From the IMG/VR virus record IMGVR_UViG_3300048839_000454, positions 1 through 37,914 of that record: a DNA stretch of 37,914 bases. One strand, written 5' to 3'. This document shows positions 1 to 37,914 of the stretch, piece by piece. Below the pieces are notes generated by a model that had not been told where the DNA came from, ran no database searches, and saw nothing but the letters and a program-made list of their open reading frames with translations. Numbering within the stretch: the stretch's first letter is position 1; every line of letters starts with the position of its first letter. This DNA comes from a virus. The position numbers and the translations under genes were made by a program.

Positions 1-312
1 CCGCGTTGCGAGCCGCGTTGTAAACCGCGTTGTAAACCGCGTTGTCAACCGCGTCGTCAACCGCGTTGTCAACCGCGTTGCGAGCCGCGTCGTCAACCGC
101 GTTGTAAACCGCGTTGTAAACCGCGTTGCGAGCCGCGTTGTCAACCGCGTTGTCAACCGCGTTGTAAGCCGCGTTGTCAACCGCGTTGTAAACCGCGTTG
201 TCAACCGCGTTGTAAACCGCGTTGTAAACCGCGTTGTAAGCCGCGTTGTCAACCGCATTGGCAGCCGCATTGGCAGCCGCGTTGCGAGCCGCGTCGTAAG
301 TCGCGTTGCGAT
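1..312. repeat. 12-bp tandem repeat array, left contig end
   Basis: Twenty-five back-to-back 12-mers starting at base 1, with a degenerate copy at 301-312. The consensus is CCGCGTTGNNNN, the last four bases being CGAG, TCAA, TAAA or TAAG. Two copies read CCGCATTGGCAG. On the minus strand each unit encodes one tetrapeptide (A/V)-(Y/D/R)-N-A of the gene at 1-586. The same array closes the right end of the window, so the contig ends are the two halves of one array. The true copy number is not fixed by this sequence. Confidence 0.97.
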
Positions 313-586
313 TGTGCCAGATCGCAGCACTAGCTCCATATGCAAACGCCATCACCAGAGGCGACGGAACCACAACGACTCGGGGCGTCTTCAGCCCCGC
401 CACTGCATACAAATTCTCAATATCAGAGGTAATCTCTGCAACATTGACTGGCGTCGTTCGCATCGCTCTGGAAATCCAGAGTTCAGAATGATTTTTAATT
501 GCAGCCAGCTCGGCGTCTGTGACGCCGCCTGTGGCCTTCGTTGGCGTTCTTACGATCTTCGTCATTGCGTTGTGTCCCTCTGTCAT
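1..586 (-). CDS. DUF6745-type repeat protein, N-terminal part (continues at right end)
   Basis: First 195 codons of a gene that runs off base 1 and continues at 37912 on the same strand. It starts with ATG at 586, overlapping the HNH stop as ATGA. About 91 residues precede the repeats. They contain a conserved-looking segment (PRVVVVPSPLVMAFAYGASA) that I recall from the N-termini of DUF6745 proteins, usually just before a low-complexity NA/AT-rich stretch. The tetrapeptide repeat begins near residue 92. Base 1 is the first base of a codon and 37912 the second base of the same repeat codon, so joining the ends with the terminal CC shared keeps frame and gives 572 residues in total. The function is unknown. 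The other minus-strand frame of the array, which reads TTRL, is a shadow. Confidence 0.85.
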   Translation of the reverse strand, partial: MTEGHNAMTKIVRTPTKATGGVTDAELAAIKNHSELWISRAMRTTPVNVAEITSDIENLYAVAGLKTPRVVVVPSPLVMAFAYGASAAIWHNRNATYDAARNAAANAAANAVDNAAYNAVYNAVYNAVDNAVYNAVDNAAYNAVDNAVDNAARNAVYNAVYNAVDDAARNAVDNAVDDAVDNAVYNAVYNAARNA

Positions 587-951
587 CGGTTTTCCTTTAC
601 ATAGCGGCCAAGACTCCAGTCGTACCAGTATCCATCCCGCTTGCTGAGCGCGCTTTTTTTGCGCATCGAGCGGGAGACGAAATGCTTGGCCGCCGTGCGC
701 CTCTGCTTGCCAGCCTGACCATGATCGCGCGCGTCTTTTTCAGGCTTGCACCAGACGCAGGTAATGCCAAGATTATCCCAATCGTTCGTTCCGCCGTTCT
801 CAAGCGCGATAACATGCTCAACAATCCACTCGTCGGAGGGTCCGAGCCGTCTGCCGCATTCCCGGCAGCATCCATGGCGTTCGAGAAACAGCTTGGCCAC
901 CTGCTGCGCTGTCAGCCTGATGCGCGGATCATGATGCCATGGCGATCTCAT
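583..951 (-). CDS. HNH endonuclease
   Basis: A 122-residue protein with a classic HNH nuclease core: a C-x2-C pair (CREC) near residue 29, the EHVIALENGG histidine motif, DNLG, and a second C-x2-C (CVWC) that would bind structural zinc. The first catalytic histidine lies in EHV. I chose ATG at 951 because it overlaps the upstream stop as ATGA; a start 17 codons earlier is open but would run into the preceding gene. Its stop overlaps the ATG of the repeat gene. Among alphaproteobacterial phages this is a common early-operon protein. It may nick DNA during recombination or packaging, or be a free-standing selfish nuclease. Confidence 0.82.
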   Translation of the reverse strand: MRSPWHHDPRIRLTAQQVAKLFLERHGCCRECGRRLGPSDEWIVEHVIALENGGTNDWDNLGITCVWCKPEKDARDHGQAGKQRRTAAKHFVSRSMRKKSALSKRDGYWYDWSLGRYVKENR

Positions 952-1148
952 GCCAGGTTCTCCCGGATGGCCTTGCGCACGGCTCTGGCCTGGATGTTCC
1001 AAAGCGGACGCAGCGCGCTCAACGCGTTTCCAAGCATGATCCGCAATTGCATGTTGTCGCGCTCAAGTTTCAGAATGCGCGCCCGCATGGCTTCGATTTC
1101 CATGGCCTCGCGAAGCCGGTCGGATGCCGTCTCGAAAAGATCGTCCAT
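948..1148 (-). CDS. Small coiled-coil protein
   Basis: A 66-residue protein starting MDDLFETASDRL. It is rich in E, R and L, with a central helix (about residues 15-45) that looks like a short coiled coil, and a basic C-terminus. I chose ATG at 1148, one base after the upstream stop and behind GAGGG; the longer open frame to 1229 overlaps the preceding gene and has no good Shine-Dalgarno. Its stop overlaps the HNH start by four bases, so it belongs to the coupled leftward operon. I do not recognise a family. Confidence 0.7.
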   Translation of the reverse strand: MDDLFETASDRLREAMEIEAMRARILKLERDNMQLRIMLGNALSALRPLWNIQARAVRKAIRENLA

Positions 1149-1149
1149 C

Positions 1150-1620
1150 TCATGCTGCCCTCTCGTTTTCACGCAGCACTGTTTCAGGGTCCAATCCGGT
1201 CTCACGCGCATAGACCGTCTCGACGGCATCGTTCAGCGCGTTGAACTCGGCCTGTCCCAGCTTGTCGAAGGCAATGGATTTTGCCTTGAAGACACGCAGC
1301 AGTCCGCCGTCAGGATGAGGACGGATGAAGGCATAGCCGCCGGCGCCGCGCACGCAGGCCTCGACCGAAACCGCAACCAGCCGCGTCAATCCTGGCTGGT
1401 CGTCCGCGAAAGGAACGGCGACATCCGTCGTATCCTTGTGGCCCGCTTTGATCAGAGCCCACTTCCTCAAGGCTTCTTCGCTTTCGGGCTGGAACTCTGC
1501 CGTCTCCGGCCAGTGTGAGAACATCGCGCGCAGGACTGCAAAGAACCTGCGCAACTGCGGAGCCGACCTCGGCTTGGTCTTCCCGTCGATCTTGCAACCG
1601 CAGTGCGGGCATGCCGTCAT
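1150..1620 (-). CDS. DUF1367-like protein with N-terminal zinc ribbon
   Basis: A 156-residue protein starting MTACPHCGCK, so a C-x2-C-x-C cluster opens it. The body has RRFFAVLRAMFSHWP near residue 24 and KSIAFDKLGQAEFNAL in the last third. These resemble the landmarks of the DUF1367 phage family, which sits beside single-strand annealing genes. ATG at 1620 follows AGGAAAAA. The frame is open to 1857, but that extension only shadows the Bet/RecT gene. Likely role: accessory to recombination or replication. The family assignment is from memory of motifs and the function is unknown. Confidence 0.72.
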   Translation of the reverse strand: MTACPHCGCKIDGKTKPRSAPQLRRFFAVLRAMFSHWPETAEFQPESEEALRKWALIKAGHKDTTDVAVPFADDQPGLTRLVAVSVEACVRGAGGYAFIRPHPDGGLLRVFKAKSIAFDKLGQAEFNALNDAVETVYARETGLDPETVLRENERAA

Positions 1621-1735
1621 CGTGCTTTTTCCTGATGTAGAACTGTGGCCAGCAATCGCGGCTGCGGCGCTGGCGCATCGCTCTGTCCTTGTCCATCTGA
1701 ACCAGCATGCGCTGATAGGTCTTCCACCTGGACAT
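1310..1735 (-). CDS. Overlapping ORF between bet/recT and the DUF1367-like gene (uncertain)
   Basis: An ORF starting MSRWKTYQRML behind a good GAGAGG at proper spacing, ten bases after the bet stop. It fills the 125-bp gap before the DUF1367-like gene. Its first 40 or so residues (basic, with CWPQFYIRKK) look genuine. The rest runs out of frame through the DUF1367-like gene and is arginine-rich, as expected of a shadow. Either this is a short protein with a meaningless tail, a gene that lost its stop, or a gene truncated by a frameshift. The start is better supported than the end. Confidence 0.35.
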   Translation of the reverse strand: MSRWKTYQRMLVQMDKDRAMRQRRSRDCWPQFYIRKKHDDGMPALRLQDRREDQAEVGSAVAQVLCSPARDVLTLAGDGRVPARKRRSLEEVGSDQSGPQGYDGCRRSFRGRPARIDAAGCGFGRGLRARRRRLCLHPSSS

Positions 1736-1744
1736 CGAGACCTC

Positions 1745-2719
1745 TCATTCAGCGGCGTCCACGATTGCCGCCTTGGCCTTGGCCGCCTCAATCGCCTTCT
1801 TGACCTCCAACGCTCCGGACTTGTCGCGTGCCCAATATTCACGGAGGCTGACTGCATTGCGTTCCTCGAATTCGGAGGCCATCGCTGGGTTGGCCTTGAG
1901 ATAGCCTATGGCCTTGTCGCCAAATACGCCGACAGGTTCTCTCTCCAGATGGTTCCCGTTGCACCAATCGATCGTGATTGCATTTGCTCCACCGATCATT
2001 TCAAGGCGATGCGCTGTTGCTGCCTCGTCAGCAAGCTCCGTGGCGGTCAGATCCATGGAGGCACGGCGGTCGATCTCGTCCTCAACTTCAAGGCCCGCAA
2101 AATCATCCGGCCAAGCCCGGCGCAGCGCCTTGGCTTCGGCGCACTTCTCGATCATGACGCGCGCCATCTTGCGCCATTGCGCCTTCTTTGGATCAAGGAC
2201 CGGCTTAATCTCGCCAACCTGCTTCTTGCGCATCATGGGCTTACCAGCCTTGACATGTCCCGGCGGGTATTTCTTGCCGGTATCGACCCATTCAAACCCG
2301 CCATCGCCTTCTTCGATGATGGGTGCGAACTCGTCCCAATAGGCCGTTACGCTCACTGGATGCCAGTCGCCGTGAGAGAATTTGTAGACGGTCGCGACGG
2401 CGTGGCTGATGCCCTTTGGATTTGTGTCCAGGTCGATCAAGGTTGGATCAAGCACGAGCTCGGTAGGACCGGGTCGATAGTTGCCGGTGCGATCCGCGAT
2501 TGAGCGATAGCCTCCGATCGAGGTGACGATTGTCATCTGACGCTTGGCTGCGTCGTCCTTGGAAAAGACAAAGCAGTAGATCTGGCGGCGCAGCGGATCG
2601 AGGTTCACGGCCCGGCAGATGTGAATGAACTGCTCGAATTCGGCCGGCGTCGTATCGCTGGCGACGGTGCGGCGAATGAGATCAAGCTGCTTGCCTTCGA
2701 AAAGTGCTGGCATTCCCAT
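1745..2719 (-). CDS. bet: Phage recombination protein Bet / RecT family
   Basis: A 324-residue single-strand DNA annealing protein. The Redbeta/RecT signature is clear: FIHICRAVNLDPLRRQIYC near residue 31 and MTIVTSIGGYRSIADRTGNY near residue 62, followed by the conserved WRKMARVMIEKCAEAKALRR segment near residue 182. It anneals complementary single strands during recombination-dependent replication or repair, normally with an exonuclease. No exonuclease is visible in this window, so it may work with a host nuclease or with an orphan. It is longer than lambda Bet (261 residues) because of a C-terminal extension. It lies two bases after the Gp157-like gene. Confidence 0.93.
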   Translation of the reverse strand: MGMPALFEGKQLDLIRRTVASDTTPAEFEQFIHICRAVNLDPLRRQIYCFVFSKDDAAKRQMTIVTSIGGYRSIADRTGNYRPGPTELVLDPTLIDLDTNPKGISHAVATVYKFSHGDWHPVSVTAYWDEFAPIIEEGDGGFEWVDTGKKYPPGHVKAGKPMMRKKQVGEIKPVLDPKKAQWRKMARVMIEKCAEAKALRRAWPDDFAGLEVEDEIDRRASMDLTATELADEAATAHRLEMIGGANAITIDWCNGNHLEREPVGVFGDKAIGYLKANPAMASEFEERNAVSLREYWARDKSGALEVKKAIEAAKAKAAIVDAAE

Positions 2720-2721
2720 GG

Positions 2722-3231
2722 TCAGCTTCCTTTTATGGCGAGTGTTTCGCCGCCATTGCCCAGCACCGCGCCGGGCACAGCCTCTTTGGCCTTGAGCGCG
2801 TCGAGCACGGCTTTCTTGTCGAGCTTGGGATCTTGCGGTTTCCAGAACTTCGAGGGGATCAGAGCCTCGTCTGTGATCTCAGCCTTCGGCGGGACGGCGC
2901 GAACCGACAGTGTGGCCTGCGGCAATTCCAGTTTACGCAATTCTGCTTGCCCCATCGCAACGTGAATGGCCGCCTTGATCCGCTCGGACTGAACCTCAAA
3001 CCGCGAGCGGCGTTCCGAGAGAGCCTTGATCTGCAAGCCAAGGGCTTCCGTGTGTGTCGCAAGCTCAAAGATGCGGTCCACGGCAGCGCCGATAGCTTCC
3101 TTGAGGTCTGTTTCGCCCTCGACGGCAACCAGTGCCATTTCCTCATCATCGCCGATCACGTCACGGATGTTGGCGAGAAGAACCTTGGCAGCTTCGCCGT
3201 GAATATGCAGGTCTCTAACGAATGTGGTCAT
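2722..3231 (-). CDS. Siphovirus Gp157-like protein
   Basis: A 169-residue protein matching the layout of the Gp157 family: an acidic start with VEGETDLKEAIGAAVDRI near residue 38, a long helical middle with RRSRFEVQSERIKAA, then LRKLELPQATLSVR and a C-terminal PGAVLGNGGETLAIK. Gp157 was first noted in a Streptococcus thermophilus phage in connection with phage resistance; in many phages it sits directly before RecT/Bet, as here, which points to an accessory role in recombination. Its start overlaps the upstream stop as ATGA. Confidence 0.88.
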   Translation of the reverse strand: MTTFVRDLHIHGEAAKVLLANIRDVIGDDEEMALVAVEGETDLKEAIGAAVDRIFELATHTEALGLQIKALSERRSRFEVQSERIKAAIHVAMGQAELRKLELPQATLSVRAVPPKAEITDEALIPSKFWKPQDPKLDKKAVLDALKAKEAVPGAVLGNGGETLAIKGS

Positions 3232-3557
3232 TTTCCCCTCACATCAGGTGCGCGACGCAGACCGTTGTCACGAGCGTAACGAGCCCAATCGCGACGGCAG
3301 CGAGCATCAAAGAAGTCGATAACTTGTCCTCTGGATTCATCTGTTTCCTGGTGCTTGTCTGTCATGGCATCGGACCCACAATCATCGCCATGGCGGTGAA
3401 TGCCGCGAAAAACACCATGCCCAGATAGGCCGTTACGAAAATCATCTGCTTTGCCGTCATCATTCACTCCACTTTGACGCCGCAACGCGGCTTCCGAAAC
3501 CGCGCAACAAAACGCGACCCAAATTCCTGCCATCATCAACATTGCCTCATCACTCAT
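3228..3557 (-). CDS. Small early protein, hydrophobic N-terminus (start uncertain)
   Basis: A 109-residue frame. The first part, MSDEAMLMMAGIWVAFCC, resembles a membrane segment; ATG at 3557 overlaps the upstream stop by eight bases. The last 45 residues (from MTDKHQETDE, ATG at 3365) are charged, with VIDFFDARCRRDWARYA, and look like an independent small gene whose start overlaps the stop of the ORF at 3362-3463 as ATGA. The middle is low-confidence because another small ORF lies on top of it. Either one 109-residue protein or a separate 45-residue protein is made; I cannot decide from sequence alone. Confidence 0.5.
   Translation of the reverse strand: MSDEAMLMMAGIWVAFCCAVSEAALRRQSGVNDDGKADDFRNGLSGHGVFRGIHRHGDDCGSDAMTDKHQETDESRGQVIDFFDARCRRDWARYARDNGLRRAPDVRGK
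3362..3463 (-). CDS. 33-residue single-span membrane protein
   Basis: A very short ORF in a different frame from the one around it. It begins MMTAKQMIFVTAY, is almost wholly hydrophobic (one transmembrane helix) and ends MIVGPMP. GGAG sits just upstream of its double ATG at 3463/3460, and its TGA overlaps the internal ATG at 3365. The good ribosome site and four-base overlap are the main evidence. The function is unknown. Confidence 0.45.
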   Translation of the reverse strand: MMTAKQMIFVTAYLGMVFFAAFTAMAMIVGPMP

Positions 3558-3804
3558 GAGGTATCCCCCTTCTCACCCGCTCAGCGTTGAAACGCTCAAT
3601 GCAGCGCTTGCGCAGTTCCTGCGCCTTGATCAGCTCGGCTTCGCAATGCACGACGTGCGAGGTTGCGATTTCGACGCCCTTGGCCAGCCGCTCCATGTCG
3701 TGATCCTCGACGGCAGGTGCATCGTCGTCCTCGAACACGTAGGGATCTGCAGTCTGCGATTTGACGTTGTTCCAGAAGCGGACAACCTTGTTCGAGGCGC
3801 TCAT
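3550..3804 (-). CDS. Hypothetical early protein, 84 aa
   Basis: A hydrophilic protein starting MSASNKVVRFWNN, with an acidic stretch (FEDDDAPAVEDHD, about residues 24-36) and a helical C-terminal half (AELIKAQELRKRCIERF) that could form a coiled coil. The start overlaps the upstream stop by four bases. It is part of the coupled leftward operon. I do not recognise a family. Confidence 0.72.
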   Translation of the reverse strand: MSASNKVVRFWNNVKSQTADPYVFEDDDAPAVEDHDMERLAKGVEIATSHVVHCEAELIKAQELRKRCIERFNAERVRRGIPHE

Positions 3805-4022
3805 GCCGCGTCCTCCGCTAGGCGCGCCGCAAGGGCTGGTCTTACAATCCGGTCAAAGACCATCGTGTGAAAGACATCAGCAGCGGCATTGGCAGCTTCC
3901 AGCGCGGCCCTTTCCTCAGGTGTAAGGTCGGTCCGGTCCTTCATATAGATGAAGGCGCAACAGAGCGAGTTGGCCGCCGTATCCAACGGATCCTGCGTCA
4001 TCATGATTTGCATTTTGGTCAT
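3801..4022 (-). CDS. Hypothetical early protein, 73 aa
   Basis: Starts MTKMQIMMTQDPLD. The middle has LTPEERAALEAANAAADVF, a helical Ala/Glu-rich stretch, and a C-terminal RPALAARLAEDAA. Both ends make ATGA overlaps with neighbours (the 46-residue ORF upstream, the 84-residue ORF downstream), which supports it as a genuine operon member. The family is unknown. Confidence 0.72.
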   Translation of the reverse strand: MTKMQIMMTQDPLDTAANSLCCAFIYMKDRTDLTPEERAALEAANAAADVFHTMVFDRIVRPALAARLAEDAA

Positions 4023-4159
4023 GCCGCCTCCGTTTCGCTTGCCCGCTCGAGCATCCAGTCCAGGAAATCAGGATCGCGCAGCATGATCTCGTGCATGTGA
4101 TCGTCAGGGATTTGCCCAGACAGCCAGCAGGCGCGCAGGGCCTCGTAATCCTCCGTCAT
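4019..4159 (-). CDS. 46-residue acidic protein
   Basis: A short ORF, MTEDYEALRACWLSGQ through RASETEAA. It is acidic, with a helical middle (HMHEIMLRDPDFLDWMLE). ATG at 4159 shares a base with the upstream stop (TGATG), and its own TGA overlaps the next ATG. The tight linkage at both ends makes it a likely real gene. The sequence looks like a small protein-interaction module, but I do not recognise it. Confidence 0.68.
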   Translation of the reverse strand: MTEDYEALRACWLSGQIPDDHMHEIMLRDPDFLDWMLERASETEAA

Positions 4160-4413
4160 CACAGCACCTCATGCTTGGAATGACGGAACTCCTTGTAGGG
4201 ATCAGCAACGAACTCCGGCTCCGGCTCGCAAGCCTTGACGATGCCGTCACGCGTCTCGTTGATGCGATGGCAGAGGTATTCCAACTCGTGGCGCATACCT
4301 TCATCGATGTTCTGGTAGATCAGGTATCCCGTCGCGATCTCATCGATGATGGCGTTGAGATCGGTGGCCGCGTCTTGGAGAATGCCAAGCCAGAGATTTT
4401 TGTCTGATGCCAT
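4159..4413 (-). CDS. First gene of the leftward operon, 84-aa hypothetical
   Basis: Starts MASDKNLWLGILQDA at ATG 4413, preceded by AAGGGG at good spacing. The protein is helical and acidic, with LEYLCHRINETRDGIV in its second half. A longer frame to a GTG at 4512 is open, but that GTG sits within the 3' arm of a strong leader hairpin, so I prefer the shorter form. As the promoter-proximal gene of the early leftward transcript it is expressed first. The position parallels lambda N or anti-host genes, but no motif supports either role. Confidence 0.7.
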   Translation of the reverse strand: MASDKNLWLGILQDAATDLNAIIDEIATGYLIYQNIDEGMRHELEYLCHRINETRDGIVKACEPEPEFVADPYKEFRHSKHEVL

Positions 4414-4508
4414 TGTCTGCCCCTTTGGGGAGAATGATCCAGCGAGCGACTGCCGAACCATCCTCCCCGGTCTCCCCAGCACCCTCGCTGCCGGGATTGG
4501 AATTTGCG

Positions 4509-4604
4509 TCACCGGGGCGGCGGGAAGAACCTCGGGGGCTCCTTTATCAACGCCTGTTGGATTGGGGTGGCGACAGGTTTGAAGAAGGAATGCCGCCCCG
4601 GTGA
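4509..4604 (-). promoter_or_regulatory. Leader inverted repeat of the leftward transcript
   Basis: Two perfect 13-bp arms, TCACCGGGGCGGC (4509-4521) and GCCGCCCCGGTGA (4592-4604), separated by 70 bases. They lie between the leftward promoter and the first leftward gene, so the 5' leader can fold into a long GC-rich stem. There is no T-run after it, so it is not a simple terminator. It may control antitermination or RNA stability. Confidence 0.6.
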
Positions 4605-4614
4605 TGAGTTAAAC

Positions 4615-4641
4615 CTAATTCACCGCCGGTGAATGTGTCAA
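4615..4641 (-). promoter_or_regulatory. Early leftward promoter (PL-like)
   Basis: On the minus strand a perfect TTGACA (-35) at 4641-4636 is followed, one base later, by the palindromic operator at 4618-4634, then AATTAG (weak -10) at 4620-4615. The layout is nearly identical to the rightward promoter at 4843-4870. The spacer is 15, slightly short. Binding of the operator would block RNA polymerase directly. Confidence 0.6.
4618..4634. promoter_or_regulatory. Operator OL1, perfect 17-bp palindrome
   Basis: ATTCACCGCCGGTGAAT, a perfect inverted repeat of ATTCACC around a three-base centre. It fills the -35/-10 spacer of the leftward promoter. Probably bound by the Cro-like protein at 4878. 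Confidence 0.75.
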
Positions 4642-4648
4642 ACAAAAA

Positions 4649-4665
4649 ATTCACCAATAGTGAAC
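4649..4665. promoter_or_regulatory. Operator OL2
   Basis: ATTCACCAATAGTGAAC, matching the ATTCACC-N3-GGTGAAT consensus with one half perfect and two changes in the other. It sits just upstream of the leftward -35. Confidence 0.65.
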
Positions 4666-4693
4666 TTAATGCACAACCATGTCTGATGGGGCA

Positions 4694-4710
4694 CATTGCT
4701 AACGGTGAAT
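4694..4710. promoter_or_regulatory. Weak operator / half-site
   Basis: CATTGCTAACGGTGAAT. The right half is a perfect GGTGAAT and the left half is poor. It lies between the two promoters. Confidence 0.4.
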
Positions 4711-4842
4711 TTTGGATGGTGGGCAGGCTGTGGCGACAATCAGCAGATCATCCGGGGGACGCGGCGGAGTTTCCCCTCAAACGCATCCATGCGGTGAAGC
4801 CATACCGCAGTGCAGAAAAAATTCATACTCACCAGTCGATAC

Positions 4843-4870
4843 TTGACATGCTTCACCAATGGTGAATTAT
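4843..4870 (+). promoter_or_regulatory. Early rightward promoter (PR-like), drives cro
   Basis: TTGACA at 4843-4848, a 16-bp spacer and AATTAT at 4865-4870. Only seven bases separate the -10 from the cro ATG at 4878, so the predicted transcript starts at or within a base or two of the ATG (leaderless mRNA). The operator at 4851-4867 fills the spacer. Confidence 0.65.
4851..4867. promoter_or_regulatory. Operator OR
   Basis: CTTCACCAATGGTGAAT, the same palindrome as OL1 apart from its first base and centre, lying between the -35 and -10 of the rightward promoter. Confidence 0.75.
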
Positions 4871-4877
4871 AGGGGGT

Positions 4878-5141
4878 ATGTCAAAGATGCGAATTTTGAG
4901 AACGGCTGACGATGTAGTTGCCGCCTTTGGAGGCACTAAGGCAGCAGCAGAATGGGCTGGGGTTGGTGAAAGCGCTGTCAGCAATTGGATTGCGCGGGGC
5001 TTCATTCCTCCTGGCTGGCATTTTCGGATGCATGAGCACTTCGAGGCGAGACAGTACCGGCTCGAAAGTACGGTCTTTGGTCATGTCGTTGATGAGCCGA
5101 ACCCTAAGCGCAGGACCGCTCCAATCTACAGCATGCGGTAA
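4878..5141 (+). CDS. Cro-like helix-turn-helix repressor
   Basis: An 87-residue protein. Residues 10-45 (DDVVAAFGGTKAAAEWAGVG, then SAVSNWIARGFIPPGWHF) form a Cro/YdaS-type helix-turn-helix, followed by a basic C-terminus. First gene on the early rightward transcript and directly next to four ATTCACC operators, so by position it is the Cro analogue and should shut down both early promoters. ATG at 4878 is almost at the predicted transcription start; an in-frame ATG at 4887 is an alternative with the GGGGG at 4872-4876 upstream. No partner repressor with a S24 cleavage domain is seen nearby. Confidence 0.85.
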   Translation: MSKMRILRTADDVVAAFGGTKAAAEWAGVGESAVSNWIARGFIPPGWHFRMHEHFEARQYRLESTVFGHVVDEPNPKRRTAPIYSMR

Positions 5142-5339
5142 GTAACCTGCCCTTCCGCCAGTTCCAGTTGCGTAGCGTGTTCAGCGCCCAGTGCCGGGCG
5201 CTCGCTGTTCTGTGCGCTGATTGCCCTTGGCGCATACGGTCTCCGAGAACGGTTCGAGCGCCTTCGCAGTGTGCGTACTTACCTAGAAACCGAGGTTGGC
5301 CAAGTGCCCTTCGATCTCTGGGCGTTTCCTCCCCAACTT

Positions 5340-5370
5340 CCCAAGGGGCTCCCTAGCTCCTTGGGCTTTT
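5340..5370 (+). terminator. Putative intrinsic terminator after cro
   Basis: CCCAAGG (5340-5346) pairs with CCTTGGG (5359-5365), with a 12-base loop, and is followed by CTTTT. A short T-run makes it a moderate terminator, in the position of tR1 between cro and the replication gene. Confidence 0.5.
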
Positions 5371-5389
5371 CGGAGAGGCCAGAAACATG

Positions 5390-5420
5390 ACGGCCCCGCT
5401 CGGTCAAGGAGCAGGGCCGT
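5390..5420 (+). other. Stable hairpin upstream of replication gene
   Basis: ACGGCCC (5390-5396) pairs with GGGCCGT (5414-5420). Inside it GCTC pairs with GAGC around a seven-base loop, so the stem is about 11 bp with one mismatch. No T-run follows on either strand. Possible antitermination or RNA-processing element. Confidence 0.5.
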
Positions 5421-5520
5421 TGGATGAATGCAGACGCTCTTACAAGGGGCACACGTCACGCGACGCAGACAGACTGGATTGAGTACGCAACACCTTACGC
5501 GACAACCAATGGTGATCTTC

Positions 5521-6381
5521 ATGGCACAAAATTCAAGCAAGACTATGGCGTGGTGCCGCCTTTGGCACGACATGCCCACAGATCCTAAGTTCCGTGTGGT
5601 CGCAAAGCGCGCCGGGCGTCCGACTGCGGAAGTTTTGGCCGTCTTCACAGCCATGCTCGCCAATGCGTCCGCCAACGAAGACGAGCGTGGGACGTTGCGC
5701 GGATGGTGCCATGAGGACATTGCAGCGGCGCTCGATATGGAGCCGGAACACGCCGAAGCCATCTTCAAGGCCATGCAAGGCAAGCTGCTTGAAGGTGATC
5801 AGTTGACCGGCTGGGAGCGCCGCCAACCGAAGCGTGAACGCGAAGACAATTCCGCCCCGCGCGTGGCTGCGCACCGTGAACGGAAGCAGAATGTAACGCC
5901 ATGTAACGCCAGCGCCGACCCTGTAACGCCATGTAACGCCCTAGAGGAGAGGAGAGAAGAGAAGAGGAGAGAAGAGAAGTGCAGTAGCGCGCGCGCGGAG
6001 CGCACGGACGCTGCGACGCTGCCTGAACGGTTCATGGATCGCATGATCGAAGCCGCAGGCGACTGCCTTGCAAACCCATGCAACGCCCAAGGCCTGCTGA
6101 CCGAAGCCACGCCGGTGATGTGGATCGAAAACGGCTGCGACTTCGAGCGCGACGTTCTGCCAACGCTGCGCGCGGCAGGCGTCAGCCGCAAGGGCAAGCG
6201 CATCCACACCTGGAGCTATTTCACGAACATGGTCGCAGAAACCAGGGCCCGTCGGCTGGCTGGAATGCCAGCAATCCAGATCCCGAAACCCAAGAGTAGC
6301 AGCTACACGCCAACGCCAAGACGGGACCGGGAGCCAACGCGTGAAGAACTTGACCGTATCGCGATGGAGTTCATGAATTGA
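5521..6381 (+). CDS. Replication initiation protein (O/DnaT-like, winged-helix N-terminus)
   Basis: A 286-residue protein. The N-terminal 100 residues (MAWCRLWHDMPTDPKFRVVA, then AEVLAVFTAMLANASANEDE and HEDIAAALDM) resemble the helix-turn-helix start of phage O/DnaT-like replication proteins. A charged low-complexity middle (EERREEKRREEK) is followed by a C-terminal half with WSYFTNMVAETRARRLAG. It should bind the iterons that lie inside its own coding sequence and load the host helicase. I chose ATG at 5521 (weak GGTGAT upstream); ATG 5509 and a start at 5428 are also in frame. First gene after the cro terminator; the next gene overlaps its stop. Confidence 0.72.
   Translation: MAQNSSKTMAWCRLWHDMPTDPKFRVVAKRAGRPTAEVLAVFTAMLANASANEDERGTLRGWCHEDIAAALDMEPEHAEAIFKAMQGKLLEGDQLTGWERRQPKREREDNSAPRVAAHRERKQNVTPCNASADPVTPCNALEERREEKRREEKCSSARAERTDAATLPERFMDRMIEAAGDCLANPCNAQGLLTEATPVMWIENGCDFERDVLPTLRAAGVSRKGKRIHTWSYFTNMVAETRARRLAGMPAIQIPKPKSSSYTPTPRRDREPTREELDRIAMEFMN
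5891..5940. other. Iteron cluster, probable replication origin
   Basis: Four copies of TGTAACGCC at 5892, 5902, 5922 and 5932. They form two head-to-tail pairs with 10-bp spacing inside a pair and 30 bp between pairs, so all lie on the same face of the helix. A variant, ATGCAACGCC, occurs at 6078. They sit inside the replication gene, as the lambda iterons sit inside O. Confidence 0.65.
5944..5979. repeat. Purine-only tract with 15-bp tandem repeat
   Basis: Thirty-six consecutive purines directly after the iterons. AGGAGAGAAGAGAAG occurs twice in tandem (5950-5964 and 5965-5979). In the protein it encodes repeated REEK-type residues. The position next to iterons matches an origin's easily melted or triplex-forming element. 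Confidence 0.7.
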
Positions 6382-6767
6382 CGCTCGAAACGATGACCCC
6401 ATCGCTTGCCGACTACAAGGCCCGGTGCTTCGTCAACGGGGTGCGCCGGCACGCCAGAAGCGGAAACCTAGAGCCCGCAAGTGGGGAGTTTTCGGAACGC
6501 TTCCTGTCGCATCCGTGGGTTCGCGAAAGCATCACGGAGGGCTGGGGGCGTGAGCTTCGCGGGCACCTGATCCAGGCTGCGAAAATTCGCCTGATGAGAG
6601 GCGAGCCCATAGGCGACGTCGGAAATTTGATGCCGTCACGGGAATGGGTAGCTGCCGCCAAGACCAACGCAGAGCATTACCGGAAAGCAGCGGCTTGGCG
6701 CGCATCTCAGGGAGCCCCGTTGATCGATAGTGTTGGCCTCATGCAGAGATTGGGAGTTGTCCTATGA
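6378..6767 (+). CDS. Hypothetical protein, 129 aa
   Basis: Starts at TTG 6378, overlapping the replication gene's TGA, with GGAG eight bases upstream; ATG at 6393 (MTPSLADYKARCF) is an alternative. It has a basic helical body with SREWVAAAKTNAEHYRKAAA toward the C-terminus. It ends in a four-base overlap with the GapR-like gene. I do not recognise a domain. Its position beside the initiator suggests a replication-accessory role, by context only. Confidence 0.65.
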   Translation: MTLETMTPSLADYKARCFVNGVRRHARSGNLEPASGEFSERFLSHPWVRESITEGWGRELRGHLIQAAKIRLMRGEPIGDVGNLMPSREWVAAAKTNAEHYRKAAAWRASQGAPLIDSVGLMQRLGVVL

Positions 6768-7033
6768 GCACCACCCGCATCAAGGCTCTGGCTGAGGATC
6801 TGGCCAAGATCCTGTCCGAGATCGACGGCTTGAAGGAACAGGCCAAGGCCATCGTTGAAACCGCCAAGGCCGATGGCCTCAACACGAAGGCGCTCCGCAA
6901 GGTCGCCAAGGAACTCATCACGGAGTCCGCCAAGCTTGAACGCCAGTACGAGGACGAGGAGCAGCTCGACATGTTCCGCGCCGCCGTCGGCATTCACAAC
7001 CGGAAAAACCTCATGATGGAGGCAGCAGAGTGA
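6764..7033 (+). CDS. GapR-family DNA-binding protein (DUF2312-like)
   Basis: An 89-residue coiled protein. RIKALAEDLAKILSEIDGLK, then KAIVETAKADGLNTKALRKV, and an acidic YEDEEQLDMFRAAVG end match the layout of DUF2312/GapR. GapR is an alphaproteobacterial protein that binds overtwisted AT-rich DNA ahead of replication forks. Phage copies may protect or reshape the replicating genome. Placement two genes after the initiator fits. It starts at ATG 6764 in ATGA overlap with the upstream stop. Confidence 0.82.
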   Translation: MSTTRIKALAEDLAKILSEIDGLKEQAKAIVETAKADGLNTKALRKVAKELITESAKLERQYEDEEQLDMFRAAVGIHNRKNLMMEAAE

Positions 7034-7593
7034 CGACGTGTTGTATTCCTGGCTGCATCAGAACGACAAGGGCGCGTGGCTACTGCTACGCGCATTATAT
7101 CAGGTGGTGGAAGTACGGAGACCCGCTTGCAGGACGGACGCTACAGGGTGATCCGGATGCTGCTCTGGCGGACGCTATAGAAAGCAACACAGACGAATGC
7201 ATCATTTGGAAGTATCACATTTGTTCAAATGGATACGGGAGAATAACGAGAAACCGCAAGCCTTGCTCTGTAAACCGCCTAGTTTGTCAGATCATGCACG
7301 GCGATCCTCCGTCCGAGTACCACCATGCCGCGCATTCATGCGGGGTAAGGTCTTGCTGCAATCCGAGGCACATTAGGTGGGCAACGCCGAAGGAAAACAA
7401 CGCCGACAAAATACTTCATGGCACCGTCCAGCGTGGCGAAAAAGGGCCGCTAGCAAGGCTATCAGAAGCCGACGTGCGCAGGATTTTAATGAGTTCTGAA
7501 ACTCAGAGGTCCATTGCGAAACAGTATGGGGTCACTCAAGCGACGATCAGCGCCATCAAGACGAAGAAGATTTGGAGGCACTTGCATGAATGA
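7030..7593 (+). CDS. HNH homing-type endonuclease with zinc finger and HTH
   Basis: A 187-residue protein. Its N-terminal zinc finger (CCIPGC, then ARGYCYAHYIRWWKYGDP) is followed by an HNH core (HHAAHSCGVRSCCNPRHIRW, residues about 98-117) and a C-terminal helix-turn-helix (EADVRRILMS, then SIAKQYGVTQATISAIK). It starts at GTG 7030, GTGA-overlapping the GapR-like stop. It has the same architecture as the endonuclease at 21545. Such proteins cut DNA lacking their own gene and spread between phages. The base composition is a little AT-richer than the flanks. Confidence 0.87.
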   Translation: MTTCCIPGCIRTTRARGYCYAHYIRWWKYGDPLAGRTLQGDPDAALADAIESNTDECIIWKYHICSNGYGRITRNRKPCSVNRLVCQIMHGDPPSEYHHAAHSCGVRSCCNPRHIRWATPKENNADKILHGTVQRGEKGPLARLSEADVRRILMSSETQRSIAKQYGVTQATISAIKTKKIWRHLHE

Positions 7594-7936
7594 AAATACG
7601 AACAGGGGCGTGATATTCAAGAACACCCGAAAGCAGCAGGACACGCATGCCGATTACGAAGGCAACTGCACCATTGCTGGCCAGGAGTACTGGATGAACG
7701 CGTGGCTCAAGAAGGACAAGAACGGAAATACGTTCATGTCGTTTGCCTTCAAGCCCAAGAAGCTTCCGGCCGAACAGACCAAGCAACCCGCTTTCGAGGA
7801 CCGCAAGGCCAATGCGCTCATTGATTACGACAACGCCCGCATAGAGGGCAACAAGGAAGCAGCGGAGAAACATCTAGCTTATGCCGACGCGCAACGAACG
7901 AAGATTATTGGCGAATGGATACGCAGAAGCAGATGA
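7586..7936 (+). CDS. DUF736-like small protein
   Basis: A 116-residue protein with GVIFKNTRKQQ at residue 8, then HADYEGNCTIAGQEYWMNAW and NGNTFMSFAFKPKK. This pattern of short beta strands resembles the DUF736 family of plasmid and phage proteins. A helical acidic C-terminal half follows. ATG at 7586 has GGAGG eight bases upstream and overlaps the HNH stop by eight bases. The function is unknown. Confidence 0.68.
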   Translation: MNENTNRGVIFKNTRKQQDTHADYEGNCTIAGQEYWMNAWLKKDKNGNTFMSFAFKPKKLPAEQTKQPAFEDRKANALIDYDNARIEGNKEAAEKHLAYADAQRTKIIGEWIRRSR

Positions 7937-8202
7937 GAGAAGCCCGGGCCATGTCTGAGGCCTCCGGCCGGTCACGTTCCATCATCCGCTGTGATGCCTG
8001 CCTCTACTGGTCTGGCATGTGTGGTAACGAAAGGTCTCACTGTCATGGCAGGCGAACCAGCGCCAACGCACATTGTTTCGAGTTCGATTTCAAGACGGCG
8101 CATCCGCGAAATGATGGCGGACGGGTTCGACACGCTTTGGATTGCGAAGCATTACGGCCTGAAGGAAGCGGACGTTTGGAACATGCTGGGGGAGAGCGAT
8201 GA
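7933..8202 (+). CDS. Cysteine-rich small protein
   Basis: An 89-residue ORF starting at ATG 7933 (ATGA overlap with the upstream stop; ATG 7915 is an alternative). Residues 19-50 carry CDACLYWSGMCGNERSHCHG and a later cysteine, likely a small zinc-binding fold. The last third overlaps the next ORF in another frame and looks less protein-like. The family is unknown. Confidence 0.5.
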   Translation: MREARAMSEASGRSRSIIRCDACLYWSGMCGNERSHCHGRRTSANAHCFEFDFKTAHPRNDGGRVRHALDCEALRPEGSGRLEHAGGER

Positions 8203-8209
8203 GCGCTGA
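8045..8209 (+). CDS. Small HTH-like protein
   Basis: A 54-residue ORF starting MAGEPAP, overlapping the previous gene's 3' half. The body, RRRIREMMADGFDTLWIAKH, then YGLKEADVWNML, reads as a compact helix-turn-helix. ATG at 8045 is chosen; longer starts to 7991 fall wholly in the overlap. Its stop overlaps the DUF2158-like gene. Confidence 0.55.
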   Translation: MAGEPAPTHIVSSSISRRRIREMMADGFDTLWIAKHYGLKEADVWNMLGESDER

Positions 8210-8396
8210 GCCGAACATCACAAAAATTGAGCGCAAGACCATCGGGGTTGGAAGTATCGTCATGCTGAAAAGCGGCGGCCCCAATATGGTCGTGTCCGAA
8301 CGGTCATCTGAGAGCGCTCAATGCTACTGGCATACCGATAACGGGGAATGCCACTTCTCATGGCTCCCGCTGCGTGTTCTGGAGTTGAAGACGTGA
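8199..8396 (+). CDS. DUF2158 (YodC-like) small protein
   Basis: A 65-residue protein with the family's signature: GSIVMLKSGGPNMVVSE near residue 18, then CYWHTDNGECHFSWLPLRVLEL. A small SH3-like beta fold is expected. A strong GGGGGAGAG precedes ATG 8199. The function is unknown in phages and bacteria. Confidence 0.8.
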   Translation: MSAEPNITKIERKTIGVGSIVMLKSGGPNMVVSERSSESAQCYWHTDNGECHFSWLPLRVLELKT

Positions 8397-8614
8397 AGAA
8401 ATGGGAATGCTACCGGGACATGATGCATGGCCTTCTAGACGGCATGACGGATGCGGCGTCTGGGCTTCCCAGGTCCACCAATGCTAACCGTTCGCACAGC
8501 TACAGTTTTGCCTATGCGGATGGCTATCGCAGCGCCGCAACGCGCGTCTCTGTGAAGCGTGATCCCGTTGGCGAGGAGCTGGCCATCAAGGCGGATACGG
8601 AGGCGTCGCCATGA
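8393..8614 (+). CDS. Hypothetical protein, 73 aa
   Basis: Starts at GTG 8393, GTGA-overlapping the previous stop. VKKWECYRDMMHGLLDGMTD opens it, and SYSFAYADGYRSAATRV follows. The four-base overlaps on both sides support it. The open frame to 8348 only shadows the upstream gene. I recognise no family. Confidence 0.6.
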   Translation: MKKWECYRDMMHGLLDGMTDAASGLPRSTNANRSHSYSFAYADGYRSAATRVSVKRDPVGEELAIKADTEASP

Positions 8615-8748
8615 GCACCAAGCCCATCACCGGCATCAAGATTACCAAGGACGGCAAGATCAAGCGTGTGCACAAGTACCGTGATGCGTCAGCGGCGATC
8701 AGGGCGAAGAAGAGCAAGAAGCAACGGCCAGTGAGGCGGACGGTATGA
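8611..8748 (+). CDS. 45-residue basic protein
   Basis: MSTKPITGIKITKDGKIKRV through PVRRTV, strongly lysine/arginine-rich, so probably nucleic-acid-binding. It overlaps both neighbours as ATGA. It directly precedes the NusG-like gene and may act with it on RNA polymerase or RNA, but that is inference from position. Confidence 0.62.
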   Translation: MSTKPITGIKITKDGKIKRVHKYRDASAAIRAKKSKKQRPVRRTV

Positions 8749-9269
8749 CCTGGATTGCTCTAACCACGGCACCCAACAAGGCCCGTGCCGTCAGAAAACG
8801 GCTGCGCCGCCGTGGCGAGAGCGCCTATGTCCCGGTCATGGTGGCAAAGCGCATAATCCCCAAGGGCACAAGAACCCGTCGGAAGCGCTTCATCACCGTG
8901 CTGATGCCGTATGTGCTTGTCAGGGCACCCGAGCATACCAGCGTCCGTGCGCTCTGGCTGCACGGCGTTTTGTCCGTCAAGGACGTCAGCGGTGTTCTGC
9001 ATGCGGGCGACGATCCGGCCTGGATTCCGGATCGCGCCATAGACGATCTTAAGGCAGAGGTCGCCAGGGTCATCCTGGAGGCCAGTGCCGCCCGTCATCG
9101 CCGCTGGCTGCGCAAGGGCGGCAAGGCGGTGGTCAAGTCAGGTTCTCTGGCAGGCCGTGTTGGCACAGTGCAGTGGGTGTCGGCGAAACGTGTCGGGCTG
9201 GAAGCGAGGCTGTTTGGAGCAGCGCGGGTGATCGCCGTTGATCGCGAGAATGTGGAGGCTGCGGCGTGA
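8745..9269 (+). CDS. NusG/RfaH-like transcription antiterminator
   Basis: A 174-residue protein with an N-terminal NGN domain (WIALTTAPNKARAVRKRLRR, YVPVMVAK, LMPYVLVRA, LHGVLSVKDVSGVL) and a C-terminal KOW-type segment (GKAVVKSGSLAGRVGTVQWV, AARVIAVDRENVEAA). NusG paralogues ride on RNA polymerase and reduce pausing and termination. As the near-last early gene upstream of a structured leader it is the best candidate for the late-gene activator (Q role). It starts ATG 8745, overlapping the basic peptide's stop. Confidence 0.85.
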   Translation: MTWIALTTAPNKARAVRKRLRRRGESAYVPVMVAKRIIPKGTRTRRKRFITVLMPYVLVRAPEHTSVRALWLHGVLSVKDVSGVLHAGDDPAWIPDRAIDDLKAEVARVILEASAARHRRWLRKGGKAVVKSGSLAGRVGTVQWVSAKRVGLEARLFGAARVIAVDRENVEAAA

Positions 9270-9304
9270 TACCCAGGATCACGCCAGCTGACGTGGAGGG
9301 ATAG

Positions 9305-9514
9305 ATGAGTGGGCAGAAAATAATCGACGGCCTACGCGAAGCCGCAGCAGGCAATTTTGACCGATTTGACCGAGTAACAATCAACGGCGTGACGTGGTAT
9401 CGCGATCTGAGACCAGGAGAACAGCATGAGGCGATCATTGCCAAAAAGAACAAGCGCATAGCGGAGCTGGAAGATGCGCTATACGGCAAGCAGCACCCGA
9501 TCGTGGAACTATGA
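9305..9514 (+). CDS. Hypothetical protein, 69 aa
   Basis: Starts MSGQKIIDGLREAAAGNFDR, with GGAGGG well placed upstream. It contains VTINGVTWYRDLRPGEQHEA and a helical tail (KKNKRIAELEDALYG). Last gene of the early rightward block; it faces the convergent terminator at 9512-9541. The family is unknown. Confidence 0.68.
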   Translation: MSGQKIIDGLREAAAGNFDRFDRVTINGVTWYRDLRPGEQHEAIIAKKNKRIAELEDALYGKQHPIVEL

Positions 9515-9541
9515 AAAAGGGAGGGGCAAACGTCCCTCCCT
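9512..9541 (-). terminator. Intrinsic terminator of the leftward membrane cassette
   Basis: AGGGAGGG (9518-9525) pairs with CCCTCCCT (9534-9541), an 8-bp stem with an eight-base loop. On the minus strand it is followed by TTTTTC. It lies 16 bases past the stop of the gene at 9558. On the plus strand there is no good T-run. Confidence 0.75.
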
Positions 9542-9557
9542 CACGGTTTCTGAAAGT

Positions 9558-10592
9558 CTAGGCCCGCTTGGCATAGTCGTAGGCAGTGCTTGTTGGAATT
9601 CCCGGAAAGTAGGACTTGATCTCGGAACCGCTTGGAGGACGCCCATGCTTTTCCCGGAATGCTTCCGAGAAATTCACAATTCTCGGATCAGGTTTGCGCC
9701 CGCGACGGCCTCCGGTTGGCGGGTCATTTCCCGGAAATGGATTTCTCGGAATGACAATTCCCGGAACCGCAGCATCATTAGCCGGAATTCCCGGAATGGC
9801 CTGAGCCGGTTTTCCGGGTTCCGACATTTGCCAGATCATCCAGCACACCGGTGCGCCGAGTTCCACGATCAGCGCCACGATGAGCGACAAGACGGCCGCC
9901 GCATCGATGCCGGTGGAGAGAAACGCCTGCACGTTGGCAACCAGCGGATCGGCGGCCTTGGGAGCGCCCTTGGCAATCACCTGGCGGGCCTCCTCGAGTT
10001 TGGCGCGCAGATCAGCGGCTTCCTCGGCACGCGATACAATCGCTGTCGCCTCGACGGTGCGCAGGCAACTCTCACGATTGACGGCTTGCACCCTCTTGCT
10101 GGCTTCGGTGGAAAACACCGTGCAGCCCTGCGTCCGCTTGGCAATGCCGGGCTCAACAGCGGCCAGCGTGCGCGCCACAGCGGCCTTGGCGTCGGCAGGG
10201 TTGGGAACCGATCCGAGTTCGGCAAGCCGGGCTTCGGTCTCTTTCTCGATCTTGGATGCGGTCTGGAACGCGACGATCTGAGCGGCGCGCGGATCGGCCT
10301 TGGCGTCACGGCCTTCCGAGGCAGACCCGAACGCGGCCAGGAACGAACCAGCGGCCCCGATGATGAGGCCGGTGATGCAGGCTGCGGCCAGCCCATACCG
10401 GCGCGCACGCACGGCCAGAGCCGATTGCCCCAGCATCCAGTCCTTGAGGCCGACGCAGGCGACGAACACGCCCGCCATACCGATGGAGCGGAGAATATCG
10501 GAGCCGCCCAGGCTCCAACCGTAGGAGGCGTTGAAGGCGAGGCCCACCCCGGTGAGGATGGTGCCCGCGATGAGAGCAGGGGTGCGGCTCAT
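9558..10592 (-). CDS. Membrane/coiled-coil protein with HTH-like C-terminal tail
   Basis: A 344-residue protein. Three hydrophobic segments lie in the first 110 residues (ALIAGTILTGVGLAF, SIGMAGVFVACVGL, GLAAACITGLIIGAAG). A helical region of about 100 residues follows, with two cysteines (GCTVFS, ESCLRT), then a fourth span (AAAVLSLIVALIVELG). The cytoplasmic tail is Pro/Gly-rich (IPGIPAND, NPFPGNDPP) and ends in a basic segment whose EIKSYFPGIPTSTAYDYAKR looks like a recognition helix. ATG 10592 has GAGGAG upstream. It is transcribed against its neighbours with a small TM gene and its own terminator. Possibly a membrane-tethered regulator or exclusion protein; no family recognised. Confidence 0.7.
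   Translation of the reverse strand: MSRTPALIAGTILTGVGLAFNASYGWSLGGSDILRSIGMAGVFVACVGLKDWMLGQSALAVRARRYGLAAACITGLIIGAAGSFLAAFGSASEGRDAKADPRAAQIVAFQTASKIEKETEARLAELGSVPNPADAKAAVARTLAAVEPGIAKRTQGCTVFSTEASKRVQAVNRESCLRTVEATAIVSRAEEAADLRAKLEEARQVIAKGAPKAADPLVANVQAFLSTGIDAAAVLSLIVALIVELGAPVCWMIWQMSEPGKPAQAIPGIPANDAAVPGIVIPRNPFPGNDPPTGGRRGRKPDPRIVNFSEAFREKHGRPPSGSEIKSYFPGIPTSTAYDYAKRA
9599..9796. repeat. Five dispersed TTCCCGGAA sites
   Basis: Exact TTCCCGGAA at 9599, 9651, 9728, 9758 and 9788 (starts), a near-palindrome. Degenerate relatives (TTCTCGGAA, TTCCGAGAA) lie between them. The last three are spaced by exactly 30 bp. They encode the I/F-P-G motifs of the Pro/Gly-rich tail of the gene on the minus strand. 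Confidence 0.75.
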
Positions 10593-10693
10593 TTCCACAA
10601 CTCCTCGACGGAATTGCAGATGAAGGCGAAGCCGGTGAGGATAACGAGCGGCCCGGCTATCACCACGAGCCCTAAACATGCTAGAAGTGTCAT
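10589..10693 (-). CDS. 34-residue membrane protein
   Basis: MTLLACLGLVVIAGPLVILT, then GFAFICNSVEELWK: one transmembrane helix and a short polar tail. ATG 10693 has AAAAAGGA upstream. Its TGA overlaps the ATG of the larger membrane protein, so the two are co-translated and may assemble together. Confidence 0.65.
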   Translation of the reverse strand: MTLLACLGLVVIAGPLVILTGFAFICNSVEELWK

Positions 10694-10729
10694 TGTTGCT
10701 GATCCTTTTTGGAATGGGTGGCGACAAAC

Positions 10730-10761
10730 GCCCCGGCGCCGTGTCAGCGGTTAGCCGGGGC
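10730..10761 (-). other. Leader hairpin of the leftward membrane cassette
   Basis: GCCCCGGC (10730-10737) and GCCGGGGC (10754-10761) form a perfect 8-bp stem in the 5' leader of the minus-strand transcript. The 11-mer GGGTGGCGACA at 10716-10726 recurs at 4565-4575 in the early leftward leader. Confidence 0.5.
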
Positions 10762-10782
10762 AACTGTTTGGTACTGCGGATC

Positions 10783-10811
10783 AGTGTAATACTGAGTTAT
10801 ACGTTATGCAA
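10783..10811 (-). promoter_or_regulatory. Leftward promoter of membrane cassette
   Basis: TTGCAT at 10811-10806, 17-bp spacer, TACACT at 10788-10783 on the minus strand. Both boxes are moderate matches. It is divergent from the promoter at 10820. Confidence 0.4.
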
Positions 10812-10816
10812 TAACT
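10795..10816. promoter_or_regulatory. Possible operator between divergent promoters
   Basis: AGTTAT, ten bases, ATAACT: an inverted repeat lying just upstream of the rightward -35 and across the leftward promoter. A likely binding site for the HTH protein at 10855. Confidence 0.4.
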
Positions 10817-10819
10817 AGT

Positions 10820-10848
10820 TTGACATTTCCAGCGAGAAATATCATAAA
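10820..10848 (+). promoter_or_regulatory. Promoter of HTH gene
   Basis: TTGACA at 10820-10825, 17-bp spacer, CATAAA at 10843-10848. The ATG at 10855 is only six bases beyond the -10, again predicting a leaderless or nearly leaderless mRNA, as for cro. Confidence 0.5.
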
Positions 10849-10854
10849 GGGGCT

Positions 10855-11091
10855 ATGAGTGGCCCAGAAGCAATAGCGATCATTAAGCGGCTTGGCATTT
10901 CGCAGCGTCAGTTTGCGTTTCTGTGCGGTCTGCATCCCATGGCGGTGTCGAAATGGGCGACAGGCGGCCATCTCAGCGGCCCGTCTGAAACGCTGATGCG
11001 GCTTCTCGATGAGAGACCTGAACTGCTAGAAGTTATGAAGAGGCTTCAGGCCGCGGCCGACAAGGCCGCATCCAAGAAGGCCAGGAAGTGA
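10855..11091 (+). CDS. Small XRE/Cro-type HTH regulator
   Basis: A 78-residue protein with a helix-turn-helix at about residues 14-45 (ISQRQFAFLCGLHPMAVSKW) followed by GPSETLMRLLDERPELLEVM and a lysine-rich tail. The second HTH looks like HigA/MqsA-type regulators rather than a CI repressor. Divergent from the membrane-protein cassette, so it probably represses that cassette and itself. It is a candidate second immunity gene, though it lacks a cleavage or oligomerisation domain. Confidence 0.78.
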   Translation: MSGPEAIAIIKRLGISQRQFAFLCGLHPMAVSKWATGGHLSGPSETLMRLLDERPELLEVMKRLQAAADKAASKKARK

Positions 11092-11255
11092 TCCGCGCCG
11101 TTGCGAAAAAGAATCACCTCAGCAGCAATTGAGAGAGCCGCTGGACAAGAAAGCGCAAATCAGGTCAGGGTGATTCGCAATAGATTTTCGGGCATGGGCG
11201 TTGAGTTCGCCCTATGAGACATCGCAGCCAGTTAGGGTGCAGGCGAGTCTCGCCC

Positions 11256-11293
11256 CCTTCGCAATATGCAGCACTTGTGTGCTCGCGCGAAGG
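11256..11293. other. Nested hairpin
   Basis: Outer stem CCTTCGC (11256-11262) with GCGAAGG (11287-11293); inner stem AGCAC (11270-11274) with GTGCT (11279-11283) around TTGT. Confidence 0.55.
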
Positions 11294-11363
11294 AATGGGC
11301 TAATGTCCCAAAAGCAACGTCGCTAAAAGTCAGTATATCCGGGCTTTTCTGAGCCCTCTCGAT

Positions 11364-11450
11364 CCCCCAAGCTGTCTTAAACCCTCGTGGCCAGCGCTGA
11401 CACATGCGCCGCTGCGCCTTACCCTGCAACCGAGCCCGGCAGCTTGGGGG
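11364..11450. other. 11-bp perfect inverted repeat, 65-base spacing
   Basis: CCCCCAAGCTG (11364-11374) and CAGCTTGGGGG (11440-11450). The geometry is like the 13-bp pair in the early leftward leader at 4509-4604. It ends 48 bases before the ATG of the next gene. Confidence 0.6.
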
Positions 11451-11498
11451 TCTTCTTACACAAACGCAAATGAATCCCGTCTGAACGGAGCCTCCCCC

Positions 11499-12539
11499 AT
11501 GCACGCCACACCCGCATCCTGGCAGACGTTGCAGCGTATCTTCCTCGGCCTTGGAGCCGTAGGACTTCTGATCTCGTGCGCCATGACCTTCAAATTCGGC
11601 TACGCCATGAGCTGGCTGCACGCCGTTGCGCTTGTGACCGTCACCGTCATGGCCGCCTTCATTTTCCCGGCCAAGCGCTTCCTGCGTGAGTTCGGCGCTA
11701 TCGGCCCGGCCCGCATCGTCGGAATCCTTGGCGTGTTTTTCATCGCGCTCGAATTCTACTCGCATCTTGGCTATACGGTTGGTATGCGCAACAAGGCAAC
11801 CCTTGAGGCGACCGTACAGACCGCCGCCTACAAGAACACCCAGGATGCTCTCGAGAGCGAAAAAACCAATCTGGCCTTCTGGCGCAAACAGCTCACCGAC
11901 TTGAAACAGCAGAACGCCTGGACCGCTACGGTAACGGCAGACGGCCTGCGCGCCAGCCTGGAAGCAGCCGACAAGAAGATCGAACTGGAAACCCGCCGCG
12001 GCGGCTGCAAGCGCAAGTGCCTCGTGCTCATGGAAGACAAGGCCAATCTCGAGGCCCGCATCGCCACGGCCGAAAAGGTCGAAGACCTCTCCAAGCGCAT
12101 CGAAGCCACACAGCGCATTCTGGACGGCAAGACCGAAAAGGCCGTTACCGTGAAGGCCGGGTTCTCAGCCGCATCCGCGCAAACCGACTGGATGGGTAAG
12201 ATCTATCTGCTTGGAACCGGAACGGACGCCAAGGACGCGCTTAACCCTGACGACGTGACTTTGACCGTTACGGACATTGTGATCGGTTTCTTCATCGCGC
12301 TCGGAGCGACCATGCTGCCGACAACGGCGTTTTTCTTCGCCTTCTTCGGCATCAAGACCGAGGACCCCGTTGCCGTCTCGCCTTTGAAGCCAAAGATCGT
12401 TGCGACGGGCGCTTCGCAGCCTTCAGGCGGCGTGCTGCACAACCATGTGTCGATCAGCGATGACCGCGCCATCCGGGAGCTTAAGGAAATGCTGGCGAAG
12501 ATGAAAACCGCCGTGCAGCCCGCGTTGGCGTCGGCTTGA
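11499..12539 (+). CDS. Membrane protein with central coiled coil
   Basis: A 346-residue protein. Three hydrophobic spans lie in the first 105 residues (IFLGLGAVGLLISCAMTF, AVALVTVTVMAAFIF, RIVGILGVFFIALEFY). A long helical region, about residues 105-250, carries a CKRKC cysteine pair. A fourth span (VIGFFIALGATMLPTTAFFF) and a 60-residue polar tail follow. The architecture is the same as the protein at 9558-10592, except that this one lacks the DNA-binding-like end. GGAG precedes the ATG. First gene of the late block; the function is unknown, possibly envelope modification or superinfection control. Confidence 0.75.
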   Translation: MHATPASWQTLQRIFLGLGAVGLLISCAMTFKFGYAMSWLHAVALVTVTVMAAFIFPAKRFLREFGAIGPARIVGILGVFFIALEFYSHLGYTVGMRNKATLEATVQTAAYKNTQDALESEKTNLAFWRKQLTDLKQQNAWTATVTADGLRASLEAADKKIELETRRGGCKRKCLVLMEDKANLEARIATAEKVEDLSKRIEATQRILDGKTEKAVTVKAGFSAASAQTDWMGKIYLLGTGTDAKDALNPDDVTLTVTDIVIGFFIALGATMLPTTAFFFAFFGIKTEDPVAVSPLKPKIVATGASQPSGGVLHNHVSISDDRAIRELKEMLAKMKTAVQPALASA

Positions 12540-12544
12540 GAGGC

Positions 12545-12712
12545 ATGAAGATGGACATCAATCAGGCCCTGGCCCCGATCCGCCCGATTGCCGCGCTGAT
12601 CGGCACGCTGCTCATCATCGCGGGGCTTGCCAAGTTCTTCGGCGTCAACATCCCCATCGGCGGCGGCGGTTTAGAGATCGCCGTTGCTGGATATTTGCTC
12701 AAAGGTGTCTGA
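12545..12712 (+). CDS. 55-residue membrane protein
   Basis: MKMDINQALAPIRPIAALIG, then TLLIIAGLAKFF and a second hydrophobic stretch after a Gly-rich loop (GGGGLEIAVAGYLL). Six bases after the previous stop. The two short spans would suit a holin or a pilot protein, but it is far from the lysis genes and that is only a possibility. Confidence 0.62.
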   Translation: MKMDINQALAPIRPIAALIGTLLIIAGLAKFFGVNIPIGGGGLEIAVAGYLLKGV

Positions 12713-12715
12713 CAT

Positions 12716-13126
12716 ATGGCGCTGAAATACTCCGTCACCGTCCGCAATGCCCGCTTGGATGCCATCGAAACCACCATCGGCACCAGCGCCATCCTCAAAA
12801 TCAGGACCGGCGCGCCGCCGGCCAATTGTGCTGCAGCAGATTCCGGCACCGTGCTCTCGACCGTCAACCTGCCGTCCGACTGGATGGCGGCGGCTGCCAG
12901 TGGTGAAAAGCTGAAAAGCGGAACATGGGAAGATACATCGGCTGACGCGACAGGCACGGCGGAGCATTTCAGGATCTATGACAGCGGCGGATCGACCTGC
13001 CACATCCAGGGCACCGTCACGTCCGTGGCGACAGGTACGGGCGACATGCTGGTTGACAATGACGCCTTCGCGGCGGGCCAGAACTTCACCGTGTCGAGCT
13101 TCAAGATTACGAGCGCGAACGCCTGA
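12716..13126 (+). CDS. Phage structural-type protein, 136 aa
   Basis: Beta-rich, with LRTGAPP-type start (ILKIRTGAPPANCA), NLPSDWMAAAASGEKLKSGT, then EHFRIYDSGGSTCHIQGTV and a C-terminal AAGQNFTVSSFKITSANA. This pattern is common in small virion-associated proteins of tailed phages next to tail appendage genes. It overlaps the tail-fibre gene by one base (TGATG). Exact role unknown. Confidence 0.68.
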   Translation: MALKYSVTVRNARLDAIETTIGTSAILKIRTGAPPANCAAADSGTVLSTVNLPSDWMAAAASGEKLKSGTWEDTSADATGTAEHFRIYDSGGSTCHIQGTVTSVATGTGDMLVDNDAFAAGQNFTVSSFKITSANA

Positions 13127-14823
13127 TGCCGGTTCCGAAGAACCTCGTCTGGGAGCAATCTTCAAGCACCGGGACCGGCAACAAGACGCTTGTCCGGTAC
13201 GGCGGTTTTGCCCGTGTCTCGGAGGCGTTCGGTACCGGCGATGCTGGATCGGCCAATCCGGTTCTGTTTTTCGCCAACAAGGACGCCACGTCGGCGGAAT
13301 GGGAAGTCGTTCAGGGCTACATGTCGGATGCGAACACGTTCGTGCCCGGCACGGTGCTGGCCAGCTCCAACGGCGGCAGCGCGGTCACGTTCACGGCGGG
13401 GACGAAATACGTCACCAATGACGTTCCGGCAGCCTATCAGGTTTATTTAGACAGTAATGCCGCGTCGCCGCCAACCAATGACGGGGCTGCGCTTGGCAGA
13501 GCCACGGTCTCGTGGTCTGACCTTTACTTGGCATCTGGCGGGCAGATAAATTGGAACAACAGCACCGCTTACCTTTACGAGAGTTCCGGCAATCTGATCT
13601 GGAACGGCGGCGACTTTGACATGCGCAAGACGGGCAGCAGTCCCGCTCTTGTCACAGCACGTCAGGATACACACGCCACAGGCATCGCGGTTGGTTCGCT
13701 CTATCACAAGGGCAGAAACAGCGGCGGAACGGCGAAGACCTACGCGATCACGCAGGGCTATTGCGACGGCAATACGCCTGGAAGCGAAAACGGCTCCCTG
13801 CACTACCAAATTATGAAGGCCGGTACGGTAACGGATGTCGTCACGATGAGCGGTACGGCGTACATGCCGACGACAAGTGACGGGATGACGTTAGGATCGA
13901 CTACCAAAATGTGGTCGGACCTGTTCTTGGCGTCGGGCGGCGTCATCAACTGGAATAACGGAGACGTTACGGCGACCCATGCGGCCAATGCGTTGAGCTT
14001 TGCCGGAGCGGCTTCGGGTTATAGCTTTGACGCCGTTTTGACGCCATCGTCCAATGATGGTGCGGCGCTCGGTGCGAGCGGAACGGCTTGGAGTGATGTC
14101 TTCCTGGCGAATGGAGCGGTCATTAACTTCAACGCCGGAACCTACACTCTCACACAAAGCGGGTCCAACCTAGTCACAAACGGGGGCGTGTATTTAAACA
14201 ATAGCACAGCGGCCTACAGCGGCGTGGTGGGCTGGTCGCTCACAACATCGGGGAGCGGGCATTGTTCCGTGTCTGCCGCACCGGCTTTTTGGGCAAACAG
14301 AAATACGAGTGACGGTGTTATCGTTTATTTACTACAGGACGGCACGACTGAAGGGTCTATCAGCGTCAGCGGCACGACCATCACTTACGGAGCATTCTGC
14401 GGCTCGCACTGGTCGCAGCTATCGGACGGCGGTATTCTCGACATTCCGCGCGGAACAATCGTGGAGACTATTGACGATATGTGCTCTTGGCCGGGCGAGG
14501 AAAACGACCAGCTTGCTAGGTTCAAGGTCTCCGACACACCCGGAAGCTCGCGCGTCTATGGCGTCTTCCTGGATTGGCACGCCGAGGATTTAGATAGCAA
14601 CGACGCTATGATTGCGTCGCTTGGTGCTTATCTCGTGCGCATTGCATATGGCGTAACGGTGCAACGCGGTGATCTTATCGAAAGCAATGGTGACGGCTGT
14701 GGCCGCGTGCAGGCTGACGACATAGTCCGCACTAGGACCGTATGCAAAGTCACCAGCAACCACATTATCGAGACGTATTCAGACGGCAGCTATCTCGTGC
14801 CGTGCGTTCTTTATTGCGGATAA
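13126..14823 (+). CDS. Tail fibre / appendage protein with repeated strand module
   Basis: A 565-residue protein. The N-terminal 100 residues repeat the style of head-binding domains (LVRYGGFARVSEAFG). Three modules of about 30 residues near residues 117, 250 and 307 share ALG...WSDLYLASGGQINWNN, typical of trimeric beta-stalk fibres. The C-terminal domain (SHWSQLSDGGILDIPRGTIV, ending GSYLVPCVLYCG) matches an end I recall from other phage fibres, possibly of the intramolecular chaperone/peptidase G2 type. Likely receptor-binding or branch fibre. Its position upstream of terminase is not the P22 order. Confidence 0.75.
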   Translation: MPVPKNLVWEQSSSTGTGNKTLVRYGGFARVSEAFGTGDAGSANPVLFFANKDATSAEWEVVQGYMSDANTFVPGTVLASSNGGSAVTFTAGTKYVTNDVPAAYQVYLDSNAASPPTNDGAALGRATVSWSDLYLASGGQINWNNSTAYLYESSGNLIWNGGDFDMRKTGSSPALVTARQDTHATGIAVGSLYHKGRNSGGTAKTYAITQGYCDGNTPGSENGSLHYQIMKAGTVTDVVTMSGTAYMPTTSDGMTLGSTTKMWSDLFLASGGVINWNNGDVTATHAANALSFAGAASGYSFDAVLTPSSNDGAALGASGTAWSDVFLANGAVINFNAGTYTLTQSGSNLVTNGGVYLNNSTAAYSGVVGWSLTTSGSGHCSVSAAPAFWANRNTSDGVIVYLLQDGTTEGSISVSGTTITYGAFCGSHWSQLSDGGILDIPRGTIVETIDDMCSWPGEENDQLARFKVSDTPGSSRVYGVFLDWHAEDLDSNDAMIASLGAYLVRIAYGVTVQRGDLIESNGDGCGRVQADDIVRTRTVCKVTSNHIIETYSDGSYLVPCVLYCG

Positions 14824-14832
14824 TCTAAGCCC

Positions 14833-15249
14833 ATGATCGGCGGCTACGTTGGCGGCATTGGCACCCCGCTCCACGTTGGAGACGGGATCACCGCGGCGCT
14901 CACCGTCACAGAGCAGCCAGACACCCTTGCATCTACGGGCATCCTGCCGGTCATTGCCGCTGCCGCCATCACGGAAGCAGATGACACGCTTTCAAGCGCA
15001 GCCGTCCTTCCTCTTGTGGCAGCGGCGTCGATCCTTGAAGACGGCGATACGCTTGATGCGCTCGGAGAGCTTGAAATCCTTGCAGCGCTTGGCGGCCTTG
15101 AGGATGATGACAGCTTGGTAGCAATGCTTTCCATGGTCGATCTCAGGCTGACAACGGTCAGGCCAAAACCAGGCGTTATCACATCGGCAATGGTCGCTGC
15201 ATCGCAGATAACGGCAGCGCGTACAACACATGTGCAGATAACAGCCTAG
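14833..15249 (+). CDS. Hypothetical protein with 25-residue internal repeats
   Basis: A 138-residue acidic, alanine/leucine-rich protein. A unit of about 25 residues, pattern hTEpDTLxSxxhLPhhAAA, recurs at roughly residues 25, 50 and 73 (VTEQPDTLASTGILPVIAAA; ITEADDTLSSAAVLPLVAAA; ILEDGDTLDALGELEILAAL). The end is polar. It lies between the fibre and terminase genes. I recognise no family; it could be a virion decoration protein. Confidence 0.6.
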   Translation: MIGGYVGGIGTPLHVGDGITAALTVTEQPDTLASTGILPVIAAAAITEADDTLSSAAVLPLVAAASILEDGDTLDALGELEILAALGGLEDDDSLVAMLSMVDLRLTTVRPKPGVITSAMVAASQITAARTTHVQITA

Positions 15250-15261
15250 GAGGGTAGAGAG

Positions 15262-15540
15262 ATGGCACCCCGGATCAAGATCCGGCACGACGAAAATACA
15301 AAGGCAAAGATCAAAGCAAGTCAGCTTGTTAACTTCCTTCAAAATCACGTGCTTACGGGAAATGATGTGAAGAAGACCCAGATCACCGCCGCTGTCGCCC
15401 TTCTCAAGAAGGTGTTGCCTGACCTCGCCACCGTTGATGGCACCATGAACGTCACCCATCGGCATGAGGATGTGTTGACCGAACTGGAAGCCGCAGCAAG
15501 TGAAGTGACGCAACAGCCAGACCATGACTCCTATCACTGA
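15262..15540 (+). CDS. Putative small terminase subunit
   Basis: A 92-residue protein. RIKIRHDENTKAKIKASQLV opens it, then NDVKKTQITAAVALLKKVLP, a helical DNA-binding-looking segment. It overlaps the large terminase start by 17 bases. Size and placement fit a TerS that recognises pac DNA and recruits TerL. It is much shorter than P22 gp3 and has no obvious similarity to it, so the assignment rests on context. Confidence 0.6.
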   Translation: MAPRIKIRHDENTKAKIKASQLVNFLQNHVLTGNDVKKTQITAAVALLKKVLPDLATVDGTMNVTHRHEDVLTELEAAASEVTQQPDHDSYH

Positions 15541-17095
15541 GCGCGAACTAAACCTGCGCCGCACGCTCAAAGGGGATTTCGAGGCTTATGCACGCGCCTG
15601 CTTGAAGATCCGTACTAAGTCTGGCGATGTGGAACCGTTCCGTCTCAACCGTTCTCAGCTCTATTTGCACCGAAAACTTGAGGATCAGCTTCGCACCAAG
15701 GGCCGCATTAGGGCTCTTGTGCTCAAGGGCCGTCAGGTTGGGATCAGCACGTATATTGGTGGCCGCTTTTACTGGAAGATCAGCCACAAGTTTGGGTTCC
15801 GCGCGTTTATCCTGACGCATCTCGACACGGCTTCAGACAATCTGTTCGGGATGGCCAAGCGGTTCCACGAATCTTGCCCTGGGATGTTCAGGCCGGAAAC
15901 TGGCAAAGCCAATGCCAAAGAGCTTTCCTTCTCCAAACTTGATAGTGGATACAAGGTCGCCACGGCTGGAAGCGCGGAAGTTGGCAGGTCTGAAACGATC
16001 CAGCTCTTCCACGGGTCAGAAGTTGCGTTCTGGCCTAACGCTCAGAACCATTCGGCAGGCATCCGACAAGCTATCGCCAACGTGGACGGCACAGAGGACA
16101 TTCGCGAAAGCACCGCCAACGGCATCGGCAATGCTTTTTATGCTGAGTGGAAAGCCGCAGAACGCGGTGACAGCGAGTATGAGGCCATCTTTATTCCTTG
16201 GTTCTGGCACGAGGAATATGTCAGGTCAGCGCCAGCCGATTGGACTCCGAGAGATGCTTGGAGCACTTACGCCAAATCCTACGACTTAACCCGTGATCAG
16301 CTTTATTGGGCTTGGGTTAAGAATAGAGATCTGGCGATTATTGCCGGCGGCACGGCTGACGAGCCCTGTTGGCAGTTCAAGCAGGAATATCCTGCCAACG
16401 CTGACGAGGCGTTTCAGACTTCAGGGGCGCAAGCATTCATTGAGCCGTCAGTTGTTCTTTCGGCACGCAAGGCCAATGCGGGCGGGTTTGGGCCAATCAT
16501 TCTTGGCGTTGACCCGGCGCGCGGCGGTGGCGACAAGACGGGGATTATCGACCGTCAGGGCCGCAGGATGGGACAGAACATCTGCAAGCGTCTCGACTCG
16601 AATGATTTGATGGCAACCGCTGGCGAGATTGTCCGCATCGTCAAGGACATCAAGCCGACCAAGGTTGTGATCGACACGACGGGGCTCGGAGCTGGACTAT
16701 ATGACCGGCTGAAAGAATTGCTTGGTGATTTTGTAGAGGGCGTGAACTTCGGCGCGAAAGCCTACGACACTGACCGCTATGCGAATCGGCGTGCGGAAAT
16801 GTGGGACTTGATGCGGCAATGGTTCGATGATCCAGCAGGCGTGCAGATACCGGATCAAGACGACTTGCAGGGTGATTTATGCAGCGTCATCCGAGGTCCA
16901 GGCGCAACGCGGTTCACTTCATCGGGCCAGCTTTTGTTGGAGCCCAAAGAGCACATTAAAGAGCGGCTGACGTTCTCTCCCGATCTTGGAGACGCCGCGG
17001 CTTTGACGTTCGGCATTGATTTGACTCAGCTAACGGCAACGAATTGGGACTTTGGAAACATTGGAAACCATCAAGGCCATTGGATGGGTGTGTGA
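15524..17095 (+). CDS. terL: Terminase large subunit
   Basis: A 523-residue packaging motor. The ATPase has a Walker A-like GRQVGIST (residues 69-76), a B-type EVAFW (from residue 166) and a coupling-type segment DIRESTANG. The nuclease has acidic residues at D330 (LGVDPARGGGDKTG), D384 (VVIDTTGLGAG) and D490 (DLGDAAALTF), the RNase-H-fold triad. It translocates DNA through the portal and cuts concatemers. The length is close to P22 gp2 (499). Start ATG 15524 overlaps the small subunit's stop. Confidence 0.95.
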   Translation: MTPITERELNLRRTLKGDFEAYARACLKIRTKSGDVEPFRLNRSQLYLHRKLEDQLRTKGRIRALVLKGRQVGISTYIGGRFYWKISHKFGFRAFILTHLDTASDNLFGMAKRFHESCPGMFRPETGKANAKELSFSKLDSGYKVATAGSAEVGRSETIQLFHGSEVAFWPNAQNHSAGIRQAIANVDGTEDIRESTANGIGNAFYAEWKAAERGDSEYEAIFIPWFWHEEYVRSAPADWTPRDAWSTYAKSYDLTRDQLYWAWVKNRDLAIIAGGTADEPCWQFKQEYPANADEAFQTSGAQAFIEPSVVLSARKANAGGFGPIILGVDPARGGGDKTGIIDRQGRRMGQNICKRLDSNDLMATAGEIVRIVKDIKPTKVVIDTTGLGAGLYDRLKELLGDFVEGVNFGAKAYDTDRYANRRAEMWDLMRQWFDDPAGVQIPDQDDLQGDLCSVIRGPGATRFTSSGQLLLEPKEHIKERLTFSPDLGDAAALTFGIDLTQLTATNWDFGNIGNHQGHWMGV

Positions 17096-17394
17096 AAGAG
17101 ATTAGCGAGGCCGCGCTGCTCACGATCATGAAGGCGTATCCCAACGCCAAGGTTGAAGATAGAGACGGTGCGCGCGTTGTCGTTTGGCCCATGTACGACT
17201 TCGAGACAGACCGCTCATGGATTGAAGAGCGCAAGATTGTCGAAACGGCTGAAACATCTCAGGGCATCATTCCCATAATGAATGTTCGGGAAGGCGCTAA
17301 GTTCAATCCTGGCGGTGAACCAAGGAAGGGGCCGCTTGGCCAGCTTTACAGGATCATCGGCTATACGCCGCCCAAAAAGGACGATGCCGGCTGA
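17092..17394 (+). CDS. Hypothetical protein between terminase and portal
   Basis: A 100-residue protein starting at GTG 17092, GTGA-overlapping the terminase stop. It has KEISEAALLTIMKAYPNAKV and beta-like VVVWPMYDFETDRSW. The last part is Gly/Lys-rich. It overlaps the portal ATG by one base. The same small gene often sits here in related phages, but I cannot assign a function. Confidence 0.68.
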   Translation: MKEISEAALLTIMKAYPNAKVEDRDGARVVVWPMYDFETDRSWIEERKIVETAETSQGIIPIMNVREGAKFNPGGEPRKGPLGQLYRIIGYTPPKKDDAG

Positions 17395-19352
17395 TGGAGG
17401 ATATAGTTCGAGAAGCCCGCGAGGCGCTTGCCGTCAGTTCTGAATTTGACCGCGACAACCGTCGCGAGGCAATGGAAGATCTGCGCTTTGTGGCCGGCTT
17501 TCACTGGACCGATGCAGCCCGCGCCGAACGTGGCCGCCGCCCTATGATCACGATCAACAGATCTGGCCAGTTTCTGCGCCAGGTGTCAAACCCGATCCGG
17601 CAGAATATGCCGACGATCAAGGTTGAACCCGATGGCGATGACGACAGCGATATGGCTGAAATTGCCAACGGCCTATTCCGTCAGATTCAATACAACTCGT
17701 CAGCATCGCACGTTTACGCCAGTGCCGTTGAGCACATGGTTGCCGCTGGAATTGGCTGGTTTCGCATTGTGACAGACTACAAGGATGAAGAGAGCTTCGA
17801 TCAGGAAATTATGATCAAGCGCATTTTCAATCCATTGTCTGTGTTTCCAGATCCGTCCGACTTAGAGCCGGCGCGCTCGAGCATGGGCTATTGCCTTGTC
17901 AGCGAGATTTGGCCGCGCGAAGCCTTCAAGAAGAAATGGCCCGGAAAGAGCCAGAACAGCATTGAGAGCCCGCCAGAGACGGCAACGAATTCGTCAGGAA
18001 TTACCTGGGGCTCAACGGACACCGTGCGCGTGGCTGAGTTCTGGAAGCGTACCGAAGTCCCAATTACAATTGCCAAGCTGAAGACAGGCGAAACGGTGAA
18101 CATCACCGACATGCCGAAAAAGCAGCTTCAGATGCTTAAAGAGATGGGTCTTATTGCTGGAACGCGCCAGAGCAAGACCCACAAAGTTACGATGACGCTT
18201 GTTTCTGGTGATGACATTCTCGAAGAAACCTATGAGTGCCCTTGCCGCTGGATACCGATTATTCCGGTGATCGGCGCTGAAGTGCCGTTGGAGCAGGGCG
18301 TCTATCGCCATGGGCTCATCAGGTTCCAGCGTGAGCCGCAGCAACTTCATAACTATTTCATGTCTGTGGCTGCTGAAAGTTTAGGCCAGCAGCCCAAATC
18401 GCCCTATCTGGCAACGCCAAAGCAGATCGGCAAATACCGCTCGCTGTGGGACAACGCCAATACATCGTCGACGCCGTACCTGCTTTATGAGCCCGACAAG
18501 GACACGCCGAACGGGCAGCCGACACGCATTGCGCCGCCGCCGCTTCCAACAGGTCTGATCCAGATGGCGCAAATGCTGGCCGACGATATGAAGGCGACCA
18601 CGGGCATTTACGATGCGGCGTTGGGCAACAAATCCAACGAGACGAGCGGCGTGGCCATCGGGGCGCGCGTTGAGCAAGGCAACCAAGCCACATTCCATTT
18701 CACAGACAACTTAGAGCACAGCCTTGAGCACGCGGGGCGCATCATGCTTGATATGATGCCGAGGGTTTACGACAGCCAGCGCACGTTGCGGCTAATGGGC
18801 GAGGACGGGACCGAAACGGAAACCGAGATCAACGCGCCATCTGTATCGTATGACGGACAGCAGATGATCTCGAACGACATGACGCAGATGGGCTTTAAGT
18901 CCGTTCGCGTGATCATGGGGCCGTCGTATGCCTCAAAGCGGCAGGAAGCCATTCAGCAGTTGACGCAGCTTATCCAGGCCATGCCGCAGCTTGGCCAGAT
19001 CGCAGGCGACATCATTGCCCGCAATCTGGACGTTGACGGCGCGGAAGAAATCGCCAAGCGCGCCAAAATGATGCTTCCTCCTGGAATGCTTCAGATGGAG
19101 CAAGATGGCGGAGAAGGCGGTCAGCCCGCCATGCCGCCACAGCCGCCGCCAGACCCTCTGGCTGAGATGCAGCAGCAGGGTCAGGCACAGGCCATGCAGT
19201 TTGAACTTGAGAGCGCGCAAGCCAAGGCCGAGCAGGAAAAGGCCAAGGTGGAGCAGGAGAAGGCGAAAGCCGAGGGCGCGCATATCGACAATGCGTTGAA
19301 GTTGAAGAAGTTGCGTGAACCGCAGGTCGAACCCGGCCAAGCTGGATTTTAA
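17394..19352 (+). CDS. Portal protein, P22 gp1-like
   Basis: A 652-residue protein with the P22-portal layout: the opening (REAMEDLRFVAGFHW, then RPMITINRSGQFLRQVSNPI) and a domain with RIFNPLSVFPDPSD near residue 145. Mid-protein, QREPQQLHNYFMSVAAESLG and ATTGIYDAALGNKSNETSGV are its best-known stretches. A Gln/Ala/Lys-rich helical tail (EQEKAKVEQEKAKAE) could form the barrel. It forms the dodecameric ring through which DNA enters. Slightly shorter than P22's 725 residues. Confidence 0.93.
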   Translation: MEDIVREAREALAVSSEFDRDNRREAMEDLRFVAGFHWTDAARAERGRRPMITINRSGQFLRQVSNPIRQNMPTIKVEPDGDDDSDMAEIANGLFRQIQYNSSASHVYASAVEHMVAAGIGWFRIVTDYKDEESFDQEIMIKRIFNPLSVFPDPSDLEPARSSMGYCLVSEIWPREAFKKKWPGKSQNSIESPPETATNSSGITWGSTDTVRVAEFWKRTEVPITIAKLKTGETVNITDMPKKQLQMLKEMGLIAGTRQSKTHKVTMTLVSGDDILEETYECPCRWIPIIPVIGAEVPLEQGVYRHGLIRFQREPQQLHNYFMSVAAESLGQQPKSPYLATPKQIGKYRSLWDNANTSSTPYLLYEPDKDTPNGQPTRIAPPPLPTGLIQMAQMLADDMKATTGIYDAALGNKSNETSGVAIGARVEQGNQATFHFTDNLEHSLEHAGRIMLDMMPRVYDSQRTLRLMGEDGTETETEINAPSVSYDGQQMISNDMTQMGFKSVRVIMGPSYASKRQEAIQQLTQLIQAMPQLGQIAGDIIARNLDVDGAEEIAKRAKMMLPPGMLQMEQDGGEGGQPAMPPQPPPDPLAEMQQQGQAQAMQFELESAQAKAEQEKAKVEQEKAKAEGAHIDNALKLKKLREPQVEPGQAGF

Positions 19353-19366
19353 ATCAAGAGGACATT

Positions 19367-20206
19367 ATGAGCGATAACTTGCCGGCAGGCCAAGAGGCCA
19401 GCCAGGAATCCGTCGCGTCTCCGGTTACGACGCAAACAGCAGGAGAGACGACCCCGCAGGCTGGAAAGCCCGCCGGAGATGAAGGCGACCAGCCGACATC
19501 GGATGCCGCTTCTGATGAAAGTCAGTCGCAGGAGGACCAGCCTAAGACGTGGAAAGAAAAGCGCCAGGAGCGCAACCGTCAGCGGTGGCAGGAATACAAG
19601 GAAGCAAAGGCAATCATGCCCGCGCGCCTTGCTGCCCTTGAAAACGAGGTTGCACGCCTTCGCGGCGCAACGGCACCAGACTTCAGTCAGATTCAAGACC
19701 CGACTGAAGAACTTGCGGAGCGAACTGCCTGGAAAGTCCGGCAGCAGAACGCAAGCGAGGCCGAAGCGCGGTTGACATCGGAACGCCATGCGGCAGCGGC
19801 GGAAACCAACGCCAAGCTCGCGGCGGCATGGGCGGAATCTGTTGAGGATGCGCGAACACGTATCCCTGACTTTGATGCCGTCGTGACCGATAAAACGCCG
19901 ATCCACGAACGCGCGGTGCCCTTTATCGTGGAAAGCGAAAAGAGCGCCGAAGTTGCCTACTGGCTGGGAAAAAATCCGAAAGAGGCGGCTGACCTTTATA
20001 GAAAGTTCGACTCTGCGCCTGCGCAAGCCCTGATGGAGCTTGGAAGGATCGAAGCGCGGTTATCTGCGCCAGAGCCCAAGCGCGTTTCAACCGCCCCCAA
20101 GCCTGCCAGAACCCTGACAGGCGGCCCCGCGCCGCTAGCCTTCGATGGGTCCAAAGCAGGCGTTGGTGACATGCAAGCCTGGCTCAAGAAAGCAGGCGTC
20201 ATCTAA
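19367..20206 (+). CDS. Capsid scaffolding protein (gp8-like)
   Basis: A 279-residue acidic, Ala/Glu/Gln-rich protein lying between portal and coat, where P22 gp8 (303 residues) is found. The first 65 residues are disordered and acidic; then helices (KEKRQERNRQRWQEYKEAKA, ARLAALENEVARL) and a C-terminal segment ending GDMQAWLKKAGVI, a short helix-type end as used by scaffolds to bind coat. Sequence identity to gp8 is not visible; context and composition support the call. Confidence 0.78.
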   Translation: MSDNLPAGQEASQESVASPVTTQTAGETTPQAGKPAGDEGDQPTSDAASDESQSQEDQPKTWKEKRQERNRQRWQEYKEAKAIMPARLAALENEVARLRGATAPDFSQIQDPTEELAERTAWKVRQQNASEAEARLTSERHAAAAETNAKLAAAWAESVEDARTRIPDFDAVVTDKTPIHERAVPFIVESEKSAEVAYWLGKNPKEAADLYRKFDSAPAQALMELGRIEARLSAPEPKRVSTAPKPARTLTGGPAPLAFDGSKAGVGDMQAWLKKAGVI

Positions 20207-20234
20207 CGGGGCTCTCTTAACCGGAGCTACTTAA

Positions 20235-21482
20235 ATGTCGAATACGACTTTGCAGGCCGATGTCGTTGCGAAAGCAGCGCTGGCCATTCTCGAAAACGAA
20301 CTTGGGTGGGTCAACAAGCTCTATCGTGAGCATGAGGCCGAATATTCCAAGAACGTCAACGGATACAAGGTGGGCGATACGATCCGCATCCGCCGTCCGG
20401 CCGATTTCGTGGTCCGTACTGGCGCGACGCTTGATGCCAAGGACGTGATCGAAGGATACACGACTCTGGTCGTCGATCAGCAGATCGGTGTGGACTTCTC
20501 GTTCACGTCTACGGACCTAACGCTGAAGATCGAGGACTTGAGCCAGCGCGTGATCAAACCGGCCATGTCGTCTATTATCAACTACATGGCCAACGACGTT
20601 GCCACCAAAATGTATCAGGGCACCTACAATTGGGCTGGAACGGCGGGTCAGACGATCAACTCGTTTGCCGACTTCGCCAAGGGGCCTGAGCGTCTTGACG
20701 AAATGGCTGTTCCCCAGGATGGCCGCTTGGCTCTGTTGAGCCCAGCAGACTATTGGGGTCTGGTTGGAGCTCAGACTGGTCTGTTCAACGGTTCCATGGT
20801 TTCGGAAGCGTTCAAGAGCGGAACGTTGAGCCAGATCGGCAATATCAATACGTATATGTCGGCTGTGACGCCAGCACATACCAACGGCTCGGCGGACAAC
20901 ACCACGCCGCTGACTGATGGCAACTCGCAGCAGGTGACTTACGACACGGCCAAGAATACGTGGACGCAAACGATTATCACGGATGGATGGGACTCGTCGT
21001 CTACTCTGACGGCTGGAACGGTTTTCACGATTGACGGCATTTACATGGTCAATCCTAAAACCAAGGCATCGACGGGCATCCTTCAGCAGTTTGTTGTCAC
21101 CGACAACGTGACGGCAAACGCAACCACGACGGCCGACACGACGCTGACGATTGCGCCTCCGATCATCGTCACAGGCCCGCACCAGACATGCACCTATAGC
21201 GGAAACTTTGATGGCCGCACCATCACCGTTGTTGGATCTACCTCAACGGCCTACCGCCAGAACATGGTCTTCCATAAGAACGCTATGGCGTTGGCAATGG
21301 TGCCGATGGAGCTCCCGAGCGGTGCCTATGGCGCAGCCCGTGAGAGCTACAAGGACATGAGCGTTCGTGTCATCCCGATCTACGACGGCACCAACGACGT
21401 ATCCAAGTGGCGTCTTGACTTGTTATATGGTAGGAAACTACTTGACCCGCGTCTGATCACGCGCCTTTCAGGATCGGCATAA
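20235..21482 (+). CDS. Major capsid (coat) protein, P22 gp5-like
   Basis: A 415-residue protein. It starts MSNTTLQADVVAKAALAILE, then NVNGYKVGDTIRIRRPADFV and GVDFSFTSTDLTLKIEDLSQ, the pattern of the P22 coat family (HK97 fold with an inserted domain). The C-terminal quarter has YRQNMVFHKNAMALAMVPME and a final RLDLLYGRKLLDPRLITRL, both typical. Assembles the procapsid around the scaffold. Length agrees with gp5 (430). A strong hairpin follows its stop. Confidence 0.93.
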   Translation: MSNTTLQADVVAKAALAILENELGWVNKLYREHEAEYSKNVNGYKVGDTIRIRRPADFVVRTGATLDAKDVIEGYTTLVVDQQIGVDFSFTSTDLTLKIEDLSQRVIKPAMSSIINYMANDVATKMYQGTYNWAGTAGQTINSFADFAKGPERLDEMAVPQDGRLALLSPADYWGLVGAQTGLFNGSMVSEAFKSGTLSQIGNINTYMSAVTPAHTNGSADNTTPLTDGNSQQVTYDTAKNTWTQTIITDGWDSSSTLTAGTVFTIDGIYMVNPKTKASTGILQQFVVTDNVTANATTTADTTLTIAPPIIVTGPHQTCTYSGNFDGRTITVVGSTSTAYRQNMVFHKNAMALAMVPMELPSGAYGAARESYKDMSVRVIPIYDGTNDVSKWRLDLLYGRKLLDPRLITRLSGSA

Positions 21483-21495
21483 TAGTTGACTTAAA

Positions 21496-21539
21496 CACCC
21501 GGCTGGCGGTATGTTACTTGTAACAGAGTCAGCCGGGTG
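21496..21539 (+). other. Compound hairpin between coat and HNH gene
   Basis: Outer arms CACCCGGCTG (21496-21505) and CAGCCGGGTG (21530-21539), a 10-bp perfect stem. Inner arms TGTTAC (21512-21517) and GTAACA (21520-21525) around TT. No T-run follows. The GGGTG that could serve as ribosome site of the HNH gene (ATG 21545) is in the 3' arm, so the stem would hide it. Confidence 0.75.
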
Positions 21540-21544
21540 ACAAT

Positions 21545-22144
21545 ATGAAAAAATGCTCAGTTGAAGGATGTAGTGAGTGGGCAGAGGCAAAAGGATATTG
21601 CCCACGGCACTATCAAGTTTGGCGTCGGCATGGTGATCCAACCAAGGCAAAATACCGTGTTGGTATTTCCGTTACTGAAAGGTTCATGCAATACGTAACG
21701 CCTGTGTCTGGATGTTGGGAATGGAAGGGTTACAGAGACCAAAACGGATATGGCCGCTTGAATATCAAGCAGCCCGATAAGCGATACATTCCGTTTCTAG
21801 CGCATCGTGTTTCTTGGGAAATATTCCGATTCAAGCTGACATCTGATCAGCATGTCTGTCACAAGTGCGATAATCCCGCCTGCGTCAATCCTGAGCATCT
21901 ATTCGTTGGTGATCCGGCCGCCAACTGTGAAGACAAGATTGCCAAGGGCCGAATGCGCTATGGCGTCTCTCGCGGTGAAAAGCACGGTTGCTCGAAACTG
22001 ACAGAGGCTCAAGTTCTGGAAATACGGTCAAGTAAAGGGCCGTCACGTATCGTTGCAGAGAACTACGGCATATCAGGCCGTCAAGTTAGAGACATCAGGA
22101 CAGGGAAATCCTGGAAACACCTGAGCGAAAAAGAGGCACGATGA
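21545..22144 (+). CDS. HNH homing-type endonuclease, paralogue of the one at 7030
   Basis: A 199-residue protein with an N-terminal zinc finger (CSVEGC, then AKGYCPRHYQVWRRHGDP), an HNH core (AHRVSWEIF, DQHVCHKCDNPACVNPEHLF with the H and N residues) and a C-terminal helix-turn-helix (SRIVAENYGISGRQVRDIR). It has the same three-part plan as the endonuclease at 7030. It sits between coat and gp4, an interruption of the P22 head operon, as expected of a mobile endonuclease gene. It is AT-richer than its neighbours. Translation is probably limited by the hairpin in front. Confidence 0.88.
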   Translation: MKKCSVEGCSEWAEAKGYCPRHYQVWRRHGDPTKAKYRVGISVTERFMQYVTPVSGCWEWKGYRDQNGYGRLNIKQPDKRYIPFLAHRVSWEIFRFKLTSDQHVCHKCDNPACVNPEHLFVGDPAANCEDKIAKGRMRYGVSRGEKHGCSKLTEAQVLEIRSSKGPSRIVAENYGISGRQVRDIRTGKSWKHLSEKEAR

Positions 22145-22548
22145 CGGTTACGTTGAAGAAGAAACCTAAGAACATTTGGCTGGCCATTCCGAGCTACGGC
22201 GGGCAGGCCACGATTGCGACTTATAAGAGCATCATCCACGATATGTTTAGGCTTGTCATGGATGGGCATTCGGAAATCTGGCGCGTGCTGAAACCGGGCG
22301 GTTTTTTTGTCGGAACGTCTCCGGCTTGGAACTCGCCATGGGCCTGGGGAGATCCGGGTCATACGCGGATTATGAGCCGGGAATGCCTGATTTATCTGGA
22401 TCAGACGGAGTACCGGCAAATCGGGCATACGCCGATGACGGACTATCGATTTTGCTACAAGGCGGATCTCGAAGTCGTGGCGAGCGAACACAACAACGGT
22501 ACGTATTTTTACGGCCTGAAGGCTCACAAGCCAGCGAGGACGATATGA
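22141..22548 (+). CDS. Chimeric remnant: glycosyltransferase-like start fused to methyltransferase end
   Basis: A 135-residue protein. The first 38 or so residues (NIWLAIPSYGGQATIATYKS) look like the start of phage GT-A-type proteins. From EIWRVLKPGGFFVGTSP onward, including WAWGDPGHTRIMS, it looks like the C-terminal half of a class I SAM methyltransferase. The Rossmann SAM-binding half is absent, so no methyl transfer is expected. It probably arose by an in-frame deletion joining two adjacent genes. It overlaps the HNH stop (ATGA). Confidence 0.65.
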   Translation: MTVTLKKKPKNIWLAIPSYGGQATIATYKSIIHDMFRLVMDGHSEIWRVLKPGGFFVGTSPAWNSPWAWGDPGHTRIMSRECLIYLDQTEYRQIGHTPMTDYRFCYKADLEVVASEHNNGTYFYGLKAHKPARTI

Positions 22549-22709
22549 CTCTCAAAGAATTAAAACACAAGTATTCAGGCCAAGCTATTCCGGAATGGGA
22601 GCTGGTCAAGGCCGGATTGAAACAGTCAGACACCGTTGAAAAGCGCGGACCTGGCAGACCGAAAAAGGTAGTGGTGGAAGAAGATGGCGACAGCGACACA
22701 AATAGCTGA
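22545..22709 (+). CDS. 54-residue protein with AT-hook-like motif
   Basis: MTLKELKHKYSGQAIPEWEL, then KRGPGRPKKVVVEED. RGPGRPKK fits the AT-hook pattern (P-GRP core flanked by basic residues), which binds the minor groove of AT-rich DNA. ATG 22545 makes an ATGA overlap with the chimeric gene; the end overlaps the gp4-like gene. Confidence 0.65.
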   Translation: MTLKELKHKYSGQAIPEWELVKAGLKQSDTVEKRGPGRPKKVVVEEDGDSDTNS

Positions 22710-23244
22710 GCGCGCCCTTAAGCGCTTGGGGATTGTCCAGTCTGGTGAATCAGCTTCGTCGGTTGATATTGCGGATGCTTCGGAAGCGCTGAACGCCATG
22801 ATTGAAAGCTGGAATGCGGAAGGTCTGAGTGGTAACGCGATTCCCTATGATAGCCGGTTCGAGCACGGCATTATCGCCATGCTCGCGGTGCGGATTGCAG
22901 AGGATTACGGGGTAACACCTGGTCAGGTTGTCGTGCGCGATGCTGACAATGGATGGCTTGCGATCCAGGCCGCGCACTTTGCCGTGCCTGAAAGCAAATT
23001 CGAAACCGCCTTGATCAATTCAGGTCCGTTTGGAGGGGATGATATCATTCTCAACGCGCCGTCGAACTATGGAGCATGGGCGGCGTCCACGGACTACGAT
23101 CTGCGTACGTTCGTTGTGAACGGGTCCAACCTGTACGAATGCACCATGGCGGGCACATCCGCATCGAGCGGCGGCCCGTCTGGGACTGAAACATCCATTA
23201 CGGACGGCACGGTTGTCTGGTGCTGGCGGCGGGTGACGGCGTAA
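22684..23244 (+). CDS. P22 gp4-like head-completion protein with extra C-terminal domain
   Basis: A 186-residue protein. The first 130 residues start MATATQIAERALKRLGIVQS and have EALNAMIESWNAEGLSGNAI, then RIAEDYGV, the hallmark of gp4/tail-accessory-factor proteins that plug the portal after packaging. The last 60 (GAWAASTDYDLRTFVVNGSN, then GTVVWCWRRV) look like a small carbohydrate-binding module, as appended to many virion proteins. P22 gp4 has 166 residues. Confidence 0.8.
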   Translation: MATATQIAERALKRLGIVQSGESASSVDIADASEALNAMIESWNAEGLSGNAIPYDSRFEHGIIAMLAVRIAEDYGVTPGQVVVRDADNGWLAIQAAHFAVPESKFETALINSGPFGGDDIILNAPSNYGAWAASTDYDLRTFVVNGSNLYECTMAGTSASSGGPSGTETSITDGTVVWCWRRVTA

Positions 23245-24674
23245 TGCCTATCGTTCCCATCTCCCTTGCGACGCAATCCAACGCATCACGGTTCCGTCAG
23301 GAAGGCTCAGCCCGGCTCGTGAACTGCTACACCGAGGAGACTGGCGAGGATGCCAAGGCCCCGATGACGGTCTATGCCAGTTCCGGTCTTGACGTTTACA
23401 CAACGGTTCCAGCAACCGGCACGGCGTCTGGCGTCACAGGCGTGCGCGCCATGCTGGCGACGGACGATTATCTTTATGTGGTGGCTGGTCGCAATGTGAC
23501 GGCCATCAGCCGTCTTGGCGTGCAGACGGCCATCATCACGCTTCCCGGTGACGGCGATGTTTATCTCGCCTCCAACCGGCGCTCGCCGACGCCGGAAGTC
23601 GCCCTGGTGTCGGATGGCGTCGGGCGCATCATAACCGGCACCTCGATTGCGACGATAACGGATGCCGACCTGCCGCCGCCGGTGTCCGTGTCGGTGCTGG
23701 ATGGTTATTTCCTGTTTCCGACCACGTTCGACCGGGTGTTCATCTCAGGCGAGGACAACGGCACCGCGATAGCCCCGCTCGATTTCGGCCGGGCGCAGCG
23801 GCAACCCGACAACACGCTGTTTGCCCTTGGCGGTGAGCGTGACGCCATGATCTTTGGCGAGCGGACGGTGGAATGGTGGGCCAACAGCCCGGATGGCAGC
23901 GGCGGTTTTCCGTTCGTGCCGATTTCCTCCATCAATCTGGGCTGCGCCGGGGCCAAAACCGTGGTGCAGCTGGATCGCGCCGTAGCCTGGATCGCCAACG
24001 ATGGCACGGCGCGCATTCAGGACGGCTATTCGGGCCGCAGGATCTCGACGCACGCGCAGGAACGCATGATCTCCAGCGCGACAACGACGATTTACGGCTA
24101 CGGCTGGAACGACACCACGACGGGACATGCCTGGCTGGCCTGGACGTGCGATAGCTGGACGATCAGCTACAACATGCGCACCGGCTTGTGGTCTGAGCGC
24201 AAGAGCTTCCAGAGGAGCAATTGGCGCGGCGCCAACGCCGTGCGCTGGATGGGCATGACGTTGATCGGGGATTACCAGACGGGTGCCATCTACCGGGTGG
24301 ACCGGGATGTGGCAACCGAAGGCGGGGAACCCATCATCATGGAAATGATCCCGCCAGTGATCCATTCGGCCCCCTATGGCATGCGGATTAATGCCCTGTT
24401 CGTGGATGCGGTGACGGGTGTCGGGTCCGGCAGCCCGCTTGAAGAAAACGCGAACCCCGTCTTGATGGTCTCGACTTCGAACGATGGCGGACAGACGTTC
24501 GGGGCGGAACGCCGGATCGAGCTTGGCGCTGCTGGCGACCGGCTCAGACGGCTGAAAACCTACCGGCTCGGCATGTTCGGGCCGAACGGCTGCACGCTGC
24601 GGCTGGCCTGCTCGGCTTCTGTTGCGCGGGCGATTTCAGGCCTCAACATTGATGCGGACAGACTGGCAGCCTGA
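23244..24674 (+). CDS. P22 gp10-like packaged-DNA stabilisation protein
   Basis: A 476-residue beta-propeller-type protein beginning MPIVPISLATQSNASRFRQE, then SARLVNCYTEETGED. EDNGTAIAPLDFGRAQRQPD and ALGGERDAMIFGERTVEWWA near the middle are typical of the gp10 family. Forms the ring between gp4 and the needle. Start ATG 23244 shares its first base with the upstream TAA; an earlier in-frame start at 23220 lies within the previous gene. P22 gp10 is 472 residues. Confidence 0.9.
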   Translation: MPIVPISLATQSNASRFRQEGSARLVNCYTEETGEDAKAPMTVYASSGLDVYTTVPATGTASGVTGVRAMLATDDYLYVVAGRNVTAISRLGVQTAIITLPGDGDVYLASNRRSPTPEVALVSDGVGRIITGTSIATITDADLPPPVSVSVLDGYFLFPTTFDRVFISGEDNGTAIAPLDFGRAQRQPDNTLFALGGERDAMIFGERTVEWWANSPDGSGGFPFVPISSINLGCAGAKTVVQLDRAVAWIANDGTARIQDGYSGRRISTHAQERMISSATTTIYGYGWNDTTTGHAWLAWTCDSWTISYNMRTGLWSERKSFQRSNWRGANAVRWMGMTLIGDYQTGAIYRVDRDVATEGGEPIIMEMIPPVIHSAPYGMRINALFVDAVTGVGSGSPLEENANPVLMVSTSNDGGQTFGAERRIELGAAGDRLRRLKTYRLGMFGPNGCTLRLACSASVARAISGLNIDADRLAA

Positions 24675-25330
24675 TGGCCAACGTCAATATCCCGGCCGCC
24701 AGCGTCCCGATCATAAGGCCAGATGGCAAGCCGGTCCTGGTCGAGAAGCCCTGGTATCAACTGCTGCAGGAACTGGCGCGGGCTCACAACGATCTCGCGG
24801 CGGATAACGCGCTCGATACCGATCTGGCCAGTGAGGTAACCGGCGTTCTGCCCGTTGCCAATGGCGGGACCGGCAAGGCGACGTTGAGCACATATCAGGT
24901 AATCGCAGGCGGCACGACCGCGACGGGAGCATTGCAGCAGGTTGGAGCCGGCACATCAGGCAATCCGCTGCTATCGAATGGGGCGTCTGCTTTGCCCTCG
25001 TTTGGCGCGATGACCGTCACGGACTGTGTTTCAGGCATCATCCAGTATCCGGAAGCGCAGGATTATGTGGTCTGGATCAACGTCCCCTTTGCGATCACGG
25101 TTAAGACCATGACGACGCGGTGCTCAACGGGAACCTGCACGCTGACGGCCAAGAAGAACACGACCGCCATAACCGGGCTTGCCAATTCCGTCTCGACGAC
25201 AGAGGTCACTAACACGGCGTCGGGTGGCAATGTCTTTGCGGCGGGTGATGATCTTCGATTTACGGTCAGCAGCCTGTCGGGCGCTGAGAACGTCTGGTTC
25301 AGCGTCAAGTTCGAGCGAGCCGTTCCGTGA
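24674..25330 (+). CDS. Tail protein at needle/fibre position
   Basis: A 218-residue protein. A short helical start (KPWYQLLQELARAHNDL) leads to LPVANGGTGKATLS, a motif common at the neck of fibre stalks, then a beta-rich end with cysteines (RCSTGTCTLTAKKNT). The gene lies where P22 has gp26 (needle). It could be the needle/hub or a small fibre. Both neighbours overlap or touch it. Confidence 0.65.
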   Translation: MANVNIPAASVPIIRPDGKPVLVEKPWYQLLQELARAHNDLAADNALDTDLASEVTGVLPVANGGTGKATLSTYQVIAGGTTATGALQQVGAGTSGNPLLSNGASALPSFGAMTVTDCVSGIIQYPEAQDYVVWINVPFAITVKTMTTRCSTGTCTLTAKKNTTAITGLANSVSTTEVTNTASGGNVFAAGDDLRFTVSSLSGAENVWFSVKFERAVP

Positions 25331-26001
25331 GGTGCGTGATCGTCGGCGGGTTCCCGATAGAAACGCCGTCGCTGTCCTATGTCGATGAGACAGGCTATAT
25401 CGGCGCGCATTCGTCCTATTCGTTTTCCGGGAATTTCGGGACGGCTCCCAAGGGACTGAACAAGCGCCGGGCATGGGTGTTGCTGCGGTACACATCAGTT
25501 AGCGGTGTATCTCCAAACGTGACAAGCCAGACCATTGGCGGGGTCTCCGCAACCATCCACTGGCAGCCGCGCGTGACGGCTGTCACGACACTGGTGCATG
25601 ATTTCGTGCTGATGTCGGCTGAGGTCAACTCAGGCACATCACTGACGGTGTCGTTTAATACGGGGGCGACGCTGTCAAACGCTGTGATGTTCAAGACTAT
25701 CAATCTCGGATCGACGCTGCACAGCACGGATACGGGTGCGTCAACGACCACGGCGGCTCTATCGTTGAGCACGCCAGCGGGCGGGGCCATCGTCGCGCTC
25801 GGGATGTGCGGGTATAGCCCGCCAGACGTTCCAAGTTCGGCGTCGTGCGATAACCTGACGACGCTGGCCTACACGACGAACAACTTGTTCTCAGGCAAGA
25901 TTTTTGTCAGCGCGCAAAGCAGCCTTGGCTGCACGTACCGTCCCTTGCCAGCATCCGCAACCCGGTCTGAAGCCATCGGCTTTGGCATCAAGGCGACCTA
26001 A
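25327..26001 (+). CDS. Beta-rich virion protein at gp14 position
   Basis: A 224-residue protein starting at GTG 25327 in GTGA overlap with the previous stop. It is Ser/Thr/Gly-rich with many short strands (VIVGGFPIETPSLSYVDETG, TPAGGAIVALGMCGY) and several cysteines. No domain recognised. Similar small beta proteins often decorate the tail or cap the needle. P22 gene 14 lies at this place, but I see no resemblance. Confidence 0.6.
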   Translation: MRCVIVGGFPIETPSLSYVDETGYIGAHSSYSFSGNFGTAPKGLNKRRAWVLLRYTSVSGVSPNVTSQTIGGVSATIHWQPRVTAVTTLVHDFVLMSAEVNSGTSLTVSFNTGATLSNAVMFKTINLGSTLHSTDTGASTTTAALSLSTPAGGAIVALGMCGYSPPDVPSSASCDNLTTLAYTTNNLFSGKIFVSAQSSLGCTYRPLPASATRSEAIGFGIKAT

Positions 26002-26029
26002 TTAACGTCCAGCCAAATAGGAGGCGGCC

Positions 26030-26854
26030 ATTTCTTTCTTCGGATCACTGACGGGCTCTGACCAGCGCCGCGACATGAGGAACGCCTACGCCGACTCGAC
26101 GGCGACGGTGAACAAGGGCTATGACGCGGCACGCGGCAATCTGGCATCCGGCTATGGCGCGGCCAATCAGGCCTACGGGCAGGCCCGCACGGATGTCAAC
26201 TCCGGCTACCAGAACGCTCTATCGTCTCTGGCGAGCGGCACGAACAATGCCGTAGGAGCCTATCAGCCCTATTCTGAAACCGGACAGAACGCGAACGCGC
26301 TGTACGGCAATGCGCTCGGTCTCAACGGGGCAGCGGCGCAGCAGACCTTCCAGCAAAACTATCAGGCCGATCCGTTCCGCGATGCCAACGCGGATTTCGC
26401 CAACGAGGCGCTGATGCGCACGCTGAACGCCCGGGGCTTGAGCGGCTCCGGCACGGCCGCCGCCGCTGTGGCGAGTGAAAGCCTGCGCCGGGGATCTGAG
26501 GACTACAACAACTATCTCAACCGGCTGTCGGGTCTGCAAGCCCAAGGCCAGCAGACGGCTGGGAGCTTGGCGAACCTCTATGCCAACCAGGGCCAGCAGG
26601 GCGCGCAGTACGGCATGCAGACGGGTTCCGATCTCGCCAACATCCAGGGCAACCGCGCCGCGACCGGGTACAACTACGGGGTTGGCCAGGCGGGGCTCGA
26701 TACCGATCAGGCGATAACCAATGCCGGCAACCGGATCAACCTCGGCAACGCGCAGGCCGCCTCGCGCGGCATCCTCGGCAACAACCTGATGAGCCTGCTG
26801 GGCACCGCCGTCAATGCCTACGGCACGTTCAACGGCATTCCGAAAACGAAGTGA
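26030..26854 (+). CDS. gp7-like ejection protein with ATT start
   Basis: A 274-residue Ala/Gly/Asn/Gln-rich protein, as in P22 gp7 (229). The only start with a real ribosome site is ATT at 26030: AGGAGG at 26019-26024, five bases away. It adds ISFFGSLTGSDQRRD before the first ATG (26075). Many relatives begin MSFFG, so the first codon looks like an ATG changed to ATT, either genuine or a sequencing error. The first ATG has no ribosome site. Ejected before gp20/gp16 to form the channel. Confidence 0.72.
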   Translation: MSFFGSLTGSDQRRDMRNAYADSTATVNKGYDAARGNLASGYGAANQAYGQARTDVNSGYQNALSSLASGTNNAVGAYQPYSETGQNANALYGNALGLNGAAAQQTFQQNYQADPFRDANADFANEALMRTLNARGLSGSGTAAAAVASESLRRGSEDYNNYLNRLSGLQAQGQQTAGSLANLYANQGQQGAQYGMQTGSDLANIQGNRAATGYNYGVGQAGLDTDQAITNAGNRINLGNAQAASRGILGNNLMSLLGTAVNAYGTFNGIPKTK

Positions 26855-26863
26855 GGACGACAG

Positions 26864-28081
26864 ATGCCGCAGCTTCCCGCCCTTCAGCTCGATCCCCGCA
26901 ATGCGTTGCTGGACCTGACGCCGGTCAACAACGCGCTGATGGGGATCCAGAGGCAGCAAAATGCCAATCGTGATTATGCGATGCAGCAGGACGAGCTTGC
27001 CATGCGCAAGCAATCGCATGACCTGCAGGCGCAGAACTACCAGCGCCAGTGGAAGCAGCAGGACGTCGAGAACATGGGCAAGCGGGCCATGGCCATCGAC
27101 GCCATGGCAGACGGCCCACAAAAGCAGGCGGCGTGGCAGAGGATAGTTCAAAGCCATGGTGCGGACGGCCTGTCACCGGAAGAACTGGATTACCGTACCG
27201 GGCCTAAGATGATGGCGGCGCAGGCGGGACTCTACCGCGATCCCATGGACGTCGAGGCCAAGCGGCTCGATATGGATTACAAGCGGGCGCAGATTGCGAA
27301 AACGAACAGGGATGCGGCAGACGCTGGCAGCAGCTACGGCAAGAATGGCGCAGTCGTACAGGGCCCGGACGGGAGCTATTATGCTGTGCGCTATGGTGCT
27401 GATGGAACCGAGCGCATCAACAAGCTGGAGGTTGGCGGCCAGAACGTATCGCCCGCGCGCGGCGTCGATGTTGTCGGAAACACCATGTACGACAAATCGA
27501 CAGGCAAGACGGTGGGCGACGTTACTCAGGCTCTTGCCGGTGCCGAAACGGCGAAGGTTCAGGGGAAAGCAATTGGCGAGGGAGCGTTGGCGCTTCCGAA
27601 AGCCCGCGTTGCACTTGAACAGTACAACGAGCAAGAGAAGGTTGTTCAGGATTCAATCGACAAGGCGATAAGTCAGTCCAACGGATGGACAACAGGGCTT
27701 TTCGGCAGTGCGTCCAGCTTCGTCCCAGGAACTCCAGCGCACAATCTCTCCAATACGCTCAACACCATCAAATCAAACCTTGGCTTCGATAAGCTGCAGG
27801 CCATGCGGGATGCTTCGCCGACAGGCGGCGCGCTTGGTCAGGTTTCAGATATGGAAAACCGTTTGCTTCAATCGGTCTGGGGCTCAGTCGAGCAGTCGCA
27901 GACCAAGGAGCAGCTTGTTGAGAACATGCAACAAATAAAGAACATCCGCGCACGCTTCGCCACTCTCAAGCAGCAGGCCTATGAGGAAGACGTGAAGCGG
28001 TTCGGGGCTGCAAACGTTCCAAATCCCGAGACGGGAACCATGCCGAAGACGAATGCGCCAGATCCTCTAGGAATCCGCTAA
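26864..28081 (+). CDS. gp20-like ejection protein
   Basis: A 405-residue largely helical protein (P22 gp20 is 471). The N-terminal half is Gln/Asp-rich with a coiled region (QNANRDYAMQQDELAMRKQS). The C-terminal quarter has NTLNTIKSNLGFDKLQAMRD and MENRLLQSVWGSVEQSQ, typical of phage ejection proteins. Delivered into the periplasm to help DNA cross the envelope. It ends flush with the next ATG. Confidence 0.8.
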   Translation: MPQLPALQLDPRNALLDLTPVNNALMGIQRQQNANRDYAMQQDELAMRKQSHDLQAQNYQRQWKQQDVENMGKRAMAIDAMADGPQKQAAWQRIVQSHGADGLSPEELDYRTGPKMMAAQAGLYRDPMDVEAKRLDMDYKRAQIAKTNRDAADAGSSYGKNGAVVQGPDGSYYAVRYGADGTERINKLEVGGQNVSPARGVDVVGNTMYDKSTGKTVGDVTQALAGAETAKVQGKAIGEGALALPKARVALEQYNEQEKVVQDSIDKAISQSNGWTTGLFGSASSFVPGTPAHNLSNTLNTIKSNLGFDKLQAMRDASPTGGALGQVSDMENRLLQSVWGSVEQSQTKEQLVENMQQIKNIRARFATLKQQAYEEDVKRFGAANVPNPETGTMPKTNAPDPLGIR

Positions 28082-30190
28082 ATGGGCATTATTCAGGACG
28101 TTCGGGCAAAGCATCCAGAATACAATGATATGTCGGATGCGGACTTGGCAGACAAGCTCTACACCAAGTTCTATTCTGACATGCCAAAGGCCGAATTCGA
28201 TAAGCGGGTCGGAGTGCAACCGCAGGGACCGCAGCTTTCAGAGCTTGATAAGAGCATGGATGCGCGGGTCAGGAAAGAAGCTGATGCCGGTCTGGCTCCG
28301 CGTCCGTCTCCCGTGCAGTACACGCCGATTGGCTCATGGGTAGATGAAGGCGCCGCGTTGCTCGATACAGGGCTTGGGAAGATCACGGGCGGCAAGTTTG
28401 GCGCTCAATCCTATGAAGAAGCCAAGGCCTACCAGAACGCACGACAGAGGTATATCGACGCCAACGCCAGCGGTCTGCAAAAGGGCGCGGCCATGGTCGG
28501 CGGCGTGCTGGCTTCGCCCGCTGGACCAGCCGTAAATATTGCCAAAGGGACATCACTTCTCCCGACGATGGCGAACGCTGCGGCAACGGGCGTCGCCTAT
28601 GGCGGCCTGTATGGAGCAGGCGAAGGTGATAGTGCAGGGGATAGAGCTGTCAATGCCGGGACTGGCGCCCTGATTGGTTTGGGGACAGGACTTGCGGTCG
28701 CTCCCATCGCGCGCGGCGTTGGGAACGCCATCGAGTACGCCAGAAACAGGTCTGTTCCTGTTCCGAACGCCCTGGCAAACCTGGAGCGCGGCGCTGTCAA
28801 TCGTGTCGCTGACGACATGCGCACCGATGGCGTAACGCCATGGGCGTATACAAGACAGACAAACGAACTTGGCGATTTTGGCATGCTGTCCGACATGGGT
28901 GAAAACCTGATGGCATCGACGGAAACGCTTGCTCAGACACATGGCCCGCAGCTTCCCATAGTGCGCCAGGCCTTGCGCGCGCGGCAGCAAGGGGCGCCGA
29001 CACGCATCAGCAACGCCCTTGACGCCAATCTGGGGCAGGCAGGCAATCTCGCGGATGACGTTCAGAGGGCCCGTCAAGCGTTCAATCAGCAGGCTCGCCC
29101 GCATTATGAGCAGTTCCACGCCACATCCATTCCGGTAACGCCAGAACTTGCCGAAACAATGGGCCGCATTCCGACGAGTGCATTCCGGGAGGCACAGGAA
29201 ATGGCGCGCCGTGAAGGCGTTCGCCAGCAGTTCAGGCTGCGCCCATTCGATGAGCCGATGACGCGTATGACTGGGGTGCGCGGGATGCGCCCTGAACAAG
29301 TTCCGACTGGCCTGGAATACGATTATCTCAAGCGCGCCGTTGACGACATGGCCGGGGCAGCGCAGCGGTCTAACCCTGGCGGCCATGAAGCGAAAATCCT
29401 GTCAGGTCTGGCGCGCGACCTTCGCAACGGCGTCGATAATGTTTTGTCCCCTGGCGCACCAGATCAAAGCCCGTGGGCGATTGCGCGGTCTATCTCTGGT
29501 GAGGGTCTGGAAGGACGCGAAGCAGCGAAGCTCGGCAGCACAGTGTTCTCCGGCAAGCGTGATCCTTACATCGTTGCGGATGAGCTGGCGGGGCTTTCGC
29601 AGCATGGCCGCGCCATGTACCAGCAGGGGGCTCGCAATGATTTGCGTGTTCAAATGGGACGCGCCGCAACGAACTTCGGCCCTCGTGGTGACGCTGCCGC
29701 GCGACGCTCTCTGAATTCAGACTTTGCCAACGAGAACATTCGGCAGATTGCAGGGCCACGCGCTCAGCAGGAGATTTCGCGTAGAATACAGGCTGAGAAC
29801 CGCATGGCGGAAACCTTCAATCAGGCCATGATGAACTCTGCAACGGCGCGCCGTTTGACAGGACGGGAAAAGCTTCCATGGGGAGCGGGGCGGGAAGTTT
29901 CAGCCGATGCGCCGCGTTCGTTTGGTGAAGCCGCTTTTGCCATCGCCAAGCGCGGCATGAATGCGCTTATGAATGGTGCTCTTGGCGAGCGCGCCGGACG
30001 GATCATGGCGGATCAAGCCAAGCTGCTGGTGGCGAGAGGTATTCAGCGCGATCAATACGCTTCCGCATTGATGCAGCTTGCCCAAACGCGAGGCCTTTCT
30101 GCGCAACAGCGGCAAACGGTCGATATGATGTTGAGAGCGGTTGGCGGAAACGTGCGTGCGCCCGCTATCGACGCCGTAACCAGTCAATGA
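28082..30190 (+). CDS. gp16-like ejection protein
   Basis: A 702-residue protein opening with VRAKHPEYNDMSDADLADKL, the small helical domain found at the start of many internal virion proteins. A glycine/alanine-rich hydrophobic stretch near residues 140-220 (MVGGVLASPAGPAV, LIGLGTGLAVAPIA) may insert in the membrane. The rest is helical and basic. Third ejection protein, longer than P22 gp16 (609). Its last 26 bases overlap an antisense ORF. Confidence 0.82.
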   Translation: MGIIQDVRAKHPEYNDMSDADLADKLYTKFYSDMPKAEFDKRVGVQPQGPQLSELDKSMDARVRKEADAGLAPRPSPVQYTPIGSWVDEGAALLDTGLGKITGGKFGAQSYEEAKAYQNARQRYIDANASGLQKGAAMVGGVLASPAGPAVNIAKGTSLLPTMANAAATGVAYGGLYGAGEGDSAGDRAVNAGTGALIGLGTGLAVAPIARGVGNAIEYARNRSVPVPNALANLERGAVNRVADDMRTDGVTPWAYTRQTNELGDFGMLSDMGENLMASTETLAQTHGPQLPIVRQALRARQQGAPTRISNALDANLGQAGNLADDVQRARQAFNQQARPHYEQFHATSIPVTPELAETMGRIPTSAFREAQEMARREGVRQQFRLRPFDEPMTRMTGVRGMRPEQVPTGLEYDYLKRAVDDMAGAAQRSNPGGHEAKILSGLARDLRNGVDNVLSPGAPDQSPWAIARSISGEGLEGREAAKLGSTVFSGKRDPYIVADELAGLSQHGRAMYQQGARNDLRVQMGRAATNFGPRGDAAARRSLNSDFANENIRQIAGPRAQQEISRRIQAENRMAETFNQAMMNSATARRLTGREKLPWGAGREVSADAPRSFGEAAFAIAKRGMNALMNGALGERAGRIMADQAKLLVARGIQRDQYASALMQLAQTRGLSAQQRQTVDMMLRAVGGNVRAPAIDAVTSQ

Positions 30191-30395
30191 TTTTGTGGAA
30201 GTCTTTGCGGTCTTCCTCGTTCCCAACGAGATAGGCCAGCACGAAAGGCCATATCAACATGGCCGATATGAGTAGCCACGAGCCGCTTGTGATCAGTGTT
30301 TTCAGGAAGTTCGCATAAAGAAACGCGAACGCGAAAAGCACGATCAAGAAGATAAGTTTCACCTTCCTAAAATCCCGGTAGGAACGCAAGCACAT
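30165..30395 (-). CDS. Antisense two-span membrane protein, candidate superinfection-exclusion moron
   Basis: A 76-residue ORF on the strand opposite the late operon, in a 203-bp gap between the gp16-like gene and the fibre. Two strong transmembrane segments (LIFLIVLFAFAFLYANF, WLLISAMLIWPFVLAYLVG) and a charged tail with DFHKIIDWLRRR. GTG at 30362 (VKLIFLIV) is an alternative start with AGGA very close. No clear promoter or family. Small inner-membrane proteins in this position block DNA entry in some phages; here that is inference. Confidence 0.6.
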   Translation of the reverse strand: MCLRSYRDFRKVKLIFLIVLFAFAFLYANFLKTLITSGSWLLISAMLIWPFVLAYLVGNEEDRKDFHKIIDWLRRR

Positions 30396-31341
30396 GGCAG
30401 ACGCCGTAGCAGTCTTTACCCCTGGTCAACGCCTGACCGATACAGATGGCGTTCCGTTCGCCTCCTGCGAGGTCGCTTTCTGCGAGGCTGGAACAACCAC
30501 GCCGAAGCTCGTCTATGCCGATGCCGATCTGACGACGGAACTCGGATCGACGATCTATACGGATTCGGCAGGCTACCCCGTAACGTCCTCGGGGTCCACG
30601 ATCAAGACGCTCGTCTACACAGACACCAGCGCCTATAAGATCACGATCACCTCCGGTGGCATCACCATTGCCGAGCACGACAACGTCAAGGGCGCCGTCG
30701 TGGCCTCCGGCACCTCTGGCGGCAGCTTCCTGACACAAGACGCCGCCGATGTGCGCTATGTGCGCAATCCAAACGCGCTGTCGGCCGTTACGACGCTGAC
30801 CACGGGCGACAAGCTCTCCGCGTTCATCGCCTCTGCATCCGGAAACCGGCACATCAATTGGGAAAATCTGACCGCCGACCTGTTGGGCGAATGGCGCACG
30901 GCCGGATACATCTTTTCGGCAGGTGCGCGCATTCTGTTCCAGCAGACGACCCCGCCGACGGGTTGGACCAAGGAAACCGGCGCATCCTACAACGACGCTA
31001 TTCTAGCCTTTACGACGGGCACCGTTTCCACGGGAGGCTCGGTTGCCGTCAGCACTCTGTTTGCAAGCCAAACGCTGACCGGAACGGTCGGCAACGACAC
31101 GCCATCAATATCCAAGACGGCGGCGCATACCCATCCTGTGACGGCGGCGAATGGTGGAACGCCCGTTGCGTTTGGCGGTTCTGGCAACAACCTCAATATG
31201 GATAGCGGCAGCAATGCTGTTGGTACGACGTTGACGGCAACATCGACGGGTTCCGGGACCGCGCACAATCACTCCCTGACCATGAATGCCTTCGACATGA
31301 GCGTGAAGCGCGTCGGCGCGGTCATCGGGCAGAAATCATGA
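30394..31341 (+). CDS. Tail fibre protein with collar-like C-terminus
   Basis: A 315-residue protein. N-terminal domain FTPGQRLTDTDGVPFASCEV and YTDSAGYPVTSS resembles phage fibre head-binding domains. Mid-region ILFQQTTPPTGWTKETGASY and the end AHNHSLTMNAFDMSVKRVGA are collar-domain hallmarks of phage tail fibres. Probable receptor-binding protein in the position of P22 gp9, without tailspike-type catalytic features. Overlaps the next gene by four bases. Confidence 0.82.
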   Translation: MADAVAVFTPGQRLTDTDGVPFASCEVAFCEAGTTTPKLVYADADLTTELGSTIYTDSAGYPVTSSGSTIKTLVYTDTSAYKITITSGGITIAEHDNVKGAVVASGTSGGSFLTQDAADVRYVRNPNALSAVTTLTTGDKLSAFIASASGNRHINWENLTADLLGEWRTAGYIFSAGARILFQQTTPPTGWTKETGASYNDAILAFTTGTVSTGGSVAVSTLFASQTLTGTVGNDTPSISKTAAHTHPVTAANGGTPVAFGGSGNNLNMDSGSNAVGTTLTATSTGSGTAHNHSLTMNAFDMSVKRVGAVIGQKS

Positions 31342-31670
31342 CCTTAGAATTGCCGGACAAGGACAAGCTCTGCCACCACACCGGCTTTGAGAAGAAATGC
31401 CGGGAGCTTGTGTGCGCTGGCACCTGCAACCGATGGCGCTCGCTGCCCGGTGCTGATCCCTTCACCGGCAAGGAGCGCACGGCCTGGGGCTGCGTTGATG
31501 ATCTGGTGCTGTTTCTACAAGGCGAGGTTTTACGTCAGTCGGACGGCACCCATTCGGCCATGACACAATTCCGGGAAATGGTGTTCAACCCTGAGTACCG
31601 GGCAAAAGAACTTCAAAAACAGAGCGACGCCAAACTGATCGAGGCTCAGACATGCAGATCACAATCATAG
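31338..31670 (+). CDS. Cysteine-rich hypothetical protein
   Basis: A 110-residue protein with a cysteine cluster in its first half (CHHTGFEKKCRELVCAGTCN, then WGCVDD), likely binding zinc or iron. The second half is helical (HSAMTQFREMVFNPEYRAKE). Follows the fibre gene with an ATGA overlap. No family recognised. Confidence 0.68.
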   Translation: MTLELPDKDKLCHHTGFEKKCRELVCAGTCNRWRSLPGADPFTGKERTAWGCVDDLVLFLQGEVLRQSDGTHSAMTQFREMVFNPEYRAKELQKQSDAKLIEAQTCRSQS

Positions 31671-32176
31671 TGGAAGACAAGACGGTTATTTGCGGTGACG
31701 TGGCATCCGTGCTGCCGGATGTGGATTGGAGCGTTTTTGACGGAGACCCGGCTACCAAATGGGACGATGTTTCCGCCGTGCAGTTCAACACGGAGACGGG
31801 GAAGGGGCATGTCGAGTACCGCACCATCATCACCAGCTCGCCGATGCGTCCCAATATCAGGCCCGGCGACATGCCGATTGATGAGGCGTATTTCAATGCG
31901 GCGTTTGGCTGGATCCTGGAGCCCTACACGCAAGCCCGCGATGAGCAGGTGCGCCGTGAGCGGGAAGCCGCAGAAGCCGCCAAGCGGGCCTCTGTGAAGG
32001 CCTCTGCGGACGCTCTGGAAACCTACCGGGCCACCAAGAGCGGCGTTCCTGTCGAGGCCGCGCCGCTGGAGGACGTTGACGCATTGAAGGCCAAGCTTGC
32101 CGAGCTCGAGCGGCAGGTGTCCGCGCAGCAGGAAAGCTTCCGCCGTCTCGATCAGATTACGGGGGGAGAGGAATGA
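31652..32176 (+). CDS. Tail-fibre-assembly-like protein
   Basis: A 174-residue protein. The first 100 residues are beta-rich (MQITIIVEDKTVICGDVASV, WDDVSAVQFNTETGKGHVEY); the second half is a long charged helix or coiled coil (REREAAEAAKRASVKAS, LKAKLAELERQVSAQ). This two-part plan, right after a fibre, is like small fibre chaperones. The assignment is by layout only. ATG 31652 lies 18 bases before the previous stop. Confidence 0.6.
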   Translation: MQITIIVEDKTVICGDVASVLPDVDWSVFDGDPATKWDDVSAVQFNTETGKGHVEYRTIITSSPMRPNIRPGDMPIDEAYFNAAFGWILEPYTQARDEQVRREREAAEAAKRASVKASADALETYRATKSGVPVEAAPLEDVDALKAKLAELERQVSAQQESFRRLDQITGGEE

Positions 32177-32940
32177 CCATTCCAGCGGAAGCCGTGAGGC
32201 TCAACAAGGCCTTTGAGGGTTTCCATAAGAAACTCGCGAATGGGGATTGCACCGCCTACCAGACGTATCTTGGAAACGGGAAGTACGACATTCCTACCTG
32301 CGGTTACGGGACGACCAAGGGCGTCAAGATGGGCATGGTGTGGACTGAGGAATACGCCACGCAACGCATGATGGAGGATCTGCAGGAGGCGGCGGCGTTC
32401 GTCGACCAGTATGTGACGGTGCCTCTCAATGAGAATGAGCGCGGCGCTCTGATCCTGTTCACAAACAACTGCGGTCCCGGAAATCTCAAGAAGCTCATCG
32501 TGCCTCTGAACAAAGGCGACAGGACTGGAACCGCAAAGGCTTTCCTTCTCTATGTGAAGGCACAGGGACAGACACTTCCTGGCCTTGTTTCGCGGCGCAC
32601 GCGGGAATCAGCACTGTTCCTGAAGCCTATTGCTGCGCCCGAAGAACCCTTCATGCCGCAAACCGTGACCGCATCGGCAGAGCCCGTCAAGCCTGCCACG
32701 GCCGCTACGGCAGCAGGTGCAGCCGCCGTTGTCGCCACGCAGACCCTTCCCGGCCTTCCGATCCCGAGTGTGCCGCCAGAGATCGCAGACAGCGTGACGA
32801 ACGTCACAGCCTGGAAGACAGTTGCAGAACATGCAGGAGCAATAAAAACATGGGCAGTAGCGCAACCGACTATGGCCTTAGGTTTATCGATTACGGTCGC
32901 AGCGTTCTACCTGTACTCAAAACGCGGGCAGAGCCAATGA
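32173..32940 (+). CDS. GH24 endolysin with C-terminal transmembrane segment
   Basis: A 255-residue lysozyme. FEGFHKK gives catalytic E15, with D25 (NGDCTAY) and GYGTT at 44-48, as in T4-type muramidases. LNENERGALILFTNNCGPGN belongs to the second half of the fold. A Pro/Ala linker (about 155-225) leads to a hydrophobic end MALGLSITVAAFYLYSKRG, a probable membrane anchor with positive exit. Cleaves peptidoglycan at lysis. Followed, with an ATGA overlap, by the spanin. Confidence 0.88.
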   Translation: MTIPAEAVRLNKAFEGFHKKLANGDCTAYQTYLGNGKYDIPTCGYGTTKGVKMGMVWTEEYATQRMMEDLQEAAAFVDQYVTVPLNENERGALILFTNNCGPGNLKKLIVPLNKGDRTGTAKAFLLYVKAQGQTLPGLVSRRTRESALFLKPIAAPEEPFMPQTVTASAEPVKPATAATAAGAAAVVATQTLPGLPIPSVPPEIADSVTNVTAWKTVAEHAGAIKTWAVAQPTMALGLSITVAAFYLYSKRGQSQ

Positions 32941-33176
32941 TTGCTGGACTCCTATCTTTCATTTTTACGCCTATTGGAAGGTGGGCTGTAATCTTGTCTA
33001 TCCTTGGTATTGCGTGGATATCCATAGCCGCACATTACGAACGGAGAGGGGCAAGGAAGGTTACGGCACAGATAGAACGATCCATAGCAAAGAATTCCAA
33101 GACAGCCGACAGAGCGCGCAAATCGGTTTATAGTCTTCCAGAAGGCGCACTCATAGATTCAATGACCAGGGATTAA
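32937..33176 (+). CDS. Inner-membrane spanin-like protein (Rz-type)
   Basis: A 79-residue protein with an N-terminal membrane span (WAVILSILGIAWISIAAHYE) then a basic helical tail (RKVTAQIERSIAKNSKTADR). This topology, right after the endolysin, fits an i-spanin, which joins an outer-membrane lipoprotein to fuse the membranes at lysis. It is shorter than lambda Rz. ATG 32937 overlaps the endolysin stop; the longer frame to 32850 is a shadow. Confidence 0.68.
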   Translation: MIAGLLSFIFTPIGRWAVILSILGIAWISIAAHYERRGARKVTAQIERSIAKNSKTADRARKSVYSLPEGALIDSMTRD

Positions 33177-33658
33177 TCAAAACGACAGAATTCTTTGTGA
33201 TGAAATATTGCGGCTGCACAGTAGGCGTTGTGAGCCTCTTGTTCTGTATCGAAGGTGCCAAGGTAAAACCTTTTTCCACCAACGCATATCTTTGCTTGCC
33301 ATCCACCGTTATGAAGGAATGCGCCTTTAAGACCGTTTTTTTTCTTTTTCCTGGTGTTTGATGTGTTCTGTGATTGATTTGCTTCGCGCAAGTTTTCTAT
33401 GCGGTTATCCTGTTTATTTCCGTTCACGTGGTCAACTCCGAGATACGGAAAATACCCATTAACATACATCAAAGCCAACCTATGCGCGTAGTACCTATTG
33501 CCTAGTATGCCTATTCTTATATATCCTGTTGATGCATCAATTACCCCTGCATTTGATCCAACCAATATTTTTTTTGATGGCTTTTCCTTCCACTTGAATA
33601 CGCCAGTGTCGGCGTTGTAATCCAAAAGTTCTTTAAGCGTTTGTTGTGTGAGTTTCAT
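33173..33658 (-). CDS. AP2/HNH endonuclease, antisense, inside the lysis cassette
   Basis: A 161-residue protein. N-terminal MKLTQQTLKELLDYNADTGV, HNH core YYAHRLALMYVNGYFPYLGV, DHVNGNKQDNRIENLREA, and a C-terminal AP2-type DNA-binding segment (GGWQAKICVGGKRFYLGTFD). It lies between the two spanin genes on the other strand and shares its stop codon region with the spanin's TAA. Clearly AT-richer than flanks: recent arrival. A paralogue is at 36271. Confidence 0.9.
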   Translation of the reverse strand: MKLTQQTLKELLDYNADTGVFKWKEKPSKKILVGSNAGVIDASTGYIRIGILGNRYYAHRLALMYVNGYFPYLGVDHVNGNKQDNRIENLREANQSQNTSNTRKKKKNGLKGAFLHNGGWQAKICVGGKRFYLGTFDTEQEAHNAYCAAAIFHHKEFCRFD

Positions 33659-33675
33659 CCTTGGAGAATACCACA

Positions 33676-33858
33676 ATGACGCTAAAGACAGCAGCAATCT
33701 TGCTCGTTTTCCCGCTCTGCGGATGCTCAACGATGCAGACAGTAGATGGGAGCTGCAAAGTTTTCCGTCCGATTTCGAACTCCACAAAAGACACTGCCCA
33801 GACCCGCCGTGAAGTGATCGCGCATAACAAGGTGTATGGGGCTATCTGCAAGGGCTGA
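33676..33858 (+). CDS. Outer-membrane lipoprotein, Rz1-type spanin
   Basis: A 60-residue protein with a signal peptide ending in a lipobox (LLVFPLCGC), so acylated at Cys. The short mature part (STMQTVDGSCKVFRPISNST) ends AHNKVYGAICKG. Position after the endolysin and i-spanin, with the AP2/HNH gene inserted, fits the o-spanin. GGAG upstream of ATG 33676. Confidence 0.78.
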   Translation: MTLKTAAILLVFPLCGCSTMQTVDGSCKVFRPISNSTKDTAQTRREVIAHNKVYGAICKG

Positions 33859-33861
33859 TCC

Positions 33862-34497
33862 ATGGCTGACACCTTCACCCCGCGTGGCGCACCGGTCCCG
33901 AGCAACAGCTACGACGGCTGGGAGCTGACACACCGCCCCGCCATGCTTCCCTTCCTGGCCGAATACACCAATCCGCAAGGCGAGACGGCTGGCGGATGGG
34001 CCATGCCGAATATGGTGACAGAGCCGGTCAACGCGCTCTTCCGCCTGATGAACACGCCGGCGGGCACGATGCCAGACCCACGCGATCCGCAGAACCAGTC
34101 CGATGCCCTGACCGGTCTGATGGCGCTCTATGGCGGGAATGCGCTGAAGGGCATGGCAGGGGCAAGGGGTGCAGCCCGTGTGGCGGCAACGCTCGGGGAC
34201 ATGGAAGCGCCGCGCGCTGTGTCCTATGGCAATATGCTTGACGACGCTTTCAGCAATCCCGCCCTGCTTCGGCAAATGGATGACATCAAGCATGCCGAAC
34301 TGAACCAGCAAGCGCGCTCCCTTTACGGACGCGGCATTGATGAGCTGACAGGCTCACAAGAGGCACAGCTAAGAGGCTGGTCCGATCCTGCGCTTTGGAG
34401 CGATACCGGAAAGCCTAACCCATTAGGCGCAGCTCTCACATCAGACAATCAAGAGAACAGTCTTATGGACATCTTGAAAAAGTACGGCATTCGGTAA
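33862..34497 (+). CDS. Hypothetical protein, 211 aa
   Basis: Starts MADTFTPRGAPVPSNSYDGW, then MLPFLAEYTN and ALTGLMALYGGNALKGMAGA. Charged helical C-terminus (ENSLMDILKKYGIR). Composition resembles internal virion proteins, though it sits after lysis genes. No domain recognised. Three bases after the lipoprotein stop. Confidence 0.65.
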   Translation: MADTFTPRGAPVPSNSYDGWELTHRPAMLPFLAEYTNPQGETAGGWAMPNMVTEPVNALFRLMNTPAGTMPDPRDPQNQSDALTGLMALYGGNALKGMAGARGAARVAATLGDMEAPRAVSYGNMLDDAFSNPALLRQMDDIKHAELNQQARSLYGRGIDELTGSQEAQLRGWSDPALWSDTGKPNPLGAALTSDNQENSLMDILKKYGIR

Positions 34498-34538
34498 GCG
34501 TCCATTCTCAACCCTCCAACCAGATCGAATAACAATGG

Positions 34539-34835
34539 ATGCCATTGCAACGGGAACTTCTGAACGCGCTATCGCAAGAGCGGTCCATGCTCTTCGATAT
34601 CCTACACACAACCTATCGCACGGAGGGGAAGGTGGACAGCTTGCGGGAGCGCGTCAACAGGATCGAGGACCGGGAGCATTCGCGCGGGACTACGGTCCAG
34701 CCCGTGCCATCCCGCAAGGCATGGAGCCCGCGCGATTACATCCTGACGATTGCGGGGGGCGCGCTGGTGACAGCGGCGTGGTTCGACAAGGTGCCATGGT
34801 CAGCCGTGCAATCGCTCGTTTCCGCGCTGAAATGA
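34539..34835 (+). CDS. Hypothetical protein with C-terminal membrane span, 98 aa
   Basis: A helical N-terminus (LLNALSQERSMLFDILHTTY, VDSLRERVNRIEDRE) and one hydrophobic stretch at the end (YILTIAGGALVTAAWF). No good ribosome site at ATG 34539. Possibly a lysis accessory or holin-type protein; its position near the end of the late block fits. The other-frame ORF from 34535 is a shadow except for its last 29 residues. Confidence 0.6.
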   Translation: MPLQRELLNALSQERSMLFDILHTTYRTEGKVDSLRERVNRIEDREHSRGTTVQPVPSRKAWSPRDYILTIAGGALVTAAWFDKVPWSAVQSLVSALK

Positions 34836-35176
34836 GGTCCATGTGTCCCGGAACACGGGTGTTTTACTGGTGCGCGCTGGCGGCTTGCGTGATCGAGGTG
34901 ATGCGCTGGTCGTGGGCGTGAAAGTACCGCGAGACGCTCAAAGCAAGCGGAATCCGGTACATTGTCCCATATGGTAAGCTTATAGCTTTCATCTAACTTA
35001 TTGAAATCGTTGGTGTCCTGATTTAGCCGTTTGACTGCTGCGTCTGCCGCCTTTGCGTCAGTCTCGATACGGTCGCCCTGTGGCGTGTAGAGCGTTGCAC
35101 GGCGGCGATCCTTGCCTGTTCCGATGATGCCGACCCAACGTTTGCGGTGCTTGCCCCGTCGCCATTGGTCAGACAT
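34736..35176 (-). CDS. Integrase-like N-terminal fragment
   Basis: A 146-residue ORF. Only the first 55 or so residues look like protein: MSDQWRRGKHRKRWVGIIGT, then ATLYTPQGDRIETDAKAADA, like the arm-binding start of tyrosine integrases. No core-binding or catalytic domain (no R...H-x-x-R...Y) follows, and the last 60 residues shadow the plus-strand gene. Lies after an excisionase-like gene, as int would. Either truncated or a different small DNA-binding protein. Confidence 0.38.
   Translation of the reverse strand: MSDQWRRGKHRKRWVGIIGTGKDRRRATLYTPQGDRIETDAKAADAAVKRLNQDTNDFNKLDESYKLTIWDNVPDSACFERLAVLSRPRPAHHLDHASRQRAPVKHPCSGTHGPHFSAETSDCTADHGTLSNHAAVTSAPPAIVRM
34832..34921 (+). CDS. 29-residue hydrophobic peptide
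   Basis: MRSMCPGTRVFYWCALAACV, then IEVMRWSWA. ATG overlaps the previous stop (ATGA). One short hydrophobic span. Could be a small membrane peptide; the evidence is only the overlap. Confidence 0.35.
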   Translation: MRSMCPGTRVFYWCALAACVIEVMRWSWA

Positions 35177-35337
35177 TTTCTCTCATACTCCAATATCGTC
35201 GCCATAGGAATGCGCGTTGTCTTCGGGCCTAGCCGCATGGCCACGATACGTCCGTCCTTTATCATGTCCTCGATGCACGAACGCGAGCAAGCCCAACGGG
35301 CGGCAAGATTGGCGATCGACAGGCTTTGCAGGTTCAT
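35023..35337 (-). CDS. Excisionase-like winged-helix DNA-binding protein
   Basis: A 104-residue protein. Residues 5-48 (LSIANLAARWACSRSCIEDM, then IKDGRIVAMRLGPKTTRIPM) form a MerR/Xis-type winged helix. After ATILEYERKC the rest is Ser/Thr/Arg-rich and overlaps the next ORF. In this class of phage such a protein directly precedes the integrase. Could also be a small regulator. Confidence 0.7.
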   Translation of the reverse strand: MNLQSLSIANLAARWACSRSCIEDMIKDGRIVAMRLGPKTTRIPMATILEYERKCLTNGDGASTANVGSASSEQARIAAVQRSTRHRATVSRLTQRRQTQQSNG

Positions 35338-35378
35338 CCCCTATGTCTCCCCAGCAATGTCTGAAATGCGAAGGTCAG

Positions 35379-35576
35379 TCATTCCCCACCCCCGTCTACA
35401 GGTGTATCTGGCCTGCGGTGTACCCGAACGTTACCGGCCTTCGTTGGCTCCCACTTCGCGCCTATCAGCGCTTCAACGAGGGCCACGATCTCCGTCATTC
35501 CACGCCCCCGCCTACAGCACGTTGCCTTGATCGACTTAATCGGGATCGGTGTCGCGTATGTGATTTCGACTGTCAT
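35379..35576 (-). CDS. Hypothetical protein, 65 aa
   Basis: MTVEITYATPIPIKSIKATC, then MTEIVALVEALIGAKWEPTK. ATG 35576 overlaps the upstream stop by four bases. A 13-codon mini-ORF (MTDLRISDIAGET) lies between it and the excisionase-like gene. No family recognised. Confidence 0.6.
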   Translation of the reverse strand: MTVEITYATPIPIKSIKATCCRRGRGMTEIVALVEALIGAKWEPTKAGNVRVHRRPDTPVDGGGE

Positions 35577-35830
35577 TTGCTCTTCGCCTTTCGAGCCCTC
35601 GTGATGAATGATCCTGCGTATTCGATGGGGTGCTTGTAGCCATCCCAGAGCACGGCAACGGTGTGCGTGCAGTCGTTTTCACCGACCCAAGTATTGATGA
35701 CGGTGCCAAGCACGTTGCGGCTCTTGCGCGTCGGTAGGTTGTATTCGATTGCCTTTTGCGTCCACGTCACACGGTCACCGACTTCGAACATCTCTGTGGT
35801 CCACGGCAGGTCATTAGAGTGGGATGTCAT
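35573..35830 (-). CDS. Hypothetical protein, 85 aa, SH3-like
   Basis: EVGDRVTWTQKAIEYNLPTR, then GTVINTWVGENDCTHTVAVL and YAGSFITRARKAK. The short strands around VGDRVTW and VAVLWDG suggest a small SH3-type beta barrel. Coupled at both ends in the leftward operon. Function unknown. Confidence 0.65.
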   Translation of the reverse strand: MTSHSNDLPWTTEMFEVGDRVTWTQKAIEYNLPTRKSRNVLGTVINTWVGENDCTHTVAVLWDGYKHPIEYAGSFITRARKAKSK

Positions 35831-35958
35831 TCGTTGTCCTCATCGTCGTAGCCAATGGGCTCTACGCTCTCCGTAACGGGCGGCACCCGGCCATCGCAGG
35901 TACCGCCCTGCCAGAGATCAATCAGCGACGCGACGCCATCCCTCTGGCGTGTACTCAC
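35827..35958 (-). CDS. 43-residue protein
   Basis: MSTRQRDGVASLIDLWQGGT, then PPVTESVEPIGYDDEDNE. Starts at GTG 35958 (an ATG at 35976 is in frame) inside the end of the upstream gene; its TGA overlaps the next ATG. Fills the 87-bp space between its neighbours, with an acidic end. Unknown. Confidence 0.5.
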   Translation of the reverse strand: MSTRQRDGVASLIDLWQGGTCDGRVPPVTESVEPIGYDDEDNE

Positions 35959-36274
35959 GCTGACGGCGGATCTCATAGTTGCCAGGAGCGAACTTGATCG
36001 GAGCATGGGTGTCGTGCGGGCGCTGGTGCTCCAACACCGTGGGACGATTGACCTTGATCCAGGCTAGCAGAGCATTTGCCGGGTCCTGAAACATCTCGAC
36101 GTTTGGCGTCTTGCTCTTGCGGTCCAGCACCATTAGGTGATTGTGGCCGCTCTCGGAATGAGTGACGATCACAGCGCCGTTTTCAGGGGCAACCGGCTTG
36201 GCGGTTGCAGGGATTGCGCCGACCTTGCGGATCAACACGTCGCCCTGGGCACAGCAGTTCGTAAATTCCTTCAT
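35918..36274 (-). CDS. 'QGDVLI' family protein, 118 aa
   Basis: CAQGDVLIRKVGAIPATAKP opens it, HSESGHNHLMVLDR is the centre, and EYTPEGWRRVAD ends it. I recall this same set of landmarks as a domain that often occurs next to or within the same proteins as DUF6745. Here it is one gene after the repeat/DUF6745 gene, separated by an AP2/HNH gene. The histidine-rich centre could bind metal. No function is known to me. Confidence 0.7.
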   Translation of the reverse strand: MKEFTNCCAQGDVLIRKVGAIPATAKPVAPENGAVIVTHSESGHNHLMVLDRKSKTPNVEMFQDPANALLAWIKVNRPTVLEHQRPHDTHAPIKFAPGNYEIRRQREYTPEGWRRVAD

Positions 36275-36783
36275 TGGTCATCTCCTGTTGGAAAGTTAAG
36301 AACGGCGAAGCGACCGTGAAGCCGCCTAACCTCAATGTCATACGCATTCGCTGCATCTGATGCCGTGCGGTATGTACCAAGCGATACTCTGTGACCATCA
36401 CGACGAATACGCGCCTGCCACACGCGATCACGGCTATGCCACACTACGCCGCGAAACCCGGATTGGCCTGGCTTTGGCCCGCATCCGTTGTAAACATTCT
36501 CCGCATGTGAGGCCTCACGCAGATTTGCTATTCGATTGTCGCTTGGATCATGATTGACGTGATCTAGTAGTTCCGAAGGCCACACACCAAACTGATAGAA
36601 CCAAGCAAGGCGATGAGCGTAATACCTCCTCTGATCGATCCTTATAGAAATGTATCCATCACTTCTCTTCGATCCAGCAACGCGACCAGAGACACCTTTA
36701 GAGCTTAATGTGCGCCGCCATACGAAACGCCCTGTTTCTGGGTCGTACAAGATGACTTCTAACAGACGCTTGTGCGTAATCAC
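36271..36783 (-). CDS. AP2/HNH endonuclease
   Basis: A 170-residue protein with an HNH core (YYAHRLAWFYQFGVWPSELL, DHVNHDPSDNRIANLREASH) and AP2-type C-terminal segment (VWQARIRRDGHRVSLGTYRT). Starts at GTG 36783, GTGA-overlapping the repeat-gene stop, and ends in ATGA overlap with the QGDVLI gene. So it has inserted between two functionally linked genes without breaking translational coupling. Paralogue of the one at 33173. Confidence 0.9.
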   Translation of the reverse strand: MITHKRLLEVILYDPETGRFVWRRTLSSKGVSGRVAGSKRSDGYISIRIDQRRYYAHRLAWFYQFGVWPSELLDHVNHDPSDNRIANLREASHAENVYNGCGPKPGQSGFRGVVWHSRDRVWQARIRRDGHRVSLGTYRTASDAANAYDIEVRRLHGRFAVLNFPTGDDQ

Positions 36784-37914
36784 GTTCGCACCTCTGGGCT
36801 TTGATAATCGGCTACGTGATCAAAGCCGTATGTCCAAGCTTGAGCCTGAATTGCGGTCTTCATTTCTTTCGGAACCGGCAGCGCGAATTTCCGGCCTGTA
36901 CCGCATACAACGCGGAGAAACCGCTCATCCCCGGCGTCCGGAAGGCTCACTTCGACAAGCGTTCCCACTTGAGGATCGTCATCCTCATCAATGATGCGTG
37001 CTTTAAGCTCGGAGAGAATTCGATCCCAGCCGATGATTTCGCAGGCAGCGCGCCGTTGCTCGATGTTGGGCCACGTCAGAGCGGTCTTGGCCGTCAGATT
37101 TTTCTTGTCCTCGATCCACTCGGCCGGGATGGAAACACCGTGCCAGTGATAGAGAGCCCAGCCGTCGCGCCAGCGATGGCTAGGACCATTCTCGCAATGC
37201 GGTCTGTTCTGATCGTCAACCAGCAATACGTCCGGGAAATCGGACACAATGCAAAATTCTTCGTGCAGAACACGGAATGGCGCAGCGATAGCGCAACGCT
37301 CCCAGGCAGAGTATTTCTGGTACTCTGGCAGCCTAAGTCCGATGATGTCACGCATTGCAGTTAGATAGCAATCGTAGGCCGCCCAATAGGCACCACCCTG
37401 ATAGACGCTACTCCATCTCACTGCGCAATTTAAACCAAAATTACCAGCCAGATCGAAGCATGCCTGAGCCGCGTTGCGAGCCGCGTTGTCAACCGCGTTG
37501 CGAGCCGCGTTGTCAACCGCGTTGCGAGCCGCGTTGTAAACCGCGTTGTCAACCGCGTTGTAAGCCGCGTTGTAAACCGCGTTGTCAACCGCGTTGCGAA
37601 CCGTGTTGCAAACCGCGTTGTAAACCGCGTTGCGAGCCGCGTTGTCAACCGCGTTGTCAACCGCGTTGTAAACCGCGTTGTCAACCGCGTTGCGAGCCGC
37701 GTTGTCAACCGCGTTGCGAGCCGCGTCGTCAACCGCGTTGTAAACCGCGTTGTAAGCCGCGTTGCGAGCCGCGTTGTCAACCGCGTTGTCAACCGCGTTG
37801 TAAACCGCGTTGCGAGCCGCGTTGTAAACCGCGTTGTAAACCGCGTTGCGAGCCGCGTCGTCAACCGCGTTGTAAGCCGCGTTGCGAGCCGCGTTGTAAA
37901 CCGCGTTGTCAACC
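36780..37914 (-). CDS. DUF6745 repeat protein, C-terminal part (continues at left end)
   Basis: Continuation of the gene that starts at 586. Thirty-seven more tetrapeptides (148 residues) run from the window end to 37469; then a 229-residue C-terminal domain. CAVRWSSVYQGGAYWAAYDC follows the repeats. PHCENGPSHRWRDGWALYHW and HGVSIPAEWI, then QRRAACEIIGWDRIL, are the DUF6745 landmarks; RFLRVVCGTGRKFALPVPKE lies near the end. The frame written as TTRL in this array is a shadow. ORF 36780-37421 alone would miss its true start. Function unknown. Confidence 0.87.
   Translation of the reverse strand, partial: VDNAVYNAARNAAYNAVDDAARNAVYNAVYNAARNAVYNAVDNAVDNAARNAAYNAVYNAVDDAARNAVDNAARNAVDNAVYNAVDNAVDNAARNAVYNAVCNTVRNAVDNAVYNAAYNAVDNAVYNAARNAVDNAARNAVDNAARNAAQACFDLAGNFGLNCAVRWSSVYQGGAYWAAYDCYLTAMRDIIGLRLPEYQKYSAWERCAIAAPFRVLHEEFCIVSDFPDVLLVDDQNRPHCENGPSHRWRDGWALYHWHGVSIPAEWIEDKKNLTAKTALTWPNIEQRRAACEIIGWDRILSELKARIIDEDDDPQVGTLVEVSLPDAGDERFLRVVCGTGRKFALPVPKEMKTAIQAQAWTYGFDHVADYQSPEVRT
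37469..37914. repeat. 12-bp tandem repeat array, right contig end
   Basis: Thirty-seven exact-period copies of the CCGCGTTGNNNN unit (37469-37912) plus terminal CC. Two divergent copies occur at 37589 (ends CGAA) and 37601 (CCGTGTTGCAAA). The terminal CC equals the first CC of the window, consistent with a 2-bp overlap at circle closure. Confidence 0.97.

Follow-up and report, generated by a model that had tools for sequence, protein, structure and literature searches.

A probable phage replication origin of phased iterons and a purine tract embedded in its own initiator gene

Comparison of related sequences makes it very probable that positions 5891-5979 of the viral record IMGVR_UViG_3300048839_000454 form a phage theta-replication origin located inside the gene of its own initiator. 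The window is the whole stretch of DNA analysed, 37,914 nt, and all coordinates refer to it. Origins inside initiator genes are a well-known general kind, and the original prediction had placed one here, with the iterons and the purine run both inside the initiator open reading frame (ORF). All of these elements fall within 5521-6381 (Table 1). The placement is supported by homology of the gene product to replication initiation proteins, and by linker iterons and a tract that are conserved at the DNA level in homologues.

Table 1 Features of the initiator gene and its putative origin (window coordinates).
Feature	Coordinates	Strand	Basis or remark
Gene of the initiator (replisome organiser); 286 aa counted from ATG 5521, reading frame already open at 5428	5521..6381	+	phrog_3729, phrog_21423
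Predicted winged-helix-like DNA-binding domain, residues 11-103	5551..5829	+	AlphaFold2, pLDDT mostly 90-98
Basic helix, residues 111-124, ..RVAAHRERK..	5851..5892	+	conservation, model
Iteron 1, TGTAACGCC	5892..5900	+	exact copy
Iteron 2, TGTAACGCC	5902..5910	+	exact copy
Iteron 3, TGTAACGCC	5922..5930	+	exact copy
Iteron 4, TGTAACGCC	5932..5940	+	exact copy
All-purine tract, 37 nt, 5/15-bp repeat, encodes EERREEKRREEK; putative unwinding region	5943..5979	+	
C-terminal part; putative helicase or loader contact	5980..6378	+	residues 171-247 resemble 'primosomal protein', Sinorhizobium phage phiLM21
Degenerate iteron-pair-like copy TGCAAACCCATGCAACGCC	6069..6087	+	79% over 19 nt, weak
Downstream ORF of 129 aa that overlaps the initiator gene; its position alone makes it a candidate helicase loader	6378..6767	+	

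The iterons start 10, 20 and 10 bp apart, and the second pair is offset from the first by exactly 30 bp, which confirms the 10-bp and 30-bp phasing that had been predicted. The 37.9-kb window holds four exact copies of TGTAACGCC, both strands counted, where 0.26 are expected, and none of 100 dinucleotide shuffles reached four. Tandem Repeats Finder reports a 10-bp array over 5891-5940. The first iteron of each pair is translated as V-T-P and the second as C-N-A; one 9-bp sequence thus passes through two frames and yields different peptides. The pair-like copy further into the gene may be a chance occurrence.

Directly after the iterons lies an unbroken run of 37 purines, one more than the 36 first proposed, in which Tandem Repeats Finder recovered the predicted 15-bp repeat (2.5 copies) as well as a 5-bp unit (7.4 copies). 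No other purine or pyrimidine run in the window comes close, the runner-up being 17 nt, and the longest such run across 200 first-order Markov simulations was 20. All four of its Arg codons are AGR (AGG or AGA), compared with 2 of 29 elsewhere in the initiator gene and 13.7% in 15 other genes of the window. Unwinding elements are usually AT-rich; this tract is about half G and so is not.

The initiator matches phrog_3729, annotated 'replication initiation protein', over its N-terminal residues 11-125 (E 2.9e-26, 93.5 bits), and phrog_21423 (E 4.5e-31). A Pfam search gave no family at E 0.1, with the gathering score of PF09681 not reached, and the PDB sequences held no match. The AlphaFold2 model, built from 78 sequences, places the basic helix at 111-124, beyond which the residues encoded by the tract form a long helix. 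The R and V of its RV motif and a later R, encoded just before the iterons, are invariant across 17 homologues. VIA-align of the N-terminal domain retrieved winged helices of the CRP, LexA and MarR types, all weakly (Z at most 7.7), and the RepA-type plasmid initiators 4pql, 4pt7 and 5kbj at Z 5.6-6.0 but with rmsd 5.7-6.6; Foldseek with the initiator model found no significant match. The CRP, LexA and MarR matches lend weak backing to a DNA-binding role of the predicted domain. The C-terminal part, in which residues 171-247 resemble the phiLM21 protein (tblastn E 2e-4, 35%), may contact a helicase or loader.

By analogy with ori-lambda, a mapped origin with the same plan (PMC3349717), and with SPP1 oriL and its initiator gp38 (PMC6316719), we infer an initiator-embedded iteron origin together with its steps, from initiator binding through DNA opening to helicase loading. 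Initiator copies would occupy the four TGTAACGCC iterons, making contact by the N-terminal winged-helix-like domain and the adjoining basic helix. With iteron centres 10, 20 and 10 bp apart, the four sites would all point to roughly the same side of the double helix. Once assembled, the complex could strain and open the neighbouring purine tract, which is strand-asymmetric, and the helicase or its loader would be recruited by the C-terminal part.

We searched IMG/VR with the DNA pattern TGTAACGCNNTGTAACGC, which matched at least 120 stretches; the reversed pattern matched 33 in the whole collection, several of which are true arrays that overlap the pattern. Among the matches listed, 64 of 68 arrays in long ORFs belong to one BLAST-connected initiator group, and a strong purine tract follows the array in 80% of 54 distinct initiator-ORF cases versus 0 of 52 elsewhere (p 1e-19).

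Homologues were also collected by protein, so that the repeats played no part in selecting their loci. The window protein alone retrieved no relatives from viral contigs, and alignments of homologues were needed as the query; searches of IMG/VR and bacterial genomes then gave 169 usable loci and 146 non-redundant sequences including the window. The bacterial genomes include Sphingobium, Novosphingobium, Pseudomonas, Serratia, Escherichia, Bordetella and Variovorax, and tblastn of phage records revealed relatives of the N-terminal domain in Pseudomonas, Escherichia, Aeromonas, cyanophage and environmental phages; in several of these the linker contains an array, for example TGTCACGCAATGTCACGCAGAGTCACGCAATGTCACGC and then TAGATAAAGATACAGA. 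The common order is a winged-helix-like domain, a basic RVxxHRERK motif, (G/C)NNACGC repeats in 10-bp phase, and a low-complexity, mostly purine tract. An absence of iterons from close relatives had been named as a finding that would refute the proposal; relatives do carry them, often of another sequence class.

Of 146 linkers, 98 contain at least three copies of (G/C)N(A/C/G)ACGC in 10-bp phase; the corresponding rates are 8.8% after resampling of codons with an unchanged protein and 0.16% in control windows elsewhere in these loci. With a looser core, copies are distributed over the three reading frames as 189, 183 and 177, and they are most often spaced 10 bp apart (294). This equal spread over frames indicates that the DNA, rather than the protein, is selected. 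Self-similarity at lag 10 is 0.443 versus 0.335 in the protein-preserving null, an excess far above that at other lags. Roughly 16% of homologues do not have even two strict-core repeats in phase.

The best purine window of the homologues begins a median of 13 nt past the last iteron. Windows of at least 90% purine are present in 41% of linkers, versus 13% under the codon null and 0.5% in control windows, and AGR accounts for 124 of 169 Arg codons inside the tract versus 365 of 2672 outside. Of the 31 linkers that fall short of 80% purine, most still have a CAGATACAGATA-type tract on visual inspection. Two initiators (L117 and L126) have a C/A-rich tract (e.g. CCTAACATAACAATACC) rather than a purine-rich one, and L254, L257 and L304 appear to have neither iterons nor tract. 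These regularities offer a sequence rule for locating origins in a large class of temperate phages and prophages, where initiator annotation goes no further than 'replisome organizer' or 'hypothetical'.

Hairpins whose stems measure 7 bp or more, located 40-80 nt past the last iteron, were counted 40 times in 139 homologues where the protein-preserving null predicts 4. They combine a variable stem with a recurrent TAAC, TAAA or TGAC loop (e.g. L302, L307 and L178). The window lacks this hairpin, and its equivalent segment folds no better than shuffles. In three other linkers (L290, L039 and L366), an in-frame HNH-endonuclease-like segment immediately follows the DNA-binding domain, beside the putative origin.

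The repeats could instead be an autoregulatory operator through which the initiator represses its own gene while replication starts elsewhere. One distinct subfamily (L014, L119 and L116) does have iteron-like arrays that overlap or precede the initiator start codon, and some initiators may also regulate themselves. The region upstream of the window initiator, however, contains no copy of TGTAACGCC, and within 300 bp upstream of the homologous initiators the own-class 7-mer was observed in 9 of 137 cases against 9.7 expected. This lack of enrichment argues against a promoter operator, and repression would leave the conserved adjacent tract unexplained; we judge this alternative improbable.

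A second alternative, that the repeats are a by-product of a low-complexity charged linker that grows by replication slippage, draws on the tract, which encodes the predicted helical EERREEKRREEK and has repeats of 6 or 15 bp, multiples of three such as slippage within a gene would leave. It fits the iterons poorly, because their 10-bp unit is not a multiple of three and all three frames are used, and the arrays are lost when codons are resampled with the protein preserved. Nor does it account for tract Arg codons that are AGR where the rest of the gene uses CGN, or for the L030 linker, in which the tract lies on the opposite strand as TCTTTATCTGAATC repeats and encodes SESLSESL instead of charged repeats. 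Slippage as the source is thus very unlikely. With the segment read as an origin, odd low-complexity linkers (EEKRREEK, DTDTDTD, SESLSESL) would be explained as translated DNA elements.

The homologues carry several core classes, among them CGAACG, GTCACG, GTAACG, GAAACG and GGAACG, and the genetic code limits how these can be arrayed. Among runs of two or more, the stop-bearing classes (TGTAACG, TGAAACG and GTGACG) extend beyond two copies at exactly 10 bp in 0 of 31, whereas the stop-free classes reach three or four copies in 56 of 93 (p 2e-10). A third TGTAACG at 10 bp would put TAA in frame, which accounts for the 10/20/10 layout of the window: the 20-bp jump returns to the reading frame of the first copy without leaving the 10-bp phase, so that a pair, a gap and a second pair are allowed by coding. 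The coding frame and a DNA-binding array are thus in measurable conflict, with stop codons capping the number of 10-bp repeats. The iteron class is common to 34% of pairs whose domains are 60-70% identical and to 81-89% of pairs above 70%. No clear specificity position emerged from the covariation between this class and the residues of the domain, an analysis that descent confounds. The many sequence classes provide a natural data set on changes of initiator DNA specificity.

A comparable arrangement was found in PF09681 (Phage_rep_org_N/TIGR01714), with loci found by protein from six seed proteins, all from contigs located by their TGTAACGC pairs, a possible source of bias toward that class. 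The palindrome GT[AC]ACGT[TG]AC, followed by a tract, is present in 50 of 60 non-redundant linkers of this family, and half-sites number 4.3 per 200 bp in the linker versus 0.085 outside the gene. As in the window, GTAACG half-sites and then a GATATAGATAAAGAAG-type tract occupy the same place in the gene; PF09681 linkers have mostly palindromic GTAACGTTAC sites along with half-sites, whereas the window has direct half-sites only. Alignment of the N-terminal domains of the two families with hhalign (78.5% probability over 107 columns) suggests common descent. We regard it as an evenly balanced possibility that a single ancestral origin module, consisting of a winged-helix initiator, (G/C)NNACGC half-sites in the linker and a melting tract, is common to phages of Proteobacteria and the PF09681 phages in one very large superfamily, with fast class switching and the genetic code limiting the arrays. 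Such switching of half-site class may be likened to plasmid incompatibility groups. If this is true, specificity determinants and origin positions would become predictable for hundreds of phages.

The closest known plan is that of lambda, where iterons and then an A-rich, purine-biased segment lie between the parts of gene O that encode the DNA-binding and C-terminal parts of the initiator (PMC3349717, PMC7466680). The annotated lambda iterons and A-rich segment sit at the equivalent place, in keeping with the earlier suggestion that the plan of lambda O is repeated here in an unrelated sequence. The iterons of lambda measure 18 bp, are spaced about 20-24 bp apart and are unrelated in sequence to the 9-bp TGTAACGCC at 10-bp spacing, and no P-type loader was recognised beside the window initiator, unlike in lambda. 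Homology to lambda O itself was rejected, since hhalign finds no similarity (probability 0.1%, E 0.72).

Two further phages resemble the window. By its description, oriL of SPP1 combines direct repeats and an AT-rich unwinding region inside gene 38, which encodes the replisome organizer gp38; SPP1 differs in its second site, oriR (PMC6316719). In the Francisella phage KIRK, four repeats and an AT-rich region are predicted inside the replication gene fhv_0043, and the authors compare it with lambda; this is a single-genome prediction with no cross-family analysis (PMC7924643). Inspection of the TP901-1 rep linker showed no GTAACG array. In the literature, with thin coverage of subscription papers, we found no description of the TGTAACGCC repeat or the origin of the window family, nor of its breadth, the half-site common to both families, class switching or the stop-codon limit on arrays.

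A third alternative, in which the main origin lies elsewhere and the initiator binds this segment as a second region for a different step, for instance a switch to concatemer synthesis, has a precedent in the two initiator-bound regions of SPP1 and a possible parallel in non-coding iteron-plus-tract modules near terminase genes in L096 and L108, but the window contains no second iteron cluster, and we give this reading very little credence. Those modules, at about 5550 in L096 and about 4200 in L108 (L127 has one also), consist of an iteron array and then a repeat tract, in loci where no initiator was detected; they are possibly second sites or satellites.

In the window, cumulative GC skew reaches its minimum at 4492 and AT skew at 5370, near but not at 5891-5979. 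Both minima coincide with a switch in gene direction, which is why GC skew was set aside as origin evidence. No helicase or loader was recognised adjoining the initiator gene, and the overlapping downstream ORF had no match in Pfam, PHROG or tblastn of phages. Two genes downstream of the initiator, at 6764-7033, is a GapR-like DNA-binding protein (PF10073, E 1.7e-7, above the gathering score). Rfam gave no family in 4500-7500. An inverted repeat with a 12-bp stem (ACGGCCC...GGGCCGT) lies at 5390-5420, about 100 bp upstream of the initiator start. Finally, the two ends of the record (1-284 and 37469-37914) lie in the same kind of 12-bp tandem array (CCGCGTTGTMAA), with about 24 copies at the first end and about 37 at the second. 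The molecule may therefore be a circle that was opened within a single array.
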